Part shown: positions 1-64,000 of the stretch, one piece after another
How the letters are laid out: each line of letters opens with the position of its first letter
How positions within the stretch are numbered: the first letter of the stretch is position 1
Virus record (IMG/VR): IMGVR_UViG_3300027896_000017
Location: 1 to 64,000 of that record
Strand: one strand, 5' to 3'
DNA length: 64,000 nucleotides
DNA from: a virus
The notes under the pieces: generated by a model
The model's input: the letters and a program-made list of their open reading frames with translations, nothing else
Databases searched by the model: none
What the model was told of the DNA's origin: nothing
Program-made: the position numbers and the translations under genes

Positions 1-332
1 GTTGTACAAAATAACCCGCGCTGAGTTTATAGGCGGCTCTCATTAACAATCATCAGCGAGGTCATCCATGAAACGCTTTTTAGGAACTGTAGCTTTGCTT
101 TCGGTGCTATTGGTTGTCGGATGTCGCAGTATATATTCACCCTGCGATGTCGTACTGTATTCTGTAAATGGCTCCGTCATTCAGCAATGGCAGGGCGTTA
201 AATATGTTCGGGTTTATAATGGTATAGCACGTTTCATGGATGACGGGAACTATGTGCGCATTTCAGGTACTTTTATCGTTAATATGAAGTAATGCCGCCA
301 ACATTATTGAGGCGCGGGTTACTTCGTACAAC
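1..332. repeat. Long-range inverted repeat enclosing the first gene
   Basis: The left arm has GTTGTAC (1-7), TAACCCGCGC (12-21) and GGCGG (32-36). These are complementary in nested order to CCGCC (295-299), GCGCGGGTTA (312-321) and GTACAAC (326-332). In RNA this closes the small lipoprotein gene inside a 22-bp interrupted helix. I considered integron attC sites but the core motifs are not consistent. The function is unknown. Confidence 0.7.
68..292 (+). CDS. Small secreted lipoprotein, unknown function
   Basis: The 74-residue protein has a short basic start (MKR), a hydrophobic stretch at residues 5-17 and a lipobox LVVGC with the lipidated cysteine at residue 19. It is probably processed by signal peptidase II and anchored in a membrane. 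The mature part is about 55 residues, with no family I recognise. A GAGG ribosome-binding site lies about 6 nt before the ATG. The gene sits inside a long inverted repeat, which could hide or expose the start site. Confidence 0.8.
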   Translation: MKRFLGTVALLSVLLVVGCRSIYSPCDVVLYSVNGSVIQQWQGVKYVRVYNGIARFMDDGNYVRISGTFIVNMK

Positions 333-461
333 ACCGGCGTTATGCAATGCGGATCACATTAAGGAGTTGGAATTATAGCCGCACTGCACAACACCGGAAA
401 CGTTGGTGGAAATGCTCGCCTTAAGAAATTTTTGATAGGCGGGCGCAAAGAAAGGTTCATT
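333..461 (+). other. Structured intergenic segment
   Basis: No gene fits here. GCTCGCC (about 415-421) can pair with GGCGGGC (about 438-444), and the segment leads directly into the next gene. A short string around 391-408 (GGAAACGTTGGTGGAA) weakly resembles 23S rRNA near nt 1050. That similarity alone is within chance. Confidence 0.35.
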
Positions 462-761
462 ATGGTTGATTGTAAACTTCCGACGTTGTCAGTAGCTACT
501 TGTGAGTATCAAGAGTTTTTCGATAACCGAACGCAGTGTAATGGTCGTGGCATGTTCGAAGGTCATTGCCCGTTTCGTAAGGTTGTGGAAGATGCGCCCG
601 CTGACACTATGGAAGCGGCGAGCACATCCACCAACACTCAAAGCCATGCAATTTCGCTTTGCCTTGTGTGCATTAAAGAACCGTGTTCGCAGCGGAGCGA
701 GCTTCCGTCATGTCCAGTAACCGTTTGTGCCATGCGCCAAGCGAAACATGCAGGCGTTTGA
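462..761 (+). CDS. Cysteine-rich small protein, unknown
   Basis: About 99 residues starting MVDCKLPTL, with an AAGAAAGG ribosome-binding site 6 nt upstream of the ATG. A longer TTG start at 432 is possible but has no such site. Two cysteine clusters stand out: CEYQEFF...CNGRG...CPF and CLVCIKEPC...CPVTVC. They suggest a metal-binding or disulfide-linked fold. I do not recognise a family. The gene is followed at 40 nt by another small gene in the same direction. Confidence 0.6.
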   Translation: MVDCKLPTLSVATCEYQEFFDNRTQCNGRGMFEGHCPFRKVVEDAPADTMEAASTSTNTQSHAISLCLVCIKEPCSQRSELPSCPVTVCAMRQAKHAGV

Positions 762-800
762 GAAAGTTGTAGTCAATTACCATTTTCTTTGGAGTTATAA

Positions 801-1007
801 ATGGCCGCAAAAACATACGAAGAGTTCATGGCGCAAGAAACTTTTGACGCTGTACCGTTACCTGAAATTGGTCGCTACATTTGGGATGCGGCCATTAAAT
901 CTGTTGAGGAAAATGGTAACAGCCTACAACAGCGAAAGTGTGCCATTAAAAAATGTGGTTGTCCAACATGCGGTATTCCAGTATCGGAATGTCCTCGTGT
1001 AAAGTAA
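801..1007 (+). CDS. Small protein with C-terminal cysteine pairs
   Basis: 68 residues (MAAKTYEEFMAQETFD). A GGAG site lies 7 nt before the ATG. The N-terminal half is acidic and helical. The C-terminal 25 residues carry CAIKKCGCPTCGIPVSECP, a compact knuckle likely to bind zinc. The function is not recognised. It is followed at 20 nt by a strongly folded RNA. Confidence 0.75.
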   Translation: MAAKTYEEFMAQETFDAVPLPEIGRYIWDAAIKSVEENGNSLQQRKCAIKKCGCPTCGIPVSECPRVK

Positions 1008-1026
1008 CGGCACACGTTTCGCACAC

Positions 1027-1184
1027 GTTGTAAGAAATAAATTTTGCTCTTTAAAATTATAGGCACACTTCTGTACGGGCCATACGAACGACGAAGGGTA
1101 ATATGGCGGGTAAAGTGTCATTCGACTCCGTTACATCCCGTAAGTGTGCTTTACATTAAGGTAGCAAAATTTACATCTTACAAC
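1027..1184 (+). ncRNA. Closed structured RNA resembling 23S rRNA H68-H71 strand
   Basis: The closing stem is GTTGTAAGA (1027-1035) with TCTTACAAC (1176-1184), then TAAATTTTGCT (1038-1048) with AGCAAAATTTA (1163-1173). This is 20 bp around one internal loop, and inner arms pair near GCACACTT/AAGTGTGC. The string TAAGGTAGCAAAATT (1157-1171) differs at one position from the 23S domain IV sequence I remember (about nt 1925-1940). CGGGTAAAGT (from about 1108), which lies next in 23S, occurs here on the other side, so the order is permuted. The rRNA match is from memory and not aligned by program. Confidence 0.7.
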
Positions 1185-1191
1185 AAATAAA

Positions 1192-1296
1192 GGTTGCCAT
1201 GTGTGCCTATATCAAAAACTGACCGTACCAGTAATCGAACGGTATAACATTACGGCTCTTATACTCAGTAGGTTTTTATAGGCACTCACGGCAACC
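1192..1296 (+). ncRNA. Closed structured RNA with 16S h43-like hairpin
   Basis: GGTTGCC (1192-1198) pairs with GGCAACC (1290-1296), and GTGCCTATA (1203-1211) with TATAGGCAC (1277-1285). Inside, ACCGT...ACGGT closes a hairpin holding AGTAATCGAACG (1230-1241). The same 12 nt recur in the RNA at 13.0 kb, each time after an AAAACTG string. AGTAATCG is a universal 16S string (near nt 1340) beside the S7 site. I infer a paralogue of the 13-kb element. Confidence 0.65.
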
Positions 1297-1307
1297 GTTT
1301 ATCAAAC

Positions 1308-1634
1308 GTTAGGCACAATACCGGCTCCGACCACACCAATGACGGCGCGAGGAAAGGAAAAAATGAAAACACACATTAATAAAATTTACGGAACTGAGTT
1401 AGAAAAAGTATGCATAGATGAACCTCCGTATACTGTTTTTGGAAGTTCTGTCTTGTTGCCTTCTTTCCATGTTGCAATGAAAGTTGATGGGTTAAAAGAA
1501 ATATTAAAATTGGCAGACGACGATGATTCTTTTCATATCGAGATTTCGCATGAAAAAATGACAAGGTATTGGATAACAAGAAAAAGAAAAATCGTGCCGC
1601 AAGAAAGCGGAGCGGAGCCGGTACAATGCCTAAC
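1308..1634. repeat. Inverted repeat flanking a small gene
   Basis: GTTAGGCA (1308-1315) and TACCGGCTCCG (1319-1329) are complementary to CGGAGCCGGTA (1613-1623) and TGCCTAAC (1627-1634), with a 3x3 internal loop between the blocks. The right arm lies inside the 3' end of the enclosed gene, so its C-terminal codons double as structure. Confidence 0.7.
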
Positions 1635-1674
1635 AAACAAAGGCCAAAATACCGGCGAATCTATAGGTAAATAG
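1363..1674 (+). CDS. Small protein, unknown
   Basis: 103 residues from ATG 1363, preceded by GAGGAAAGG. The body, to about residue 85, is ordinary (MKTHINKIYGTELEKVC...). The last 20 residues are translated from the right arm of an inverted repeat and look like an added tail. No family is recognised. Confidence 0.65.
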   Translation: MKTHINKIYGTELEKVCIDEPPYTVFGSSVLLPSFHVAMKVDGLKEILKLADDDDSFHIEISHEKMTRYWITRKRKIVPQESGAEPVQCLTNKGQNTGESIGK

Positions 1675-1716
1675 TTATTAATAGGCCGGTACTTAGGCCA
1701 TTTGTTAACGTTGTAC
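1621..1716 (+). other. Long hairpin at gene 3' end
   Basis: Nested pairs are GTACAA/TTGTAC (1621, 1711), TAACAAA/TTTGTTA, GGCC/GGCC and TACCGGC (1650-1656) with GCCGGTA (1685-1691). The hairpin begins inside the preceding gene and ends just before the next gene's leader. It has no T-run, so it is not a classic terminator. A processing site or structural element is possible. Confidence 0.55.
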
Positions 1717-1745
1717 GCAATGAACTTCTTAGAAAGGTTTTTACT

Positions 1746-1982
1746 ATGTCTAAACTAGGCGGTAGGTGTATATGTAAGTTATGTGATCTTGAGAACACGG
1801 GTACTTGTATCATAGAGGCCGCAAAAATAGGATACTGTGGTGCTCAGTCCACAGACGTACAACAGCTAAAGGCTAAAATTGCCTCACTTGTTGCGGAATT
1901 TTGTGAGCTTTACGACAGGGGTTTGAGCAATGAAGCCGTGTCTCTTTTACTAACTAAACTGCGGCAACTATCAGCCGTTTAA
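1746..1982 (+). CDS. QLKAEI/QLSAV-family small protein
   Basis: 78 residues with an AGAAAGG site upstream. The N-terminus carries CICKLCDL and further cysteines. The C-terminal 45 residues (QQLKAKIASLVAEF...LLTKLRQLSAV) are shared with the genes at 2034 and 9061, also at DNA level. The shared part is predicted helical and may form a coiled coil. The family is unknown to me. The three genes appear to be recent copies with swapped N-terminal parts. Confidence 0.8.
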   Translation: MSKLGGRCICKLCDLENTGTCIIEAAKIGYCGAQSTDVQQLKAKIASLVAEFCELYDRGLSNEAVSLLLTKLRQLSAV

Positions 1983-2033
1983 CGAAACGTTGTGACGCAA
2001 GCTAATTGAACTTTTAATTTGAAAGGAGCGGCT

Positions 2034-2339
2034 ATGAGTCAAGGAACAGTTGATCCGGTCGGTGAAATGGTCAGCAAAGCCATCACCAATCATCTTCATC
2101 ATGCCAACCGTAGGTACTATAACGAGCGGGACGACTTTCTTCTCGGTAATTTACATGAGGATATGTGCAAACTGGTAAGAGCCGCACAGAAGAGCGTGGA
2201 GGTTCAGTTGGCCAGCGCACAACAGCTAAAGGCTGAAATTGCCGCTCTTGTTAAGGAGTATAGTGGTACATTTGATGGTATGCATTCTTTAAGTGAGAAT
2301 GAATTTTTACATAAACTGCAGCAACTATCAGCCGTTTAG
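2034..2339 (+). CDS. QLKAEI/QLSAV-family small protein
   Basis: 101 residues from ATG 2034, with AAAGGAG 6 nt upstream; an in-frame TTG at 2019 has no site of its own. The N-terminal 60 residues are helical and histidine-rich (NHLHHANRRYYNE). The C-terminus QQLKAEIAALVKEY...LHKLQQLSAV is the module shared with the 1746 and 9061 genes. Leader sequences of the first two are also alike (AACGTTGT..ACGCAA), so the duplication included the 5' region. Confidence 0.8.
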   Translation: MSQGTVDPVGEMVSKAITNHLHHANRRYYNERDDFLLGNLHEDMCKLVRAAQKSVEVQLASAQQLKAEIAALVKEYSGTFDGMHSLSENEFLHKLQQLSAV

Positions 2340-2402
2340 CAGGACATTGGTTGCAATTGGCAACGAGAGCGTTTTATAGTTCCGCTGCTAGAAAGAATAT
2401 AA

Positions 2403-2469
2403 CATGAATAATCCAAATGGTAGATAATGGTATTAGCCGTTGGCACAGGTTCGATTCCTGTATCGACAT
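2403..2469 (+). pseudogene. tRNA-like remnant
   Basis: A perfect T arm is present: ACAGG (2445-2449), loop TTCGATT, CCTGT (2457-2461). A D-arm-like ATC..CAAATGGTA..GAT precedes it. The anticodon arm has only a six-base loop, and no strand complementary to the 3' ATCGACA acceptor sequence is present either upstream or downstream. I therefore call a degenerate or mimic tRNA. Confidence 0.45.
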
Positions 2470-2515
2470 GAATATTTATTTATTATTTCATTTACTTTAA
2501 CTGAAAGGTAATAAT

Positions 2516-2716
2516 ATGGAATATTTATCATTTACTTTATGGATGTTATGCTATCCATTATTCAGTACAATTGGATGTTATTTAATGGTAAAATATCATG
2601 AAGTTTCACCATTAAAAAAATGTACCTCATCAAATATCGGCATTGTTACGTTAATTGATTTAATTATATACATATATATTGGAATGCTTTTATGGCGATC
2701 TGTCACAAATCCATAA
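2516..2716 (+). CDS. Small membrane protein
   Basis: 66 residues with two hydrophobic segments (about 5-25 and 41-60) joined by a short basic loop. A GAAAGG site precedes the ATG. The role is unknown. It is followed at 13 nt by the next gene, so the two are probably co-transcribed. Confidence 0.75.
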   Translation: MEYLSFTLWMLCYPLFSTIGCYLMVKYHEVSPLKKCTSSNIGIVTLIDLIIYIYIGMLLWRSVTNP

Positions 2717-2729
2717 TAAAGAGGTGTCT

Positions 2730-2993
2730 ATGAATGAAATTAAACCAAAATTTTCAAATTTAACTAATAAAATGCATTTATTATTAAATCAAATAATAAA
2801 CGCAGAAAAGGGGGCGAGAGAATTAATAATAGAAATGCATAATTATGAACGAATACCTCCTGCAGAGGTGCTTATTACAGAATCTCTTCTTAAAGAGTTA
2901 TGTAATGCTCTTGGATGGCAAGGAGGCACACGCCATCAGGCGCTGGATAAAGTTAAACGATTGGTACAAATAGAACAGAAAGGAAAACAATGA
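2730..2993 (+). CDS. Helical small protein, unknown
   Basis: 87 residues from ATG 2730 behind GAGGTG. It is all-helical in appearance, with a conserved-looking middle (ITESLLKELCNALGWQGGTRHQALDKVKRL). The stop overlaps the next start (ATGA at 2990), indicating translational coupling. Confidence 0.75.
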   Translation: MNEIKPKFSNLTNKMHLLLNQIINAEKGARELIIEMHNYERIPPAEVLITESLLKELCNALGWQGGTRHQALDKVKRLVQIEQKGKQ

Positions 2994-3196
2994 AATTATT
3001 TATATTTTTAAAACAATACTTTTGTAAACATGTATGGAAGGATGGTAAAAAAACACTTTTAAGTCAAAGATGGGAAAATTATGCAGAACAGGATGGTGTT
3101 CCTATTCAGGCACACTTTTCTTATAATAGCATTGAACAAAAATGCATTAAATGCAACAAAGAAAGGATAATAGAAAAACGGGTAATAATTACATAA
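2990..3196 (+). CDS. Small zinc-binding-like protein
   Basis: 68 residues. C12..H14 (CKHVW) and C51xxC54 (CIKC) form a plausible single zinc site, a pattern common in tiny phage proteins. It is coupled to the upstream gene by an ATGA overlap. The function is unknown. Confidence 0.75.
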   Translation: MKLFIFLKQYFCKHVWKDGKKTLLSQRWENYAEQDGVPIQAHFSYNSIEQKCIKCNKERIIEKRVIIT

Positions 3197-3204
3197 ATAT
3201 TATG

Positions 3205-3975
3205 ATATTTTTGTATAGTAAGTGTATCGTATCGCATGGTATTGTGCCATCAAGTAAATGTTATGTATTGTGCCATCTAGTAACGTAATGCGTAATAAAA
3301 TCTAGTAAAGTAAATGTAAGGTGTAACATAGTACCGTCTAGTAAATGCGCTGTAATGTAGTGTCATATCAAGTAAATGTAAAGTAAAGTCGGGCAGGGTC
3401 TCGTTATGTGACGTTCTGTAAATGTAAAGTAAAGTGGTATGGTATGATGTTTAGTAAATATTGGGTTTTGTATAGTTGTGTAAATTTGTAAATGTTGGGT
3501 AGGGTGTTGTTATGTGAAATTCTGTAAATGTAAAGTAGTGTAAGGTAGAGTAGAGTGTTATTGCGTAAATGTATAGTAAAGTTGAGTATTGCTATGTAAA
3601 TGCAATGTGTAGTATTAAGTAATGTTTGGTAAATGTATTGTCATGTTGCATTAAGTAATGTGTGGTGCCGTAAATGTAATGCGTTGTATAGTATTATCTA
3701 GTAAATGTAACGTGAGGTCACATGATGTAAAGTAATATCTAGTAAATGTATGGTCGCGTGAAGTATCATGCAGTAAATGTTTTGTTATATAAAATTAAGT
3801 TGAGTATTATAAATGTAAGATAAAGTAAAGTAACGTGCATTGTAATATAAATGTAGGGTGAAGTCTAATGAAGTAAAGTTCAGTAAATGTGCTGTAAAGT
3901 AGCGTGAAGTAATGTTCAGTAAATGTGCTGTGTCGTGTTGTAAAGTATCGTCACGTAATGTTATGTAAATGTAAT
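3205..3975 (+). repeat. GTNNN pentamer array 1
   Basis: About 770 nt with no gene. GT (less often AT) recurs every 5 nt, and the hexamer GTAAAT breaks the register by +1 every 31-46 nt. In 3853-3971 the GT positions run 3853, 3858, 3863, then 3873, 3878, 3883, 3889, 3894 and so on to 3965, 3971. The +6 steps occur only at GTAAAT (3883, 3919, 3965). About 20 GTAAAT units are present, and the plus strand is nearly free of C. This is not CRISPR because the units are not uniform. It could be an array of protein sites on DNA or on a GU-rich transcript. Confidence 0.9.
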
Positions 3976-4001
3976 TTAAACCTTAAATAAGGAGACGTAA
4001 A

Positions 4002-4535
4002 ATGGCTAAAAATGGTAAGGCTTTGGGTGAAAAGCCCATCGAGACAAATGTCAGTTCAGTTATGGGCGTTCGTGGGGAATGGTTGAAAGACAAATCTTCC
4101 TCTCTTTCATTTCAGGAATGGCTTGTTCTCAAGTATAACAAACTTGAGGAAACTATTCTTACACTCCAGTCTGAGAGGGGTATTTTGAAAACTGAAATCA
4201 GCGATCTTATGAAAGAAAACGAGGCAATTAAAACAGAAGTTGCCTCATTGAAACCGAAGATCGATGAGTTGAAGCTTGAAAAAGATCTAATGACCAAAAC
4301 TATATCAGAATTAAAGGCCGAAAATGAAACGCTTTCAAAGATCATTCCTTTTCCCAATATAAATAATCTCGCCAATGCTGAAGCTGACGCTGTGCTTCAA
4401 GCTGAAGAAGAAGCTGAAATTCATGCTGATGAAGAGGCTGCTGCTGAAATTGTTGCTGAAGCTGACGCTATACTTCAAGCTGAAGAAGAGGCTGCGATTC
4501 AGGCTGATGAAGAAATTGGTCCGTCTGCCGCATAG
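4002..4535 (+). CDS. Coiled-coil protein with acidic repeats
   Basis: 177 residues with a strong AAGGAG site. Residues about 45-115 are heptad-like coiled coil (LEETILTLQSERGILKTEISDL...). The C-terminal 55 residues hold two copies of an Ala/Glu/Asp repeat (AEADAxLQAEEEAxIxADEE). A structural or scaffolding role is plausible but unproven. It lies directly after array 1, whose last hexamer is about 30 nt upstream of its start. Confidence 0.85.
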   Translation: MAKNGKALGEKPIETNVSSVMGVRGEWLKDKSSSLSFQEWLVLKYNKLEETILTLQSERGILKTEISDLMKENEAIKTEVASLKPKIDELKLEKDLMTKTISELKAENETLSKIIPFPNINNLANAEADAVLQAEEEAEIHADEEAAAEIVAEADAILQAEEEAAIQADEEIGPSAA

Positions 4536-4595
4536 TTTAATAAAGGGGATTAACAATCCCTCTATTTTTTTTAATCATTAAAACAAGGAGTTTAT

Positions 4596-4904
4596 ATGAG
4601 AGATGTGGACAATACTTTAACCAGTCAAAATGATATTGATGCTATGGAGTCGTGCACGGATATTACCAAAATTGCGATACTCAGGGCCATTGAGGAATTG
4701 AAACGTCAATTTATAACAGAAAGAATTGAAGCGGGTAAATTAAAAGTCCAGTATGCTGAAAAGGTAGCTGAGATTGCCAAACTTAAAATTGAATTAAGCA
4801 AACTTTCTGAAGCAAATCAAGTTCTTGAAGAAATAAGAAGCGCAATAGAGGAAACTAATAACTATTTAAAAAATGAATCAGAGAGAGGTTCAGAAAATGA
4901 GTAA
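4596..4904 (+). CDS. Coiled-coil small protein
   Basis: 102 residues starting MRDVDNTLTSQ, with AAGGAG 7 nt upstream. Residues about 28-100 are a continuous heptad region (AILRAIEELKRQF...). The style resembles the upstream coiled-coil gene, suggesting partners. The stop overlaps the next gene's start. Confidence 0.8.
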   Translation: MRDVDNTLTSQNDIDAMESCTDITKIAILRAIEELKRQFITERIEAGKLKVQYAEKVAEIAKLKIELSKLSEANQVLEEIRSAIEETNNYLKNESERGSENE

Positions 4905-5067
4905 AGAAACATCATTCAAGGATTGTAAGAAAAGTTGTAAAAATGGTTGTATTTGCGATGGTTATTGTTTTAAAACTGGTTATGAATATGCTTTAATGGA
5001 TATGCAAAGTTTGCCTGAATCCAAGAATAGAAAAAAGAATAGAAATAAACTTATTAATAAACGTTAA
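4897..5067 (+). CDS. Cysteine-rich basic small protein
   Basis: 56 residues from ATG 4897, overlapping the previous stop by 8 nt. CKKSCKNGCICDGYC forms a dense cysteine cluster likely to bind a metal. The C-terminus is lysine/arginine-rich. The function is unknown. Confidence 0.7.
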   Translation: MSKETSFKDCKKSCKNGCICDGYCFKTGYEYALMDMQSLPESKNRKKNRNKLINKR

Positions 5068-5085
5068 TAATGGTTATACTTTTAT

Positions 5086-5108
5086 TATTTGTGGTATAAC
5101 CACAATAG
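5086..5108 (+). promoter_or_regulatory. Extended -10 promoter motif
   Basis: TGGTATAAC (5092-5100) is followed by ACAATAGAG, matching the motif seen before many RNAs in this window. It sits directly upstream of a folded RNA and has no recognisable -35. Confidence 0.6.
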
Positions 5109-5123
5109 AGCAACGGTCTTATT

Positions 5124-5269
5124 TTAAACTGCTGGATACTACGCGAATCGGAGCCTATTAACAGCCTAAGATCTCACCGAAGATACCTGGTGCGTTATTA
5201 GCGTCGTGTGCGGACTATTGCCCCCAAAAGCAATAAGATCTATCGACAAACCGAGGACCAGCAGTTTAA
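5124..5269 (+). ncRNA. Closed structured RNA, possible 23S domain II piece
   Basis: TTAAACTGCTGG (5124-5135) is perfectly complementary to CCAGCAGTTTAA (5258-5269). Internal strings GCGAATCGGAG, CAGCCTAAG and GGTGCG...CGTCGTG resemble 23S nt about 985-1060 in my memory, with gaps. The similarity is weak to moderate. The promoter motif lies just upstream, and a gene starts 35 nt after the closing stem. Confidence 0.6.
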
Positions 5270-5303
5270 TTTTTTCTTACACTTTTCTTTGAAAGGAATT
5301 AAC

Positions 5304-5510
5304 ATGAATATTGTTAATAAAATATTACTGCTTTTTTATTCAGTCTTGTTTGGATTAATATTGGCCTTTCCAGTCAAATGGTGTTGGAACTGGTCAATTG
5401 CCATTATATTTGGTCTGCCGGATATTACGTGGTGGCAGGCGTGGTGTCTTCAATTTTTAACTGCTGTTTTAATAAGGTCAACAAACAATATAACAACGAA
5501 AGAAAAATAA
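5304..5510 (+). CDS. Small membrane protein, Trp-rich
   Basis: 68 residues from ATG 5304 with GAAAGGAATT upstream. There is a hydrophobic segment at 5-23, followed by a tryptophan-rich region (WCWNWSIAIIFGLPDITWWQAW). A membrane location is likely and the role unknown. It is followed immediately by pentamer array 2. Confidence 0.7.
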   Translation: MNIVNKILLLFYSVLFGLILAFPVKWCWNWSIAIIFGLPDITWWQAWCLQFLTAVLIRSTNNITTKEK

Positions 5511-5862
5511 ATGTCGAGTAAGATAATGCGCTGTTCAGTAAATGTATTGTAAAGTTGTATACGATCAAATAGGGTGACGTTAATGTAAAGTAGGGTGGAG
5601 TTATGTTTGGTAAATGTTTTATACAGTAAAGTACCATAAAGTTATTATATGACGTTAGTGTTAAGTGAAGTGCCGTTTTGTGTGGTAAATGTTCTGTGGA
5701 GCCATGTTATATGGAATATCGTTTTGTGACGTTAATGTATTGTGTGATGGCATAAAATCTAGTAAATGTATAGTAAATGTGTGGTCGAGTCAAATGTAGT
5801 TTAGTAAATGTGCTGTTGGGTAAAATATAGTTCAGTAAATGTATTGTTATATTGTATTCAGA
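5511..5862 (+). repeat. GTNNN pentamer array 2
   Basis: A second block has the same rule as at 3.2-4.0 kb: GTNNN/ATNNN every 5 nt, reset by GTAAAT or GTTAAT. About seven GTAAAT resets are present, for example before GTATTGTAAAG and GTGCTGTTGG. There is no coding potential and little C on the plus strand. Confidence 0.85.
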
Positions 5863-5867
5863 TATCG

Positions 5868-5992
5868 AGGCGCACGATTGCGCAAAGGTCAGGCTTTTAT
5901 TATCATAGTTCTCTAACCTTACCTGGAGAACAATATGCGATTTGAAAGCAGGTAAACTTGACCGGCAAGTAACGTAGCCTGCGTTACTTCCA
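5868..5992 (+). ncRNA. Structured RNA, possible 23S nt ~2330-2390 piece
   Basis: There are inner helices such as GTAACG/CGTTAC, and GGTCA paired to TGACC. GAAAGCAGGT (about 5947) followed by GACCGG recalls 23S near nt 2375-2390. One 10-nt match plus a short neighbour is only suggestive. Confidence 0.4.
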
Positions 5993-6070
5993 ATATATTT
6001 TTGGTCTATTACTTGACAAATAATAATTTAAAAAGATATTACATAATATAAACGAATAAAAGGAGGAAAA

Positions 6071-6661
6071 ATGAGTTTTTGGTCTATTGCATCAAAAGAA
6101 CTAATAGTAAAAGACTCTCCATCTTCGACGGTGATGGCGCTAAAAAACTTGAGAAATTTTCATGCTACGGATGGCGCTTCTATAAATTTTGAATGTGCAA
6201 TTAATGTAGCGAAAGTATACGAAGAGTATTGAAAAGATGTACATAAACCAGCTTGGAGTGATTTAGTAAGAGTTGGCAAGGCCCATGCTAAAGTTATCCA
6301 TAAATTTGAAGGTAGTTGCCCTCCATGGTGGCTGTATGAAGTATCCAAGTACGACAAAATGGAAGGGATATCTTTTAATTGGGTAAGTGAGCCCAAAGAG
6401 CCTCTTAATTTTGAAATAGGTATGAAATACTATCTATCAAATAAACGCTTGATAGAATTAGGGCAAAGAAAATGGATATTCAAATCCATTTTGAACTTTG
6501 CTCTTGATAAAGCTCTTAGTGATGTGCTTGGGGCAGCAGATCAAATACTTCGGGTAGTGGTGGGAGATAAAAACTACTTGTATAAATTCGAAGAATATTA
6601 TCAACATTGGAAACAGATTTCATTTTGTGATAATTCGATAAAGGTTATTATGCTGAGTTAA
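6071..6661 (+). pseudogene. Gene with an in-frame UGA, unknown function
   Basis: From ATG 6071 (AGGAGG site, 5 nt spacing) the frame runs 196 codons but is cut by TGA at 6230-6232 (codon 54, context YEEY-stop-KDVHKPAW). After it the same frame continues as a plausible protein to 6661. Either the gene is freshly broken, the UGA is read through, or the downstream part restarts (ATG 6359). The product is not recognised. Confidence 0.6.
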
Positions 6662-6701
6662 TTATTCTTTTACAACAATTTATTCAACGATAGGAGAAAG
6701 A

Positions 6702-6911
6702 ATTATAAAAGCGGAAAATAGATACAATAAGATAAATGTTTTCGTGAGGAAAATGCTTAAAGAAATTAAAAACAGAAATAATGACATTAGTGAGATCAAA
6801 ATGAATTATCCACAAAATATTTCCATAAATGATATGGAAATAATAGAGGGAATATTTAACGGACTGGGATATAAAATATCTCCTAAAATTTCCTCATTAC
6901 AATTAATGTAA
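6702..6911 (+). CDS. Small protein with probable AUU start
   Basis: An open frame of 69 codons lies behind AGGAG with a 5-nt spacer, then ATT ATA AAA GCG. No ATG or GTG sits at a usable distance. The first internal ATG is codon 17. The encoded protein is basic and helical, then IINDMEIIEGIFNGLGYKI-like. The same arrangement occurs at 14216. Unknown function. Confidence 0.5.
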   Translation: MIKAENRYNKINVFVRKMLKEIKNRNNDISEIKMNYPQNISINDMEIIEGIFNGLGYKISPKISSLQLM

Positions 6912-6917
6912 AATTTT

Positions 6918-6998
6918 AATTAGGATAGTTGTTCCGCCGTGCCGGTTTAATGAGATACAAGTTGAAACTGTGAGCAGGCCCGAACAATTATCCTAATT
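6918..6998 (+). ncRNA. Closed hairpin RNA, possible 23S domain II piece
   Basis: AATTAGGATAGTTGTTC (from 6918) pairs with GAACAATTATCCTAATT (6982-6998). The inside holds CCGGT...GTTGAA...CCGAAC in the same order as 23S nt about 670-735. Each block is only 5-6 nt, so the match is weak. Confidence 0.55.
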
Positions 6999-6999
6999 A

Positions 7000-7510
7000 A
7001 GCAAATTGTAAATGTATTGTACTGTGAGGTCCTGTAAATGTATATGTTGTTTGGTTTAGTGCTGTAGGTGTGTTGTGAAGTATTATTTGGTAATGTGCCG
7101 TAAATGTGCCGTGTTGTGAAGTCGGGCGGCGTAAATGTACTGTGTTGTTAGGTCTGGTGGCATAAATGTAAGGTACAGTTGAGTAAAGTCTAGTAAATGT
7201 AAGGTACTGTATGATAAAGTACTGTGTTATAAATGTGATGTGAAATCGCGTGAGGTGTTGTAACAGTAAGTAATATCGCGTATCGTAAATGTCTGTGTTG
7301 TTTTGTTAATAAATAAAATATAGTATTGTAAATGTGTCGCGTAAGATCATGTAAATGTGAAGTAAAGTAGCGTAACGTTTAGTAAATGTATAGTAAAGTA
7401 AGACCGCGTAAATGTGAAGTAATGCCGAGTAACGTAAGGTTATGTAAATGTGGAGTAAGGTGGAGTGAGGTGCTGTATAGTAGAGTTTTGTAAATGTATT
7501 ATATTATTAT
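7000..7510 (+). repeat. GTNNN pentamer array 3
   Basis: A third array with the same 5-nt register and about 14 GTAAAT/ATAAAT resets. Example: GTGAA GTAAA GTAGC GTAAC GTTTA GTAAAT near 7360-7390. It lies upstream of the gene at 7653, as array 1 lies upstream of the gene at 4002. Confidence 0.88.
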
Positions 7511-7652
7511 ATTAAATAAACACTTCATTATTTATAGAAAGGAAACTATCATCAAAATCCAAAAATTCTAATTGTTTCAGCATGTCTTGAAGAAGTTGGC
7601 ACTCAAACAAAAAAAACTGCCGACACAAACGTTCATTGAAAGGAAGTTTTCC

Positions 7653-8345
7653 ATGGAAGCGAAGAAAGTTCTCAAAATCGAAGCAGAGTTCTTAACAGAA
7701 TGCTTGGGAACAAACCCAAGTGACCCCAATGTTTATGCGTCATGGATTGCTGAAGAGGCCCCTGACAGGGCCACAACAGCCAGTGATATTGCAGGTATGA
7801 CCACCACGATGGAAGTTCATCGTGCCCAACTTCGCGCTGCCGCAGAAGCGAATCCTAATGCGCCTGCAGTAGAAGAAGTTGAAGATGCAAATCTTATCGA
7901 TCCCAAAGGAAAAACTATCTTCTTAAAAACAGAAGATGGCAAGCCCTATCTTCCCGCATATATGATTAAGGGCTTTCTCAAGTCGTCTGCCAAAGCTCAG
8001 AATCGTATCCCTGGCAGCAGAGTCAGTGGCATAAAGGCCAACCAGCAGGTCATAACTGACCTGATTTTTGTAACCCCTGCCAAGGTCATGCTGGAACTGC
8101 CCAGCGGAGCCACCATTGGTGAGCTTCAGCGCCCTCTCTGCATTGCAAATTCGCCTACTGGCCCCAGGACAGCCATCAGTGTCAGCGAGTCTGTTCCAGT
8201 TGGAACTAAATTCAAATTCCAAGTGGAAATGTTAAGGGGAGATCTAGAACCTCTGGCAAAGGATCTACTGGACTACGGCGAGCGTAAGGGCATAGGACAG
8301 TGGAGAAATGCAGGTAAGGGGTCGTTCTCTTATCGCATTGTATAG
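7653..8345 (+). CDS. Conserved phage protein, RAMP-like features
   Basis: 230 residues from ATG 7653, with GAAAGGAAG upstream. A longer frame start at 7572 lacks a site. GKPYLPAYMIKGFLKSSAKA (about 115-135) and a C-terminal glycine-rich GIGQWRNAGKGSF recall the G-loop of RAMP/Cas7-type RNA-binding folds. I also recall similar proteins of unknown function in other phages. Base composition is less AT-rich than its neighbours, suggesting separate acquisition. I would not assign a CRISPR role, as no cas genes are near. Confidence 0.75.
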   Translation: MEAKKVLKIEAEFLTECLGTNPSDPNVYASWIAEEAPDRATTASDIAGMTTTMEVHRAQLRAAAEANPNAPAVEEVEDANLIDPKGKTIFLKTEDGKPYLPAYMIKGFLKSSAKAQNRIPGSRVSGIKANQQVITDLIFVTPAKVMLELPSGATIGELQRPLCIANSPTGPRTAISVSESVPVGTKFKFQVEMLRGDLEPLAKDLLDYGERKGIGQWRNAGKGSFSYRIV

Positions 8346-8346
8346 G

Positions 8347-8450
8347 TCTTGCCAGTGGATAAAAGTAACTACCAGGAGCGATCGAAAGTTTAACCTGGGG
8401 CTGTGTGAGTTCTCGTATCTTTCAAATTTAGATTACACACAGCATTTTAT
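8347..8450 (+). ncRNA. Structured 3' RNA ending in a hairpin
   Basis: CCAGG...CCTGG forms one hairpin and GCTGTGTGA (8400-8408) pairs with TTACACACAGC before a T-rich tract. GGATAAAAG and CCTGGGGCTG occur here in the order found in 23S around nt 2437 and 2530. The first part is suggestive of an rRNA piece and the last hairpin could terminate transcription. Confidence 0.5.
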
Positions 8451-8496
8451 TAAATTAAACAAATTATTTAAAAAATAATTTGTTTTTTTATTTATA

Positions 8497-8517
8497 TTTA
8501 TGGAATAACAATATAAA
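8497..8517 (+). promoter_or_regulatory. Extended -10 promoter motif
   Basis: TGGAATAAC then AATATAAAG, following an AT-rich tract. It precedes the gene pair at 8558-8988. Confidence 0.5.
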
Positions 8518-8557
8518 GATGCTTTAAATTATATGGAAAAACACAAAAGGAGCACTA

Positions 8558-8779
8558 ATGTATCTTAAAGATGTAATATGTAGTAAATGCCAAATATCTA
8601 TGTATTGTGCTTCTGCTCAAGGTGACGATAGGCCTCCTTGTGCCGATAATCTTAGAGAAATAAGAGAATCTGTTAGAAAATTGAGAGACGCTTTTAAAAG
8701 ATGGAATGATATTCCGACACAAGCGCCTTCTGATGAACTATTAAATGAGATCAACAATGTGATTCAAAGCACAAAATGA
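8558..8779 (+). CDS. Small cysteine-motif protein
   Basis: 73 residues with an AAAGGAG site. The N-terminal CSKCQISMYC...PPC is a probable metal site and the remainder is helical. The stop overlaps the next start by 4 nt (ATGA). Confidence 0.78.
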   Translation: MYLKDVICSKCQISMYCASAQGDDRPPCADNLREIRESVRKLRDAFKRWNDIPTQAPSDELLNEINNVIQSTK

Positions 8780-8988
8780 AGTCAAAAATTATTAAAGATC
8801 ATGTATGCAGGCCAAACAATTATTTATTATCGCCATTTATGGAAAGAATAGCTTTAAAAATATCCGAAGAAGCTGGTGGTAATAAAAATAATCAAAAAAG
8901 AATATCACATGGCTTGCAAATTTTAGTATTAAGAGAAGCCCATCGTAGAGGGATAGATACGAAAGTATTATATGATATAATTCATTAA
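8776..8988 (+). CDS. Small helical protein
   Basis: 70 residues, coupled to the preceding gene by ATGA overlap. ALKISEEAGGNKNNQKRISHGLQILVLREAHRRGIDTKVLYDII looks like a small helical DNA-binding or ribbon-helix-like fold. It is not assigned. Confidence 0.72.
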   Translation: MKSKIIKDHVCRPNNYLLSPFMERIALKISEEAGGNKNNQKRISHGLQILVLREAHRRGIDTKVLYDIIH

Positions 8989-9060
8989 CAATTCAATGAG
9001 TTACTATTGTATATTACATACAATAACTAGTTGTAGTCAATTTAAAATTGGAGATATTAT

Positions 9061-9285
9061 ATGATTAGTTGGTATCGTTATTCTGAATTGTCTGATGGTG
9101 GCATAGAAGATGCTCCACGTTTTGCGTATCGAGATGATGTGGAGCCAATTTTAAACAGCCTACAACAGCTAAAGGCTGAAATTTCCGCTCTTCTTACCGA
9201 ATATTATCATTATCAATATGAGGTTTCTCGTCCCGAATTGGCTGAAATTACATGGAACAAATTGCGGAAACTATCAGCCATTTAG
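9061..9285 (+). CDS. QLKAEI/QLSAV-family small protein
   Basis: 74 residues after a GGAGATATT leader. The first 30 residues are unique. QQLKAEISALLTEYYHYQYEV...WNKLRKLSAI is the module shared with the genes at 1746 and 2034, 7 kb away, with near-identical DNA across the QQLKAEI codons. The 3' flank (ACGTTGT) is also shared. Confidence 0.8.
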   Translation: MISWYRYSELSDGGIEDAPRFAYRDDVEPILNSLQQLKAEISALLTEYYHYQYEVSRPELAEITWNKLRKLSAI

Positions 9286-9329
9286 CAAACGTTGTGCGAA
9301 ATAAGAGATTGTTTTTATGGTTGTAGACG

Positions 9330-9392
9330 GTCACACATCAATTCCCGGTGGAATCTCGGGCAATGGGGTAGGTTCGACGCCTACATGTGACA
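9330..9392 (+). ncRNA. Minimal tRNA-like RNA without D arm
   Basis: GTCACA (9330-9335) pairs with TGTGAC (9386-9391), followed by a discriminator-like A. The T arm is GTAGG-TTCGACG-CCTAC. The middle stem is CCCGG/TCGGG with a seven-base loop but no U33. Total length is 63 nt, with no room for a D arm. Either a decayed tRNA or a tRNA mimic. Confidence 0.5.
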
Positions 9393-9548
9393 AGTGGACG
9401 CACGAGCAGACCGCTTTACACTATGGAGGCAATCTCTTAAATTGCCATGTGTAAAAATAGTGCCACCGGTTGAAAGTACCAGTGATTTCAGGCTTGGGGT
9501 GGCTTGGCTTGTGACCTCACATATGGCAATTATATATTATTTACAATT
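9393..9548 (+). other. Structured segment downstream of tRNA-like RNA
   Basis: TTTACAC/GTGTAAA encloses a GGCAAT/ATTGCC hairpin (about 9415-9462), and GCCACC pairs with GGTGGC (about 9463-9510). No convincing gene is present. Together with the tRNA-like part this may be one RNA of about 210 nt. Confidence 0.45.
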
Positions 9549-9566
9549 CTTTTATAGGAGAATTAT

Positions 9567-9647
9567 ATGTGGCAATTCTTTGGTTTTATTTTTTGTTTTT
9601 TGATATTAGCTACAATATTTGCTGAGATTGTAATGCATCTACCTTAA
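9567..9647 (+). CDS. 26-residue membrane peptide
   Basis: MWQFFGFIFCFLILATIFAEIVMHLP is a single hydrophobic helix. AGGAG lies 6 nt before the ATG. A tiny membrane peptide is plausible, but its length limits confidence. Confidence 0.55.
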   Translation: MWQFFGFIFCFLILATIFAEIVMHLP

Positions 9648-9682
9648 ATTCAGGACGAATATTATAAATAGTCATATTATAT

Positions 9683-9849
9683 AGACGGTTGCAGCAATGA
9701 ACATACCATATGCAGGGCATATATCGTGGGTTAGCTACCCTGCTCGTCGGCCTGTAAGTGTCGATCACTTCATATCACGCTTGTTATTTTGGACCGAAAG
9801 GGATGAAGGAGTAACAAGATACCACAGGTAAGCATATGGGCAACCGTCT
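9683..9849 (+). ncRNA. Closed RNA carrying a 16S h44 decoding-site-like helix
   Basis: AGACGGTTGC (9683-9692) is perfectly complementary to GCAACCGTCT (9840-9849). Within, 9800-9823 reads GGGATGAAGGAGTAACAAGA plus TACC. It matches about 20 of 24 positions of the 16S strand near nt 1485-1508, including the GAAG that holds A1492/A1493. CTTGTTA (9780-9786) pairs with TAACAAG, as in 16S h44, and a GAAA loop caps the helix. A second hairpin is GCAGGG/CCCTGC. A weak promoter motif precedes it. The rRNA comparison is from memory. Confidence 0.72.
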
Positions 9850-9895
9850 TATAAATATTATTTTTAAATTTTTAAACTTTAATTGATGTGCACAA

Positions 9896-10210
9896 ATGAA
9901 ATTAACTAAAGCTATTTCTGTAATCGAACATTTATATAGTTTATCAACTTCAAATAGTGAGGCATGGTCTGTCATTCGTGCGGCATTGTTGAAAGTTCAA
10001 AAACCAGTCAAACAACGTAAGTTAAATATTTGCCCAGCTTGTACTGAAGATAAAGTATTAATAGCGGCTTATAGTAAAGGTGTAAAAACAATTACATGTA
10101 CTATGTGTGACGGATCTGGCAAAAAACCTACAAATTTGTCATTGGATTGCTACGGTATTTCAGTTAATTCTGAAAGTGGTAAGATATCGAAACTTCAAAA
10201 GAATTTATAA
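9896..10210 (+). CDS. Zinc-finger small protein (CxxCxGxG type)
   Basis: 104 residues. CPAC (about 43-46) and CTMCDGSGK (about 66-74) resemble a half DnaJ-type zinc domain. The N-terminal 35 residues are helical. The role is unknown. It starts 46 nt after the closing stem of the upstream RNA. Confidence 0.78.
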   Translation: MKLTKAISVIEHLYSLSTSNSEAWSVIRAALLKVQKPVKQRKLNICPACTEDKVLIAAYSKGVKTITCTMCDGSGKKPTNLSLDCYGISVNSESGKISKLQKNL

Positions 10211-10236
10211 TATTCACTTAAATTCATGGAGAAATT

Positions 10237-10596
10237 ATGTCATCTAAACTTACTAAAAAAGAGATTCAAAAAGATTTTATAGCCCTCATCAATAGTTGTG
10301 TTGAGGGCTACACTGAAGAATGGACACCTTCTTGTGGAGAAAGCAGAGAAGGTTTTCTTGCCATGAAGGATCTACTTGAGAATCTTGCTGGGCATTTCAA
10401 AGTAGATATATCAAAAGCTAAAAAAAATATAAAGGAGTTTAAAATGGCTATTGAAAGAAGGACTAGAGGTGGTCAAGGCGGTAAAATAGGTCATAGCAAT
10501 ATGAGCCATTATACCGAGACCGAGATTATTAAAAAGGGTCACAAAAAACATCTTCGCAAAGAATCTAAAAAAATTATTTGTGAAGAATTAACCTGA
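10237..10596 (+). CDS. Unknown protein
   Basis: 119 residues starting MSSKLTKKEIQKDF, with a GGAG site. The first 70 residues are helical. The C-terminal 45 are basic and glycine/histidine/lysine-rich (RRTRGGQGGKIGHSN...), suggesting nucleic-acid contact. It lies 11 nt before the RNA ligase gene, so it is probably in one operon. Confidence 0.75.
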   Translation: MSSKLTKKEIQKDFIALINSCVEGYTEEWTPSCGESREGFLAMKDLLENLAGHFKVDISKAKKNIKEFKMAIERRTRGGQGGKIGHSNMSHYTETEIIKKGHKKHLRKESKKIICEELT

Positions 10597-10607
10597 AAGG
10601 AATCAAT

Positions 10608-11534
10608 ATGTCATCCTGGCATAGCTATCCATCTGTTTACGCGTTGGGGCACAAGGCTATAGAGAATTTATTCAAAGACCCTGTTCTGGTTGAGGAAAAG
10701 ATCGATGGCAGCCAGATGTCTTTTGGTAGATTTAACAAAGAATTGAAAGTTAAATCAAAGGGTAAAGAAATGTATCCTGAAGCGCCAGAAAATTTATTTG
10801 AAGAAGCTGTCAAATTTGTATCTACTCTCGATCTTCATGATGGTTGGACTTATCGCGGAGAATGCCTTAAGAAACCACATCATAACGCATTGGTTTATGA
10901 TAGGGTTCCTAAAGGTAATGTAATCCTGTTTGATATTAATACTGATGAGGAACAATACCTTTCAAGGAAAGATAAAGAAATTGAGGCTACTCGTTTAGGT
11001 ATTGAAATTGTGCCAGTTATGTATGAAGGCATGATTTCTACTCCAGAGGAAGTGCTTATCTTCCTTGAAAAACAATCTATTCTGGGTGGCCAGAAGGTTG
11101 AAGGTGTGGTTATTAAAAATTACGCTCAGTTTGGGCGCGACAAGAAGGTGCTCATGGGGAAGTATGTCTCAGAGCAATTTAAGGAGGTTAACAGGGAGAA
11201 CTGGAAAGAAGCCAATCCTCAACAGGGGGATATCATTACTCGCCTTATAAACGCTTACAAGACGCCTGCAAGGTGGAATAAGGCTGTTCTGCACCTGGAG
11301 GAGCGTGGCGAGCTTGAGAGGTCTCCTCGTGATATAGGAAAGCTTATAAACGAGGTTAAGGCTGATTTAAAGAAAGAGTGCGAAGAAGAGATTAAGCAAG
11401 CCTTCTACGACTGGGGGATTGGCAATATTTTAAGAGGGGCTGTAACAAGACTTCCTGAGTGGTATAAAGAGGAATTGTTGAAGTTACAATTCCATATTAA
11501 ACCAGAGAATCAGCAAGATGTTAAACCCAGCTGA
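10608..11534 (+). CDS. RNA ligase (Rnl2-like nucleotidyltransferase)
   Basis: 308 residues. It would join a 3'-OH to a 5'-phosphate RNA end using ATP. The motif EEKIDGSQ places the AMP-accepting lysine at residue 31. Motif III/IIIa is TYRGECL...VILFDI, motif IV EGVVIKNY and motif V VLMGKYVSEQFKE, all in the family's order. The C-terminal 100 residues are helical, as in Rnl2-type enzymes. Start ATG with GAAAGGAAT upstream. With the phosphoesterase and kinase genes at 16.8-17.7 kb it makes a complete RNA-repair set. It sits immediately upstream of the tmRNA. Confidence 0.93.
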   Translation: MSSWHSYPSVYALGHKAIENLFKDPVLVEEKIDGSQMSFGRFNKELKVKSKGKEMYPEAPENLFEEAVKFVSTLDLHDGWTYRGECLKKPHHNALVYDRVPKGNVILFDINTDEEQYLSRKDKEIEATRLGIEIVPVMYEGMISTPEEVLIFLEKQSILGGQKVEGVVIKNYAQFGRDKKVLMGKYVSEQFKEVNRENWKEANPQQGDIITRLINAYKTPARWNKAVLHLEERGELERSPRDIGKLINEVKADLKKECEEEIKQAFYDWGIGNILRGAVTRLPEWYKEELLKLQFHIKPENQQDVKPS

Positions 11535-11556
11535 TTTATGATATAATTATAGTAGT
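11533..11556 (+). promoter_or_regulatory. Extended -10 promoter of tmRNA
   Basis: TGATATAAT (11539-11547) followed by TATAGTAG. It is one of the best matches to the window's motif, 18 nt upstream of the mature tmRNA 5' end. Confidence 0.68.
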
Positions 11557-11564
11557 GAATTTAT

Positions 11565-11925
11565 GGGGGTGCACGGTTTCGACAGATTTGATGAAAATTA
11601 AGTTGCATGTCGTGGATGATTGTTGGCCACGTTAAACATCAATCACGTATCAACTGCCGAAGATTATTCTTTCGCAGAAATGCTGAAAGTCGCCTAATTA
11701 AAGGTGACGAGGGTTAGTGATCATGCTCTGAATCATTAATCTACTAATGAGCTAGAGATTATATGGGTGGCCTTCGTGACATATAATTTTGAAATTATCT
11801 GAGGTTGATCTTGAGATGGTATTGCTGGTATCGAGTTTCAAGATCATATCTAAAACCAGCTAAACATGTAGTAACTTAATTAGAGTCGAATTTGGACAGG
11901 AGTTCAATTCTCCTCACCTCCACCA
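11565..11925 (+). ncRNA. ssrA: tmRNA (transfer-messenger RNA)
   Basis: The 361-nt RNA starts GGGGGTGCACGGTTTCGACA and ends with an encoded CCA. The acceptor GGGGGTG pairs with CACCTCC, including G3-U70, the alanine identity pair. The T arm is AGGAG-TTCAATT-CTCCT. The tag frame starts at GCC 11656 (A at -4) and reads AEDYSFAEMLKVA, then TAA 11695-11697. It ends KVA rather than the usual LAA/ALAA, so proteolysis of tagged products may differ. Host-type rescue of stalled ribosomes is the known role; what a phage copy does is inference. Confidence 0.96.
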
Positions 11926-11930
11926 TTTCA

Positions 11931-11968
11931 AAGCGTATTGATATCATTATCATTACGCTTTTTTTTAT
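11931..11968 (+). terminator. Terminator of tmRNA
   Basis: AAGCGTA (11931-11937) pairs with TACGCTT (11954-11960), followed by eight T. Confidence 0.8.
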
Positions 11969-11999
11969 TTTATTATAAAAGAAATAAAGTATTTTTTAT

Positions 12000-12113
12000 A
12001 TGGGTGAGCAACGAATCCGCGAGAATGATCAGCTTTCCCAGATAGCGAGTTCGCTAAGTGGAAATGCCGTCAATATGAGGTAGCACGCTGGCCGTGGAGG
12101 AAAACTCACCCAT
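12000..12113 (+). ncRNA. Closed RNA resembling 23S nt ~800-840
   Basis: ATGGGTGAG (12000-12008) pairs with CTCACCCAT (12105-12113). Inside, AGATAGCGAGTTC, GAAATGCC and GAGGTAGC follow the order of the 23S segment AGATAGCTGGTTC...GAAAGC...AGGTAGC that I remember from domain II. It lies in the leader of the gene at 12138. Confidence 0.6.
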
Positions 12114-12137
12114 TCTATTTTAAAAGAGGATAGAAAA

Positions 12138-12338
12138 ATGATATGGATATGTCTTGTTATTATAGAAGGACTTATTTGTTTTTATGTTGGACGATTGAAT
12201 GGGATTAAAAAGGAACGAAATCATTGGAAAAAATATTATTTAAAAAAAGAAATTATATGTAATTACCCAAATGCTTGTGGACTCAGGATGAATGGCAGAT
12301 GTGATTTAGAAAAACCTTGCGATAAATATATACCTTAA
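12138..12338 (+). CDS. Membrane-anchored cysteine-rich small protein
   Basis: 66 residues. There is one N-terminal transmembrane segment (about 2-20). The C-terminal tail has CNYPNACGLRMNGRCDLEKPC. The gene starts 25 nt after the closing stem of an RNA. Unknown role. Confidence 0.72.
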   Translation: MIWICLVIIEGLICFYVGRLNGIKKERNHWKKYYLKKEIICNYPNACGLRMNGRCDLEKPCDKYIP

Positions 12339-12353
12339 TAAAGGATGGCTAAA

Positions 12354-12644
12354 ATGATATTTTTTTTATGGCTAATATTAATATTTATTCTAGCTTATAT
12401 TATGTATCGTATCGGAAAATATAGTGAACAAAGACACTTAGGTATAACTTCAACTGATGAAATAAATAAAAGTATAGATAAATCATTATTTACATTCAGA
12501 GAAAGAATACGACGACGATGGGGTAAGCTAAATAAGAAATTTGTAAGATCTATAAAACCATGCCCAACTTGTGGGAGTCGTAATATTAAATGCAGAGGTT
12601 CATTGTGGAATTGTGAGGACTGTGGCAAACAATGGCATTTGTGA
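12354..12644 (+). CDS. Membrane protein with C-terminal zinc ribbon
   Basis: 96 residues. I chose ATG 12354 because AAAGGATG is too close to the ATG at 12345. The transmembrane helix is at 2-20, and a basic linker follows. A clear zinc ribbon CPTCGSRNIKC...WNCEDCGKQW lies at the end. Such ribbons contact nucleic acid or protein; the membrane link is unusual. Confidence 0.78.
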   Translation: MIFFLWLILIFILAYIMYRIGKYSEQRHLGITSTDEINKSIDKSLFTFRERIRRRWGKLNKKFVRSIKPCPTCGSRNIKCRGSLWNCEDCGKQWHL

Positions 12645-12654
12645 TATTTTATAT

Positions 12655-12680
12655 GAATTCATGATATAACAATTATGGAG
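12655..12680 (+). promoter_or_regulatory. Extended -10 promoter motif
   Basis: TGATATAAC (12662-12670), then AATTATGGAG. It precedes the gene at 12725. Confidence 0.55.
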
Positions 12681-12724
12681 AAATTTATTTGTATAAAAAT
12701 CATTCTCTAAACAAGGAGATAAAC

Positions 12725-12988
12725 ATGTTATTTCTCATTGAGCCAAGTGAACTCAGGAAAGCTTTAAAAGATATTGAAATTGCTGAAAAGAATGGATTTA
12801 AGTTTTGTAGAGGTGTTTTTAGATTAGATACCCAATCTGAGATATTAAACAATTGCTTGGCAAGATATTCAGATTTGGATGAAAAGGCTCACCCTACAAA
12901 TCCGTGTCTGGATTGGGGAAGACATCAAAATGTAACAAAAAGACACAAATTTGTTAAAGGTAAGTTACATTTAATTAAAAAAAATTAA
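12725..12988 (+). CDS. Unknown small protein
   Basis: 87 residues from ATG 12725, with AAGGAG 8 nt upstream. It reads MLFLIEPSELRKALKDIEIAEKNGF..., alpha/beta-like, ending in a basic segment. No family is recognised. Confidence 0.75.
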   Translation: MLFLIEPSELRKALKDIEIAEKNGFKFCRGVFRLDTQSEILNNCLARYSDLDEKAHPTNPCLDWGRHQNVTKRHKFVKGKLHLIKKN

Positions 12989-13028
12989 TAAAAGAAAAAT
13001 CTTACAATTTCAATAAGATTTATTTGTG

Positions 13029-13161
13029 AACCCATCTTGCACATGACTATAAAAACGTGAGCACAACAACCTACAATTACAGTAAACAAAACTGCTGATC
13101 GAGTAATCGAACGATCAGGGGCCGGTGGTGTGAGTTGATATAGTTATGTGCAAGGTGGGTT
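13029..13161 (+). ncRNA. Closed RNA resembling the 16S S7-binding region
   Basis: A 23-bp closing stem joins AACCCATCTTGCACATGACT-ATA (13029-13051) to its complement at 13139-13161 with two wobble pairs. Inside, CTACAAT, ACAAA, GATCGAGTAATCG, GATCAG and GCCGGTGG occur in the order of 16S strands near nt 1239-1255 and 1335-1380. The intervening h41/h42 is missing. The hairpin CTGATCG/CGATCAG corresponds to h43. In E. coli this is the S7 binding site. The S7 link is inference from location. Confidence 0.72.
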
Positions 13162-13191
13162 TATTATTTAACTTAAAACAAAGGAGAATTT

Positions 13192-13608
13192 ATGAAATAT
13201 GTCGAAGGTTTGAGTAAAGAGATGGTAATTGCGGCAACATATTCAAAAGACAAAAATTTTACAAAATTAAGTGAAAAGGCTAAAAAAATCAACGATATAA
13301 TTGACTCTTTAGTTATGAGTGAAACACCTAAAAGAAAAATGAGATCTATTATATCAATATTATTGAACGAAACATTGCCAACACAAGACAGTAGATTTAA
13401 GTGCAAAATATTTACAGCATTGGTTCATTTAGACGAATATGGTTCACACGATTATCCTATCGGAGAAGTTGTTATCGTTATTCATCCAACAAGTCGTCAC
13501 GCTATTAGGCCTGATGGAAGTTGTGGTAATCGTTATACTGAACCTGATGGGTTGCATTGTAGGTACGCCACCGTCGAAGAGATAGAAGCAGCATTTTCAG
13601 ATGAATAA
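13192..13608 (+). CDS. Unknown protein
   Basis: 138 residues, AAGGAG site. The N-terminal 60 residues are helical and lysine-rich. The C-terminal half (FTALVHLDEYGSHDYPIGEVVIVIHPTSRHAIRPDGSCGNRY) is beta-rich with a possible Cys/His site. Unassigned. The stop overlaps the next gene by 8 nt. Confidence 0.78.
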   Translation: MKYVEGLSKEMVIAATYSKDKNFTKLSEKAKKINDIIDSLVMSETPKRKMRSIISILLNETLPTQDSRFKCKIFTALVHLDEYGSHDYPIGEVVIVIHPTSRHAIRPDGSCGNRYTEPDGLHCRYATVEEIEAAFSDE

Positions 13609-13900
13609 AAATTTAGCACTTAAAAAAAGATACTACTATTGCTCCAGTTGCGGGGCAATAGTAGAACGATTTTCTGATCGAAAAAGAATTAATTCATATT
13701 GTGACAAATACAATAAAAGTGTATATTTGCAGCCAATATTAAAAAAACAGATTAAAAAATGCCATAAATGTGAAGGGACAGGAATGATAAGTAATAAGAA
13801 TATTACGTCACATTATGGTATTGTAGCGCTAATGTGCAAATATTGTAAAGGAACGGGAAAGATCATTAAATGTATCAACAACATTTCAAAAAGGAAATAA
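13601..13900 (+). CDS. Double zinc-knuckle protein (DnaJ-like CxxCxGxG)
   Basis: 99 residues. CSSCGA near the start, then CHKCEGTGM and CKYCKGTGK, the two halves of a DnaJ-type zinc domain. No J domain is present. It overlaps the preceding gene's end and probably acts as a small RNA- or protein-binding module. Confidence 0.78.
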   Translation: MNKNLALKKRYYYCSSCGAIVERFSDRKRINSYCDKYNKSVYLQPILKKQIKKCHKCEGTGMISNKNITSHYGIVALMCKYCKGTGKIIKCINNISKRK

Positions 13901-13914
13901 TAAAGAAGGAAAAA

Positions 13915-14067
13915 ATGACAGTAAAAATTGATGATACTTCAAGAAAACAATATTATTGTGCTGCATGTGATTTGGAATATCTTGTTGCGGATTATGATAA
14001 TTTAATAGCACAAGAGGTCGCCAAATTATGCCCTAAATGTGAACATCCTGGCAAATTAAAAGAGTAA
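13915..14067 (+). CDS. Small zinc-ribbon protein
   Basis: 50 residues from ATG 13915 with AAGAAGGA upstream. CAAC (about 15-18) and CPKC (about 39-42) form a minimal zinc ribbon. Part of a run of three zinc-type genes. Confidence 0.72.
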   Translation: MTVKIDDTSRKQYYCAACDLEYLVADYDNLIAQEVAKLCPKCEHPGKLKE

Positions 14068-14111
14068 TCAGAATGTTAAAAAAACAAATTGTTATCATAA
14101 ATCTTAATTAA

Positions 14112-14198
14112 AGGCGGGCTGAGATCGTGGGGGAACTTCCACCCTGCTTAGAAAAGGTGCAGTGCCCTGAGTGACGATCTGTAGGGGCTGAGCCGCCT
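14112..14198 (+). ncRNA. Closed RNA resembling 16S h11 region
   Basis: AGGCGG (14112-14117) pairs with CCGCCT (14193-14198), and AGATCGT (14122-14128) with ACGATCT (14174-14180). GTGGGGGAAC and CACC are followed, after an added hairpin, by CCTGAGTGACGATCTGTAGG and GGCTGAG. This closely follows 16S nt about 235-280 (GTGGGGTAAC...CCTAGGCGACGATC..TAG..GGTCTGAG), a region that binds S17 and S20 in E. coli. It ends 6 nt before the ribosome-binding site of the next gene and could also regulate it. Confidence 0.65.
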
Positions 14199-14215
14199 GT
14201 TTATAGGAGGACACT

Positions 14216-15121
14216 ATTAATCATACTCAATGGTTTGCTCAGAACAATAAATTCCAACAACATGAACAATGGCTGGTTGATAATGTAATATTAGAAACTA
14301 TAGTTGGGTCTCATGCATATGGATGTCAGACGCCACAATCTGATTATGATTTGGCCGCAATAGTATTACCAAGATGTGAACATCTAAATCCACAAAAATT
14401 CGGGTTCATACTTGGGTTCGATAATTTGCCAAATTTTAAACGTAAAGAAATTAAAGGCAAAAAAGTCGATATAAATGGTAAATTATTTGAGGCTGAATGG
14501 ATATCATTAATAGAATTCTTTGTTCAGGCAGGGTTAAAAGGGTCACCTAATCTTATTGAAATTCTTTTTGCAAACAGAGAGTTTGTTACTGTAGGAACAA
14601 AAATGGGGTGGCGTCTTCGTGATAATAGACGTTTATTCCTTTCAATGAAAACATATCATGCGTTTCGTGGGTATGCGTGTGGTCAAATGCATAGAATAAG
14701 ACAGCGTAATCCTGAAACAGAAGATCGTAAGGCTATGGTAGCCAAATATGGATACGATCTTAAAATGGCTTTTCATACTTTACGTTTAATGGATCAAATA
14801 GATCAAATACTCACCATTAATGATATTGATTTAATGAGAAATAAAGAAGAATGCAAATTAATGCGCAATGGAGAATGGGGAGATTTTGATAGATTTGATA
14901 AAGAGTTTCAAAAACGTATGGATCATCTTGAAGAGCTTTCCAGGAAATGCAACTTGCCGCCTCAACCACAACAAGGGGCGTTAAAGCAGCTTTTAGTGAG
15001 TATACTGGAAGAACACTATCCTGTTGACGAAATGATACAAATGACAGATGAGTATGTTTCTGCAAAACAAGTAAATGATAAGTTGGATGAAATAATTAAT
15101 TTAATAAAGAAACCTCAATAA
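14216..15121 (+). CDS. Predicted nucleotidyltransferase, AUU start
   Basis: About 301 residues. VGSHAYGCQTPQSDYDL (residues 30-46) is the GS...SDxD signature of the polymerase-beta-type nucleotidyltransferase superfamily, with Asp43 and Asp45 as metal ligands. An ATG-only call would start far downstream and lose this motif. The frame opens only at 14207, and AGGAGG (14205-14210) is spaced 5 nt from ATT 14216, so an AUU start is strongly implied. The substrate is unknown; related phage proteins are uncharacterised to my knowledge. The C-terminal half is helical. Confidence 0.85.
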   Translation: MNHTQWFAQNNKFQQHEQWLVDNVILETIVGSHAYGCQTPQSDYDLAAIVLPRCEHLNPQKFGFILGFDNLPNFKRKEIKGKKVDINGKLFEAEWISLIEFFVQAGLKGSPNLIEILFANREFVTVGTKMGWRLRDNRRLFLSMKTYHAFRGYACGQMHRIRQRNPETEDRKAMVAKYGYDLKMAFHTLRLMDQIDQILTINDIDLMRNKEECKLMRNGEWGDFDRFDKEFQKRMDHLEELSRKCNLPPQPQQGALKQLLVSILEEHYPVDEMIQMTDEYVSAKQVNDKLDEIINLIKKPQ

Positions 15122-15123
15122 GA

Positions 15124-15300
15124 TTTATCATAAAGGGAAAATAGTACCTTTATGATGAACTTCGCCCTAAACGAGTATTAAACCAGTATTTTGGGTAAAC
15201 CTGGAGGGTGAGTGCGTTTAAGCCAATAGCCCTGGTGGTCTTGTGCTAACACAAGAAAAGGTTTTTATTAGAATCTTAACCGAGTAACGAGAACACATAT
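15124..15300 (+). ncRNA. Structured RNA resembling 16S 790-loop/h24 region
   Basis: The first hairpin is TTTATCATAAAGG/CCTTTATGATGAA (15124-15159). Next, CGCCCTAAACGA and later AGCCCTGGTGGTC match 11/12 and about 10/11 positions of 16S strings flanking nt 790-815 (CGCCGTAAACGA, ACCCTGGTAGTC). The order here is reversed relative to 16S. CCTGGAGGGT also occurs, near the string CCTGGGGAGT of 16S 880. A permuted copy is inferred. It leads into the gene at 15316. Confidence 0.6.
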
Positions 15301-15315
15301 TTAAAAGGAGATGGT

Positions 15316-15516
15316 ATGAAAAAGATAATTGGTATATTTTTAACATTAATATTTATTATAACATTGTATATTAGTAGTACAATTATTACTGAAAAAATAT
15401 TTTTAGAAGAATTTAATGGAATATCTTGGGCTTTTGGTGTTTTATCAATGTTATTAGCAATGTTATTTATAATTAAATATCAGTTAAAATATTTAATTAA
15501 AAAACAAAAAGATTAA
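15316..15516 (+). CDS. Small two-helix membrane protein
   Basis: 66 residues. Hydrophobic segments at about 5-25 and 36-56. AAAGGAG site. Unknown; too generic to call a holin. Confidence 0.72.
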   Translation: MKKIIGIFLTLIFIITLYISSTIITEKIFLEEFNGISWAFGVLSMLLAMLFIIKYQLKYLIKKQKD

Positions 15517-15537
15517 ACATTATGAGGGGAGGAATTG

Positions 15538-16092
15538 GTGAATTGGATATATGGAGAGCATGGCCATATAATAACTGAGATCGCCAGGGGGCTATCGTTA
15601 AATAATAAATTAAATAATTATTTAGAATTAGGTATAGAATATGGTAATATATTTAATAAAGTCGCCCCTCTAGTAAAAGATATGGCCGTTGCTGTAGAAA
15701 TAAATAAGAATTCATATCATAAAATTTGTCATAATAAAAATTTATTATGGAATTGCTGTTCAACTGATGATTATTTTGATAAATTTATTTCAAAAGAAAT
15801 TAAATTTGATCTAATATTTATTGACGCCGATCATGGCTTTGAATCTGTTAAAAAAGATTTTAATAATTCTTTTAAATATTTAAATGATGGTGGAATTATT
15901 CTATTGCATGATGTATATCCACCAGAAGAAAAATATCTTGGAAATGGTTTTTGTACAGATGCTTATAAAATAATGGACTATATAAAAAAGAATTATTTGC
16001 TTCAAACTGACGATATTGCAACAATTCCAATATTTTTTGGCATAGGATTTATAAGAAAAACTAAACGCCAATTAGATTGGCAAAACCATTAA
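15538..16092 (+). CDS. Class I SAM-dependent methyltransferase-like
   Basis: 184 residues from GTG 15538, with GGGGAGG upstream. YLELGIEYGNIF is a motif-I-like SAM loop, VAVEI follows as the second strand, and FDLIFIDADHGFESVKKDF is the typical acidic motif of the Methyltransf_24 type. The C-terminus continues GGIILLHDVYPP. These enzymes often act on sugars or small molecules. The substrate is unknown. Confidence 0.85.
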   Translation: MNWIYGEHGHIITEIARGLSLNNKLNNYLELGIEYGNIFNKVAPLVKDMAVAVEINKNSYHKICHNKNLLWNCCSTDDYFDKFISKEIKFDLIFIDADHGFESVKKDFNNSFKYLNDGGIILLHDVYPPEEKYLGNGFCTDAYKIMDYIKKNYLLQTDDIATIPIFFGIGFIRKTKRQLDWQNH

Positions 16093-16107
16093 TTAGGAGA
16101 ATTTATT

Positions 16108-16269
16108 ATGGCTGTTCATTGGACTCCGGATTCAAAATTTAATGCGGATAAGTATGACACTATTCCTAATGGAGGCAAACTTCCAGATAAACCTATTACG
16201 GCGCGTGGCCATAGACGTCATGAGCCTAAAGCATCAGGAGCGAAGATTTCTGAGGTAAACAAACATTAA
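16108..16269 (+). CDS. Small basic protein
   Basis: 53 residues: MAVHWTPDSKFNADKYDTI... then a histidine/arginine-rich part. AGGAG site 7 nt upstream. Unknown, followed by a terminator. Confidence 0.72.
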   Translation: MAVHWTPDSKFNADKYDTIPNGGKLPDKPITARGHRRHEPKASGAKISEVNKH

Positions 16270-16301
16270 ATTTAAAATAAGTAAATATTAAATCTAAAAG
16301 A

Positions 16302-16330
16302 ATGACAATTAATAATTGTCATTTTTTTTA
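16302..16330 (+). terminator. Rho-independent terminator
   Basis: ATGACAATT (16302-16310) pairs with AATTGTCAT (16314-16322), followed by a T-run. Confidence 0.82.
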
Positions 16331-16349
16331 TATATTGGTATTTTTAGAT

Positions 16350-16375
16350 TAATTATGGAATATCTATAATAGAAC
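16350..16375 (+). promoter_or_regulatory. Extended -10 promoter motif
   Basis: TGGAATATC (16356-16364) followed by TATAATAGA. It directly follows a terminator and so starts a new unit. Confidence 0.62.
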
Positions 16376-16405
16376 GTTTATCTTAAATTTTACAGAAAGG
16401 CCAAT

Positions 16406-16759
16406 ATGAAATGCAGAAAATTTGGTATTAAGCCTAACGAATGCTGTTTAAATTGCATGGATAGATTCAATAAGAATAATAATTGTTATAAAAAAGAATG
16501 CGCAGGATGTCCAATGGGAAATAAACAGCGTGGTATGGCTTGTTATCTTCCTCTATCCAGAGCGCTTAGAATTAATGATTTTGAAACTGTATATAATATT
16601 CTAACGGAATATGCTAGATTAAAAATCAAGGGAGCGATTCCTAGCGTATATGCAGACTTAATGATATCAAAAATAAAAAGTGAAAGAGAATTAAATAGAG
16701 ATATAAATTTTAACGAGCATTACGATCATGTCAGTAGTGCTTGGGATGGGTATATATGA
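16406..16759 (+). CDS. Cysteine-rich protein, unknown
   Basis: 117 residues, GAAAGG site. The N-terminal third has eight or more cysteines (CRKF..NECCLNCMDRF..CYKKECAGCPMGN), suggesting an iron-sulfur or zinc cluster. The remainder is helical. It is coupled by ATGA to the phosphoesterase gene. Confidence 0.78.
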   Translation: MKCRKFGIKPNECCLNCMDRFNKNNNCYKKECAGCPMGNKQRGMACYLPLSRALRINDFETVYNILTEYARLKIKGAIPSVYADLMISKIKSERELNRDINFNEHYDHVSSAWDGYI

Positions 16760-17259
16760 ACTATTGGGTTACAACAGACACTCATTTAGGACATGATAAA
16801 ATGAAAGAATACTGTGGTAGACCATATAATTTTAGTGAAAAAATTTTAAAAAATTTATCTTTAACAATAAAACATGATGATATATTAATTCACATTGGCG
16901 ATGTGTGTATAGGTAATGATGCCTATTGGCATGAACAATTATCTTTAATACCGATGACAAAATGGCTTGTTCGTGGCAATCATGATAGAAAAAGCAATAT
17001 ATGGTATCTTACCCATGGATGGTCGTTTGTAGGTGATTATTTTAAAATGTATATGTGTGACAAATCTATTCTATTTTCTCATAAGCCCATTATTGATATA
17101 GGATACGATATAAATATTCATGGTCATTTTCATAATAATGATCATAGAACCTATGAACCAGAATTGGTGGCGATAAAAAATGATAAACAAATCTTATTGT
17201 GTATTGAACATCATTACCAGCTTTTTAAACTTGAAACAATCATAAAGAAAGGTATTTAA
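16756..17259 (+). CDS. Metallophosphoesterase (calcineurin-like)
   Basis: 167 residues from ATG 16756. Motifs in order: DTHLGH, GD (IHIGDV), GNHD, SHKP and GHFH, the full two-metal phosphoesterase set. The small size fits the bacterial/phage family that includes 2',3'-cyclic phosphodiesterases. It is followed 3 nt later by a P-loop kinase and shares the genome with an RNA ligase. I infer healing of cleaved RNA ends (3' side here, 5' side by the kinase); the substrate is not proven. Confidence 0.9.
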   Translation: MNYWVTTDTHLGHDKMKEYCGRPYNFSEKILKNLSLTIKHDDILIHIGDVCIGNDAYWHEQLSLIPMTKWLVRGNHDRKSNIWYLTHGWSFVGDYFKMYMCDKSILFSHKPIIDIGYDINIHGHFHNNDHRTYEPELVAIKNDKQILLCIEHHYQLFKLETIIKKGI

Positions 17260-17262
17260 ATT

Positions 17263-17718
17263 ATGGCTATACTATTAATGACTATAGGCATTCCAGGTTC
17301 AGGCAAAACGACTTGGGCTAAAAATTATGTTGCTCAACATAGCAATTTTACCATTATTAGCCCTGATGAAATACGAAGAAAATATTTGGGCGGCATTAAC
17401 GATATGAGTAGAATAGCAGATGCTTGGTTGGTGACAAAAATAAAAGTATCAGAGTTATTATTTGATAATAAAGATGTAATTCTTGATGCAACCAACGTAT
17501 CAACCACTTATAGGCGATCTTTTTTAATCGGATTACCTGAATGTGAATTGATGGCTAAAATTTTTGATGTAGAGCCAAAAATAGCTTGTGTGCGTATAGC
17601 ACAAGATCTTGAAACCAAAATAAGAGCCAATCCTCCAACTGAAACGGTATATAGAATGTATGGAGAATTTTTATATACATTAACTGTAATTCAGGATGAG
17701 GGATTTAAAATAATATAA
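17263..17718 (+). CDS. P-loop kinase, polynucleotide-kinase-like
   Basis: 151 residues. Walker A GIPGSGKT at 9-16, then SPDEIRRKYLGG and ILDATNVS, the pattern of the T4 PseT/Pnkp-like kinase fold that phosphorylates 5'-OH RNA or DNA ends. The phosphatase half found in T4 PseT is absent; the adjacent phosphoesterase may replace it. The gene begins 3 nt after that gene's stop. Confidence 0.87.
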   Translation: MAILLMTIGIPGSGKTTWAKNYVAQHSNFTIISPDEIRRKYLGGINDMSRIADAWLVTKIKVSELLFDNKDVILDATNVSTTYRRSFLIGLPECELMAKIFDVEPKIACVRIAQDLETKIRANPPTETVYRMYGEFLYTLTVIQDEGFKII

Positions 17719-17749
17719 CAGTTAAAATCAAACCTTAAAAGGAGAAGAA

Positions 17750-18673
17750 ATGAATTTTATAAGGAAATTAAAAGAATTACAACAATTGGGAGATATATTG
17801 GCCCATAAAGGACAAATGGGTGGGTTGACTAATTATGAACTTGAATTTTCAACTCAAACCTTAGCCAGCATTATGGTATTACAAACCACTTTTGATGTAT
17901 GGGAAAAATGCGGATCTCGCATATTTCAGTTATCGGATAATTTGGTGGAGGCATTTACCCATACTGACATACCTTTAAAAATGTGTCCAAACGAATTTCA
18001 TTATCCGTTTGATTCATTTATAATAGAAAGCACTAATAGGCCATTATTTGTAACAAAAACCCCTGCAGGTGAAAGGCCTATTTATGCAGTTCTATATAGT
18101 TATGATAGAAAACTAATGGCGGAAAATAATATCATGGCTATAAATCTTAAAGGGGAAATGTCTCAAGATTTGGGTTACGATAGGAGTATGTATGGTTTCT
18201 TTTCGACATCAGATATCGGGATGGAAAGGATTAGATTCAGTATGAATGATGAAATGTCATTTGAAGAAATGGAAAAACAATTAAATCAAATGATTATCGA
18301 ATCTATTGCCGACCATTCCGATATGACCAATATGGTAAATATATTATACAATACCATAATGTATATCAATGACCCCACAAGAACTGCTGAAGAAACGGAA
18401 ACGACACATACTAGAAAGGTTAAATTCGATAGTGAGGGGCATGTTGGGATTCAAAAGTATATTCTATTAAATACTCCTAAAAAGTATAAATCTTTAAAAG
18501 AATATACTGAAGAAGGGGGCAGGAAAATAGATATACGTTTCCCTGTGCGGGGTCATTGGCGCAATCAGCCTTATGGTGAGGAGCGAAAAGAAAGAAAACA
18601 TGTCTGGATTATGCCTTTCTGGAAAGGACCGGATTTGTCAGAAATAGTAAACAAAACCTATTTAGTGAACTAA
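17750..18673 (+). CDS. Unknown protein with C-terminal RGHWR domain
   Basis: 307 residues, AAAGGAG site. The N-terminal 200 residues are helical and unassigned. The C-terminus VRGHWRNQPYGEERKERKHVWIMPFWKGP resembles a motif I recall at the end of phage/plasmid proteins including AcrVA2-like anti-CRISPRs. That is weak, memory-based evidence for a counter-defence role. No overlap with neighbours. Confidence 0.7.
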   Translation: MNFIRKLKELQQLGDILAHKGQMGGLTNYELEFSTQTLASIMVLQTTFDVWEKCGSRIFQLSDNLVEAFTHTDIPLKMCPNEFHYPFDSFIIESTNRPLFVTKTPAGERPIYAVLYSYDRKLMAENNIMAINLKGEMSQDLGYDRSMYGFFSTSDIGMERIRFSMNDEMSFEEMEKQLNQMIIESIADHSDMTNMVNILYNTIMYINDPTRTAEETETTHTRKVKFDSEGHVGIQKYILLNTPKKYKSLKEYTEEGGRKIDIRFPVRGHWRNQPYGEERKERKHVWIMPFWKGPDLSEIVNKTYLVN

Positions 18674-18740
18674 AACTTAAGGACAATCAATTATATTTAT
18701 TGGTTGTCTTTATATTAACCTTAAAATTGAAGGAGTTAAT

Positions 18741-19118
18741 ATGAAACGACTTATTGATATCTATAATAAATATAAAAACTATTTTACTATTGAATCTCAA
18801 CCTATATTTTCTTCAATATTGTGGAATTTGGATATGATGAAACAATTGTCAAAGATTAAAAAAGTTGCTTTTACGCCTATAAGTCAGAGCGTGTGTGGTG
18901 GTTTAGATCAGTGGGAGTTGATATTAACTCTTGAAAGTGGCGGCTACAATCCTCTTAAAATTTTCTTTGATAAGAAAAGGAATTGGGAAGATGTGTTTCA
19001 TATAGCTAATAGTATTAATAAAGATCTTTTTGGTTATACCAGATTAGAATCGGTTAAAATAATCGCATCTTCTCTTAAAAATACAGATTTTAAACCTTCA
19101 ACGAAAAAGAGAAAATAA
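18741..19118 (+). CDS. Unknown protein
   Basis: 125 residues, AAGGAG site. It is preceded by a small hairpin (GGACAA...TTGTC, about 18680-18713) that may terminate the previous unit. The middle (GGLDQWELILTLESGGYNPLKIFFD) suggests a beta sheet; basic tail. Not recognised. Confidence 0.75.
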   Translation: MKRLIDIYNKYKNYFTIESQPIFSSILWNLDMMKQLSKIKKVAFTPISQSVCGGLDQWELILTLESGGYNPLKIFFDKKRNWEDVFHIANSINKDLFGYTRLESVKIIASSLKNTDFKPSTKKRK

Positions 19119-19119
19119 A

Positions 19120-19344
19120 ATGTGTATTTGCGATACTGATGAGATCATGACTAAATATATTCGTATGGGAAGGGCACATTTTATCTGTCCAGAATGCAGT
19201 AAAGATGTTACTATAAGAGTATGTCTCATGTATGATGCAATCGAAAATAGAGATACAACATTAAAACAACTTAACAAGGAGATACAAAATGGCAAAAAAA
19301 ATATACAAAAATCCAGAAAGAAAAGTAACAAGAAGGTTAAGTAA
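19120..19344 (+). CDS. Small protein with CPEC zinc motif
   Basis: 74 residues starting 1 nt after the previous stop. CIC near the start and CPEC (about 25-28) make a four-cysteine site. The tail is strongly lysine-rich. The last 56 nt overlap the next small gene in another frame. Confidence 0.65.
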   Translation: MCICDTDEIMTKYIRMGRAHFICPECSKDVTIRVCLMYDAIENRDTTLKQLNKEIQNGKKNIQKSRKKSNKKVK

Positions 19345-19405
19345 TAAACACGGCAAGCATCGCCATGTATCCAAAAATACATTAACGAGAAGTCGTCTTA
19401 AATAA
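19289..19405 (+). CDS. 38-residue strongly basic peptide
   Basis: MAKKIYKNPERKVTRRLSNKHGKHRHVSKNTLTRSRLK (positions 1-38) has 17 Lys/Arg plus four His. AAGGAG lies 6 nt before the ATG. The composition resembles small ribosomal or nucleoid peptides; RNA binding is plausible. It overlaps the preceding gene. Confidence 0.6.
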   Translation: MAKKIYKNPERKVTRRLSNKHGKHRHVSKNTLTRSRLK

Positions 19406-19407
19406 TC

Positions 19408-19486
19408 TGCCAGGAGCCACATTCGATAGGAATGCCTGGGATCCGTGAGGAACTTCATCACTCCCTGTTCTTCACGGATTTTTTAT
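19408..19486 (+). ncRNA. Small RNA or 3' UTR ending in terminator
   Basis: CCAGG (19410-19414) pairs with CCTGG (19435-19439). It is followed by the terminator ATCCGTGAGGAAC (19441-19453) with GTTCTTCACGGAT (19467-19479) and T-run. It closes the operon. Confidence 0.6.
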
Positions 19487-19502
19487 TTTATAGAAAGGTT
19501 AT

Positions 19503-20075
19503 ATGGAACTATCTAAAAATATACTTCAAAATCATATGGATTTAGCTTTAGAGTCTGCAAAGAAAAACTTAATAAAAGATGGAGGCTTAAATCCAGTAGC
19601 TATATTATATGATAATTATAGTATTAAAAAAATAATAAATATGTCAAATGAAATCGATGAGACGGATGGATATGATAAAAAAAGCAAATTTGTTTTTATG
19701 GCTGGTGGGGTTGCTGGTATTATAAATGCTACTATAATTATTTTTGTATTTGATGCGGCGATGAAGGCTATAGAAGATCCTAAATTATATGATTGCACCA
19801 TGTCGCCATTGACCTACCCAAAAAGTATGAGAACCGAATGTATAATTGTTAATGGCGTAGACTTAAAATCTAAACAGGAAAAGACCGTTATAGCTCCCTA
19901 TGTGGGTGGAGGAAAGGATGGACCAGTAAAATTTATATCTTTAAAGGAAGCGTTAGGTTCAGAATCAGAGAGCAACGAATTAACAGAAAGCCAATCAAGA
20001 TTTCCCAGATTAGCTGTAATGGGCTATAAGTCATCTAAAAATATACTATCCAAGGGGGATGAAAATGGGTTGTGA
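19503..20075 (+). CDS. Unknown protein
   Basis: 190 residues, GAAAGG site. MAGGVAGIINATIIIFVFDAAM (about 65-88) looks like one hydrophobic segment or a buried core helix. The remainder is mixed. The end overlaps the start of the next gene. Confidence 0.75.
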   Translation: MELSKNILQNHMDLALESAKKNLIKDGGLNPVAILYDNYSIKKIINMSNEIDETDGYDKKSKFVFMAGGVAGIINATIIIFVFDAAMKAIEDPKLYDCTMSPLTYPKSMRTECIIVNGVDLKSKQEKTVIAPYVGGGKDGPVKFISLKEALGSESESNELTESQSRFPRLAVMGYKSSKNILSKGDENGL

Positions 20076-20556
20076 TCTTATTCTTTATTATTTAACATGG
20101 GACAGAGGACGAAAATTAAACTTTAAAAAAGGTTTTGAAATTATAAATAAAATGACTGATGATGAAATAAATACGAATGATGATCTTCCCCCAGATTCAA
20201 ATAAAAAATCTCTTCAAACTTCTTTACAAAATATTAAAGATGCTATAGATGATAAAAGAAGGGATGGTTATTATTGCGAATTTGGTCATCTAAATGTTCT
20301 TATTACTGGTGGTGAATCATATGGAGATCTTCCAACAGATCTTTCTAATGATATAGAAAATATAAGTAACATCAGTGGTCTTACTGAGGCTATTGGCTTT
20401 GATAAAGATAATTATAATTATAAAAATATTTTTATTAAGGCTTTAAATGTAATAAAAATGAATAAAGAGGCAAAAATTCAATTTCAGAAAGTGTTAGGAA
20501 AATATGAATATTTCATACCAGCTATTAATAGATTATTTAAGAAGAAAATTAAATAA
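20065..20556 (+). CDS. Unknown protein
   Basis: 163 residues from ATG 20065, placed 6 nt after GGGGGA. It starts MGCDLILYYLTWDRGRKLNFKKGFEII, with alpha/beta character and GEFGHLNVLITGGESYGDLP-like turns in the middle. Overlap with the upstream gene implies co-translation. Not recognised. Confidence 0.75.
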   Translation: MGCDLILYYLTWDRGRKLNFKKGFEIINKMTDDEINTNDDLPPDSNKKSLQTSLQNIKDAIDDKRRDGYYCEFGHLNVLITGGESYGDLPTDLSNDIENISNISGLTEAIGFDKDNYNYKNIFIKALNVIKMNKEAKIQFQKVLGKYEYFIPAINRLFKKKIK

Positions 20557-20573
20557 TATGTTATTTAATTCAT

Positions 20574-20596
20574 TTTTATGGAATATCTATTTTGAG
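20574..20596 (+). promoter_or_regulatory. Extended -10 promoter motif
   Basis: TGGAATATC (20579-20587) followed by TATTTTGAG, upstream of a structured RNA with its own terminator. Confidence 0.5.
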
Positions 20597-20597
20597 A

Positions 20598-20748
20598 GAT
20601 TTATTATCTCTCGCATAAAAGGGTTTTAATAACCCTAATGACCATTCAGGCTAAGGTCGTAAACCTGAAGAGAAAAGGCCGTGTCATCTGCTCCGACAAG
20701 ATGGCATACTTAGCTCAATAGGCGCATAGTAATATGCGCCTTTTTTTA
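20598..20748 (+). ncRNA. Independent small RNA with terminator
   Basis: Hairpins: GGGTT/AACCC, TTCAGG/CCTGAA (with GACC/GGTC possibly interleaved as a pseudoknot), and TGTCATC/GATGGCA. The terminator is AGGCGCAT/ATGCGCCT (20720-20741) and T-run. It has its own promoter motif. A string CTGCTCC...ACAAGA faintly recalls the 23S sarcin-ricin region; I do not claim it. Confidence 0.65.
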
Positions 20749-20775
20749 CTTATTACGAAATGGTATATTTAAATT

Positions 20776-20997
20776 ATGAGAATTTTATTAATAGTATTAA
20801 TATTTATGTGTTGCTAGTCAGGTTTAAATAATTATTCATATTTAAATAACTGTGGTAATGTTTATACTTTTGATTTAAATGAAACGAAGAAATTTCTTTT
20901 GTCTATGAATCAATTAATAATTAAAATTGACATCATAAAACAAGGCAATTCAAGAATAGTATATCTTATTTATTATAGATCAAAAGCATCTAATTAA
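20776..20997 (+). pseudogene. Lipoprotein gene with in-frame UAG after the lipobox
   Basis: The frame starts MRILLIVLIFMCC, a short signal peptide and lipobox-like end, then TAG (codon 14), then continues SGLNNYSYLNNCGNVYTFDLNETKKF... to TAA 20997. Without the UAG it would be a 73-residue lipoprotein. Either a recent nonsense mutation or amber suppression. No suppressor tRNA is identified here. Confidence 0.5.
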
Positions 20998-21013
20998 TGT
21001 TAATTTTGTTTAA

Positions 21014-21037
21014 TTTCTGGTATAACTATAATAGACA
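21014..21037 (+). promoter_or_regulatory. Extended -10 promoter motif
   Basis: TGGTATAAC (21019-21027) followed by TATAATAGAC, a near-perfect consensus, just before the 250-nt RNA. Confidence 0.66.
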
Positions 21038-21288
21038 GTTGAATCATTAGCATTTCAAGCGATAACTACGTTCTTGGATGTTAATGGGGATTCAGAGGGA
21101 AACTAAAACGAGTTGTGTTAGCAACGCGACAAACCCTCTAAGGAGCTAACACTCCTGAACACACCCGCTACTCCCGGCGAGGACTGTTTAGATGTATCAA
21201 ATTAGTTCGCTAATTTGATGCGTCGAATAAGCCCCGGCTACAAGTGAAGCTAAGTAGTCCTTAGGCCATTTGTAGTTAGGGGCTTTTT
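21037..21288 (+). ncRNA. Large structured RNA with 23S domain I strings
   Basis: About 250 nt. The terminal stem is AAGCCCC (from 21229) with GGGGCTT (ending about 21286) plus CTACAA/TTGTAG, then T-run. A perfect hairpin is ATCAAATTAG/CTAATTTGAT. GAGGGAAA, GCTAACACTCCTGA and CCCGGCGAGG all occur in 23S between about nt 395 and 490 (domain I, the L24/L4 neighbourhood). The order of the first two is swapped. Three matches to one 100-nt rRNA window are unlikely by chance. Confidence 0.7.
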
Positions 21289-21313
21289 AATTAAATCAAT
21301 TTTGCAAAATATG

Positions 21314-21398
21314 ATGGGACGATGTAAACGGCCACGTCGTCCTTTTGTGGCCAGGCGCTATCCTCTAATTGGGTCCAAGGCGCCTGGTCTTTTTTTTT
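21314..21398 (+). ncRNA. Pseudoknotted small RNA or terminator
   Basis: GGACGA (21317-21322) pairs with TCGTCC (21337-21342), and GGCCAC (21330-21335) with GTGGCC (21347-21352). The pairs interleave as a classic H-type pseudoknot. CCAGGCGC (21351-21358) with GCGCCTGG (21380-21387) and nine T follow. CC 21351-21352 is shared, so pseudoknot and terminator compete. Confidence 0.7.
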
Positions 21399-21435
21399 AT
21401 CTTTTTTTTTATTTATTAGTTGTTACTTTAATTAT

Positions 21436-21460
21436 ATTTATGAGATAATTATTATAGAGG
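21436..21460 (+). promoter_or_regulatory. Extended -10 promoter motif
   Basis: TGAGATAAT (21441-21449) followed by TATTATAGAGG. It precedes the gene at 21472. Confidence 0.55.
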
Positions 21461-21471
21461 AATTTATTATC

Positions 21472-21624
21472 ATGGACAATGAAAAGATTCCAGAAAATAC
21501 TTCTAGAAATGAATTAGAGATAATTCATACCATACCTACCGAAGAAATTAAATCCGAATCTATCAGCAATATTATATGTTCTTGTGGTGAATGCTTAATT
21601 GATGGATATTGCCCTGCTGCATAA
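21472..21624 (+). CDS. Small acidic protein with CxCGEC tail
   Basis: 50 residues. Glu-rich N-terminus, then CSCGECLIDGYC, similar in style to other cysteine-tail genes in the region. The start context lacks a strong site. Unknown. Confidence 0.6.
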   Translation: MDNEKIPENTSRNELEIIHTIPTEEIKSESISNIICSCGECLIDGYCPAA

Positions 21625-21738
21625 TATAAATATTTTTTTTAAAGGATGTGTATAAATATACTTTTATCCTTATATTTACTTTATTTTTTTTTCTGTAATT
21701 TGATAAAAATAAAATGTCACTTTAATAAGAGGGGTTAT

Positions 21739-21978
21739 ATGTTTAAAATAAAAAATAAGTTTTCATTGTTTATTTTTATTATTTTATTTATCATAATTAT
21801 TTATTGCATTTTTAACGTATTCTTTTGTGGAATAAAAACCATAATAGTACCCAATCACGTTAAGCTTAATGGTAACAAATATATTGTTTTAATAGAAAAA
21901 CCTATATCAAAAAAATACTGGAGCGATCTTTCAGGTGGAGTCGCGATTAAAAAAGTTTATTACTTAGAAAGACGATAA
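21739..21978 (+). CDS. Single-pass membrane protein
   Basis: 79 residues from ATG 21739 with AAGAGGGG upstream. Transmembrane helix about 9-31. The outside part has VPNHVKLNGNKYIVLIEKPISKKYW. Unknown role. Confidence 0.7.
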   Translation: MFKIKNKFSLFIFIILFIIIIYCIFNVFFCGIKTIIVPNHVKLNGNKYIVLIEKPISKKYWSDLSGGVAIKKVYYLERR

Positions 21979-22039
21979 TCTATAGTAAAATATAGTGAAT
22001 AATGATATATTGTAAATATAACCAGAAAAAGGAGTTAAT

Positions 22040-22198
22040 ATGACTATAAAAGAACAATATGAAAAAGAAACAGGCAAAAAGGTCTTTATTCAAAAAATAG
22101 AAGGAACTCATTGTGTGCTGTCTGATACTGTTTCCAAAGACTATGTCGAATGGTTGGAAACTAAATTAAATAATATTCAAAAGGAAAAACAATCATGA
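22040..22198 (+). CDS. Small protein upstream of transglycosylase
   Basis: 52 residues (MTIKEQYEKETGKKVFIQKIEG...), AAAGGAG site. It ends in an ATGA overlap with the lytic transglycosylase gene, so the two are translationally coupled. Unknown. Confidence 0.75.
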   Translation: MTIKEQYEKETGKKVFIQKIEGTHCVLSDTVSKDYVEWLETKLNNIQKEKQS

Positions 22199-22845
22199 AA
22201 TATCTTTGGGAAATTGCAATAATAATAACTATATTATTTGTTTCTATATTATTAATAAATAAATATCAATACAAATTATATTGCAATAAAGATACAATAG
22301 AACTTCAAAAATATCATATAAAAGATATAGAATATAATAATATAGAAAAAACTATATCTATTTGTTATGATATTTCTAAATATGAAGCTCATTATTATGC
22401 CATTATTTATAAAGATTTTGCTGATAAATATAATATACCATGGGAAGTCTATCCAGCAGTTATACGCATTGAATCAAACTTTAACTCATCGGCAATATCA
22501 TCCAAGGGAGCTAAAGGCATAGCTCAAGTAGTTGAGTCTACAGGAAAAAATATTGCCGATAGTTTAGGGATTGAATTTAATGGTATAACTTTATGGAATA
22601 CTGTTTTATGTCAGATAATAGGATTTACTTACTTATCTGAAATGATTAAACAGTATGGTATGGATAATGGTATTAAGGCTTATGTTGGCGGCCCTTCTAA
22701 AATAAATAGTCAGGCAGCGAATGACTATAAAGGTTCTGTTATGAAAGAGGTTAATATGTTAATTAAAAAGTCAAACCAGATTAATAAAGAAACTAATATA
22801 TTAACTTACGTATATAAGGGAGTGCAAACAGAAAATAAAAAATAG
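22195..22845 (+). CDS. Membrane-anchored lytic transglycosylase (SLT fold)
   Basis: 216 residues. Transmembrane helix 5-23. The catalytic region VIRIESNFNSSAISSKGAKGIAQV places the catalytic Glu at residue 93 in the ES...S.GA.G..Q signature of soluble-lytic-transglycosylase folds. It cleaves peptidoglycan between MurNAc and GlcNAc. A free membrane-anchored form fits host wall remodelling or lysis rather than a tail lysozyme, since it is far from the tail genes. Confidence 0.9.
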   Translation: MKYLWEIAIIITILFVSILLINKYQYKLYCNKDTIELQKYHIKDIEYNNIEKTISICYDISKYEAHYYAIIYKDFADKYNIPWEVYPAVIRIESNFNSSAISSKGAKGIAQVVESTGKNIADSLGIEFNGITLWNTVLCQIIGFTYLSEMIKQYGMDNGIKAYVGGPSKINSQAANDYKGSVMKEVNMLIKKSNQINKETNILTYVYKGVQTENKK

Positions 22846-22857
22846 AAAGTTAAAAAT

Positions 22858-23037
22858 ATGACTGAAGTAAGATGCGGAAGGTTTAAATGTTTTCATAATA
22901 AAATTGAAATATGCGATCGAAAAGAAATAATTTTAATATTAAAAGAAATAGATAATCTTATTTTAGGAAAAACTACAATAGTCGATTGTGAAAGTTATTA
23001 TGAGCCTTCTGAAAGGGAAGCGGGCGAATTTCATTAA
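22858..23037 (+). CDS. Small cysteine-containing protein
   Basis: 59 residues (MTEVRCGRFKCFHNKIEICDRKEIILILKEID...). Four spaced cysteines near the N-terminus, then helix. Weak start site; close to the upstream gene. Unknown. Confidence 0.62.
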   Translation: MTEVRCGRFKCFHNKIEICDRKEIILILKEIDNLILGKTTIVDCESYYEPSEREAGEFH

Positions 23038-23087
23038 AATAGTTGCATCACAGCTATTAATATATTATATTATTCAAGGGTGGCCAA

Positions 23088-23453
23088 ATGGATAGTTATA
23101 CTTATATTCCCAACATTCATGTATTATTCGACAGGATTAGCGCTGTTCCACAGGCAATCTCTTACGGTGAGGCTCCGTTTAAGAGCTTCATCGCAAGAGA
23201 GGTTTTTGTAGATGGAAAACCAAAGGGTGAATATCATATTAAATTAAATAACCCTACTAAAATAAATATAGCTATGGCTATCCATTTTTTTTCAGATTCA
23301 TTAAGGCATTGCGAAATAAAAGAAATAGATCCTACTGGAACTCTTAATCTTGAATATCATATTTATATTATTACAAAAGATGAAATGAATATATTATCAA
23401 TGATGGGCATTCTCGAAAATTTAAGTAACACTGCTTTTCAATCATTAAAATAA
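23088..23453 (+). CDS. Unknown protein
   Basis: 121 residues starting MDSYTYIPNIHVLFDRISAVP. Mixed alpha/beta. The next gene starts 15 nt later in the same frame direction; likely co-expressed. Confidence 0.76.
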   Translation: MDSYTYIPNIHVLFDRISAVPQAISYGEAPFKSFIAREVFVDGKPKGEYHIKLNNPTKINIAMAIHFFSDSLRHCEIKEIDPTGTLNLEYHIYIITKDEMNILSMMGILENLSNTAFQSLK

Positions 23454-23467
23454 AAGAAAGGTAATAC

Positions 23468-24271
23468 ATGGATTCTGAAAATGTAAAAATAGTTGGTAAA
23501 GGCGAAGTAAAAGAATCTGACGACGCCAAAGATTGTTATGAAGAAGGTCTTCAATTACCGCCATTGCCTGATAATTCGGTAGAATATACGCCAGTTAAAT
23601 CTGAAGAAATTAAAGATAATACTATTGAATTGGCCAGCCCAACAATTCAAACTTTTTCAGTAAGTGATGTTGATGATCCTACCAATCTGGGGGACATATC
23701 TGAAGCTATAATAGAAGAAAAACCAAAAGAATTTGTGCCGAATATTCAAGATGCCAGAATTGATTCTGAAAATGAAGGTGGCGCTCAAGCTGCTCGTATT
23801 TCCGGACCTACAGGATTGGAGGCTAAAGCGGTAAAATTAGATGAAGCTATACAGCTATTGGGTGGGAAAAAAAGCAATTTTAACCCTGGCACAATACAAA
23901 ACGCTCTTGAGGATCAGAAAATAGAAGGTGGAGTTATATCTAATAGATCTACCGGACCAATGACTAATGATGGGGATGCCTCTAAAGAGGGCTTTCAAAT
24001 AAAAGAAATAAAGCCAGAAGAAGTTAAAAATAAATTCAGAGTATATGGTTTTACTGTTCAGTTTAAAGAAAATGATTTAACTGTTACACAAAATATTTCC
24101 GATTATTTTGATGATATTGAGGATGCGTTCACTTCGGTTAATAGGACAAAATATTTAATGACTATAGATGGTGGATATAGAGCTGCTAATATCATTTCCG
24201 GAATTCCAGAGATTTCACATTTGGATCAAAGGCTATATAAACATATAAATGGTTCATGGAGAAAGATGTAA
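23468..24271 (+). CDS. Acidic largely disordered protein
   Basis: 267 residues. The first 170 are acidic and low-complexity. The last 90 (VKNKFRVYGFTVQFKENDLTVTQNISDYFDDIEDAF...) look folded and beta-rich. AAAGG site. Function unknown; possibly an internal structural protein. Confidence 0.76.
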   Translation: MDSENVKIVGKGEVKESDDAKDCYEEGLQLPPLPDNSVEYTPVKSEEIKDNTIELASPTIQTFSVSDVDDPTNLGDISEAIIEEKPKEFVPNIQDARIDSENEGGAQAARISGPTGLEAKAVKLDEAIQLLGGKKSNFNPGTIQNALEDQKIEGGVISNRSTGPMTNDGDASKEGFQIKEIKPEEVKNKFRVYGFTVQFKENDLTVTQNISDYFDDIEDAFTSVNRTKYLMTIDGGYRAANIISGIPEISHLDQRLYKHINGSWRKM

Positions 24272-24293
24272 ATCTCTATGTTATCGTTTTCAC

Positions 24294-24315
24294 ATTCGTG
24301 ATATAACAATGATGT
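24294..24315 (+). promoter_or_regulatory. Extended -10 promoter motif
   Basis: TGATATAAC (24299-24307) followed by AATGATG. A terminator-like hairpin lies 25 nt downstream, before the tRNA. Confidence 0.5.
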
Positions 24316-24332
24316 ACAAATATTATAATTTT

Positions 24333-24370
24333 TTAAGGCGATTATCAATAAAATAATCGCCTTAATTTTA
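24333..24370 (+). terminator. Terminator-like hairpin before tRNA-Leu
   Basis: TTAAGGCGATTAT (24333-24345) pairs with ATAATCGCCTTAA (24353-24365), followed by T-rich sequence. Confidence 0.65.
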
Positions 24371-24387
24371 ATATAATAAAAAAATAA

Positions 24388-24749
24388 GCCAGCGTGGTGG
24401 AATTGGTAGACACATATGACTTGTTATGTTTGTTACAAAACGAGCCAAATTAGCGAAAGCTAATTATGAGAATCTTGAGAATTGCTGGAATAACCTTAGA
24501 GTTCCCATAACTACAACATGGTTGGAAACAACGAGTGTGAAAGTTATAAAATTATGGGAAATTGGTCAATCAGCATCCGAGCCTCTAAATAATTAAATTA
24601 TATGAGGAAGGTTCAGAGACTAAGCACAAGACACCCGATATGGGTGATGATATAGTCCAGACCATAACCATAATGGGCTTACGAAAGTAAGTGTGGTAAG
24701 AAAATCATATGATCTTATGATCGTATCGGTTCGACTCCGATCGCTGGCA
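24388..24749 (+). tRNA. tRNA-Leu(UAA) interrupted by a group I intron
   Basis: Exon 1 is 24388-24422: GCCAGCG acceptor, GTG/CAC D stem, ATATGACTT. Exon 2 is 24701-24749: AAAATCATATG, variable arm GATC/GATC, T arm ATCGG-TTCGACT-CCGAT, CGCTGGC + A. Joined, the anticodon loop is CUUAAAA with anticodon UAA and a TATGA/TCATA stem. The acceptor pairs perfectly; CCA is not encoded. The long variable arm confirms a leucine-type tRNA. Confidence 0.95.
24423..24700 (+). other. Group I intron in tRNA-Leu anticodon loop
   Basis: 278 nt, inserted after U34 and ending in G, as expected for group I splicing (U before the 5' site, terminal omega-G). The core has GTTCAGAGACTAAGC (P7 5' side and neighbours) and GATGATATAGTCCAGACC (P3/P7 3' side). 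No homing endonuclease is encoded. Cyanobacterial tRNA-Leu(UAA) introns occupy the same site, to my knowledge. Confidence 0.92.
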
Positions 24750-24775
24750 GAAAATAATTTAAAGGAAGGGAATAT

Positions 24776-25276
24776 ATGAGTCTTGAACACGCTTCTGGTT
24801 TTAAATTATTATCAAATTATTTACAACATTATTTTGGTGTTATATTGCATAAAATATATGTAATGTATTATCTAATATTTTTTTGTTGTAAATTAATGTG
24901 GCGCGGCACCGTCCACGATTTAAGTAAATTTTCTATATCTGAATCGAAATGGTTTGGTAGAGTAATTCATCATTTATCAGGTTCGCATTATGGCAGCGAC
25001 GATTATAAAGAAACTTTAAATTCTATTAAACCAGCCATAGAACATCATTATCAAAATAATAGGCACCATCCTGAATATTGGAAATTTAAAGGAATAGCTT
25101 TAGATAATGCCGTTGATATGATGAATTTAATTGATATAGTTGAAATGCTTGCTGATTGGCAAGCAGCGGTTAAAAGACATAAGACTGGAAATATTATAAA
25201 AAGCATTGATATTAATAAATCAAGATTTAATTTATCAGATAAATTGTGTTATATATTTTACAACACAGTAAAATAA
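24776..25276 (+). CDS. DUF5662-like phage protein
   Basis: 166 residues. HDLSKFSISE, IEHHYQNNRHHPEYW, MNLIDIVEMLADWQAAVKR and the final INKSRFNLSDKLCYIFYNTVK follow the pattern I recall for DUF5662, a common phage family of unknown function. The His/Asp-rich motifs suggest a metal-dependent, HD-like helical enzyme. The first 45 residues include a hydrophobic stretch. Confidence 0.78.
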   Translation: MSLEHASGFKLLSNYLQHYFGVILHKIYVMYYLIFFCCKLMWRGTVHDLSKFSISESKWFGRVIHHLSGSHYGSDDYKETLNSIKPAIEHHYQNNRHHPEYWKFKGIALDNAVDMMNLIDIVEMLADWQAAVKRHKTGNIIKSIDINKSRFNLSDKLCYIFYNTVK

Positions 25277-25363
25277 AAGGAACTATACACAATTGAATAG
25301 CACCATCATATAATTAATTACATTCAGCCATGATGGCTATATTACTCCACAAGGTAGATAGTA

Positions 25364-25600
25364 ATGTTTCATTATTACGACGATTTATTAAAAATTAAAA
25401 AAAAGAAACGAAAGCGAGGAAGAAAAGAAAGCTTTAGATATGGAAATACTGTATATTGGAACAGCCCTCTTGATTTAATTATGGATGGGTTTGTTCTAAA
25501 AGCTAACAGAAAAGAAGTAATAGTTGTTTCCCGTGGAGGTATAAGGAGAACCTTGTCACGCAGCATTATAAGCAAAAATAAAAACCATATTCCAAACTAA
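25364..25600 (+). CDS. Small basic protein, KOW/SH3-like
   Basis: 78 residues. Highly basic 10-25 (KIKKKKRKRGRKES), then GNTVYWNSPLDLIMDGFVLKANRKEVIVVSRGG, a probable small beta barrel. RNA or DNA binding is plausible. Unassigned. Confidence 0.7.
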   Translation: MFHYYDDLLKIKKKKRKRGRKESFRYGNTVYWNSPLDLIMDGFVLKANRKEVIVVSRGGIRRTLSRSIISKNKNHIPN

Positions 25601-25651
25601 CCCGCCTCTGTTAAGGTTCAGGGCAATCACGTTAATGCAAAGGATAATTTC

Positions 25652-25948
25652 ATGAACACGAGTAAATTGTATGTTGGAAATCTGCCGTTTTCAGTTGCTG
25701 ATCAAGAGCTGAAAGAACTCTTTGAGGCTATTGGTCCTGTTACAGAAGCAAAAGTAATTACCGATCGTGACACCGGACGCAGCAAAGGGTTTGCATTCGT
25801 GACAATGGACACCAAGGAAAACGCCCAGAAAGCTTCAGATGCCCTGAATGAAACAGAAATGGGCGGAAGGGTCATTGTGGTGAATGAGGCCAAAGAAAAG
25901 GAAAAGAAGACCTACACCAATGGTCCCAAAAGAGAATATCGCAGGTAG
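25652..25948 (+). CDS. RRM-domain RNA-binding protein
   Basis: 98 residues, a single RNA recognition motif. RNP2 LYVGNL at 6-11 and RNP1 KGFAFVTM at 45-52, with the RDTGRSKG loop before it, exactly as in small bacterial (cyanobacterial-type) Rbp proteins. The C-terminal 15 residues are basic. It binds single-stranded RNA through the aromatic residues of RNP1/2. In a phage this is unusual. GU-rich pentamer-array transcripts or the structured RNAs are candidate targets (inference). Less AT-rich than its neighbours, suggesting acquisition. Confidence 0.95.
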   Translation: MNTSKLYVGNLPFSVADQELKELFEAIGPVTEAKVITDRDTGRSKGFAFVTMDTKENAQKASDALNETEMGGRVIVVNEAKEKEKKTYTNGPKREYRR

Positions 25949-25963
25949 TTTTTACATTTTTAA

Positions 25964-25998
25964 GAAAAAAAGGAGGGAGTAAAATCCCTCTTTTTTTT
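25964..25998 (+). terminator. Rho-independent terminator after RRM gene
   Basis: GAGGGA pairs with TCCCTC, extended by A-run/T-run pairing; ends in nine T. Confidence 0.85.
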
Positions 25999-26091
25999 AG
26001 TTGTTAATAAGGATAAATTATAGTATGATATTCTTTTAACATAATTATTTACTTTTATTGAAAAATAATGTATATTATATTTATAATTACG

Positions 26092-26285
26092 ACGATGATT
26101 TCATCCAAAGGTTTTGGATAAATTATCATTTGTGAAGTAGTTATGGTTTTGAGCATAAGATAATTGTGCTTAAAATGTAGGTTGTATAACATCCTACACT
26201 TAGGAGCAGCAGTCTATAGTCCCTAAGTCTTTAACTGGAATAGCTTTCTATATTTTCAGTAACTATATTTAAATAATAACACTTA
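26092..26285 (+). ncRNA. Structured RNA with 23S GTPase-region strings
   Basis: Hairpins: ATGAT..ATCCAA/TTGGAT..ATCAT and TGTAGG/CCTACA. CTTAGGAGCAGC (26199-26210) matches 11/12 of the 23S L11-region string, and TTTAAC..GGAATAGCT (26230-26245) resembles TTTAAAG..GTAATAGCT from the same region. However CTTAGG also pairs with CCTAAG (26222-26227), which differs from the rRNA fold. The similarity is therefore tentative. Confidence 0.5.
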
Positions 26286-26306
26286 ACTTAAACAAAGGGG
26301 ATTTGT

Positions 26307-26561
26307 ATGAGTAATAGTATAATTAACAATATCAAAACCTCGGTAAAATGGTTGATTTTAAAAGAAGGAAATAAAATATCTATATCGAAAGCCTCTACCT
26401 GGCTGGCCGGCGCGTGCGGAACTATAATTGGATTTCAAAATATTCTGGTTTCATATCACATACCAATGACTCATCATGCACTTCTTATTTTTAAGGCTGC
26501 TGGAATTGTGTCTGCTGTTATAGCTTTAATTAGAACCAGGCATTCTCAAATTTCAATATAA
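26307..26561 (+). CDS. Two-helix membrane protein, holin candidate
   Basis: 84 residues, AAAGGGG site. Hydrophobic segments about 27-45 and 58-77. SISKASTWLAGACGTIIGFQNIL and ALLIFKAAGIVSAVIALI resemble small phage holins. The next two genes could be spanin-like, forming a lysis block. Unproven. Confidence 0.68.
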   Translation: MSNSIINNIKTSVKWLILKEGNKISISKASTWLAGACGTIIGFQNILVSYHIPMTHHALLIFKAAGIVSAVIALIRTRHSQISI

Positions 26562-26562
26562 C

Positions 26563-26922
26563 ATGGAAACATTTATACTTAATATCATTCTGACTTTTAT
26601 TTTAATATCAGCATTATTAATGATAATATTCCGTAATACTTATTTTGTTAAAGTAATATGGAAATATTCATTAATATTAATACCTGTATTTTTTTTAGTT
26701 ATTACTCGATTAATTAATAAAAAACCAAACGATAATATAAAAAAAGATGATACAACTATAGCTGGGATTAAAGATAAATTAAATGAAGCCAATATGATTT
26801 CAGCTATAGAGGTGTCTGCCGCGAGAGAAGACAATAAAGTAAGATTAGACGAATTGAAACGAATTTCTTCTATAAAAGATGATCAGGAACGGAGAAAATC
26901 GCTTTCTAATCTAATGGGATAA
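26563..26922 (+). CDS. Membrane protein with coiled-coil tail, i-spanin candidate
   Basis: 119 residues starting 1 nt after the previous stop. Hydrophobic helices at 5-23 and 33-50, then a charged helical region to the end. The topology is somewhat like an inner-membrane spanin, though two helices are unusual. It is followed 2 nt later by a lipoprotein. Confidence 0.68.
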   Translation: METFILNIILTFILISALLMIIFRNTYFVKVIWKYSLILIPVFFLVITRLINKKPNDNIKKDDTTIAGIKDKLNEANMISAIEVSAAREDNKVRLDELKRISSIKDDQERRKSLSNLMG

Positions 26923-26924
26923 AT

Positions 26925-27389
26925 ATGAAGTTTTTCATTTTTTTATTACTACTTGTTTATACCTCATGTTCTCAAAATCTTTCATTCATGCCTAAACCAT
27001 TTAATTTTGACAGCACTGTCCGTTTGCCAAAAGATCAATCTGAAGTAATAGATTCGTCTTTACCATATTTTAAACAATTTCCTATCGATTCAGGTAAAAT
27101 GTGTTTAAAAAATGGCATTTTAATAAGTGATAAAACTGCGGCGGAATATGTGTATTATAAATCATGCTATATTAGGCAAAATAAAGAACTAAATATAGCT
27201 AAATATTTATTGAACGAATATTACAATCAATCGTTGGCTGCTGAACAAATTTATAAAAATCAGATAGAAATATTAGAAAAAGAAAATAAAAGAAATTGGT
27301 TTGAAAAATATGGTTCCTATATTGGATTTATTATTGGAACAGCCGCCGCGATATTAACTGAAAAATACGTTTTTCAGGCTTCTAAATAA
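26925..27389 (+). CDS. Lipoprotein with C-terminal membrane helix
   Basis: 154 residues. Signal peptide 1-14 and lipobox VYTSC (Cys15). A helical middle (LLNEYYNQSLAAEQIYKNQIEILEKENKRNW) precedes a C-terminal hydrophobic segment (about 133-150). It could be an outer-membrane spanin partner of the preceding gene or, with both anchors, a unimolecular one. Confidence 0.7.
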   Translation: MKFFIFLLLLVYTSCSQNLSFMPKPFNFDSTVRLPKDQSEVIDSSLPYFKQFPIDSGKMCLKNGILISDKTAAEYVYYKSCYIRQNKELNIAKYLLNEYYNQSLAAEQIYKNQIEILEKENKRNWFEKYGSYIGFIIGTAAAILTEKYVFQASK

Positions 27390-27404
27390 TTGTTATATTT
27401 ATTA

Positions 27405-27425
27405 TGTTTGTGAAATAACAATATT
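27405..27425 (+). promoter_or_regulatory. Extended -10 promoter motif
   Basis: TGAAATAAC (27411-27419) followed by AATATTGAAG, upstream of a closed RNA. Confidence 0.5.
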
Positions 27426-27442
27426 GAAGATTTAATTTATAA

Positions 27443-27552
27443 TGCACGGTGCGTCTAATGCTTCTCGTTGGAGGCAAATCGTTGGGCGACTTAAGCACCA
27501 ACGCTTCTATAGAAGGCTTGAGTGTCTGGCGGTCTTGTTGACGCATCGTGCA
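27443..27552 (+). ncRNA. Closed structured RNA
   Basis: TGCACGGTGCGTC (27443-27455) pairs over 13 bp, one G-U, with GACGCATCGTGCA (27540-27552). An inner GTTGG..CCAAC helix is visible. AGTGTCTGGCGG matches 11 of 12 positions of a 23S string near nt 2220-2235 (AGTGTCTGGTGG). This is a single match and so only suggestive. Confidence 0.65.
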
Positions 27553-27587
27553 ATATAGATTTAATTTAAAAATTTTGTTCCTCGGCT

Positions 27588-27626
27588 AAAAGGGTCTTGC
27601 GTTTTAATATGCAAGGCCCTTTTGTT
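27588..27626 (+). terminator. Terminator
   Basis: AAAAGGGTCTTGC (27588-27600) pairs with GCAAGGCCCTTTT (27611-27623), then T-rich sequence. Confidence 0.8.
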
Positions 27627-27641
27627 TGATAAAGGAGATAT

Positions 27642-27896
27642 ATGGGAGATGTAGAAAATAAAATATTTAATGAATTGGAGGAAAAATTTCCTCACTGCTT
27701 ATTTACGCAAAGAGGAAAAACTATTATTTTGAATGATGGTGGATTTCATAACGAAATTCCTATTTTTAATATGACCAAATTGAAAGGAGAGTACGACATT
27801 GGTATACATAAAGAATTAATAGAATTTTTGAATCAAAATGGATTTGTAGCAATATATAAAAATAATAAACTTTATATTTCTAACCAGGAGGAATGA
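27642..27896 (+). CDS. Small unknown protein
   Basis: 84 residues, AAAGGAG site. MGDVENKIFNELEEKFPHCLFTQRGKTIILNDGG..., an alpha/beta fold with no recognisable family. It follows the terminator of the upstream RNA by 16 nt. Confidence 0.74.
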   Translation: MGDVENKIFNELEEKFPHCLFTQRGKTIILNDGGFHNEIPIFNMTKLKGEYDIGIHKELIEFLNQNGFVAIYKNNKLYISNQEE

Positions 27897-27977
27897 GTAG
27901 GCAAATCTACAATCAAAAAAAAGATCTATAATTTCTTATTATAATCTAATAAAAAAATCTAATCTAAGGAGAAAATA

Positions 27978-28553
27978 ATGAATTTAAAAGAAAGTGTTTT
28001 AGAGGTTCTTAAAAAAGATGATAAACAAACCTCCCATGAATTGGCCAACAAATGCAAAGTGCCTATTGAAGCAATACATACATGTATATATTTATTAAGA
28101 AAAGCCGGGCACAATATACAGAGTAAAGATAGGAAATATTTTATGGATATTCAAGAAAATATTTCAAAACAAACTGGAGATATAGCTAAGCGCTCTTCAT
28201 TTGAGGTTCTTGAAAAACTAAAAGAAGGTCCATTAAGTAAAGAGGAGTTAATGTCAAAATTGGGGATGTCTTCTCAATCTGTGATAAATTTTATCCATAC
28301 TCTGAGAAATAGATATGACGAAAACATCAAATTACATTGGAGAGATCGGAAATATTACTTGAATTCTCAAACAAAGGAGTCGGACAAAATCAACAATAAT
28401 GTGTCTAGTTTTAAAGAAGGAATACCTGGGATTCCAAGTCAGGATATAATAAAAGAAATGTCAGCTATACTACAAGAAGAATTGAAACATCTTCATGCAA
28501 TTAATGCCATGATTGATGCTTACAAAAATGTAAAAGGTCAATTTGCATTGTAA
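27978..28553 (+). CDS. Double winged-helix DNA-binding protein
   Basis: 191 residues. Two tandem repeats, each a helix-turn-helix followed by a wing: KESVLEVLKKDDKQTSHELANKCKVP...NIQSKDRKYFMD (1-55) and SFEVLEKLKEGPLSKEELMSKLGMS...KLHWRDRKYYLN (72-127). The C-terminal 50 residues are helical and likely dimerise. A phage transcription regulator is the natural reading. Confidence 0.82.
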   Translation: MNLKESVLEVLKKDDKQTSHELANKCKVPIEAIHTCIYLLRKAGHNIQSKDRKYFMDIQENISKQTGDIAKRSSFEVLEKLKEGPLSKEELMSKLGMSSQSVINFIHTLRNRYDENIKLHWRDRKYYLNSQTKESDKINNNVSSFKEGIPGIPSQDIIKEMSAILQEELKHLHAINAMIDAYKNVKGQFAL

Positions 28554-28585
28554 TTAAACTTTAACCGTATTAATGAAAGGGTTAT

Positions 28586-29068
28586 ATGGCTAAAAGAACA
28601 ATGATTATTCCTAAAACGGGGATTAAGTTGTATGATGATATCTTAGATTATCTGAAAAGGAGATCTCCAAACCCACAAAACGCACAATACTGCAGGCATG
28701 TGGCCGCACATTGCCATTCGAGCATGTATCATGTTAAAAACGCCATTAAAGCCATCCAATTAAATATGAATATAGGTATCCTCAAAACCCGACATCGTGG
28801 ATACGTATTATCAGGACTGGCGAATCAAATAGATGACCTCGATTCTTTAAGAGGAACTATGGGCATTTTGGCATGGATAGACAGGGATCTAAGGTCGTCA
28901 GTTAATGATATCAGGGCTAATTGGCCGCGTCACCAGATTGACCCAGTATTAAATTATATATTCAGACCCAATGCTAATCAGCATTATGCCTCGGATATAA
29001 ATTTGCTTAAAGCCCTCTTCGATAAAGTAAACACCGGCCTGTCTAAGAATTCTAATTTTAGAATTTAG
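28586..29068 (+). CDS. Unknown, HTH-like N-terminus
   Basis: 160 residues. Residues 15-75 (YDDILDYLKRRSPNPQNAQYCRHVAAHCHSSMYHVKNAIKAIQ) look like a helical DNA-binding domain similar in layout to the gene upstream. The rest is helical. Higher GC than its surroundings. Confidence 0.72.
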   Translation: MAKRTMIIPKTGIKLYDDILDYLKRRSPNPQNAQYCRHVAAHCHSSMYHVKNAIKAIQLNMNIGILKTRHRGYVLSGLANQIDDLDSLRGTMGILAWIDRDLRSSVNDIRANWPRHQIDPVLNYIFRPNANQHYASDINLLKALFDKVNTGLSKNSNFRI

Positions 29069-29095
29069 AACAATATTCAAATTGTTATTTATTCT

Positions 29096-29117
29096 AAAAT
29101 TATGGTATAATAATAGT
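29096..29117 (+). promoter_or_regulatory. Extended -10 promoter motif
   Basis: TGGTATAAT (29103-29111), a perfect TGNTATAAT, followed by AATAGTAGA. Upstream of a 220-nt RNA. Confidence 0.68.
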
Positions 29118-29338
29118 AGAAGATTTATCGGCGGTATGGGGTGGGGTTAATCAAACTCCATTTCGGATGCCATAGATAGCGCTACTCTTCTATAAGAAGG
29201 GTAAAATAATAGGCCAGCATAAAAAATGATAGGCTGCAACCTATCTGATAATCTGGCGGCCCTTGCAGGGGAAGCTCTTGCGCGGAGAAAACTTGTAAAA
29301 GGTCTGAGAGACGCACAACATGCTCTCAGGCCTTTTGC
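29117..29338 (+). ncRNA. Structured RNA, possible 23S L2-site strings
   Basis: Hairpins TACTCTTC/GAAGGGTA and GATAGG/CCTATC nested in GCCAG/CTGGC. The terminator is AAAAGGTCTGAGAG (29297-29310) with CTCTCAGGCCTTTT (29323-29336). GAAGCTCTTG and GGCGGCC occur, both present in 23S near nt 1815-1860 (L2/H66-H67 area) but in the opposite order. The rRNA link is tentative; the RNA unit itself is clear. Confidence 0.65.
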
Positions 29339-29374
29339 ATTTTATCATGATTTCTTTTTTTTAAGGTGGCAGAT

Positions 29375-29545
29375 ATGGAGGGCGATAGATTATATTTTTT
29401 AATATCTATTTCTGAAAACTTCAAAGATAAATTCATCTCTTTTTTACATAATCTGAATATAACTAATAAAGATGGATCAGTAGCAATTGAAACCGTTTAT
29501 GGTAAAAAAAAATTTGCCGTTATACCTGAAAGTCAGGAGATTTAA
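29375..29545 (+). CDS. Small unknown protein
   Basis: 56 residues, MEGDRLYFLISISENFKDKF..., AAGGTGG site. It ends directly before the next ATG (0 nt gap), so coupled to the TSCPD gene. Confidence 0.68.
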   Translation: MEGDRLYFLISISENFKDKFISFLHNLNITNKDGSVAIETVYGKKKFAVIPESQEI

Positions 29546-30022
29546 ATGGAAAATAAAGAAATGGAATTTAAAAGACAGAGTGATTATAGTAAATTTAAAA
29601 GACCAAGAGTGCTACATGGATATACTATCATCATTCAGTCAGGCTGTGGTAAGTTACACGTGACTGTTAATTTTAGCGGAGCTTATCCAATGGAAGTTTA
29701 TGCAAGAAGCAGCACCTCTGGCGGATGTGAAGCAAATGTAAATTGTATTGGAAGACTCATTTCCAAGATGCTCCAATTTGGTACCCCTATAGAAGAGGTA
29801 TTGGATCAGTTGCATTCAGTTAAATGCCCTACTGCCATGAAATCAAAAGATACTAAAATTATTATTGAAGAACTTGAAGATCAACCTGTTCATATCAAAT
29901 CATGTTCTGATGCTATAGGAAGGGCTATAGAAACAGCCATGAACATGATGGGTACTGTAGAAACAAAACCTCCGGATATTAATAAAAATATTCCAAACAA
30001 TGTTGAGCCCAAACATGCCTAA
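29546..30022 (+). CDS. TSCPD-domain protein
   Basis: 158 residues. GYTIIIQSGCGKLHVTVNF, SSTSGGCEANVNCIGRLISKMLQFGTPIEEVLDQLHSVKCPTA is the TSCPD signature (GC..L.V.., GGC.AN......IS..L..G...E.....L..I.C). This is the zinc-binding C-terminal domain of adenosylcobalamin ribonucleotide reductase, found here alone, so its partner is unknown. GC-richer than its surroundings. The stop overlaps the thioredoxin-like gene. Confidence 0.85.
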   Translation: MENKEMEFKRQSDYSKFKRPRVLHGYTIIIQSGCGKLHVTVNFSGAYPMEVYARSSTSGGCEANVNCIGRLISKMLQFGTPIEEVLDQLHSVKCPTAMKSKDTKIIIEELEDQPVHIKSCSDAIGRAIETAMNMMGTVETKPPDINKNIPNNVEPKHA

Positions 30023-30329
30023 TCATACTGTGGGATATATTCAAGATATAATCCATTCTAATAAAGGGTTTTTTTTGCTTGTTTTTACGTCACCTAATTG
30101 TTCACATTGTTATGGAATTGAATCGAGAATGGGATTTTTAAAAACAGAATTTAATGCTAAATTAATAATTGTTAATGCGGATGAAAATAGATTGTTAGCA
30201 GAACAATATCTGGTGGAAAATTTGCCTACAGTTTTAATATATAAAAAAAATGATCTTATAGATTGCATAGTGGGGCACAATCCAATATCGAGATATTTTT
30301 CAAAATTAAATATTGCAATTAATAATTAA
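30000..30329 (+). CDS. Thioredoxin-like protein
   Basis: 109 residues (or 104 from the ATG at 30015). TSPNCSHCYGIESRM holds a CxxC active site (CSHC), followed by the VNADENRLLAEQY strand and the cis-proline loop NLPTVLIY. Thiol-disulfide exchange is expected. Overlap with the TSCPD gene suggests the pair supports ribonucleotide-reductase-like redox chemistry (inference). Confidence 0.88.
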   Translation: MLSPNMPNHTVGYIQDIIHSNKGFFLLVFTSPNCSHCYGIESRMGFLKTEFNAKLIIVNADENRLLAEQYLVENLPTVLIYKKNDLIDCIVGHNPISRYFSKLNIAINN

Positions 30330-30347
30330 ATTTAGTATATTTAATTT

Positions 30348-30574
30348 AAGGTTCTTTGAAGACTATGAATATGGGGGGATGTTCCGTCCTCTCTTCATTT
30401 TACTATTTTCCATTTTTCTTTCTCCATCTTAAATGATGGGGAGTATGGGAATGCCTTGAAAAATGGAAAATAGTGCGTCGGGGACTGGAGGCGCCAACCG
30501 GTACCTTTAGCACAACCTCGGGCCCGCCTGGTAGATATAATAGGCGCACGCACTCAATCAAGTTCAAAGACCTT
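30348..30574 (+). ncRNA. Closed structured RNA A
   Basis: AAGG-TTCTTTGAA (30348-30360) pairs with TTCAAAGA-CCTT (30563-30574). A perfect 17-bp helix joins ACTATTTTCCATTTTTC to GAAAAATGGAAAATAGT. AACCGGTAC and GGAATGCCTTG recall the paired 3' and 5' ends of 23S (AACCGGTACTAA and GGATGCCTTGG). The rRNA link is tentative. Confidence 0.68.
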
Positions 30575-30761
30575 ATTCACTTAGAGGAAGCGCTCTATGT
30601 TTCGTAGAGCATTATTGTTTCCTGCCTTCTTAGCTCGCCCTGCGGGCTTCACTAAGAAGGAGGTTAACTGCAGCTCTAACATGGACCTCATCCAGGGGCT
30701 GTGAACTCTGTGAGCTGGAAGTTTTAATAACCTTCCTATTCATTCTTCAGTAAGTGGATAA
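30573..30761 (+). ncRNA. Closed structured RNA B, PTC-like strings
   Basis: TTATTCACTTA (30573-30583) pairs with TAAGTGGATAA (30751-30761). Hairpins GCTCTAT/GTAGAGC, CCTTCTTAG/CTAAGAAGG and GGAGGTTA/TAACCTTCC. Within the last, CATCCAGGGGCTG (12 of 13 with 23S CATCCTGGGGCTG, about nt 2528-2540) is followed by GAGCTGG and GTTTTA, as in 23S GAGCTGGGTTTA. A copy of the H91-H93 region is inferred. Confidence 0.66.
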
Positions 30762-30797
30762 AGCCTGACATGTTAAAGTGTCAGGCTTTTTTTTTAT
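30761..30797 (+). terminator. Terminator
   Basis: AAGCCTGACA (30761-30770) pairs with TGTCAGGCTT (30779-30788), then nine T. Confidence 0.88.
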
Positions 30798-30848
30798 CGT
30801 AAAAAAAAATAATTTATCAAAAAAACCTTTAATTTATAAGGAGCTTTC

Positions 30849-31226
30849 ATGAGTCCAGAACAATTTAATATAATTCTTAATCGTAGAATTGATTTAATTA
30901 AAAAAGTATTATCAGCAAAAGAAAAAGAATACGCTTGCCATAATGATAGATTGCATAATTTTAATAGAGCGGGAATGGCGCTTAATATTAGCAGAGAACA
31001 AGCATTAATGGGCATGATGATCAAGCATTTTATATCTATCCTTGATATGATAGAATACAATAAGAAATTAACAGTTGAATTGGTAGAGGAAAAAATAGGC
31101 GATACTATTAATTATCTTATTTTACTCGAAGCGTCATTTAAAGAAACAATTGAAAATACCGCTTGGGTTGAAGAGGCTGAGAACAATAGTTTATTAAATT
31201 CAAATAAAAAAAAGACCTCCAAATAG
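30849..31226 (+). CDS. Helical protein, nucleotide-modification-associated-like
   Basis: 125 residues, AAGGAG site. The pattern RR..LIKKVLSAKEKEYACHNDRLHNFNRAGMALNISREQALMGMMIKHFISILDMI...KIGDTINYLILLEASF matches a phage helical family that I recall as nucleotide-modification-associated domain 1, MazG-like in fold. A role in nucleotide pools is possible. Confidence 0.78.
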   Translation: MSPEQFNIILNRRIDLIKKVLSAKEKEYACHNDRLHNFNRAGMALNISREQALMGMMIKHFISILDMIEYNKKLTVELVEEKIGDTINYLILLEASFKETIENTAWVEEAENNSLLNSNKKKTSK

Positions 31227-31242
31227 GAGGTCTTTTTTTTTA
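31205..31242. terminator. Bidirectional terminator
   Basis: GACCTCC/GGAGGTC flanked by A-run and T-run. It separates the plus-strand small genes from the converging minus-strand tail operon. Confidence 0.9.
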
Positions 31243-31256
31243 GCTATTAAATATTA

Positions 31257-32069
31257 TTAAAGATTAGAAGGAATATTATTTTGATCCGATACAATATTAA
31301 GATCGGCAATATTAGTACCTTTAACATATCCGACCGTATCAGATGTAAGAATGGGCCTACAACGAACAAATTCCATATTTACAGATTCTGTAAGAACGTT
31401 CATATTGGCCGATATTCCCAAATTATATGTGCTGATACTGCATCCTTCAAAATAAGTCTGACCAACCGTATCTGTCTGTTGGTCTTTAAAGAAAAATGCT
31501 AAACCGACAGGTTGATCAAAAAATGAAGAAGCCAAGTTCATTGCTAAATTGCCAGAGCTTATATTGGCCATTTTTTGATAAGCCTCTTCGCCATTAGAAT
31601 CATAATAAGGGTTGGAAATAAATTGAGCATACTTCTTGGATTGAGAAGAATAATCATGCGCAACCTCACCCATATATAATGCTTTCATCATACTGGGGCC
31701 ATCAAAGAATACTCTGCTCAAACTAATGCCGCCAACAGTTCTTCCTGGAATAATATAACTAAGTTTAGATCCTATTTCAAATATTCTACTTAAAGGCTTA
31801 TTTAAACTTATCTGAGCAGTTTCGACCAATCCTATAGGGACTATACGAAAACCTGCCGTCCCCTGCCCAGCCTTATTAAGATCTGCAGGACCTGCGGCTA
31901 TCAGAACGGTTCCAGCCTCTACTATATCATGAATACCAATAGAATCTTTGGTTTGAATACCCTGAGGAGATATATAGGCTTGAGAAACATGCTTATCTTC
32001 CCATTCCCAGCCCCCACTATGATCTATCATTTCTTGAAGATTTACTTTCTGAGTAGATTCGTCACTCAT
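31257..32069 (-). CDS. Probable tail tube protein
   Basis: 270 residues, last gene of the tail operon and directly downstream of the sheath gene, the standard place for the tube. GGAGG site at its start (ATGGATCC side). Beta-rich with motifs such as SLSRVFFDGPSMMKALYMGE and VGLAFFFKDQQTDTVGQTYFEGCSISTYNLGISAN, as in tube proteins of giant myoviruses. Forms the inner tube through which DNA passes. Identified mainly by context. Confidence 0.75.
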   Translation of the reverse strand: MSDESTQKVNLQEMIDHSGGWEWEDKHVSQAYISPQGIQTKDSIGIHDIVEAGTVLIAAGPADLNKAGQGTAGFRIVPIGLVETAQISLNKPLSRIFEIGSKLSYIIPGRTVGGISLSRVFFDGPSMMKALYMGEVAHDYSSQSKKYAQFISNPYYDSNGEEAYQKMANISSGNLAMNLASSFFDQPVGLAFFFKDQQTDTVGQTYFEGCSISTYNLGISANMNVLTESVNMEFVRCRPILTSDTVGYVKGTNIADLNIVSDQNNIPSNL

Positions 32070-32108
32070 TGGATCCTCCTAATTTTAGTTTTTATCATTT
32101 AGTTAAAT

Positions 32109-34739
32109 TTAACGCGTTTTAACAAGTAAAGTAATATCATAATAATTCCCAGCAATAAAAGCTGTTGCCGTAAGGAAGAAATTAATCTTATCATCAATGA
32201 CCGCATCTCGTTCTATTTTATCCACTGTAAGTTTGGCTATAATGCCATCAGTAACCAATTTGGTGCAAACGATTGAACAGACCTGGCCTAAAAACTTAAA
32301 AAGATTGGGATCGTTAATATTATAACGCCCAACATAAGGGGCTACAGCCGATCTTACCGTTTTAGCGCAAACGTCAGCCTGTTTAGTGATCGATCTTTCA
32401 CGATACTGTACTGCGTCCATATTGGTTGTAAGATCATGCCTGGAGCGAATGGTGGGAGTTATAGTGGCATCCTGAATCATGATGTCTACGCCGCCTCCGC
32501 CTATTTCATCAAGCTGAGCTTTTCTGAAATATGTATTAGTACCCAGCTGGATATTAGAAAGGCCAGGTATGCTGAAAGGCATATTAGTAAGCGACTGAGA
32601 AACTATAACCCCACCATCCATACCACAAACTGAAGCGGCAATAAAATATGGAGGCACAAGCAAGTTTTCATTGCCATAACTGGCAGAGAACCATCCAGGC
32701 CACACCATACCTACGCGCCTATTACCATATTTGATTGACCCTCCACGATTGGCCTGATCATCCTTGCGGCCACTCTCAAATTTAAAGGAAGGAGTAGTTA
32801 CGGCATCACCAACATAATCAGTATTTACGGTAGTAACCACTGTAGGAGTAGACGTAACTGTAGCTGTGGTAATATAAGCAGTTACACTATAAATCTGAAC
32901 TTTATCTCCAGTAGTGAGACCAGCGCTAAGAGGATTAAATGAACCATGGAGTGTTATTACTCCAGTATCTTTATTAATACTTCCGGTATCATTGCCCATA
33001 AGATAAATGTCATCTAAATCATAACAAATAACACCTATTCTTTCATGGGCTTCGTATGGCTCCGACTGTTCATCACAATAGGCGCCAATAATACCATTAA
33101 CGCCGGCATCAGTGGTGCCAAAGCAATGACTATAAACATCAAAAAGCTTAAGTTCCTCAAGAGCATTTTCATATTCAGTAGCAAGACTGTCTGAGGAATC
33201 AACATTGACTCCATAACAAACTTTACCACCGGAGCGGCCAAAAATAATATTCATCATAAAAGCCAATTCATTGCGAGGATCTATAGTCTGATCATCTGAA
33301 CGGACCCAAGCGTCACGTATATCTTTAACGCTGGTTATACGTTTTACAACATTATGTTCCTCAGAACGAATTGCCCTGAAATCGCTAATTATTTCAGTTG
33401 TTACCATAGGCTGCCATGCTTGAATAAAATCGCCAGTGGCAATGGGCGTATCGCCTGAGACCCCAGATCGATTCATAGCAGTTATGGTTGTAATAGTATA
33501 ATAAGTTCCATCAAATGAAATGGTGTCGATTGCATATATTCTTTTATAAGTAGTATCTCTTTCTTCTGCAGAACTTGCGGTATTAGCAGCAGTAATTATA
33601 AACAAATCACCCTTATTTAACGCAGGAACATCGTTATCGCTTGGCGCAGGTGTTGTAGAGGTCGTAGTGGGAAGAGTTATTGTCTTGGGAATTTTGAATG
33701 AAGTTTTAGTTGAAGAAACACTGGATATTTTAACACCAACATTGCCATGGAGTCTTTTTAAACCGTAACTCTGAGAAAAACCCACCAATCTGTTAATGCT
33801 GTAAGAATAAAGCTGAATAGTGGATCCAATACTGGTTGCAAAAGCCTTATATTTCAGATAATCACTATCAGCATGCCCAGCACCAAGGGCTTCTGTATTA
33901 AATCTTAAAGTATGTTTATTTATAATCGCGGTTACTGTTGCCAGTTCGGGATCATTAATAGATCCAGATATGGCAAGACTAGAAAGAGATATAATATCTC
34001 CAACCTTTACTTTAGCTGCGATAAAATCAGCAGAAGCATCGTATAACACTTCAGGATAATTAGGAAGATCATTACTGGCGCATCCAACAATAATCTTATC
34101 CCCATCAGTAATATCTACACTATAAGCTTTTGATAAAAATATTTTGGTTTCATCATTACCAATAGAACCTATAATGCCAACATCAAGCCAACTTGAGCCT
34201 GAATGTATAAAAACTCTTTGTCCAGGTTTCAATTGAGCGGTAACTATTGCTCCGCCAATAATTGAAATAATATTAAGACTTGTTGCTGATATGGTTACGT
34301 CACCAGTAGTAAGGACGGCATTATAATACGGAAGTATGGCCTGACAAGAACCCGCTACCTTTTCAGTATTGGGAAGAACATACATTTCATCTCTGGCTAT
34401 AGCCACACCATTAGAAGAAAAATCCGTTGAGTCCAAAGCAAGATCTATTTGACCAACAAGACTATTTGCATAAGCCGCAGGAGGGTAAAAATCAAATGCC
34501 CTTTTTCCAGCAATAGATTCATTATAAACTACTTTATTACTTGTCCCCCATAAAAGATCAGTAGTATGATCGGCATCGTCTTTCTGGCCAATGCCATAAA
34601 AAGTGCCCAACGATTGTTTGTTATATACGTCGTATGCGGTAGCCACAGCAACCGATGGTAAACTTTCAACTGCAACAGCTCCAGGCGAAACAACAAATTG
34701 CTGTCTGACTGATACGTTTGGACCCTGATAGGTACCCAT
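32109..34739 (-). CDS. Contractile tail sheath protein
   Basis: 876 residues. The N-terminus GTYQGPNVSVRQQFVVSPGAVAVESLPSVAVATAYDVY and the C-terminal domain (RSITKQADVCAKTVRSAVAPYVGRYN...LFLTATAFIAGNYYDITLLVKTR) are typical of sheath subunits, which exchange C-terminal strands between neighbours. The central 500 residues are the variable surface domains, large for the family. AAGGAGAA site before ATG. The flanking tube gene supports the call. Confidence 0.9.
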   Translation of the reverse strand: MGTYQGPNVSVRQQFVVSPGAVAVESLPSVAVATAYDVYNKQSLGTFYGIGQKDDADHTTDLLWGTSNKVVYNESIAGKRAFDFYPPAAYANSLVGQIDLALDSTDFSSNGVAIARDEMYVLPNTEKVAGSCQAILPYYNAVLTTGDVTISATSLNIISIIGGAIVTAQLKPGQRVFIHSGSSWLDVGIIGSIGNDETKIFLSKAYSVDITDGDKIIVGCASNDLPNYPEVLYDASADFIAAKVKVGDIISLSSLAISGSINDPELATVTAIINKHTLRFNTEALGAGHADSDYLKYKAFATSIGSTIQLYSYSINRLVGFSQSYGLKRLHGNVGVKISSVSSTKTSFKIPKTITLPTTTSTTPAPSDNDVPALNKGDLFIITAANTASSAEERDTTYKRIYAIDTISFDGTYYTITTITAMNRSGVSGDTPIATGDFIQAWQPMVTTEIISDFRAIRSEEHNVVKRITSVKDIRDAWVRSDDQTIDPRNELAFMMNIIFGRSGGKVCYGVNVDSSDSLATEYENALEELKLFDVYSHCFGTTDAGVNGIIGAYCDEQSEPYEAHERIGVICYDLDDIYLMGNDTGSINKDTGVITLHGSFNPLSAGLTTGDKVQIYSVTAYITTATVTSTPTVVTTVNTDYVGDAVTTPSFKFESGRKDDQANRGGSIKYGNRRVGMVWPGWFSASYGNENLLVPPYFIAASVCGMDGGVIVSQSLTNMPFSIPGLSNIQLGTNTYFRKAQLDEIGGGGVDIMIQDATITPTIRSRHDLTTNMDAVQYRERSITKQADVCAKTVRSAVAPYVGRYNINDPNLFKFLGQVCSIVCTKLVTDGIIAKLTVDKIERDAVIDDKINFFLTATAFIAGNYYDITLLVKTR

Positions 34740-34781
34740 GTTATTCTCCTTATAAAAAGTGAAAAATTTATCTTAAATTAT

Positions 34782-35720
34782 CTATTTCGTAGTATTGTTC
34801 GGAACTTCCATTTTTAAATGTAATGAACTCCATAATAAATTATATTCAATATTACTTTTTGATTCCGGCGCAACCCATGGTACAGGTTGATTATTTATAT
34901 CATGAGTTTCAAGTTTTAAAGTATGATTATCCGTTATTTCTTTTACAGTATATAATTGGGCATTATCATCATCTTTAAATCTAATATAATACCAGCCTTT
35001 ATTCAACTCTTGTTCAAGCAATCTTGGGTTATTATCAGGATCAATCCCAAAATTCTGAGTAGTATCGACAAGAACATCCGAATCTTTGATAACACTTCCT
35101 TTATCAGATAGTGGAGCATCTGTACTTGATTTATCAGTTTGATATATTGTAGCAGATTTCCACACTTTAGGTTCTCGAAGTGGCTTTATCCACCCCATTT
35201 GCAATGATACAAAAATCCTAACTGTTACTTCCCATCTTCGTATTTCAGTATCTTTAACCACAGGCACTTCAGGACCGATATCGAGATGGTATAAATTTCT
35301 AACAAAACTAAGATTATCTATAATACCATGTCTGTCGGCCTGAAGCATAACAGCTATATAATTGGCCAAACTTGAAGCTTCAGCACTTTCCTTGGAGCCA
35401 CATATTATGTTCATTGTACCATTGGCTATGGCAACATATTGTGGATTCAGGAAAGTATTGGCCTCGGCACCTTTTAAATTATCGAGAATCCTATTATCAA
35501 ATTGAAAACCTCCTCGTTCAACCACTACAAATGGGGCACTCATTGGTTTTTCATTATCTATTACAAATGGAGCGCATATCCTGATAAAACTCTTTCTATC
35601 ATCAGGATCCCATCTATACTCGGATGGAGTTATTTCCGGATTCTTAAAAATCCATTGTAAATAACTTAATAGGCCATCCATTATGGCTGAAACAGGAAAA
35701 TTTATCATTGGCGCTGGCAT
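34782..35720 (-). CDS. Tail completion/terminator-like protein
   Basis: 312 residues from the ATG of MPAPMINF, because AAGGG lies upstream of it; a start 8 codons earlier has none. ICAPFVIDNEKPMSAPFVVVERGGFQF and the ADRHGIIDNL...DIGPEVPVVKDTEIRRWEVTVRIFVSLQMGW region look like a neck or tail-terminator protein. Its place next to the sheath supports this. No exact family recognised. Confidence 0.7.
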   Translation of the reverse strand: MPAPMINFPVSAIMDGLLSYLQWIFKNPEITPSEYRWDPDDRKSFIRICAPFVIDNEKPMSAPFVVVERGGFQFDNRILDNLKGAEANTFLNPQYVAIANGTMNIICGSKESAEASSLANYIAVMLQADRHGIIDNLSFVRNLYHLDIGPEVPVVKDTEIRRWEVTVRIFVSLQMGWIKPLREPKVWKSATIYQTDKSSTDAPLSDKGSVIKDSDVLVDTTQNFGIDPDNNPRLLEQELNKGWYYIRFKDDDNAQLYTVKEITDNHTLKLETHDINNQPVPWVAPESKSNIEYNLLWSSLHLKMEVPNNTTK

Positions 35721-35807
35721 TGTATTATCCCTTGATTCTTTCAAAGAACCATATGATCATGTTTAATTTTATTATATCATTCATGGTAAACAATTTCAAC
35801 AAGGTAT

Positions 35808-38800
35808 TTATTTTGTTTTGATTAATAAATCTTTTATATAAAAAAACGCATCTTTAGCTGGATAAAATGCCTGATCATTTTTTTTAACAAACTCTTGCCC
35901 CCATGGTTCAAATTGATTTGATCGCAAAAGATTTTTTGATTTTAATAAATTAGTATTGTAATGATATCCAAATAATTCAGGATTAGATAAGCCCCATAAT
36001 ATTATACCTGGAATAATCTGAGGCATGGTGTTTACCATATGTTGAAGAAAATTATCCACTGAAATCCATGTATAGCATTTTGAAATTTTATCTTGCAAAT
36101 CTTTTAATGAATAATCAAAACAATATTCGTCCATATTATCTAATGGTTTTTCATTTTTAGAACCTATTTGAACAAGTTTATATCCAAGGGGTTTTATCAT
36201 TGCGATTAATTCATTCCAATATGGATAACTCTTGGGGTGATCATCTTTGTGACTATAAGGACTTATTATTATTTCATTTTCAGAACCATATTTAATGATA
36301 TCTTTTGATCCAAATTTGCCGCGAACAGGCTCTCCAGATAATTGATAGATTTGTTTATAAGCCCACGCAATACCTTTGTTCCAATTATTATTTGCCATAA
36401 ATTTATAAATATTATAGTTATCTATATTTTTAAGCAACATTTTAGATTCAGCTATTGAGGCCAATTTAATATCTGGAATGTCTTTAAAAACTTCAGGAAA
36501 AGTAACAAAGAAAATATGAGTTTTATTTTTATATTTTTCAAAATATAATGGCAGGACACTTTTAAAAGCAAAATGATCGCCAAGACCATGTTCTAATACA
36601 ACAAAAGAATAGTCATTTAATTTAACCCCCGACTCTGTCATTTTTTTTAAAAATACGCGCTCGTCATTGGATGCATATTCTTTTGTCTTATTAATATAAC
36701 TATTGTCTCTATTGCCTCCGGTATTATCGCGCAAATGCCACGTAATAGCGCTTGGATCAAAAATATTTGTATAACCCTTTTTAGTCATATTGTAAGTTAA
36801 CATCGTTTCTTCTCTATGGCATATTGGCGATAATTCACGCGAGTATTCAGCTATAGATTTTCTATAAATAAATGTGCTGTGAAGATGATCGACAATTTTA
36901 GGCTGAGAATTTTTAGGATACATATACCACTGTTCGTTTGCTCCAAGAAAAATATCTTCAATTTTATTAGATGCTATAGAAGACGGCGACATAATACCAT
37001 TTCCATCTATTACGCATCCCCCGACAGCGCCCGTCTTATCGGTTACATGTTTTAATAGTTTTTCAAGTACATCATATTCGGGAACCCCATCGTCATCAAC
37101 TCTCCACAAAAATTCTGTTTTAGCTTTTTGGATTGATGATATATGATTTGTAACCCAACTGGTACTATTAGAAAAAACAACTTCCCATGATATTCCCTTA
37201 GCGGATATAATTGAAAAAATATGGGAATATAATGGATCTTTTCTTAAATCTTTATGTTCGCCATCATCATAAATTATTAAATGTTTGGGCTTAACAGTTT
37301 GATTTGCTATAGCCATTAAAGTCAATGGTAGTGTGGTATGATATCTATTTTTAGTTAAAATTACACAAGTTACATCAGTATTTGTTTTCTTATATTTATT
37401 TCTTAAAATTTCTAAATTTCTTTTAAAAATGTCGCTCCATCCAGGTAAATTATTAACTGTAGCTTCGGCTTCATGATATAAGGGAAATTGAGTAGTCCAG
37501 CGACCATTTTCTATATATGGCTTATCATCAATCGGAACTCTAATTAATTCTAAGCCAACTAATTTAACCCTCATGCAATAATCGATATCTTCACTCGATC
37601 CTGGAGAAAATATTTCATCTAAAAGCCCAACAGAATTGATTGTTCTTTTAGATATCATTACACAGAAAAAAATAAGAAAATCAATATCTATTTCACTGTT
37701 ATGTACACAAACAGTCCCAGTAACACCGCATTTATCATTATTTATAAACGGCTCATTCAAACATTTTAACCAACGATCTTTTTCCCAATAATCAAGAATT
37801 CTGCAATCATTATTTAATAAAACAACATAATCCCCAGATGAAGATGTTATGCCAGTGTTAATGGCTTTAGGATAACCTATCGGTTCTGAAAAATCCAATA
37901 ATTTAAAAGAAGGCCCCAGCGATTTTACATATTCTTGCGTGCCATCAGTACAACCATTGGCAACTACTATTATTTCTATACTTTCATTTAATGTGGTATT
38001 TTTGATTATACTTTCACAACATGGTTTAAGGCATGTTTCTAAATTATTAAACGTAGGTATAATAATGGAAAATTTTATGTTATTTTTTACAAATTTATCA
38101 TCAATCCATTTCATTAATATAAGACTAAAACCGTTATCTTGAGGTGTTTTGTATATTATATTATTTTCGGTTAAGTATAAATATTCAAATCCTGGAAAAT
38201 CTTTTTCTGTTAATCTATGCAATTTATGATGTGGACCATATCCGCCAGGCGTTTCATTATATGGTGTAGTGGTAAGCAGACATTTACAATGTTGTTTTAG
38301 TCGTTGTGCCAATTCTTTACCGTTTTCAATATGTTCTAAAAATTCAAAAGCTATGATCGTATCATATTGTTCAAACTTAAAATCATTAACATTGGCTTTT
38401 TGAAATTTTACACCAGGAATATCTCCAAAATTTTTTATAGCATAATCTATAATATTTTGATCATAATCAATTCCGGTATAATCTAAATTTGGAATATCTT
38501 TAAAAAATCTTAATCCATATCCGTAACTACAACCTAATTCTAAAATCTTGGATCCATAAATATTTCTACTACACCATTCATATCTAATCTTTTCTTTTGG
38601 ATTTATATTATCATTTTTTCCAAATACAGCTCTTTCTCCATTATTTCCAAATTTAAATTGATCATTATATCGATCTTGTAATATTTTACGATTTCTTTCA
38701 ATTATATCATTCCAATTTGGAATTTCATGACAAGTAATACCAGCTCTATGATATAAAGGAAAAGTACTAATCCATTGCCCATTTTTAATATAAGGTGTTT

Positions 38801-39353
38801 CTCCTACAGGGACCCTAACAAGTTTAAAACCAGCCCTAATTGTTTTCATACAAAAATCAGTATCTTCACCAGCCCCAGGAGTAAATGCTTCATCTAAATC
38901 TCCTATTAAATCAAACATTGATCTTGGAATCATTACACAACAAAAAGTTAAAACATATGCACCAGCCGCTGAACACCAATTCATTACCGACCCAGTAATT
39001 CCGCATTTTTTATTTTTTATAAATGGACCATTAAGGGTTTCTATCCATTTATTTTTTTCCCAATAATCAAGAATAGTGCAATCGTTATTAAATAAAACAA
39101 TATATTCACCTAAAGCTATTTTAAGTCCAGAATTTATGGCCTTAGGATATCCTATAGCTTCAGGAAAATCTAGTAGTTTAAATTGTGGGCCTAATGACTT
39201 TATATAATCTTGAGTTCCATCAGTACAACCATTAGCAACTATTATTATTTCAATATCTTCATTTAACGTGGTATTTTTTATTATACTTTCGCAGCATGGT
39301 TTTAAACAATCATTTAAATGTTGAAACGTGGGGATAATAATGGAAAACTTCAA
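35808..39353 (-). CDS. Five-domain glycosyltransferase/methyltransferase
   Basis: 1181 residues. Domain order: GT2 (1-250, FSIIIPTFQHLNDCLKPCCESII, NNDC as DxD-like), SAM methyltransferase (255-410, ILELGCSYGYG, YTGIDYD, FEFLEHIENG), second GT2 (415-650, nearly repeating the first), third GT2-like (655-880, VILTKNRYHTTLPLTLMAI, WRVDDDG), and a GT9/heptosyltransferase-like end (905-1181, LEHGLGDHFAFKSVLPLYFEKY...ISPYSHKDDHPKSYPYW). It lies between sheath and fibre genes. I infer glycosylation of the Ser/Thr-rich fibres, but capsid or host glycan targets are possible. Confidence 0.9.
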   Translation of the reverse strand: MKFSIIIPTFQHLNDCLKPCCESIIKNTTLNEDIEIIIVANGCTDGTQDYIKSLGPQFKLLDFPEAIGYPKAINSGLKIALGEYIVLFNNDCTILDYWEKNKWIETLNGPFIKNKKCGITGSVMNWCSAAGAYVLTFCCVMIPRSMFDLIGDLDEAFTPGAGEDTDFCMKTIRAGFKLVRVPVGETPYIKNGQWISTFPLYHRAGITCHEIPNWNDIIERNRKILQDRYNDQFKFGNNGERAVFGKNDNINPKEKIRYEWCSRNIYGSKILELGCSYGYGLRFFKDIPNLDYTGIDYDQNIIDYAIKNFGDIPGVKFQKANVNDFKFEQYDTIIAFEFLEHIENGKELAQRLKQHCKCLLTTTPYNETPGGYGPHHKLHRLTEKDFPGFEYLYLTENNIIYKTPQDNGFSLILMKWIDDKFVKNNIKFSIIIPTFNNLETCLKPCCESIIKNTTLNESIEIIVVANGCTDGTQEYVKSLGPSFKLLDFSEPIGYPKAINTGITSSSGDYVVLLNNDCRILDYWEKDRWLKCLNEPFINNDKCGVTGTVCVHNSEIDIDFLIFFCVMISKRTINSVGLLDEIFSPGSSEDIDYCMRVKLVGLELIRVPIDDKPYIENGRWTTQFPLYHEAEATVNNLPGWSDIFKRNLEILRNKYKKTNTDVTCVILTKNRYHTTLPLTLMAIANQTVKPKHLIIYDDGEHKDLRKDPLYSHIFSIISAKGISWEVVFSNSTSWVTNHISSIQKAKTEFLWRVDDDGVPEYDVLEKLLKHVTDKTGAVGGCVIDGNGIMSPSSIASNKIEDIFLGANEQWYMYPKNSQPKIVDHLHSTFIYRKSIAEYSRELSPICHREETMLTYNMTKKGYTNIFDPSAITWHLRDNTGGNRDNSYINKTKEYASNDERVFLKKMTESGVKLNDYSFVVLEHGLGDHFAFKSVLPLYFEKYKNKTHIFFVTFPEVFKDIPDIKLASIAESKMLLKNIDNYNIYKFMANNNWNKGIAWAYKQIYQLSGEPVRGKFGSKDIIKYGSENEIIISPYSHKDDHPKSYPYWNELIAMIKPLGYKLVQIGSKNEKPLDNMDEYCFDYSLKDLQDKISKCYTWISVDNFLQHMVNTMPQIIPGIILWGLSNPELFGYHYNTNLLKSKNLLRSNQFEPWGQEFVKKNDQAFYPAKDAFFYIKDLLIKTK

Positions 39354-39415
39354 GAATCCCTCCTGTGATTATTGAATTAAATTGGCCACCATTTATTAAT
39401 ATAATATATTTGTAA

Positions 39416-40810
39416 TTAAGATGCAAATGCTTTTGTAATAGTGGAAAAATAATTGGTACCGTTATAATATATAGACACTATATCAATAGCACTTGCTGTA
39501 GTGCTTAATACTAATCCTAAAGCTGTACCCCCAGGTGCTCTTACAGTATTGGGCCAAGTTGCGACTTTACTACCAGTACCGTCTTGAGTGCATCTTAATA
39601 CTAAATTGCAGGGCCCATTAGGAGCTGAAAAGATAAAAGTGCAATTTCCAGTTAAGGTTATTTTTTGTTTTTGCCCATTAATCCAGTTAATTGTGGTAGC
39701 CCCGCTACCATTACCATTATCGTACTCAGATACATATGATGCTGTTTTTAAGGCGGACATATCGCCAGAATCGCTTAATATTACAGAGCTATTTTGAATG
39801 GTTTTGCCATCAGCGCCACTCCATCTAACAATAGCCTTATCTGTAGAAGAAACTGGCATAACATATCCAGATCCAGAATAACCAGAAGTTCCTGACGTTC
39901 CAGACGCCCCAGATATTCCAGATGTTCCAGAAGTCCCAGACACACCAGAAGTTCCAGACGTTCCAGATGCTCCAGATGTTCCAGAAGTTCCAGAAGTTCC
40001 AGAAGTTCCAGAGGTTCCAGAAGTACCTATTCCAGAGACTCCAGACGTTCCAGAAGTTCCTGATGTTCCAGACACCCCAGATATTCCAGATGTCCCAGAA
40101 GCCCCAGACACACCAGAAGTTCCAGATGCTCCAGATGTTCCAGATGTTCCAGATGTTCCAGATGTTCCAGATGTTCCAGAGGTTCCAGAAGTACCTATTC
40201 CAGAGGCTCCAGACGTTCCAGAAGTTCCTGACGTTCCAGATACCCCAGATATTCCAGATGTCCCAGAAGTCCCAGACATACCAGAAGTTCCAGACGTTCC
40301 AGATGCTCCAGATGTTCCAGATGTTCCAGATATTCCAGAGGTTCCAGATGTTCCAGAAGTACCTATTCCAGAAGCCCCAGACGCTCCAGAAGCTCCTGAT
40401 GTTCCAGATGCCCCAGATATTCCAGATGTCCCAGAAACCCCAGACGTTCCAGACGCTCCAGACGTTCCAGAAGTTCCAGAAGTTCCTGAAGTTCCAGACG
40501 CTCCAGATGTTCCAGATTCTCCAGATGTCCCAGATGTTCCAGAAACTCCTGATGTTCCAGATCTTCCTGACGTCCCAGATGTTCCTGATGCCCCTGATAT
40601 TCCAGACGTTCCAGAATAACCAGAATAGCCATAAGTATTAGGATTTATAGAACGATAAACCCCATTAGCGTCTCGATATCCTAAATTTCCAGTATCGTTC
40701 TCAATCCCTATTTGACATAAATCTATATGGCTATTTAAATCCGAACTAGTGTTATTAATTTCGGTAATGTGGACCTGTTCGGCATTAATATCATTATAAG
40801 TATTGGGCAT
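39416..40810 (-). CDS. Collagen-like tail fibre, short
   Basis: 464 residues. The N-terminal 55 residues (AEQVHITEINN...DTGNLGYRDANGVYRSINP) are shared with the 1899-residue fibre and probably attach to the baseplate. Residues about 60-320 are uninterrupted Gly-X-Ser triplets (GTS, GAS, GIS, GVS), predicted as a collagen-type triple helix. The C-terminal 140 residues (IVRWSGADGKTIQNSSV...ITLTGNCTFIFSAPNGPCNLVLRC...) form a phage fibre tip. Antisense frames inside the repeat are artefacts. Confidence 0.9.
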   Translation of the reverse strand: MPNTYNDINAEQVHITEINNTSSDLNSHIDLCQIGIENDTGNLGYRDANGVYRSINPNTYGYSGYSGTSGISGASGTSGTSGRSGTSGVSGTSGTSGESGTSGASGTSGTSGTSGTSGASGTSGVSGTSGISGASGTSGASGASGASGIGTSGTSGTSGISGTSGTSGASGTSGTSGMSGTSGTSGISGVSGTSGTSGTSGASGIGTSGTSGTSGTSGTSGTSGTSGASGTSGVSGASGTSGISGVSGTSGTSGTSGVSGIGTSGTSGTSGTSGTSGTSGASGTSGTSGVSGTSGTSGISGASGTSGTSGYSGSGYVMPVSSTDKAIVRWSGADGKTIQNSSVILSDSGDMSALKTASYVSEYDNGNGSGATTINWINGQKQKITLTGNCTFIFSAPNGPCNLVLRCTQDGTGSKVATWPNTVRAPGGTALGLVLSTTASAIDIVSIYYNGTNYFSTITKAFAS

Positions 40811-40841
40811 AAACTTTTCCTTTTTTTATATTAACTATTTA

Positions 40842-43040
40842 TTAAGAGTTAATTCCAAATTCTAAACCAGCTATTAAAGATAATATTGGACCAACACCCC
40901 AAAATGTTTGAGGTTCATTTTGACTATTATAATCAGTTAAAATCCAATCTGTGGAACGAGCAATATTTGAGATTCTTATTTCATCTAATGAACCATAGAA
41001 ATACGTTTGTGCCGATGCTGTACCTCGACCAATAACCAATTGTGTAGTATAGCTACCTGTTCCCGCCGTATTTACTGTAATGCTTCGCTGAAACGTTCCA
41101 TTAAGATAAAAAGATAAAGTCGTTCCCGAATATACTAGACTTGCCCTATACCATACCCCAGCACTTATGGCAGTTTGGTCGGTAGCATTCCATAAGATAT
41201 TAGGCGCATGACGAGCCACACCTATACCAGTGGTCCATTGGAAAATCCTGTAATCGACTTTTGCGCCATCATCGTAATGCGAAACTAAGGCAGAATGGTC
41301 ATCTGTGTCAGTGGTACTAACTGCATTGAACCAGACCTCTTCAGTTATATCTCCACTAGTTATTCCTAAATTTTGTGAAACTGCTGCGTATTGTGTCGTA
41401 CCATTACAACTTCGCGCCTTGCCAATGTTGTTGTATCCTGTAGTTTCAGTTGTTCCACTATTAGTTAATGTATAACCGTTGGAAGTAGAGTCTGCAAGAG
41501 TGGCTGGGCTTCCCACACCATCTCCGTGATAAACAGCTTTATGGCTTGTGCTGTCCCAAACAGCATATTGTCCATAAGTTGCTGTTGGTTGATACGGCAA
41601 CGCATCAGATTTTCCCCACCATACATAAATTTTAATATCTACAGAAGAACTAATCGAAGGTACCTTTACCCATATTTCTGCCGAGGAAGTGCTTGGGGTT
41701 CCTGTATTATTAAACGAAACAATTTCAAAAGGTAATTGCACAAGCCCGCCTACATCACTAGAAAATCTTATATCACTACCATCTGAATTTGCCCCTAATC
41801 CACTTGTAAATATTTGTTGATCTAAATTCGATGTTCCTTGTGACCCAGTCCATACAAAAGGTGTAGTAAAGTTAGAATAAGTTGGGGCACCTAAACTGCA
41901 TTTTGTATGATTTTGAGTTAGTATAAGTTCCTGTTTCCATCCAATTGGAAAAATAGGAATAGTAAACCGTTCGTCATAATAAATAAAAGTCTCTGGTGAA
42001 CTTTGTGCTGCATAAGCACTTTTGGTATACGCCTCACTAGCTATACTATTTCCTATTCTTATTTCGTCAAGATAGCCATTGAGATATCCATCACCCGCCC
42101 AATTTGATTTTCCTAAATAGCAATTAGGTCGAGCTGCATCACGTAACCAACTTGGTGCAGATGTGGCAGAACCTACTACGACACCATTTATATATAAATT
42201 CAGTGTTCCTGCCGAACCATCCCATGTATATATAAAATGTTTCCACGCACCTGTTGACCATAAATTAGTATCTTGCCGGTAATAGTTGTTTGTGTTGTTA
42301 AACAGATGTATAGATCCTGTGACTGGACTGGTACCAGAATCGTGGTGTATTTCAAAGTTGTCCTGTCCTGCTCCGTTACCAAAATCAATTATACGAGAAC
42401 CCTGTTCAGCAAACGAGTTCCAATACACCCACCCCATAGCCGTCCAATAAGTTCCAAAATTCGGATTTCCAGCAGAAAGGCCTCCATTGATATACATATA
42501 GTTACTTGATCCATTGAAACTTCTTGCTTTACCAATAACACCATTTACTACTGATGTGCCAGAGTTTGTCATGTTAAACGAAGATCCAACCGAATTGTTC
42601 ATATTCGTACTGCCTGTATCATCACCATGATATACCATATTCCATCCCGGAAAAGCATTATAACGGCCAAAGGAATGACTGCTTGAATACTGCGTAGCAA
42701 GTGAATACCCCCACCAAAGATAAAAAGCCGTATCAACTATTGTTGATAAAGAAGGTAATTTTACCCATATTTCTGCACGATAATTTACAGTATCAAAAGT
42801 CACCACATCAAAAGGCAATTCCGTCAATCCTGCCGCATCTATACTAAACCTCAAATCACCACCACCATTCAATGCGGAATAAGCGCCTCCATCTATTAAA
42901 TATGATGGTATATTAGATGTTTCTGCGGTCCATATTAAAAGCACAGCAAAAGCCGAGTAGTCATTCTTAACCTTAGAAGAATTGACATTAAGTTTTAGTC
43001 TGTATTTCCACAGAGCTGTGTCTAATCTAATATCTGCCAT
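40842..43040 (-). CDS. Adhesin with two DUF2341/LamG modules
   Basis: 732 residues. Two copies of a DUF2341-type domain (pattern ...TSNIPSYLIDGG...DLRFSIDAAGLTELPFDVV...AEIWVKLPSLS...) each followed by a concanavalin/LamG-like lectin domain (YHGDDTGS...GKARSFNGSSNYMYI...LNLYINGVVVG...LDEIRIGN). Carbohydrate binding at the tail is the expected role. Paralogous to the gene at 43320. No signal peptide, as expected for a virion protein. Confidence 0.85.
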   Translation of the reverse strand: MADIRLDTALWKYRLKLNVNSSKVKNDYSAFAVLLIWTAETSNIPSYLIDGGAYSALNGGGDLRFSIDAAGLTELPFDVVTFDTVNYRAEIWVKLPSLSTIVDTAFYLWWGYSLATQYSSSHSFGRYNAFPGWNMVYHGDDTGSTNMNNSVGSSFNMTNSGTSVVNGVIGKARSFNGSSNYMYINGGLSAGNPNFGTYWTAMGWVYWNSFAEQGSRIIDFGNGAGQDNFEIHHDSGTSPVTGSIHLFNNTNNYYRQDTNLWSTGAWKHFIYTWDGSAGTLNLYINGVVVGSATSAPSWLRDAARPNCYLGKSNWAGDGYLNGYLDEIRIGNSIASEAYTKSAYAAQSSPETFIYYDERFTIPIFPIGWKQELILTQNHTKCSLGAPTYSNFTTPFVWTGSQGTSNLDQQIFTSGLGANSDGSDIRFSSDVGGLVQLPFEIVSFNNTGTPSTSSAEIWVKVPSISSSVDIKIYVWWGKSDALPYQPTATYGQYAVWDSTSHKAVYHGDGVGSPATLADSTSNGYTLTNSGTTETTGYNNIGKARSCNGTTQYAAVSQNLGITSGDITEEVWFNAVSTTDTDDHSALVSHYDDGAKVDYRIFQWTTGIGVARHAPNILWNATDQTAISAGVWYRASLVYSGTTLSFYLNGTFQRSITVNTAGTGSYTTQLVIGRGTASAQTYFYGSLDEIRISNIARSTDWILTDYNSQNEPQTFWGVGPILSLIAGLEFGINS

Positions 43041-43049
43041 TATTTTCTC

Positions 43050-43298
43050 TTATTGAAGTATATTTGTTGGGATTTCGCCTTCATAAAATGCTTGTTCAGT
43101 TTCAGTGCCCTCATTAATAACATAAAAATTAACTTGGCGCTGAATTCCTATTGGTATTCCGTCTTTTATCTTTGTTTCAAAAACATTGGTTAAATATCTT
43201 TTTGTTATAAGATTTAATTCATTCTGGGCATGAGGTTCAACCTGCACGATTGCAGTAAAACGCGAAACAAGATCAGCAAGTAACTCAGTCTTTGTCAT
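43050..43298 (-). CDS. Small tail-cluster protein
   Basis: 82 residues lying between the two adhesin genes. MTKTELLADLVSRFTAIVQVEPHAQNELNLITKRYLTNVFETK... is helical then beta. GGGAG site. Possibly a fibre chaperone or connector. Unknown. Confidence 0.75.
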   Translation of the reverse strand: MTKTELLADLVSRFTAIVQVEPHAQNELNLITKRYLTNVFETKIKDGIPIGIQRQVNFYVINEGTETEQAFYEGEIPTNILQ

Positions 43299-43319
43299 AA
43301 CATCTCCCTTGTTGTTGGA

Positions 43320-45479
43320 TTAAAAGAAAACAAAAAAGCTTCCACCTAATGTTGTTATTGCACCTACACTCCAAAAAGTCTGAGGCGAATTTTGGCTATT
43401 ATAATCAGTCAAAACCCATGCCGCAGAACGTTCTATACTTGATACGCGAAATTCATCTATTGAGCCATCATAAGAAAATGACCCACCCGGATAAATACCC
43501 ATTTCAAAGTCGGTTATGGTTCCAAATGCCTTAGTTTTACCTGTGTCAGATTGTATCTGTGAACCGTTACGATAAATTCTCATTGTCCCTGCAGCCACAT
43601 CTTTTGTAAACACCCAATAATTCCATTGCCCTTTCCAGTGTGATGAATCGTTGTCAAGAATATTTATTCTATCATAATTTCCTGCACAGTCCCAATAAAT
43701 ATTCTGATCGTCACCCCACGGACAATGCACATTTAGTTGTCGTGCTGGGCCTGCGGAAATCGCACCAAAAAGAGTGCCTTGCATCGGTTGGGTCGGCCCT
43801 CCATAATTCCACAATCCAATCGTAATCTTTCCACCTGATACTATAGTTGTATTAAGTACTGATACTGGAGGTGTAATGGCTTGACCGGAAACATTGAACT
43901 GGAACGCCTTGCCCAATTTTCCATCTATTAGTGTCGGCCAACTTGTAGCCGTAATACAATTTCTTGCATACGAAGTTGAGTCAGCACAAGCAGATGCAGT
44001 TTTCATGTGATAAACAGCTTCATGGCTTGTGCTATCCCAAACACCATACTGTCCGTAGGTTTCACTTGGAAGATATGCTATCGCATCTGATTTTCCCCAC
44101 CAGACATATATTATCGTGTCAGTAGAACTATTTACCGAAGAAACCTTAACCCATATTTCTGCAGAACCATTCCCTGATTTACTAAATGATACAATTTCAA
44201 ATGGCAGTTCTGTCGTTCCGGCAGCACCACTTGTGAAACGTATATCAGAACCATCAGAATTTGCACCTCCATTTGACGCAAAAATCTGAGAAGGCAGATT
44301 AGATGTTCCTGCCGTTCCTGTCCAGATAAATGGTGTAGTAAAATTACTCTGAGTGCCTGTTCCTACTTTAGTATGGTCTTGAGTTAATAAACACCTATAC
44401 TTCCATCCTGTTGGAAAAATTATACTATTAACAGTTCCAACACTCCAGAATGTCTGTGGCGAATTCTGATTATTATAATCAGTTGAAAGCCACTCAGCAG
44501 AACGAGCAATATTTGAGATTCTTATTTCATCTAATGAACCGTAAAAATATGTTTGAGCTGTTGCTGTGCCGCGTCCAATAACTAATTGTGTAGTATAAGT
44601 ACCTGATCCAGATGAGCTTACTGTTACACTACGTTGGAACGAACCGTTAAGATAAAAAGACAAAGTTGTTCCTGAATATACTAAGTCTGCTTTATACCAA
44701 GTGCCTGCACTTATTGCTGTTTCCGAAGTAGAGTTCCATGCAACAGCAGGTGCGTGACGAGCTACACCTATTCCTGTTGTATACTGAAATATTCTATAAT
44801 CAATTTTTGCCGTATCATCATAATGAGAAATCAAGGCTGAGTGGTCATCAGAATCAGTGGTATTAACAGCATTAAACCATAACGATTCTGTAACATTATC
44901 GTTTGTTATTCCTTGATTATCGGAACGAGATGCATATTGAGATAATCCATCACAACTTCTAGCCTTTCCAATCTTGCCTGTCGTTGATGTTGTTCCACTA
45001 TTAGTTGCCGTATAACCATTGGAAGTAGAATCTGCAAGATCACCTGAACCATCTCCATGATAAACAGCTTTATAAGAAGTCATCCAGACATTATTGCTTC
45101 CATATGTATCTGTAGGCCCATAAGCTGTAGCGTCAGATTTCCCCCACCAAACATAAGCCACTACATCAGTGATAGAATTAACTGATGGAATTTTAACCCA
45201 TATTTCAGCGGAGGATGTTCCAGGTGTTCCTGTATTGGTAATAGCTACAATTTCAAAAGGTAATTCGGTTGTTCCTTTTCTATCGCTAGTAAAACGTATG
45301 TCACTTCCGTCAGATTTTGCGCCTACTCCGCTAGTAAATATTTCTTGAGGCAAATTTGACGTACCAGAAGAACCGGTCCACACAAACAAGCTTGGAAAAT
45401 CTGATTGTGTGCCTGTACCAACTTTTGTGTGGTCTTGCACTAAGCGACATTTATAAGCCCAACCAGTAGGAAACGCCAT
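43320..45479 (-). CDS. Adhesin with two DUF2341/LamG modules
   Basis: 719 residues, architecture as in the 40842 gene. Module one (about 1-355) begins FPTGWAYKCRLVQDHTKVGTGTQSDFPSLFVWTG; module two restarts FPTGWKYRCLLTQDHTKVG at about 358. Each has DUF2341 then LamG. Modules are closely similar, implying duplication within and between genes. It starts 1 nt from the large fibre gene. Receptor binding expected. Confidence 0.85.
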   Translation of the reverse strand: MAFPTGWAYKCRLVQDHTKVGTGTQSDFPSLFVWTGSSGTSNLPQEIFTSGVGAKSDGSDIRFTSDRKGTTELPFEIVAITNTGTPGTSSAEIWVKIPSVNSITDVVAYVWWGKSDATAYGPTDTYGSNNVWMTSYKAVYHGDGSGDLADSTSNGYTATNSGTTSTTGKIGKARSCDGLSQYASRSDNQGITNDNVTESLWFNAVNTTDSDDHSALISHYDDTAKIDYRIFQYTTGIGVARHAPAVAWNSTSETAISAGTWYKADLVYSGTTLSFYLNGSFQRSVTVSSSGSGTYTTQLVIGRGTATAQTYFYGSLDEIRISNIARSAEWLSTDYNNQNSPQTFWSVGTVNSIIFPTGWKYRCLLTQDHTKVGTGTQSNFTTPFIWTGTAGTSNLPSQIFASNGGANSDGSDIRFTSGAAGTTELPFEIVSFSKSGNGSAEIWVKVSSVNSSTDTIIYVWWGKSDAIAYLPSETYGQYGVWDSTSHEAVYHMKTASACADSTSYARNCITATSWPTLIDGKLGKAFQFNVSGQAITPPVSVLNTTIVSGGKITIGLWNYGGPTQPMQGTLFGAISAGPARQLNVHCPWGDDQNIYWDCAGNYDRINILDNDSSHWKGQWNYWVFTKDVAAGTMRIYRNGSQIQSDTGKTKAFGTITDFEMGIYPGGSFSYDGSIDEFRVSSIERSAAWVLTDYNSQNSPQTFWSVGAITTLGGSFFVFF

Positions 45480-45480
45480 G

Positions 45481-48400
45481 TTATGTCTCCTGACTTAAGG
45501 CTATTAAGTCCCATTTATCATCAGCCGCATGATAAATAAATCCCATATACAAAGTCTTTGATAAAACAGTTGTAGTAGGCAAAGCATTCCCCATTGCCCG
45601 ATACTTATCTCCAAAAGAAATAGCTCTTGCTGTTCCATTATCTTTTATTCTGATTATTAATTTTTCTCCCAATACCGGCGTTGATGTAGAATGATTATTT
45701 ATAGTTATTGCACCAGCTAAGGCGGTTATTGCGTAAATATCATATGTATCTATTTCAGGTGTCAAAGAAGTGTTAGAGGCCACACTTAAAGATCTTGGCT
45801 GATTCCTTTTATTAGTAAATGTAGTTGTGCTACTTGCAGTAACTCCTGCATATCCCGAAACACCAGAAGTTCCAGATGTTCCAGATGTTCCAGATGTCCC
45901 TGATGTTCCAGACACCCCAGACGTTCCAGATGTTCCAGAATACCCAGACGTTCCAGACGTTCCAGACGTTCCAGACGTTCCAGACGTTCCAGACGTTCCA
46001 GACGTTCCAGACGTTCCAGATGTTCCAGATGTTCCAGACGTCCCAGATGTCCCAGATGTTCCAGAATATCCACTTGTTCCAGATGTTCCAGATGTTCCAG
46101 ATGTTCCAGATGTTCCAGATGTTCCAGATGTTCCAGATGTTCCAGATGTTCCAGATGTTCCAGATGTTCCAGATGTTCCAGATGTTCCAGATGTTCCAGA
46201 TGTTCCAGAATATCCACTTGTTCCAGATGTTCCAGAATATCCACTTGTTCCAGATGTTCCAGATATTCCAGACGTCCCAGACGCTCCAGACGCTCCAGAC
46301 ACTCCAGACACTCCAGATGTGCCACTATATCCAGAAACCCCTTGAACAGTAAATGTAGTTTCTACCCAAGAAGAATCAGTCGTGCCCTGATATGTCCATG
46401 TCGCATTATGAGCATTAGCTTCACTATTTATAGCGACCACTCTAATTATAATTCTGTCTGTACTAAGTATTGATATTGGAGATTCTATTGTCCAATAGGT
46501 GTCATATGCGGTCACATCCACTGTAAGGGCCCCTGTAGATCCTACTACACCTCCAGATAGGGCGGTTACCACACCTGTAGCGGATCGTTTTTCTATTACA
46601 TAACCCGCTGATACATGCGCATTATTTGCAGAAAATCTACCATGAAATTTCCACGTTCCAACTGGTATTGAGGTCTCGCCTGGAACCGTTGCAACTGTTA
46701 GATAGCTATCAAAAGGAACATATGAAGAAGCGCTGGTTATTCCAGTAAGATTTTCTGTTGTTTCAGTACCTGTTGCCGGAACTCTTGTCAATTTTTCACA
46801 ATTTATTGTAATGGTAGCGGTAGTATTATTATTTGAATTAGTTAAAGAACCATATCCATTAGTAACAGTTATTGTCGAAGCAGTAACTGAGCGTATTGCC
46901 CATTCGTGGGTATCCATGGCTGTTGAAGAATTTGTAACTATAAATTTTTGACCAACTACCCAATTATCAGTTACAAAACTACCCGCGCCACTTCGAACTA
47001 TCGTGCCGGCGGCAGCAGAAAATGTAAAAGTATCTCCACCTGAAGCTTGTGAAGTAGGAGTGGTAATATCAGAACTTGTAGTATCAAACCAAAATTTTTG
47101 TCCAGTTACAGCCCCTTGTACTCCACTATACCCACTATTTCCAGAATATCCAGATGTCCCGGATGTTCCAGATGCTCCAGATGTTCCAGATGCTCCAGAC
47201 GCTCCAGATGTTCCAGAATATCCGCTTGTTCCAGACGCCCCAGACGCTCCAGACGCCCCAGATGTTCCAGATTCTCCAGATGTTCCAGATTCTCCAGATG
47301 TTCCAGATTCTCCAGACGTTCCAGATTCTCCGGATGTTCCAGATTCTCCAGAATATCCAGATTCGCCAGATGTTCCAGATGTTCCAGATACTCCAGATGC
47401 TCCAGACGTACCAGACGCCCCAGAATATCCTGACGTGCCAGAATAACCTTGTAATCCTGGTTCATCAGAAAAATTTATAGGTCTTGCAAAATCTTCTGGG
47501 ACAGTTTCTAAATTCCATCTTTTTGCATACATGAATTGAAAGTATACGTCTTCAATGAATGCTTTTTCTACTTCGCCATCATTATAAATATATGTAGTAA
47601 GTGTCCATGTTCCCGAATATCCAGAAATTCCGCCAGAATGCGTAATCTTACCATAATATTCATTGCCGCTTTCATCTGCTATTGGATTATGATTAATACC
47701 ATTTCTTAAATTACATATATCTTCATAGCCGCTTACCGGGACGCCTTCAGTTGTGTCAGGAAAAGAATCAACCGCCCTTTCTCCAATCATAGAATCGCTA
47801 ATATCATATTGAGAAATTCCTGAATATCCAGAAACGCCCACAAAAGCTTGTGTATTAGATATAATTTTTCTACCTTCAAAATTTGCGGTACTTCCTGATA
47901 TTCCAGATTCTCCAGAATATCCTGATTCACCAGAATATCCTGATTCACCAGAATATCCTGATTCACCAGAATATCCAGATTCGCCTGACGTTCCAGATGT
48001 CCCAGATGTCCCAGATGTTCCAGATGCCCCAGATTTTCCTGAAGTTCCAGATGCTCCAGATTCTCCAGAATATCCTGATTCTCCAGAATATCCAGATTCG
48101 CCTGATGTTCCAGACGCTCCAGATGTTCCAGATGTTCCAGACGTTCCAGATTTTCCTGAAGTTCCAGATGTTCCGGATTCTCCAGAATATCCTGATTCTC
48201 CAGAATAACCCGATTCTCCAGAATATCCTGATTCTCCAGAATATCCTGATTCTCCAGAATATCCAGATTCACCTGATGTTCCAGACGTTCCAGACGCCCC
48301 AGATGTTCCAGATGTTCCAGACGTTCCAGATTTTCCTGAAGTTCCAGATGTTCCGGATTCTCCAGAATATCCTGATTCTCCAGAATATCCTGATTCTCCA

Positions 48401-51180
48401 GAATATCCAGATTCGCCTGATGTTCCAGACGTTCCAGACGCCCCAGATGTTCCAGATGTTCCAGACGTTCCAGATTTTCCTGAAGTTCCAGATGTACCAG
48501 ATTCTCCAGACGTTCCAGATTCTCCAGAATATCCTGATTCCCCAGAATACCCTGATTCTCCAGAATATCCTGATTCTCCAGAATATCCTGATTCTCCAGA
48601 ATATCCAGATTCACCTGATGCTCCAGATGTTCCAGACGTTCCAGATGTTCCAGATGTTCCAGATGCTCCAGATGTTCCAGATTTTCCTGAAGTTCCAGAT
48701 ATACCAGATTCTCCAGATGTTCCTGATTCTCCAGAATACCCTGATTCTCCAGAATATCCTGATTCTCCAGAATATCCTGATTCTCCAGAATATCCAGATT
48801 CACCTGATGTTCCAGATGTTCCAGACGTTCCAGATGTTCCAGATGTTCCAGATGTTCCAGATGTTCCAGATGTTCCAGATGTTCCAGACGTTCCAGATTT
48901 TCCTGAAGTTCCAGATGTACCAGATTCTCCAGAATATCCTGATTCTCCAGAATATCCTGATTCTCCAGAATGTCCTGATTCTCCAGAATATCCAGATGTC
49001 CCGGATGTTCCAGATGCTCCAGATGTTCCAGATGCTCCAGACGCTCCAGATGTTCCAGAATATCCGCTTGTTCCAGACGCCCCAGACGCTCCAGACGCCC
49101 CAGATGTTCCAGATTCTCCAGATGTTCCAGATTCTCCAGATGTTCCAGATTCTCCAGACGTTCCAGATTCTCCGGATGTTCCAGATTCTCCAGAATATCC
49201 AGATTCGCCAGATGTTCCAGATGTTCCAGATACTCCAGATGCTCCAGACGTACCAGACGCCCCAGAATATCCTGACGTGCCAGAATAACCTTGTAATCCT
49301 GGTTCATCAGAAAAATTTATAGGTCTTGCAAAATCTTCTGGGACAGTTTCTAAATTCCATCTTTTTGCATACATGAATTGAAAGTATACGTCTTCAATGA
49401 ATGCTTTTTCTACTTCGCCATCATTATAAATATATGTAGTAAGTGTCCATGTTCCCGAATATCCAGAAATTCCGCCAGAATGCGTAATCTTACCATAATA
49501 TTCATTGCCGCTTTCATCTGCTATTGGATTATGATTAATACCATTTCTTAAATTACATATATCTTCATAGCCGCTTACCGGGACGCCTTCAGTTGTGTCA
49601 GGAAAAGAATCAACCGCCCTTTCTCCAATCATAGAATCGCTAATATCATATTGAGAAATTCCTGAATATCCAGAAACGCCCACAAAAGCTTGTGTATTAG
49701 ATATAATTTTTCTACCTTCAAAATTTGCGGTACTTCCTGATATTCCAGATTCTCCAGAATATCCTGATTCACCAGAATATCCTGATTCACCAGAATATCC
49801 TGATTCACCAGAATATCCAGATTCGCCTGACGTTCCAGATGTCCCAGATGTCCCAGATGTTCCAGATGCCCCAGATTTTCCTGAAGTTCCAGATGCTCCA
49901 GATTCTCCAGAATATCCTGATTCTCCAGAATATCCAGATTCGCCTGATGTTCCAGACGCTCCAGATGTTCCAGATGTTCCAGACGTTCCAGATTTTCCTG
50001 AAGTTCCAGATGTTCCGGATTCTCCAGAATATCCTGATTCTCCAGAATAACCCGATTCTCCAGAATATCCTGATTCTCCAGAATATCCTGATTCTCCAGA
50101 ATATCCAGATTCACCTGATGTTCCAGACGTTCCAGACGCCCCAGATGTTCCAGATGTTCCAGACGTTCCAGATTTTCCTGAAGTTCCAGATGTTCCGGAT
50201 TCTCCAGAATATCCTGATTCTCCAGAATATCCTGATTCTCCAGAATATCCAGATTCGCCTGATGTTCCAGACGTTCCAGACGCCCCAGATGTTCCAGATG
50301 TTCCAGACGTTCCAGATTTTCCTGAAGTTCCAGATGTACCAGATTCTCCAGACGTTCCAGATTCTCCAGAATATCCTGATTCCCCAGAATACCCTGATTC
50401 TCCAGAATATCCTGATTCTCCAGAATATCCTGATTCTCCAGAATATCCAGATTCACCTGATGCTCCAGATGTTCCAGACGTTCCAGATGTTCCAGATGTT
50501 CCAGATGCTCCAGATGTTCCAGATTTTCCTGAAGTTCCAGATATACCAGATTCTCCAGATGTTCCTGATTCTCCAGAATACCCTGATTCTCCAGAATATC
50601 CTGATTCTCCAGAATATCCTGATTCTCCAGAATATCCAGATTCACCTGATGTTCCAGATGTTCCAGACGTTCCAGATGTTCCAGATGTTCCAGATGTTCC
50701 AGATGTTCCAGATGTTCCAGATTTTCCTGAAGTTCCAGATGTACCAGATTCTCCAGACGTTCCAGATTCTCCAGAATATCCTGATTCTCCAGAATATCCT
50801 GATTCTCCAGAATATCCAGATTTACCTGATGTTCCAGATGTTCCAGATGTTCCAGATGTTCCAGATGTTCCGGATTTTCCTGAAGTTCCAGATGTACCAG
50901 ATTCTCCAGAATACCCAGATTCTCCAGAATATCCTGATTCTCCAGAATATCCAGATTCACCTGATGCCCCAGATGCTCCTGAATATCCTGAATATCCTAT
51001 ACTATCTGGATTTATAGTATGATAAGTCCCATGGGAATCTCTATATCCAAGATTGCCGGTATCATTTTCAATGGCTATTTGACCAAGATCTAAATGTTGG
51101 CGCAATAAAGTTTCAGAATTATTGATCTCGGTAATATGCACCTGTTCGGCAAGCGGGTCTTCATATATATCGTCTGACAT
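45481..51180 (-). CDS. Giant collagen-like tail fibre
   Basis: 1899 residues from ATG 51180 (a TTG 5 codons earlier has no site). N-terminus SDDIYEDPLAEQVHITEINN...DTGNLGYRDSHGTY as in the 39416 fibre. Most of the length is Gly-X-Ser triplets (GYS, GES, GTS, GKS). It is broken by a globular insert of about 130 residues (TANFEGRKIISNTQAF...FARPINFSDEPGLQ) that occurs twice and by other folded insertions (VTGQKFWFDTTSSDITTPT...). The end is a folded tip. A 1842-bp tandem duplication doubles the middle. Trimeric long fibre expected. Confidence 0.9.
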   Translation of the reverse strand: MSDDIYEDPLAEQVHITEINNSETLLRQHLDLGQIAIENDTGNLGYRDSHGTYHTINPDSIGYSGYSGASGASGESGYSGESGYSGESGYSGESGTSGTSGKSGTSGTSGTSGTSGTSGKSGYSGESGYSGESGYSGESGTSGESGTSGTSGKSGTSGTSGTSGTSGTSGTSGTSGTSGESGYSGESGYSGESGYSGESGYSGESGTSGESGISGTSGKSGTSGASGTSGTSGTSGTSGASGESGYSGESGYSGESGYSGESGYSGESGYSGESGTSGESGTSGTSGKSGTSGTSGTSGASGTSGTSGESGYSGESGYSGESGYSGESGTSGTSGKSGTSGTSGTSGASGTSGTSGESGYSGESGYSGESGYSGESGYSGESGYSGESGTSGTSGKSGTSGTSGTSGASGTSGESGYSGESGYSGESGASGTSGKSGASGTSGTSGTSGTSGESGYSGESGYSGESGYSGESGYSGESGISGSTANFEGRKIISNTQAFVGVSGYSGISQYDISDSMIGERAVDSFPDTTEGVPVSGYEDICNLRNGINHNPIADESGNEYYGKITHSGGISGYSGTWTLTTYIYNDGEVEKAFIEDVYFQFMYAKRWNLETVPEDFARPINFSDEPGLQGYSGTSGYSGASGTSGASGVSGTSGTSGESGYSGESGTSGESGTSGESGTSGESGTSGESGTSGASGASGASGTSGYSGTSGASGASGTSGASGTSGTSGYSGESGHSGESGYSGESGYSGESGTSGTSGKSGTSGTSGTSGTSGTSGTSGTSGTSGTSGTSGESGYSGESGYSGESGYSGESGYSGESGTSGESGISGTSGKSGTSGASGTSGTSGTSGTSGASGESGYSGESGYSGESGYSGESGYSGESGYSGESGTSGESGTSGTSGKSGTSGTSGTSGASGTSGTSGESGYSGESGYSGESGYSGESGTSGTSGKSGTSGTSGTSGASGTSGTSGESGYSGESGYSGESGYSGESGYSGESGYSGESGTSGTSGKSGTSGTSGTSGASGTSGESGYSGESGYSGESGASGTSGKSGASGTSGTSGTSGTSGESGYSGESGYSGESGYSGESGYSGESGISGSTANFEGRKIISNTQAFVGVSGYSGISQYDISDSMIGERAVDSFPDTTEGVPVSGYEDICNLRNGINHNPIADESGNEYYGKITHSGGISGYSGTWTLTTYIYNDGEVEKAFIEDVYFQFMYAKRWNLETVPEDFARPINFSDEPGLQGYSGTSGYSGASGTSGASGVSGTSGTSGESGYSGESGTSGESGTSGESGTSGESGTSGESGTSGASGASGASGTSGYSGTSGASGASGTSGASGTSGTSGYSGNSGYSGVQGAVTGQKFWFDTTSSDITTPTSQASGGDTFTFSAAAGTIVRSGAGSFVTDNWVVGQKFIVTNSSTAMDTHEWAIRSVTASTITVTNGYGSLTNSNNNTTATITINCEKLTRVPATGTETTENLTGITSASSYVPFDSYLTVATVPGETSIPVGTWKFHGRFSANNAHVSAGYVIEKRSATGVVTALSGGVVGSTGALTVDVTAYDTYWTIESPISILSTDRIIIRVVAINSEANAHNATWTYQGTTDSSWVETTFTVQGVSGYSGTSGVSGVSGASGASGTSGISGTSGTSGYSGTSGTSGYSGTSGTSGTSGTSGTSGTSGTSGTSGTSGTSGTSGTSGTSGTSGTSGYSGTSGTSGTSGTSGTSGTSGTSGTSGTSGTSGTSGTSGTSGYSGTSGTSGVSGTSGTSGTSGTSGTSGVSGYAGVTASSTTTFTNKRNQPRSLSVASNTSLTPEIDTYDIYAITALAGAITINNHSTSTPVLGEKLIIRIKDNGTARAISFGDKYRAMGNALPTTTVLSKTLYMGFIYHAADDKWDLIALSQET
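47148..50831 (-). repeat. 1842-bp tandem duplication inside the fibre gene
   Basis: Sequence around 47148-48989 recurs 1842 bp further on (for example the segments beginning ATTTTTCTACCTTC at 47860s and 49700s) with near-perfect identity, including third positions. 1842 is 614 codons, so the frame is kept. Smaller Gly-X-Ser repeats within make length change by recombination likely. Confidence 0.9.
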
Positions 51181-51224
51181 AATATTTTCTTTCAATGGTT
51201 AAGTGCATGTTTAATATTCAATAA

Positions 51225-53765
51225 TTATCCAATATGATACGCTGTAGCAAGATAATTATTCTGCATATTAGGCAACCCTGAACCTCGCTCAAAGAATGTA
51301 AGATATGATTTTTGAAATCTTTTAAAATCCTCATGGCCAAAACCATAAATATTTTGATAAAATAAAATTATTTGTTTAGGAGCAATGGTAATATTCATAC
51401 TGTAATTGCTTGGAAAATAAGAACCAAATTCAGCATATTTTAAATATCGAATAGTTTCCAATATATTAGATTTTTCATGAATTCCATTATATTTTTTAAA
51501 TTGATCAAATTGAGACCAAGATGGAAAAGTGGACTCATTAAAAATGGACGCATTTCTTGCAAGAATTTGATATTTCGTAACACTATCTTCCGGATTTAAG
51601 ATTGTATCAATAGGCGCATCTAAATAAGCTTTAAAATAATCACCATTATTTAATTGTAAATATAAAAATTTATGTGTAGGCCAGGGTATATGAACAAAAC
51701 TACCAACTACATCGTTTGCCGAAACGCCCATATAATCATTATAAAGGGGCTCTTTTAAAATAGATTTTTTATATAATTGTAATCTAACTAAGCCTTGTTC
51801 TTTATTGTGCCATATTGCTTGAGTTATATGATAAATGCCACTATAATCAGAGGTTTTATTGGTATTATTATAAATTAAAATCTCAGGATATTTAATCCCT
51901 TTTGATGTATCATATACAAAATTAATCATATGTTGAATAGGCATTGGACCCTCTGCCGAATATATTACTATCGACGCTGGCGTATACTGTTCTTCAGCGG
52001 CGACATCTTTTAAAATAAAATTATTAGTTAATTTTAAATATAACAAATCTTCTTTCAGTAAATCAGAAACATCGGATAATTTAATAATTCCATTAAGTCT
52101 ATCTATAATTGAAATTATTGATATATCGCCATATTTAGTTAAAAATTTACCACCCACCTGAACAAAAGGATGTAGTGCATTAGGGCTTTTTAATTCAACA
52201 GTTATTAAATTATTGTTCTTATCAATACTTATAATTTTATATGGATAAGATTCGTATAATCCTATTACTTTACCATCATCTGGCGATAATGGCTGCCCAT
52301 AATATGAATTCATCGCCTGCTTGTATTCTAATCCATTATTAATGTTTTGAATGCCTTTCATAATACTGGATATAGCCATTTTTCCACTATAATTATTGTG
52401 ATTATAAATATTCCAATCTGAAATATTAATTAAATTTCCATATAATTCATATAAATAATTTTCTATAATAGATACTTTTTGACAATAAACTATAGAATCA
52501 ATAGGAATGGCCCCGTCTTCAAATATATTTCGATTAAATTCTAAAATATAATTATTAAAAGTAAAATCTATATCTTTTCTAAATTCTACAGGGTATCCAC
52601 CGCTAATATGTGAATGTAGGTACTGAATATCTATTACATTTTTATCGATATCATAAGCTTTAGCTGTGGTCAAATAAATATTAAAAGTTTCATTTTCAAG
52701 ATAAGATAAATCACCATCAACTTTTATCATAAATTTACTTTTTGATTCATCAGAGACCCATTCACCTTGATTTGTAGTTCCTATAGTACCATTAGAGGAA
52801 TTATAACCACTATACCATTTCCATATATTACCTTCATATGGATAATATCTTCCATTAGGTTGTTCCGCGCATTTATATAAAGACAATTTTAAAAACTCTA
52901 CAGCATACTCGTCTAAATCGGTTCCGCCAAAAATTGGCAAAAGGGCTGAACTATAATTTAAACCGGATTTATTAATAAATGTAGCCCAAGGGGTACCCGT
53001 ACTGGAGGCACTAATAACATCATTAATATTATCGCCTGACGCGACCTTAATTAATAAATAATCATCACCCCATATAATTTCAGACTCATCAGCGCTGATA
53101 ACCTGAACATTATAATGCGAAATATCTTTATAATCAGGTTGATCTGGAGTGTATAGCCCCTCTATCGACATTACGCCAATTAAATCGTCTGAAATTTCAC
53201 CATTACTAAATGATTTATCTATTTCAGCATAATGTTTTCTATCATTGGGCTCTTTAGATGATAATAAATTTAATATTTTAAAATATTGGTCTTTAATATC
53301 TGATCTATTGGCCTTAACAACAATATAATTATTTAAACCAATTTCCCTTATTTTATAATAATCTGAAGAAGAGATTTCTATTAAATCTTGATAAATAGGT
53401 TTTAAATTTGAATCGTATTGAGGTTCTATAGATACTTCACGAATAGCCCTGATAGTATAATTATCATTTTTATTTGTAGGATCAAGATTTAAGGGCTTAG
53501 AAGTTAACGGCCCTAAAATTATTTCATAATAATCTTCAATTGGATATATTTCAGATTGTTCAGGTGCGGAACTATTATATAATCGTGTTGATTTGGTAAT
53601 TAAATTGTTAGTGGCTAATCTCAACCCTTGCCAATAATTCTCAAATAATTCCCTATCATCATCAGATAAATAGTCCCAGAAAGTGGTTAAATAATCCCAC
53701 AAATTTAAATTAAATTTATCCTCTTGAACTAAAGGATAATATTGCGTATTATCGTTCTGGCTCAT
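51225..53765 (-). CDS. Baseplate wedge-like protein
   Basis: 846 residues beginning MSQNDNTQYYPLVQEDKFNLNLWDYLTTFWDYLSDDDRELFENYWQGLRLATNN. The gene overlaps the baseplate J gene by 4 nt and precedes the fibres, the position of a wedge or fibre-connector protein. Beta-rich with no enzyme motif. Assigned from context. Confidence 0.75.
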   Translation of the reverse strand: MSQNDNTQYYPLVQEDKFNLNLWDYLTTFWDYLSDDDRELFENYWQGLRLATNNLITKSTRLYNSSAPEQSEIYPIEDYYEIILGPLTSKPLNLDPTNKNDNYTIRAIREVSIEPQYDSNLKPIYQDLIEISSSDYYKIREIGLNNYIVVKANRSDIKDQYFKILNLLSSKEPNDRKHYAEIDKSFSNGEISDDLIGVMSIEGLYTPDQPDYKDISHYNVQVISADESEIIWGDDYLLIKVASGDNINDVISASSTGTPWATFINKSGLNYSSALLPIFGGTDLDEYAVEFLKLSLYKCAEQPNGRYYPYEGNIWKWYSGYNSSNGTIGTTNQGEWVSDESKSKFMIKVDGDLSYLENETFNIYLTTAKAYDIDKNVIDIQYLHSHISGGYPVEFRKDIDFTFNNYILEFNRNIFEDGAIPIDSIVYCQKVSIIENYLYELYGNLINISDWNIYNHNNYSGKMAISSIMKGIQNINNGLEYKQAMNSYYGQPLSPDDGKVIGLYESYPYKIISIDKNNNLITVELKSPNALHPFVQVGGKFLTKYGDISIISIIDRLNGIIKLSDVSDLLKEDLLYLKLTNNFILKDVAAEEQYTPASIVIYSAEGPMPIQHMINFVYDTSKGIKYPEILIYNNTNKTSDYSGIYHITQAIWHNKEQGLVRLQLYKKSILKEPLYNDYMGVSANDVVGSFVHIPWPTHKFLYLQLNNGDYFKAYLDAPIDTILNPEDSVTKYQILARNASIFNESTFPSWSQFDQFKKYNGIHEKSNILETIRYLKYAEFGSYFPSNYSMNITIAPKQIILFYQNIYGFGHEDFKRFQKSYLTFFERGSGLPNMQNNYLATAYHIG

Positions 53766-56743
53766 AATGTAGTTGCCGATAATGATGTGATTCTAAAAAA
53801 TTCTATCGAATTCGCCTCTAATTGGTCGGTAAATGTTCCAGTTATAAGATTGCCTAAATTATCATATCTGATGTAAGACACAGTTATAGGTTCTTGAATA
53901 TTATTAACTATATTTTGATTATATAAATAACTAACAAGATCTTTAACAACAAATACACCATCTATATTGTCATCAAAATATTTTTTTATAGCATCAGTAA
54001 CCTGATTGTCGCTTGATTTTCCAGTATAATAAATGGCAAATGAAAGACTGATTGGCGATTTATGTTTAACAAGGATATCTCCATATACTCTGCCAAAAAT
54101 AGGACCTTCAAAAAAATCCTGCATAGCAGATATGGATGGATAGGTGGTATATTCAACGGTAATAGAGTCAGAATCAATATTATTTAAATATATTTTAACG
54201 ATCTCTTTTGACGATCTTACTAATAATAAATCTGAACGCATTACCGTATAATCTGAATTTGATAAAATTTTAGTTTCATTAAGAGTGGCCCCTATAGTAA
54301 CGGATAAAATATCAATAATAGGCATATTACAACCAAGCGCCCTGCTCATTTCAAAATAATTATCATTAATTTGTTTAGTTAAAGTGATTGAGGATGAAAT
54401 TAAATTTTCATAATTACTTAATGTAGCCACGTAAATATCCGATTTGTTATTGGCATGATACGATCCTGAAGAACCACTTTCAGCTTTTATATAATCAATA
54501 TGAAGAACCGAATGTATGTCATCTTCAGTTTCATTTGAATATCTACTTTTTAATTTGGTAGTTCCGGTTGTTATAAATAAAATAAAAATATTAGTTCCAA
54601 ATCTATTTAAAACTTTATAACGATCTATGCCGTCTAAATCCTGTGTAAATAATGATTCTAAACTATTTTTAGAGCCATCTGGGTTAGATAATCCAGATAT
54701 TGCAGTCCAGGCTCCACTGGTTAATTCAGTGGATCCGGTAGCAACGCTTTGCCCCTCTTTATCCCATATATAAGCCTGAAAGCCATCTGTTAAGGTGTTA
54801 TTTATGGCGCTGGAGCCATTAGCACGAGCGTATAAAGTAATAGGGCCATCAAGATGTTCTACATTCAAAGCAAACATTGCTGTGGCTTTCTTTTCTGAAA
54901 TATCAAAAGCTTTTAAATTTGTTATTTGCCATTGATCGGCAGTAGATAGACTTTTGGTATCTAATGATATTTTCATCATAGTTCCATAACGAGTAGAAGA
55001 TATATTTCTTAATTCGGTGCCATAAACACTTAACAGCGCACTCTGTGTTTGAATTCTTAATACATTTTCTGATGGCGTAGTGTCTGGACTTGATTCCGCT
55101 GTTTTATGCAAATAAAGGGTCATTCTTAAATCGTCATAAATAATAAATTCAAATTCATATTCTGATAAAGGTTCTATGCGCCACAAGGTTTCAAATAAAG
55201 CGTTAATATCGCCTATGGTGTGCTGTTGTTCTTCATCCTCATCCACAAGATATACTTGAGCAGTTCCATATTTTTCAGCATGAGCGAAATAAATAGAAGC
55301 ATTATTAGGAGGGGGCGTTCCCTCAGAAATCTCATTTTGAGGAACAAATTTATTATTTATTCTAATTCCAAAACCAATTCCAGTATAACCGTCTACTGTA
55401 TTATCATTAGTTCCACCTATCATTATCTGAAGATTGCTATTAGCTGTAAGGGCTGAATCGTCAGCGACATCGGGCCATGTAAAAGTTCCGGACAATTTAA
55501 CACCAATACGTTTATTGATATCTTTACCAACAGACAAAGAATTCAGCGCTCCACCGCAAATATTAATAGTATTATTGGTAAAATTTAAAACTTTAATATC
55601 TTCTGCGCCATCGGCTAACGGCCCAAGATTACTAGGAGTAAATCCATTAGCGCCATAAATCCATTCTGGAGACGGAACAATTACAGGAGTATACCCAACA
55701 TTTTCATCAATAATATTAAATAGGTCTTTTGTTGCAACTTCCATATATGTTTTATAATCATCAAAAAATATCCCTTTATACATATCGTCGGTGCATTCCT
55801 GATTTAATGCATAACCATGAAATGCCGGTTCTTGAGAATTAATATCACTAGGTTCTATGGTAAGAGGATAATCATAATCTGTGGGGATAGAAAGAGGACC
55901 CCATTGACCAGCGTTAACATTCCCAGCTTCAAATGGATATATCTGATAAAAACCTATACTTTTAATAAGATTTTCACCTTGAACTTTTCCAAGAAACGTT
56001 ACTTGCTGCGGAGGGGCTGATAAATCTATAGCTTCAACTAAATCGCGATTCATATATCTGTCGCCGGCTGAAGCTATGTATTGGGATCGTATAATAGGAA
56101 AAAATTCAGGCAATCTGGCATATATACTACGCTTATTCATTAAGCTTCTGTCATTAATAGCATATGTTAATCTTTTAAAATATTGTTCATTATTTTCATA
56201 TTTAGAACCATTTTTAATAGCCTCAGGATTAGATACCATTTTATAAGTAAAATCAATATTTGTTATTTGGGATATTCCGCCAACATCAATATTGTAAGAA
56301 CCCCCTCTTACTGTAGCTATAATTGGAACGTCAATATAATAAATAGCAAATCGATCTGTAGAACGTAAAAATGATCCACTATTGATATATCCAGGTTGAA
56401 TGGCTTGATATTGTAATCCATCAGAACTTATAAACCTGGTGTCGGCAGTTATTTCAATATTAACCTTTTGATCAAACCATATTCTTGCATAGCCAAAGGC
56501 ATAATCTCCATATACTCTAGGTTCAAAAAATTTATTACCAAAAAAATCCAATTCCTGTTCAGACATATTTTGCCAATTAGTTACATCATTTATTCTATGC
56601 TCGCTGGCTAAAGAATTATAGAAATCGCCCAAAATTATACCTGAAGGCTTTACAGCCAATTCATCAATTACAGTTCCTTTTTGGCCGGAAGACTCTGAAA
56701 CCTCGGACCATTTTTTTCTAATAAAAGCTGTAAAATTAAACAT
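53762..56743 (-). CDS. Baseplate J-like protein
   Basis: 993 residues. N-terminal region (VIDELAVKPSGIILGDFYNSL...RVYGDYAFGYARIWFDQKVNIEITADTRFISSDGLQYQAIQPGYI...IYYIDVPIIATVRGGSYNIDVGGISQI) matches the baseplate J/gp6 wedge pattern. The C-terminus (LSFAIYYTGKSSDNQVTDAIKKYFDDNIDGVFVVKDLVSYLYNQNIVNNI) is the usual closing part. The large middle is an insertion with a lectin-like look. Forms the baseplate ring that triggers contraction. Confidence 0.88.
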   Translation of the reverse strand: MFNFTAFIRKKWSEVSESSGQKGTVIDELAVKPSGIILGDFYNSLASEHRINDVTNWQNMSEQELDFFGNKFFEPRVYGDYAFGYARIWFDQKVNIEITADTRFISSDGLQYQAIQPGYINSGSFLRSTDRFAIYYIDVPIIATVRGGSYNIDVGGISQITNIDFTYKMVSNPEAIKNGSKYENNEQYFKRLTYAINDRSLMNKRSIYARLPEFFPIIRSQYIASAGDRYMNRDLVEAIDLSAPPQQVTFLGKVQGENLIKSIGFYQIYPFEAGNVNAGQWGPLSIPTDYDYPLTIEPSDINSQEPAFHGYALNQECTDDMYKGIFFDDYKTYMEVATKDLFNIIDENVGYTPVIVPSPEWIYGANGFTPSNLGPLADGAEDIKVLNFTNNTINICGGALNSLSVGKDINKRIGVKLSGTFTWPDVADDSALTANSNLQIMIGGTNDNTVDGYTGIGFGIRINNKFVPQNEISEGTPPPNNASIYFAHAEKYGTAQVYLVDEDEEQQHTIGDINALFETLWRIEPLSEYEFEFIIYDDLRMTLYLHKTAESSPDTTPSENVLRIQTQSALLSVYGTELRNISSTRYGTMMKISLDTKSLSTADQWQITNLKAFDISEKKATAMFALNVEHLDGPITLYARANGSSAINNTLTDGFQAYIWDKEGQSVATGSTELTSGAWTAISGLSNPDGSKNSLESLFTQDLDGIDRYKVLNRFGTNIFILFITTGTTKLKSRYSNETEDDIHSVLHIDYIKAESGSSGSYHANNKSDIYVATLSNYENLISSSITLTKQINDNYFEMSRALGCNMPIIDILSVTIGATLNETKILSNSDYTVMRSDLLLVRSSKEIVKIYLNNIDSDSITVEYTTYPSISAMQDFFEGPIFGRVYGDILVKHKSPISLSFAIYYTGKSSDNQVTDAIKKYFDDNIDGVFVVKDLVSYLYNQNIVNNIQEPITVSYIRYDNLGNLITGTFTDQLEANSIEFFRITSLSATTL

Positions 56744-56834
56744 AGTATTCCTTGGGGGTTAAAGAGGCCCTATTATTGAATATATATATAATATACCTTT
56801 AAACCATCTTTTCTTCAATATGTTATTTTAAAAG

Positions 56835-56862
56835 TAATTAGGAAATAACTATAATAGTGAGA
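56835..56862 (+). promoter_or_regulatory. Extended -10-like promoter motif
   Basis: TAGGAAATAAC (56839-56849) followed by TATAATAGTGAG. It starts the plus-strand unit at 56907; the TG is replaced by GG. Confidence 0.55.
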
Positions 56863-56906
56863 TTTAATTTAGACTGATCATCTTTAACTAAACAAAGGAG
56901 TTTAAT

Positions 56907-57656
56907 ATGGGAAAGCTGCATGAACACATTGCGGTGGAAAATGACATCAAAGGAACGCTATCGAAAATTATAGCAGAAGCCGCGACTACGTTCACCAAAA
57001 AAGACACGCATTTTGATGAGTCTTCAAGGCTTTATACTCCGTTTGTAGATGGAGATAAAGATATTCCAGAAACTGAAGTAACGCATATGGTTACTACAGT
57101 AAAAGACAAGCTTGACTATGTATTTCCATATCTGGCCAAAAACCTAGATCATACATATCAGAAGGAATTGGCCAATACGGTAGCAAAAGCTGATGTGGTT
57201 CTGGAGAACGGGACGGTTTTGGCAGAAAAAGTGCCGGTGCTTGTTCTGGTTCAGCTGGAGAATACATTAGAAGGCTTCAGAAAAAATGTTCTGGAAATCA
57301 TTCCCACATTGGATCCCAAGATTGATTGGGAACCTGATACGTCAGCTAAAAATGTGTGGAAGACCCGCAATGCCATCAAAACAGTCAGAACGAAGAAAAT
57401 AAATAAGCCAGTAATCGTAGTGCCGGCTTCAGACAAGTTTCAGGCACAAGGGCAATTGGTGCCTGAAGACATCCCTGTGGGCGAATTTGTCAAAACAGCT
57501 CGCACAGGAAGGTTCTCACCTCTTCAGAAAAGTGATATTCTTGCTAAAATGGACGTAATCATAGCTGCTGTAAAAAAGGCTCGCGCAAGGGCCAATGATA
57601 CGCCTATTGAGAACGTAACAATTGGCAAGAAGATTGTGGATTTTATTCTTGGTTGA
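56907..57656 (+). CDS. Conserved phage/bacterial protein, unknown function
   Basis: 249 residues, AAAGGAG site. Starts MGKLHEHIAVENDIKGTLSKIIAEAATTFTKKDTHFDESSRLYTPF. It resembles a widespread uncharacterised family I recall with the same opening (MGKL.E..AVE.D). Mostly helical with a lysine-rich middle (RNAIKTVRTKKINKPVIVVPASDKFQAQGQLVPEDIPVGEFVKT). GC-richer than its surroundings. An L1-stalk-like RNA begins 8 nt after its stop and is likely co-transcribed. Confidence 0.82.
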   Translation: MGKLHEHIAVENDIKGTLSKIIAEAATTFTKKDTHFDESSRLYTPFVDGDKDIPETEVTHMVTTVKDKLDYVFPYLAKNLDHTYQKELANTVAKADVVLENGTVLAEKVPVLVLVQLENTLEGFRKNVLEIIPTLDPKIDWEPDTSAKNVWKTRNAIKTVRTKKINKPVIVVPASDKFQAQGQLVPEDIPVGEFVKTARTGRFSPLQKSDILAKMDVIIAAVKKARARANDTPIENVTIGKKIVDFILG

Positions 57657-57663
57657 ATATTAA

Positions 57664-57760
57664 TTTATATATTGCTAGTGTAGGATAGTCGGGAGGCTTT
57701 GAAGTGGGGGCGCTAGTTTCCATGGAGCCAAAAGTGGAATACCGATCTGCAATATATAAA
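57664..57760 (+). ncRNA. 23S rRNA L1-stalk mimic
   Basis: TTTATATATTGC (57664-57675) pairs perfectly with GCAATATATAAA (57749-57760). The enclosed 57678-57743 matches the E. coli 23S L1-stalk strand (H76-H78, about nt 2100-2180) at about 54 of 66 positions in my hand comparison. It includes the exact run GGGAGGCTTTGAAGTG and CATGGAGCC. Positions that form the three-dimensional L1 site are thus kept, while the outer helix is phage-specific. A terminator follows at 57784. The comparison uses remembered rRNA. Confidence 0.92.
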
Positions 57761-57783
57761 ATAATATAATTGTATAAAGATTG

Positions 57784-57815
57784 ACAATGCGAACTTATAA
57801 CTTCGCATTGTTATT
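57784..57815 (+). terminator. Terminator after L1-stalk RNA
   Basis: ACAATGCGAA (57784-57793) pairs with TTCGCATTGT (57802-57811), then TTATTATA. Confidence 0.7.
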
Positions 57816-57918
57816 ATAGACACAATAGTCATATTTATATTCAGATTAATGAATAAAACTCAGGCTATTATGTGTCCCATGCTAAAAACAAAAATGGTCG
57901 ATTTTGGTCTACAAAATC

Positions 57919-58024
57919 GTTATCCAAGCCCAATCACCGGTTCAAATCCGGTCTGGCTCTCTAAGAACATCTATATGATGTTTTTAAAGAGCCGGTAGCT
58001 TAGAGGTCAAAGCGGGGTGATAAC
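57919..58024 (+). tRNA. Circularly permuted tRNA-like gene
   Basis: The 3' half comes first: GTTATC (57919), CCC (57929-57931), T arm ACCGG-TTCAAAT-CCGGT (57936-57952), acceptor CTGGCTC and U73 (57953-57960). A 28-nt linker with hairpin AACATC/GATGTT follows, then the 5' half: GAGCCGG (57989-57995), TA, D arm GCTT-AGAGGTCA-AAGC (57998-58013), GGG (58015-58017), GATAAC (58019-58024). The acceptor pairs 7/7 with one G-U, the D and T arms are canonical, GGG pairs with CCC, and GATAAC with GTTATC. The anticodon is not resolvable. No group I core is visible. Confidence 0.82.
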
Positions 58025-58100
58025 AGTAAAATACGATTTGTTGTAACCATTATCTTCTATGTAGCTCATCCTATAAAGATGATAACTATATAACTGACCG

Positions 58101-58136
58101 CCTGGGGGGAAGGGTATTCCCCCTGGGTATTTTTTT
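58101..58136 (+). terminator. Terminator of permuted tRNA-like unit
   Basis: CCTGGGGGGAA (58101-58111) pairs with TTCCCCCTGG (from 58117), followed by seven T. Confidence 0.85.
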
Positions 58137-58165
58137 ACCTTTTTTTATAAAACGTTATTTTAAGG

Positions 58166-58188
58166 TATTTTATGGTATAACTATATTG
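58166..58188 (+). promoter_or_regulatory. Extended -10 promoter motif
   Basis: TATGGTATAAC (58171-58181) followed by TATATTGGAG, a strong match, upstream of the gene at 58239. Confidence 0.62.
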
Positions 58189-58238
58189 GAGAGGGTATAT
58201 CCGTACCTGATCCATAAACCTTTTTCCAGGGAGTGTAT

Positions 58239-58421
58239 ATGAATCCGGTTACAGCGCCCGCAGGAGCATTTGGTAAGGAAGTTATCAATAGCGTCATTTT
58301 TGGCGCTATCGCAGGAATTCTGATGGGGGTCACAGGGAGTGTCGTGACCAAAGCTTTGCAGCCCAGGGTTGACAAAGCAAATCAGGCCACCGGCAAGCCC
58401 GCCGGTGATACCAAGAATTAA
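58239..58421 (+). CDS. Small membrane protein
   Basis: 60 residues from ATG 58239 with AGGGAG 5 nt upstream. Glycine-rich hydrophobic segment about 14-33 (VINSVIFGAIAGILMGVTGSVV), then a basic tail. It has its own promoter motif and terminator. Unknown; a virion or lysis role is possible. Confidence 0.75.
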   Translation: MNPVTAPAGAFGKEVINSVIFGAIAGILMGVTGSVVTKALQPRVDKANQATGKPAGDTKN

Positions 58422-58438
58422 TTGGGTGCTGTTAATGA

Positions 58439-58474
58439 AAAGCACCAGAAGAAATTCTGGTGCTTTTTTTACTT
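58439..58474. terminator. Bidirectional terminator
   Basis: AAGCACCAGAA pairs with TTCTGGTGCTT around a GAAA loop, then T-run. It separates converging units. Confidence 0.9.
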
Positions 58475-58492
58475 AATCTTTTTTTTTACTTA

Positions 58493-59275
58493 TTACGATC
58501 TTATACTTCCTTCACCATGCACATCAACCTGTTGTCCTTTTGCAGGGGTATCATTTGGGGATTTATTATTATTCTGATTTTCTTCATTGTCAGGCGTGAC
58601 TGCTTGCCCTTCATCACCACCCTCCACTTTCTGAAGCATGGTATAATAATCTGCCTTTTCAGCCAAATGATCTAATGCTATCTTTTTTCGAGTGGCAGGA
58701 TCTTCACTATGTTCAGCTTCAACCTCAATACCCATTTCCAGCTGTTGAGGATCAACAGTATTGGGATCTAATCCCTGAGATTTTCCACCTCTTAAAAATT
58801 GAATATACTTACCAGCTAAAATATAAGCAGCGGCTTCGGCTTGAGGAATATCATATCCTTTAGATTCCGCGAATTCATGAAACATTTCATCTGTTGGAGT
58901 AGGGTTCTGTTGAAAAAAATCAAATATCATTTTGGGGTCAATAGCACTTGTTCCTGTAGACGCCGCTTCTTCAGCAGGCTCATTTCCTGTAATCTCTTTT
59001 TCACCATTATTCTGAGGTTTATTTTCTCCAAAGTTTCCTTTATTATTTTGTTCCTTATTTTGTTCTTTACCTTCTGTATTATCTGGTTTCTTATTTTTAT
59101 CTTTGCTTTCATTATCTTGTTTGACTGGTTTGTTTCCCATTCCTTTAGGAGGGAATGGCTTCTTATCTGATCCTTTTTTAGCAGTATTAGATTTATTTGT
59201 TTCAGACTTAGACTGTTTTGATTCATCCGCAGGTATCTCCGCAGCTAATTTGGTTAAAAGATCTGAATTTTCCAT
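58493..59275 (-). CDS. DUF5661-like protein with disordered N-terminus
   Basis: 260 residues from the ATG of MENSDLLTKLAAEIP (AAAGAGGTG upstream); a frame extension 38 codons earlier has no site. Residues 15-115 are Lys/Asn/Glu/Gln-rich and disordered. Residues 120-240 are folded, with DPQQLEMGIEVEAEHSEDPATRKKIALDHLAEKADYYTMLQKVEGG, the motif I recall for DUF5661, common beside phage structural genes. Function unknown. It lies downstream of RNAP beta-prime. Confidence 0.8.
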   Translation of the reverse strand: MENSDLLTKLAAEIPADESKQSKSETNKSNTAKKGSDKKPFPPKGMGNKPVKQDNESKDKNKKPDNTEGKEQNKEQNNKGNFGENKPQNNGEKEITGNEPAEEAASTGTSAIDPKMIFDFFQQNPTPTDEMFHEFAESKGYDIPQAEAAAYILAGKYIQFLRGGKSQGLDPNTVDPQQLEMGIEVEAEHSEDPATRKKIALDHLAEKADYYTMLQKVEGGDEGQAVTPDNEENQNNNKSPNDTPAKGQQVDVHGEGSIRS

Positions 59276-59319
59276 AAGCACCTCTTTTGTGTTAAGTTTA
59301 TATATTTTAACATACTTTA

Positions 59320-62300
59320 CTACCACGTATAATTCCCCGTAACGTACTCGGGGATAGGGTGATTTAACGGATTGCTGATTGATTTCCAACTCTGTGTGGT
59401 TCCTTCTTCAAGAACTTTTGCAATTCTATTGTGGGCCAATCTGGCTATCCAGTCCTCAGATGATTGGGCTTTTGCCTGAATTCCAGTAGGAGTTAAAAAT
59501 GGCTCATGTTTAATTCTGTCTTTAAAAACTTTGATTCTTTTGAATCCCCTTTCATCAAGTTTATTAATAACACTTTCATCTATTTTAGTATTCGCTTTAA
59601 ATGGCCCATAATTTTGAGCCAGATGATCCCCTTCAGTATCATAAATACTTTCTTCTTTTAAATTATTATTATTGTAATGTTCAACAGTCGTTAAAGGCGC
59701 GACGTCACCTTTTAAATAATTAGGATGACTGCCTGGTTCAAGTATTCTTGTGGTATTAGTTAATCCTCTGACTACAGTTTCAATATCGCGTTTATCCAAT
59801 TTACCTTCCATCAATTCATTTATATGATTAACAAGAAATTTTTGAGTTTCAGGCATACCTTTATATTTTAAAATATCATGAGCCGACGGAGTGCCAGTGC
59901 TTAACAGATCGCCGGATTTGACTAAAACACCAGGTTTAACTAATGGTTGATTGTTGGCATCAATATATCGTATTTCTTGTTTTTCTCCATTATCCAAATG
60001 AACATCCCATCCGCCAATGGGAGATTTTTTAATATCTTTTACAACACCATCGATACTCGCCAATGTGGCTTTGTCAGGATTATTTTTAGTAAATCGTAAC
60101 GTATCAAATAATTGATCAAATACTGTAGATCCTGGTTTTTTCTGAATTTGTAATGCGCCTCCGGTATGGAATGCTTTCATCGCCATGTTTAATGAAGGCT
60201 CAGTGATCGTGTGGGCTGAGATGATTCCAATATTATCTCCAATATTAGGTTTTTTTCCATCATAATTTACACCATATGAAAACGAAGAAAAGCCGTCTCC
60301 AGGAGTTGGGTCCGTTATTGGAGACTGAACATAAACTTTTTTAATTCCATGTTGGCTTAATTTATTCGCCACATCAGATGTTACAATATCATTTCGTTTT
60401 GCTATAATTTTTCCATTATCAGCTTTTGCGTCTTGCGCAAGGAACCTGTTTAATATGCCTTTATTGTCATTAATATCATATTCAAAACCTTTATTATCAA
60501 CCGGCTCATCGTGAGTTATTCTGGTTTCATAAATTGAATTAATCAAATCTTTTGTAAGCCATCCAGGCTTTGAAGAAGAAATTGATTTTTTAATATTACC
60601 ACCACGGGCCCCATGTGCAGCAGACCAATATCCAAAAGTATCCAATCCTTCAGAATAAGATTTAGTAATAGGCAGAGGTATAGGTCTATCTTCCGCATCA
60701 GTAACTATTCCAGGCATTAAAGCAATAGCGCTTATATTATCAATACCTTTAGTTCCTCCTGATTTCAAGCCAACGCCTATCATGGTATTTTCGCCATATT
60801 TATTTTCAAGTTCTTTTCTACCCTTCATTGTCATGGAACTGAACGCTTTAACTATAGACATGGGGTCTTTTTTATCTGAATTTTTTTCCGCCTCTCTTAC
60901 AAGAGAATCTCTTAAATCTCTATCAACAACCGTATCTGAAACACCAAGGGTGAAGCCAAAAATAGTAGAATAGTTATTTCCAACATCTTTAATTTTATCG
61001 GCTAATCCTAAAGCAATTTTTCCATTGTGTTTTTTGGTGACATCTCTAATCCACGATTCTACATTTTTACCATTCAATTCGATATCGTATTTTTTTAAAT
61101 CATCAGGAACCACACTGTTAATTTCATGCATACCAAAGGGAGCTTTTTTATCTCCAACCGTTACGGAGTCGGCATAGGTAAATTTATTCTGTTTAAAAGC
61201 ATTACGAGCCTGTTCCAGCGTATCAAATTTTAGACCAGTATCCTGTCCACCTTTACCCTTGGAGACAAGCCAGCTGCCTACAATCATGTCCATTTGAGGT
61301 ACATTAAGAACTGAATCGTATCCAGTTTTAAGCATAGAGGCTGAGGGTTTCATTTTTTCAGCTTCGGCAATGGCTTTGGGGGAAATGGGGACGTGTAACT
61401 GAAAGGTATCAAAAACAGGAATTCCATTTGAACACATAAACGTCATTGGCCCCGGAACGGTAATGTCATATAAACATTGTTTTTTATCAATAAAATTAAC
61501 TTTATCGGCGGTAAGCCATGTTATAGTATTATTATTAACAATTTCAATCCATTCACTTGGCAAACAATTATTAGACATAGAAATTATTTTTTTAGACATT
61601 AATCTCCCAAGCAAACCTTTTCGACAAGCCTTTCTCATTGAATCTCGCATTATTGGATCTTTAATAAATTTTTCGCATTTATCATACAAATCTTTATTCC
61701 AAGGCACCCTATCTACCATATTAATTGTTCTATTGGTAGCCATTGATGAAGATAAAAATTTTCTATATATTAAAGATTTTTCTTTATTCTTAAATATTAA
61801 TTCTTTGCCCCTTATATCAATAGAAGACATGCCAATATTATAATATGAATTATTATTTTTACTATAATAACTTATTAAACATGATATATTTAAACTTTTA
61901 CACATAGTTAAAATTTCGTCGGCAAGACGCAAAGATGTTGTTGCATATCTAAATTTAAAAGATCCATTACTATTAGAAAAGCCTATACTTCCGTCGGTAT
62001 CAAGCATTCCAGATAACAAACCAAGTTTAAATTCTTTAGGGGAAGACATATAACATGGCGGCAAGTGTTTGTTATAACAATTATGCCCAATTATATTTCT
62101 TAAATTTTCTGCCAAAGAAATATTTGATAATGATATATTTTTTCCAATATATTCATTTTTACTATTACAAATTTTCTTTTTATATTCATTAGACCAAAAT
62201 GTTGGTTCTGTTTTTAACAATTTTATAATATTAGATTTAAAAGAATTTTCAATATCTTGATGAATGGTCGCTATGTCGATTTTTTTTCCACTAGTACTAC

Positions 62301-64000
62301 CGTTTCCTATCATGATTCCTAAAAAATATCCAAATTCTTTTGTTAATTCTACACTATCAACACAATTAATAGACATTTTGTTTCTTTTAGAATAATTATT
62401 TAATAAAATATGTGTCACTGATTCCTCAATATTAAGTTGTTTAACTTTAGGTATTTGTTTTCCTACAATTTGTTTAGGGCTAATTTTTTCAAGATTCCAA
62501 GTATTAGTATTTAAATACACTGCACTATGATCGTCAGATAATATTAATGAATTTTTATCAGACATAGTAATTATACATGAGTTTAAATTTGGATGAATAG
62601 AAAAATGAGATACCGGTACAGATATGATTTGTTTTGTTTTATTGTCGATTGTTATAATTTTTATTCCTTTAGGAACCTCATATTCAATATTATTGCTATT
62701 TGTTAGCCGTTGAGTTCCCTCGATTCGGGGGAAATCTTCAATATTAATATGTATAATCTTTTCGCTGTCATTAATAATTAATCTATTTAATGTTGGCATA
62801 CTAACAATCCTTTCTGATAAGTATTTAATTGGATTATAATAAATATACTTATTTGAAAGGAATTGTGCAAGATATTTTTCATGTAAATTATTTAATTTAT
62901 TTCTATCAAAATCTCCGCCAAAATGAATTATTTTCTCATTCTTAATTTCATGTTTAATAATATTAAAATTAACTATAACAAAGACACTTTCCAACCCGCT
63001 ATCTCCGTCAAAATCCCCTCCAAAGTTTTTACTTACCACTACTCCTGGCACCTCTATAGATTTACCTTCTGTCAATATCGGTTTAAATGCAGTCATATTC
63101 CATCTGTGTAATGATGGCGCTCTGTTAGCTATTATTAATCGCTCATCAGCCACAACGTCCCTAGCTCTTTCTGCAACAGAAGTTTTATCTTCTATTTGTT
63201 TTTGTGCTTCAAGAGGCGTATACCCCCAACTCACCATTTTTTTCATTATAAAAGGTCTGAATATTTTAGAAGCCATTTCTTTAGGTATACCCATCTGATC
63301 TCCACCCAAATCTGGATTTAAAATAATAGTGGAGCGACCAACAAGATCCTGGCGTCTTTCTAAAACCTTATCTTGAAAGAAGCCTTCTTTTGATTGATTA
63401 GAACCCGCAATCTGTTCTACAAATCCTTTTTTATTTTTAATTCTATTAAGATATGAAGTTGGCGCTTGAAGGCCGGTAACAGATTTTAAGTCGTTATATA
63501 ACTGCCCCCTGGCTTCGGCTAATTGTAAGTTTTTAATATCCTCATTAGGGATTGATTTATCAAGTTGAGATTTTAAATCTTTTAACGCATTGGCTGTATG
63601 AGCTGTCTGTTGATACAAATCATTTATATCAGACATTATAATGGCGCCATCTCCAGCCATAGGTATCACCGGTCTGTATTTAGAAGGAGTGACCAATACG
63701 TTAGAAACTAAATAATCGGCAGGCTTCATTTTATGTTCTTTTAGTGCCCTTAAATATTTAATTTTTTTATTAAGTTTATCTATTTTTGTTGAATTTCTTT
63801 CATTTTTTAAAGCTTCAGTAGCTTGGTCTAAAGTTTCATTTACATCAATTGCTCCCAACATCGTCTCAAGGGCAGGTCCACCTGAAATGGAATCAGGAGT
63901 TCCAGGGCTAACTAGTTGTCCCGTTTTTTTATTAATAAATTGTTTGCCAGTAATGACGCCTTCCAATTTTATTAAAGGCATATCTAAAAGATTGGCTGCG
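59320..64000 (-). CDS. Phage RNA polymerase beta-prime-like subunit, partial, intein-bearing
   Basis: The gene runs off the window end, so the N-terminus is missing; the ATG at 63981 is internal, with open frame above it. Extein landmarks in order are YRPVIPMAGDGAIIMSDINDLYQQ, RRQDLVGRSTIILNPDLGGDQMGIPKEMA, NRAPSLHRWNMTAFKPILTEGKSI, the catalytic NFGGDFDGD then TFQLHVPISPKAIAEAE, trigger/bridge region SEGLDTFGYWSAAHGARGG, and IGIISAHTITEPSLNMAMKAFHTGGA. These match bacterial beta-prime throughout. About 1022 extein residues are visible. It directs phage-specific transcription; other subunits must lie elsewhere. Confidence 0.95.
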   Translation of the reverse strand, partial: AANLLDMPLIKLEGVITGKQFINKKTGQLVSPGTPDSISGGPALETMLGAIDVNETLDQATEALKNERNSTKIDKLNKKIKYLRALKEHKMKPADYLVSNVLVTPSKYRPVIPMAGDGAIIMSDINDLYQQTAHTANALKDLKSQLDKSIPNEDIKNLQLAEARGQLYNDLKSVTGLQAPTSYLNRIKNKKGFVEQIAGSNQSKEGFFQDKVLERRQDLVGRSTIILNPDLGGDQMGIPKEMASKIFRPFIMKKMVSWGYTPLEAQKQIEDKTSVAERARDVVADERLIIANRAPSLHRWNMTAFKPILTEGKSIEVPGVVVSKNFGGDFDGDSGLESVFVIVNFNIIKHEIKNEKIIHFGGDFDRNKLNNLHEKYLAQFLSNKYIYYNPIKYLSERIVSMPTLNRLIINDSEKIIHINIEDFPRIEGTQRLTNSNNIEYEVPKGIKIITIDNKTKQIISVPVSHFSIHPNLNSCIITMSDKNSLILSDDHSAVYLNTNTWNLEKISPKQIVGKQIPKVKQLNIEESVTHILLNNYSKRNKMSINCVDSVELTKEFGYFLGIMIGNGSTSGKKIDIATIHQDIENSFKSNIIKLLKTEPTFWSNEYKKKICNSKNEYIGKNISLSNISLAENLRNIIGHNCYNKHLPPCYMSSPKEFKLGLLSGMLDTDGSIGFSNSNGSFKFRYATTSLRLADEILTMCKSLNISCLISYYSKNNNSYYNIGMSSIDIRGKELIFKNKEKSLIYRKFLSSSMATNRTINMVDRVPWNKDLYDKCEKFIKDPIMRDSMRKACRKGLLGRLMSKKIISMSNNCLPSEWIEIVNNNTITWLTADKVNFIDKKQCLYDITVPGPMTFMCSNGIPVFDTFQLHVPISPKAIAEAEKMKPSASMLKTGYDSVLNVPQMDMIVGSWLVSKGKGGQDTGLKFDTLEQARNAFKQNKFTYADSVTVGDKKAPFGMHEINSVVPDDLKKYDIELNGKNVESWIRDVTKKHNGKIALGLADKIKDVGNNYSTIFGFTLGVSDTVVDRDLRDSLVREAEKNSDKKDPMSIVKAFSSMTMKGRKELENKYGENTMIGVGLKSGGTKGIDNISAIALMPGIVTDAEDRPIPLPITKSYSEGLDTFGYWSAAHGARGGNIKKSISSSKPGWLTKDLINSIYETRITHDEPVDNKGFEYDINDNKGILNRFLAQDAKADNGKIIAKRNDIVTSDVANKLSQHGIKKVYVQSPITDPTPGDGFSSFSYGVNYDGKKPNIGDNIGIISAHTITEPSLNMAMKAFHTGGALQIQKKPGSTVFDQLFDTLRFTKNNPDKATLASIDGVVKDIKKSPIGGWDVHLDNGEKQEIRYIDANNQPLVKPGVLVKSGDLLSTGTPSAHDILKYKGMPETQKFLVNHINELMEGKLDKRDIETVVRGLTNTTRILEPGSHPNYLKGDVAPLTTVEHYNNNNLKEESIYDTEGDHLAQNYGPFKANTKIDESVINKLDERGFKRIKVFKDRIKHEPFLTPTGIQAKAQSSEDWIARLAHNRIAKVLEEGTTQSWKSISNPLNHPIPEYVTGNYTW
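61408..63000 (-). other. Intein with LAGLIDADG homing endonuclease in beta-prime
   Basis: 531 residues inserted between DFDGD and TFQLHVP. Begins SGLESVFVIV (Ser1). Block B-like SLILSDDHSAVYL holds the structural His. Two dodecapeptide motifs FGYFLGIMIGNGS and LGLLSGMLDTDGS form the homing endonuclease. Block F is CLYDITVPGPMTFMCSNG. The C-terminal block reads GIPVFD then Thr, where HN is usual, so the penultimate His is Phe and the terminal Asn is Asp. Splicing by Asp-ending inteins is known but less common. Confidence 0.93.

Follow-up and report, generated by a model that had tools for sequence, protein, structure and literature searches.

In the Viral Interference Programmable Repeat (VIPR) systems, described in a 2026 preprint (bioRxiv 10.64898/2026.04.26.720920, PMC13142463), a small phage RAMP protein, Vipr, is accompanied by RNAs of tandem YNNGG repeats. 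These RNAs bind double-stranded DNA discontinuously: the NN letters of each repeat pair, and a single base of the target is passed over. The systems fall into seven types, the arrays of which differ, and type II includes Escherichia phage SUSP1 and a Pseudomonas fulva prophage, the vrRNAs of SUSP1 being ~100 nt long with 9-16 units. The main text gives structured invariable 3' tails for the type II clades only, and refers to figs S17-S18 for other, related motifs and for arrays that are staggered and overlap (PMC13142463).

The window analyzed here is a stretch of 64,000 nucleotides from a 116.8-kb viral record. As in VIPR, a small phage RAMP gene lies beside non-coding arrays of 5-nt units, in which a conserved G-pyrimidine is combined with hypervariable letters, and we consider it very probable that this is a phage-encoded VIPR locus with arrays that serve as guide RNAs. 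There are differences as well. The GY of the window units is not preceded by a constant G, the fifth base being free where VIPR has strict GGY/NN; a hexamer (GYRANG, here GTAAAT) that is absent from the main text of the preprint recurs every 3-9 units; and the arrays are long and continuous, with no recognized 3' tail and no vap gene identified. On inspection for an invariable tail, the three window arrays were found to end in unlike sequence. The system may be one of the seven types of the preprint (PMC13142463). The statement in the preliminary description that no described element with this grammar was known was correct until the preprint appeared in 2026.

Class 1 CRISPR-Cas filaments (type VII Cas7, Csm3, Cmr4) share the protein fold with the present system and would share the RNA-bound helical oligomer with its periodic thumb; however, here there are neither palindromic repeats nor a cas operon, the RNA period is 5-nt rather than 6-nt, and the guide is discontinuous. 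A 5-nt spacing of an RNA motif is also found in TRAP, an oligomer for which (G/U)AG repeats every 5 nt are the RNA motif. The TRAP protein is unrelated, and the arrays considered here consist of GYNNN units, up to hundreds of them, with variable letters.

Structure of the arrays

The 5-nt period of three GTNNN arrays, claimed in the preliminary description, is evident from the number of GT pairs at lag 5. In block 3210-3980, there are 75 such pairs, compared to 22.5 +/- 4.2 (maximum 36) in 1000 dinucleotide shuffles; the corresponding values are 27 versus 8.5 +/- 2.6 (maximum 17) for block 5515-5860 and 53 versus 15.9 +/- 3.6 (maximum 29) for block 7005-7505. The signal is absent from both strands of the 64-kb window outside these blocks. 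Matches to strict array patterns in the 116.8-kb record are confined to the same blocks and are all forward, and a reversed-pattern control yielded zero matches. The earlier judgment that these sequences are not CRISPR, not satellite and not coding is correct.

Parsing into 5- and 6-nt units produced 315 units, 307 of which start with [GA][TC] and 243 with GT. GT is replaced by AT, as had been noticed before, and also by GC, both being transitions. The fifth base (A37 C16 G15 T33), which precedes the next G, is free, and C makes up 7% of the array letters. Shifts of phase by +1 do occur at GTAAAT, although not only there as originally proposed: together, GTAAAT, ATAAAT and GTTAAT make up 42 of the 55 six-base units, and a few shifts fall at irregular places. 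When parsed from GTAAAT, the arrays resolve into clean 5-nt units; 25 out of the 35 gaps that separate consecutive GTAAAT hexamers equal 1 mod 5 (7 expected), as do 32 of 41 when ATAAAT is counted too. The commonest gaps include 26 in addition to the 31, 36, 41 and 46 reported earlier, and the variant hexamer GTTAAT accounts for part of the double resets (gaps 62, 72, 77). RNA of positions 7008-7307, within array 3, folds no better than chance (z +0.70).

Table 1. Arrays and genes of the putative VIPR locus (positions in the window)
Feature	Position	Strand	Description
vrRNA array 1	3213..3975	+	~147 GTNNN units, GTAAAT punctuation, non-coding; lag-5 statistics and parse
Example module	3372..3417	+	GTAAAT then GTAAA GTAAA GTCGG GCAGG GTCTC GTTAT GTGAC GTTCT
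177-aa coiled-coil ORF	4002..4535	+	between arrays 1 and 2
vrRNA array 2	5513..~5870	+	~70 units; GTAAAT and GTTAAT; more degenerate; lag-5 statistics and parse; 3' edge uncertain, parse extends to 5897
vrRNA array 3	7008..7500	+	95 units, 18 six-base; lag-5 statistics and parse
vipr	7653..8345	+	230-aa RAMP/Cas7-like protein; ATG 7653, AAAGGAAG just before start

The vipr gene and its relatives

The vipr ORF, a single copy in the record, starts 153 bp past array 3; a longer, TTG-started ORF (7572-8345) is a less likely choice of start. A profile search of PDB sequences with the vipr family detected type VII Cas7 (E 0.0024). The AlphaFold2 model of Vipr (pLDDT 77, from nine aligned sequences only) matched in Foldseek type VII Cas7 (8z4j_J, E 4.2e-7), followed by Csm3/Cmr4 chains, and the predicted fold is thus that of Cas7/RAMP proteins, with an RRM core. 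The earlier suggestion of a GU-rich scaffold for a phage RRM protein pointed in the right direction, the candidate partner being the RAMP protein encoded after array 3. Conserved motifs of the family are KGF(L/F)K and the glycine-rich GLGQWRNxGxGxF at the C-terminus. In the SUSP1 sequence (L301), read directly, vipr and four arrays are found at the expected place. SUSP1 Vipr aligns with the window family collinearly from end to end in hhalign (E 7.6e-4, 23% identity); since it is missed by a plain HMM search with the window family (E 1.8), the two are distant branches.

The search of other phage genomes that the preliminary description had called for recovered the same grammar beside vipr-family genes. 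A first, looser pattern scan gave mostly chance matches. A pattern of two hexamers plus GT units identified two more, unrelated phages with identical grammar (L136, a 121-kb contig, and L138); both, found by pattern alone, encode a vipr-family gene in the fetched locus. Conversely, the window Vipr protein used as a query retrieved nine loci with 5-nt arrays directly downstream of the gene. A family profile search detected 158 relatives in viral contigs, of which 80 were retrieved, and 69 loci in prokaryote genomes, mainly of gut Clostridia; other bins with relatives are Coriobacteria, Saccharibacteria, Chloroflexi, Omnitrophota and Lokiarchaeota.

Among the 152 distinct loci that encode a vipr relative, a strong same-strand array is located within 2.5 kb of it in 111, and a weaker cut raises this number to 132. 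Only 1 contig out of 123 controls passes, as do 20 of these loci when read in reverse. The array typically starts ~10 bp past the vipr stop codon, and its score is higher on the gene strand in 127 of the 152 loci and on the opposite strand in 6. The motif is GCNNN in GC-rich phages and GTNNN in AT-rich ones; therefore, position 2 is a pyrimidine. Some phages also use GA at the unit start.

Several individual loci deserve mention. An array of ~4.6 kb, by far the longest seen, follows vipr in a 243-kb phage contig (L181, 5738-10395). In one 150-kb contig, the vipr locus is present twice, the copies (L149 and L150) being inverted, through either duplication or an assembly fold-back. In a contig binned as Lokiarchaeota (L286), a short GYNNN array is all that was detected next to the vipr relative.

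Neighborhood of the arrays

A search for a vap-like partner found no neighbor family kept with vipr except general phage genes, such as that of the single-stranded DNA-binding protein (SSB), which is encoded close by in 30 of 161 loci. No cas genes were detected when neighboring ORFs were scanned against Pfam and PHROGs. In the window, the coiled-coil ORF is a possible accessory (vap) gene. Directly upstream of array 3, positions 6912-7004 form a strong RNA hairpin (MFE -34.8, z -6.5, no Rfam family), which could be a leader or a separate ncRNA. Between the arrays, segments 5858-6000 (z -4.25) and 5088-5272 (z -2.83) fold better than shuffles; neither matches Rfam, where tmRNA alone reached the threshold. 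A 196-codon frame at 6071-6661 is open but for one in-frame TGA at 6230, which is compatible with a pseudogene, recoding or a sequencing error. Other features of the window are a phage tmRNA (11565-11925, tag AEDYSFAEMLKVA), near which an RNA ligase is encoded at 10608-11534 and a weak RlaP-like RNA-repair match is located at 14351-15121, and a tRNA-like 3' half (2400-2470) with a GGTTCGATTCC T-arm that is not called by ARAGORN and is possibly a tRNA remnant.

Substitution pattern and turnover of the predicted guides

Representing each unit as G, Y, two middle letters (a and b) and a fifth base (c), we compared the orthologous arrays of one pair of relatives (L144/L148), which had been noticed before testing. 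The G changed in 0 of 36 cases and the Y in 13 of 37, always between C and T; the two middle letters changed in 9 of 71 cases and the fifth base in 10 of 35. The difference between Y+c (23 of 72) and a+b (9 of 71) is significant (p 0.0085), and divergence at fourfold sites of vipr is 0.28. Thus, in this pair the Y and the fifth base drift near the neutral rate, whereas the two middle letters are constrained. This is the prediction of the VIPR code, with NN read and the other positions serving as a scaffold. A triplet (codon) reading of NNN was rejected: the fifth base varies almost independently of the two middle letters, TGA shows no depletion, and the neutral-like drift of the fifth base in the same pair also speaks against it. 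BLAST counts of substitutions between repeats within arrays were discarded as well, because duplication and turnover are mixed and the positions are not separable.

The Vipr proteins of another pair (L231/L270) are ~96-97% identical, with a fourfold divergence of 0.07; the three variable letters of their arrays differ by ~30% and the G by ~2%. The divergence of array letters far beyond that of fourfold sites indicates that turnover of the guides outruns drift of the gene. An all-against-all comparison of arrays found shared guides mainly between related arrays.

The hexamer and the modules

The six-base unit is GTAAAT in the window and GYRANG in the relatives, where it delimits modules of 3 to 9 units (mean 4.8) with a spacing variance of 4.95, compared to 27.8 for a geometric distribution. 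Across 1337 modules of the relatives, the G is kept in 98% of units 1-2 after the hexamer and in 90% of later units (p 2e-44), a polarity to which the placement of hexamers by the parser may contribute in part. The test of the window alone, anchored on exact GTAAAT, is weaker (p 0.0097). Being fixed in its letters, the hexamer carries little target information. Its regular spacing, the 5'-to-3' polarity of motif fidelity and the fixed letters led us to read it, with moderate confidence, as a mark set at the 5' end of guide modules.

Proposed mechanism and target searches

In the model that we favor, the arrays would be transcribed as unstructured RNAs, on which copies of Vipr would polymerize with one subunit per 5 nt. 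This part builds on the array grammar, the RAMP fold and the gene-array linkage reported above. Each subunit would hold the conserved G-pyrimidine of a unit and leave the next two bases free for pairing with DNA, with one target base skipped per subunit, so that each unit would specify two of three target bases; the substitution pattern of one pair is our own evidence here, and the preprint (PMC13142463) is the source for DNA binding under RNA guidance, for the skip of 1 nt and for silencing. The complex would then bind to genes of competing phages or prophages and silence them; that the window Vipr uses its arrays as guides, and against which targets, we infer. The hexamer, given the module polarity, may stand at the 5' start of each module of ~4-8 units, where it would signal processing, anchoring or register. 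Under this reading, which draws on PMC13142463 and on the L144/L148 substitution test, the predicted guide letters of the example module in Table 1 are AA AA CG AG CT TA GA TC, and an example of the target predicted for one module is AANAANCGNAGNCTNTANGANTC.

All array letters were compared to fetched DNA, ~6 Mb when both strands are included, under several rules (skips of 0, 1 or 2 nt, shifted letters, and triplets), and matched as often as shuffled guides. An 8-unit excess under the 1-nt skip was due to loci fetched by those very patterns and to low-complexity matches. In viral contigs, two 8-unit window guides had 2 and 14 exact matches and a 9-unit gut-phage guide had 2, with inconsistent coding phase. 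Searches of genomes gave 0 of 10 genomes with a target and one match with a single mismatch in 300. No natural target emerged from these searches, which took in few guides and, in the large viral collection, exact matches only.

Alternative explanations

A reading that we regard as somewhat less probable, yet serious, retains the system and denies that the hexamer is punctuation: a vrRNA would span several modules, and GYRANG would be the relaxed six-base footprint of one subunit that keeps the RNA-DNA filament in register. The SUSP1 vrRNAs, at ~100 nt and 9-16 units (PMC13142463), exceed a single module of the present arrays, a module as short as 3-4 units would offer only 6-8 guide bases, and hexamer spacing far more regular than random would suit a footprint too. 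Against this reading, module length ranges between 3 and 9 units, and the fidelity of the motif shows polarity relative to each hexamer. We put forward only tentatively the proposal that these loci form a distinct, widespread VIPR class, with short modules each opened by a fixed six-base mark and dozens of them per phage. Such an array would be punctuated in the manner of CRISPR, yet would lack palindromes and tails, and its discontinuous guides would turn over faster than neutral sites.

The other explanations would replace the guide function altogether. The Cas7-like partner, the phage location and the RNA-only arrays could also be expected of a decoy or sponge that, in the manner of RNA anti-CRISPRs, titrates away a RAMP (CRISPR) protein of the host; this is very unlikely, given that the phage's own partner adjoins the array in more than 100 loci and that a decoy would have no need for the observed turnover of variable letters within a constant motif. 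Helical phasing of DNA, one of two suggestions in the preliminary description, would place GT every half turn, with the hexamer correcting the phase. The mean unit of ~5.15 bp does give ~10.3 bp per two units; this idea is nonetheless unsupported and highly improbable, as the arrays follow the gene strand, relatives interchange GC, GT and GA, their modules run from 3 to 9 units with motif quality dependent on module position, the RAMP fold of the linked protein is an RNA-binding one, and the mechanism published for VIPR relies on guide RNA. Finally, GTAAA is among the commonest units, which would fit a decayed, functionless pentanucleotide satellite (GTAAA)n. Neutral decay is expected to strike all five positions alike, whereas in many phages, and always next to members of a single gene family, G and Y are kept while NNN varies freely, and we consider the probability of a satellite negligible.

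Significance

The results provide a search rule for unannotated phage DNA, namely GYNNN units with GYRANG beside a RAMP gene, and evolutionary evidence as to which letters are read, independent of the original VIPR experiments. VIPR is the proposed ancestor of class 1 CRISPR, and the locus of the window and its ~150 relatives, with a fixed hexamer and many short modules per phage, resemble a step towards a repeat-spacer array.

Follow-up and report, generated by a model that had tools for sequence, protein, structure and literature searches.

A Phage-Encoded Copy of the 23S rRNA L1-Stalk Head, Closed by a Phage Stem, as a Candidate Off-Ribosome tRNA-Handling RNA

The stretch of viral DNA analyzed here (the window; 64,000 nucleotides, positions 1 to 64,000 of IMG/VR record IMGVR_UViG_3300027896_000017) carries an element at 57664–57760 (+), i.e., a 97-nt RNA, which is best read from its sequence as a dedicated phage small RNA gene consisting of a host 23S L1-stalk head closed by a phage-made stem. 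The L1 stalk is the arm of the ribosome that holds protein L1 (uL1) and grips departing tRNAs. Free-standing stalks were found in about 11 phage lineages with genomes of 28–412 kb by scanning viral contigs with degenerate patterns. We propose that the element may act as an L1 stalk off the ribosome, both binding uL1 and docking tRNA elbows, and we assign this reading a probability of roughly 0.5.

The stalk head (H77–H78; E. coli 2110–2180) was delimited by a covariance model and blastn to 57676–57748 (+), and E. coli numbers are obtained by subtracting 55568 from the window position (G2110 is window 57678). In place of the 23S H76, the element has the closing-stem arms TTTATATATTGC at 57664–57675 and GCAATATATAAA at 57749–57760, which pair at 12 of 12 positions, confirming the perfect 12-bp stem described in an earlier note on this DNA; none of 500 shuffles of the flanks paired as well. 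The 5′ T-loop of the tRNA-elbow platform was placed by alignment at 57680–57685 (GTAGGA, E. coli 2112–2117), and the 3′ T-loop lies at 57733–57739 (AGTGGAA, 2165–2171, with a G at 2169). H77 pairs its 5′ strand at 57688–57692 (GTCGG, 2120–2124) with CCGAT at 57742–57746, whereas E. coli has GGTGG and CCACC, showing that two pairs are altered on both sides with the pairing retained. H78 and the uL1-binding junction nucleotides occupy 57695–57729 (2127–2161; GGC..TTTGAAG..CGCTAG..TGGAGCC). The element thus contains the H77/H78 pairing and the conserved junction nucleotides of the 23S L1 stalk, all on the plus strand, and its predicted folding energy is −31.2 kcal/mol vs. −21.3 ± 3.1 for shuffles (z −3.2).

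The similarity to 23S ends beyond the stalk head, and the element is not embedded in a 23S gene via H75/H76/H79. Directly upstream is a DUF7873 (PF25283) protein gene of 249 aa at 56907–57656 (+) (Pfam 1.3e-62), homologues of which occur in cultured jumbo phages, and downstream is phage sequence. Since the stop codon of this gene lies 7–8 nt before the closing stem, the earlier description of the site as a 3′ UTR is fair.

The relation to 23S was examined by a blastn search of phage and plasmid records with the region as query. Significant matches were obtained, which were annotated bacterial 23S rRNA genes with 82–83% identity over 66 nt (54–55/66) and E values down to 5e-10, in agreement with the proposed L1-stalk copy; the claimed 16-nt exact run, GGGAGGCTTTGAAGTG, is likewise present. 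When 13 other phage stalks were used to build a covariance model, with the window left out, the window element scored 77.9 bits (E 3e-19), and this was the model's single match both within the 64-kb window and within the 116.8-kb record. At the Rfam gathering threshold the element is unreported, and the sole match in the window is a phage tmRNA at 11565–11925 with the tag AEDYSFAEMLKVA; sub-threshold Rfam matches at the locus, e.g., a c-di-GMP-II aptamer at 19.6 bits, were rejected as chance. A contig chimera with host rRNA, which the earlier note had considered unlikely, is excluded for practical purposes because the element lies mid-contig and because a second contig, IMGVR_UViG_3300003852_000012, shares the locus at 100% identity across 12.7 kb. 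The sequence is moreover diverged and compensated: the nearest 23S sampled is 84% identical to it, and no near-identity runs off the contig end.

Two other features of the window were recorded. A long protein encoded at 59320–63981 (−) has a DFDGD motif as in RNA polymerase β′ followed by an endonuclease-like insertion, which is probably an intein. In addition, repeats of about 73 nt with 88–95% identity lie at 48056–50844, within a long ORF at 45481–51195 (−).

The relatives of the window element were found by exact degenerate patterns, which imposed GGAG, GAG.C and TGRRAYAC, as well as ATAG and TGAA in some scans; 23S fragments and chance matches in coding sequence were then removed by context. 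The stalk phages comprise a temperate betaproteobacterial-type group (L012, L013, L015, L034, L036, L040, L045, L046, L047 and L057), two phages with a protein in common (L014 and L054), three protein-level relatives of 105, 105 and 412 kb (L035, L042 and L052, respectively), phages of 295 kb (L025), 222 kb (L037), 143 kb (L039) and 119 kb (L048, identical with L050), and L033, L051, L055 and the window phage. In the betaproteobacterial group (L012, L013, L015, L034, L036, L040 and L045–L047), an Rfam Burkholderiales-2 RNA lies about 75 nt from the stalk on the opposite strand. Each of the 17 phage records searched whole contains one stalk, and none of the 17 contains a uL1 gene, which the same search detects in 14 of 14 control genomes. 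Among cultured phages (INPHARED), including the DUF7873 carriers, no free L1 stalk was found at blastn sensitivity. Most phage stalks are about equally close to the sampled 23S genes and to one another, suggesting that they may have arisen by several captures rather than from one ancestor, a question which 70 nt are too few to decide.

Several candidates were rejected. Paenibacillus phage Pd_22F (MZ092003.1), initially read as a relative, has 23S and 5S in full. In L005, the first 86 nt (1–86) are identical to a deltaproteobacterial 23S (L008) and stop with the contig, so this suspected chimera was left uncounted, as were L003, L041, L049 and L053, which have 23S fragments at the end of a contig or on a short one. 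Pd_22F, L003, L005, L049 and L053 are viral records with true bacterial 23S and are probably chimeras or misassemblies. Chance pattern matches in coding sequence account for L019–L024, L026–L032, L038, L043, L044 and L056, and when the search for 23S relatives was widened in the phylum of L008, it yielded 23S genes.

Covariation was analyzed in the 13 phage stalks other than the window. The H77 and H78 pairs hold in 96.1% of cells, compared with a shuffled mean of 72.0%, and both partners have changed in 12 of 16 pairs; neither the paired percentage nor the covariation score was matched by any of 500 shuffles, and in slid controls the pairing drops to 35–48%. The flanks form new closing stems at p < 0.05 vs. 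shuffled flanks in 9–10 of 14 phage stalks, those missing this level being L012, L014, L033, L035 and L042 (one count gives 10/14 passing).

Across 26 bacterial 23S sequences, 24 positions are invariant; 21 of these are kept in 14/14 phage stalks and the remaining three (2110, 2148 and 2179) in 13/14, with the H77/H78 junction core of the uL1 site fully kept, although part of this conservation comes from the donor and part was forced by the search patterns. A2114 and G2115 are kept while lying outside all patterns that recruited most members, and G2133–A2135 are kept in all four sequences (L048, L051, L052 and L054) from a scan that did not impose them. The retention of the 23S-invariant positions, including the whole junction core, makes it likely that the stalk RNA binds L1. 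The H77 pairs, in contrast, are more variable in phage stalks than in 23S, and two positions are relaxed: G2116 is G in 7/14 phage stalks vs. 23/26 23S (p 0.018), and U is retained at 2166 in 5/14 vs. 22/26 (p 0.004), both p values being uncorrected for the number of positions. In the ribosome, G2116 touches the 30S protein S7, and the non-canonical pair G2112–A2169 stacks on the tRNA elbow (PMC5309774). At 2112:2169, 17 of 19 phage rows have G-A or A-G; of the other two, the window has G-G and L025 has U-A. At the level of sequence, the phage stalks retain the uL1-binding core and, in most rows, the tRNA-elbow platform as well.

The surroundings of the stalks suit a tRNA-related function no less than the L1 sequestration proposed in the earlier note. 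Same-strand tRNA genes lie near the stalk at seven loci (L025, L035, L042, L037, L039, L048 and L052), and L033 has nearby tRNA genes on the opposite strand. In L035, L042 and L052 the order is tRNA-Arg(tct)–stalk–tRNA-Arg(acg), with the stalk about 16–51 nt before tRNA-Arg(acg). No tRNA was found within the stretch examined around the stalk in the L012 type, L014, L051, L054 or L055. Counted by lineage, the association is 6/11 vs. 3/16 control loci, which is not significant (p 0.10), so the link to tRNA rests on the positions within arrays rather than on the count. In the window, the only tRNA nearby, and the next same-strand RNA feature downstream of the stalk, is a candidate permuted tRNA, which ARAGORN detects only with its halves reordered and misses in native order; its 3′ half (about 57917–57960, +) starts about 157 nt beyond the stalk and precedes its 5′ half (about 57989–58026, +), and the anticodon is uncertain.

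A second piece of rRNA emerged from a control comparison of an entire 23S gene against 50,697 phage records, once true rRNA contamination, pieces at contig ends and records of ssRNA phages had been set aside. The sole isolated internal 23S segment in cultured phages is H43 of the GTPase-associated center (the A1067 arm), about 37 nt long and present in about 18 records, all of them large cultured phages: GAP32, CBB, BF, the pEa_SNUABM group, Kaldavass, XaC1, XbC2, XacN1, 4_4572, pf16, UNO-G1W1, Milchi and Astolliot. A1067 contacts the tRNA elbow in the A/T state. The H43 copies in the cultured phages are intergenic (e.g., GAP32, L080 2501–2538; 4_4572, L081 2501–2537; pf16, L082 2501–2533; also L083, L084 and L085), that of pf16 lying within a tRNA array and those of 4_4572 and Milchi just upstream of tRNA-Met. 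The stem covaries, with 98.1% paired and two pairs altered on both sides.

H43 also occurs in five of the stalk phages, clearly in three and weakly in two. The L037, L042 and L054 phages have the clear copies, with at most two mismatches; the reversed-pattern control gave 0. The weaker ones were found by model, at E 6.6e-7 for the L052 phage and E 1.8e-4 for the L035 phage. The stalk-phage H43 loci are L088 (974–1011, +), L089, L090, L094 and L095. In the L035 phage, H43 immediately follows tRNA-Leu(tag), as it does in L042. H44 is absent from the phage H43 elements, which makes normal uL11 binding doubtful. The 3′ flank of H43, GAGTGACAGTRCTCAGTAAGTGGTGAGGTAGAATG, is common to two related phages (L095 at about 1500, −; L090/L091 at about 1500, −), and the H43 RNA may therefore exceed the H43 arm.

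How might such an RNA act? The stalk head of a bacterial 23S would have been captured from a host, and the phage stem would let it fold alone. The RNA would be transcribed together with the neighboring gene or tRNA transcript, fold into an L1-stalk head and bind host uL1. The free stalk could then dock tRNA elbows off the ribosome, serving the phage as a tRNA-handling module, and the same RNA might also pull uL1 away from its own mRNA. Capture of uL1 and docking of tRNA are compatible, since uL1 plus the stalk RNA makes up an L1-stalk head. More tentatively, phages may carry a set of autonomous rRNA modules, L1 stalk and H43, in tRNA arrays, which would hold, protect or route tRNAs off the ribosome during infection; the two modules would then represent both tRNA-elbow contact sites of the ribosome.

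Alternatively, and as the chief competing explanation, the RNA could be a pure uL1 sponge, which with rRNA-like affinity would remove uL1 from the rplK-rplA leader or from new 50S subunits, with the possible effect at the leader of raising L11 and L1 synthesis once host rRNA synthesis stops. The uL1-binding core retained in every stalk and the lack of a uL1 gene in the 17 stalk-phage records are consistent with a sponge, as is the resemblance of the mRNA sites of uL1 to its 23S site, the uL1–23S complex being the more stable of the two (PMC10931766). However, a sponge leaves unexplained the positions in tRNA arrays, the largely retained elbow platform with its compensated 2112:2169 pair, and H43 in the same arrays, and we regard it as a rather unlikely full account. 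Considering the recurrence in unrelated phages, the frequent tRNA arrays, H43 and the largely kept platform, a tRNA-related role appears no less likely than a simple L1 sponge. The proposal of an off-ribosome stalk that also docks tRNA has its own difficulties in the window, where 2112:2169 is G-G and the sole nearby tRNA is a candidate permuted gene.

We give less credence to a decoy, i.e., a spare substrate for a host nuclease, toxin or modifying enzyme that hits 23S stalks. Phage tRNAs act as spare substrate against anticodon nucleases, phage tRNA arrays are generally known as sites of countermeasures, and two ribosomal protrusions are copied, all of which would suit a decoy, but the loci give no pointer to such an enzyme and we know of none that attacks or modifies H76–78. 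Equally improbable is a cis element of the DUF7873 mRNA, at which uL1 or tRNA in the 3′ UTR would set stability or read-through: the short distance from the DUF7873 stop codon speaks for it, whereas elsewhere stalks come after other genes or tRNAs, and at blastn sensitivity no free stalk was found in any cultured phage, including those with DUF7873. That the element is non-functional, as captured rRNA debris or an assembly chimera, is very improbable and largely refuted. Genuine cases do occur in the same collections, as in the chimeric records above, but the window element has its phage stem and its compensated sequence mid-contig in two contigs, the same piece recurs in the other lineages, and besides H43 no isolated internal 23S segment was seen in cultured DNA phages.

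Several known systems share features with the phage stalks. The bacterial 23S L1 stalk (H76–H78; RF02541 about 2131–2210) resembles them in sequence, H77/H78 pairing, uL1 core and interdigitated T-loops, whereas the phage element lies outside a 23S gene, has no H75/H79 junction, shows relaxed G2116 and U2166, and replaces H76 by unrelated stems of varied sequence and length. The uL1 autoregulatory site in the rplK-rplA leader is likewise a case of molecular mimicry, in which the uL1 site is reproduced outside rRNA; in contrast, the phage element is much nearer to 23S and largely retains the tRNA-elbow platform, and, judging from the neighboring genes at the loci and the absence of uL1 genes from the records, it is not upstream of rplK or rplA. 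GOLLD and ROOL are also structured phage or prophage RNAs near tRNA islands, but they are far larger and not rRNA-derived, and their Rfam models gave no match at the gathering threshold in the window or the scanned stalk loci; GOLLD has been reported as ribosome-binding (PMC12286853). T-box Stem I and RNase P J11/12-J12/11 use the same interdigitated T-loop motif to dock the tRNA elbow off the ribosome (PMC4810234, PMC5309774), though their architecture differs and no anticodon reading or catalysis was seen for the phage element. Phage PhiMa05 likewise carries ribosome parts, including uL1 and uL11 (PMC13157829); these are proteins, whereas here the parts are rRNA pieces in phages without a uL1 gene.

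Viruses carry tRNAs, tmRNA and some ribosomal proteins. We found no account of a phage L1-stalk or GTPase-center RNA in the open literature, with most subscription papers and preprints outside this scope, nor any of a virus that has a functional domain of rRNA as a separate gene. The recurrence in unrelated phages, the rebuilt closing stems and the sometimes accompanying second rRNA piece point to selection and suggest repeated co-option of a piece of rRNA by phages as a translation tool of their own. Since H43 is present in cultured phages, part of the question is soon testable. The phage stalks offer a compact natural test of off-ribosome L1-stalk function and provide a new lead on phage control of translation and tRNA pools.
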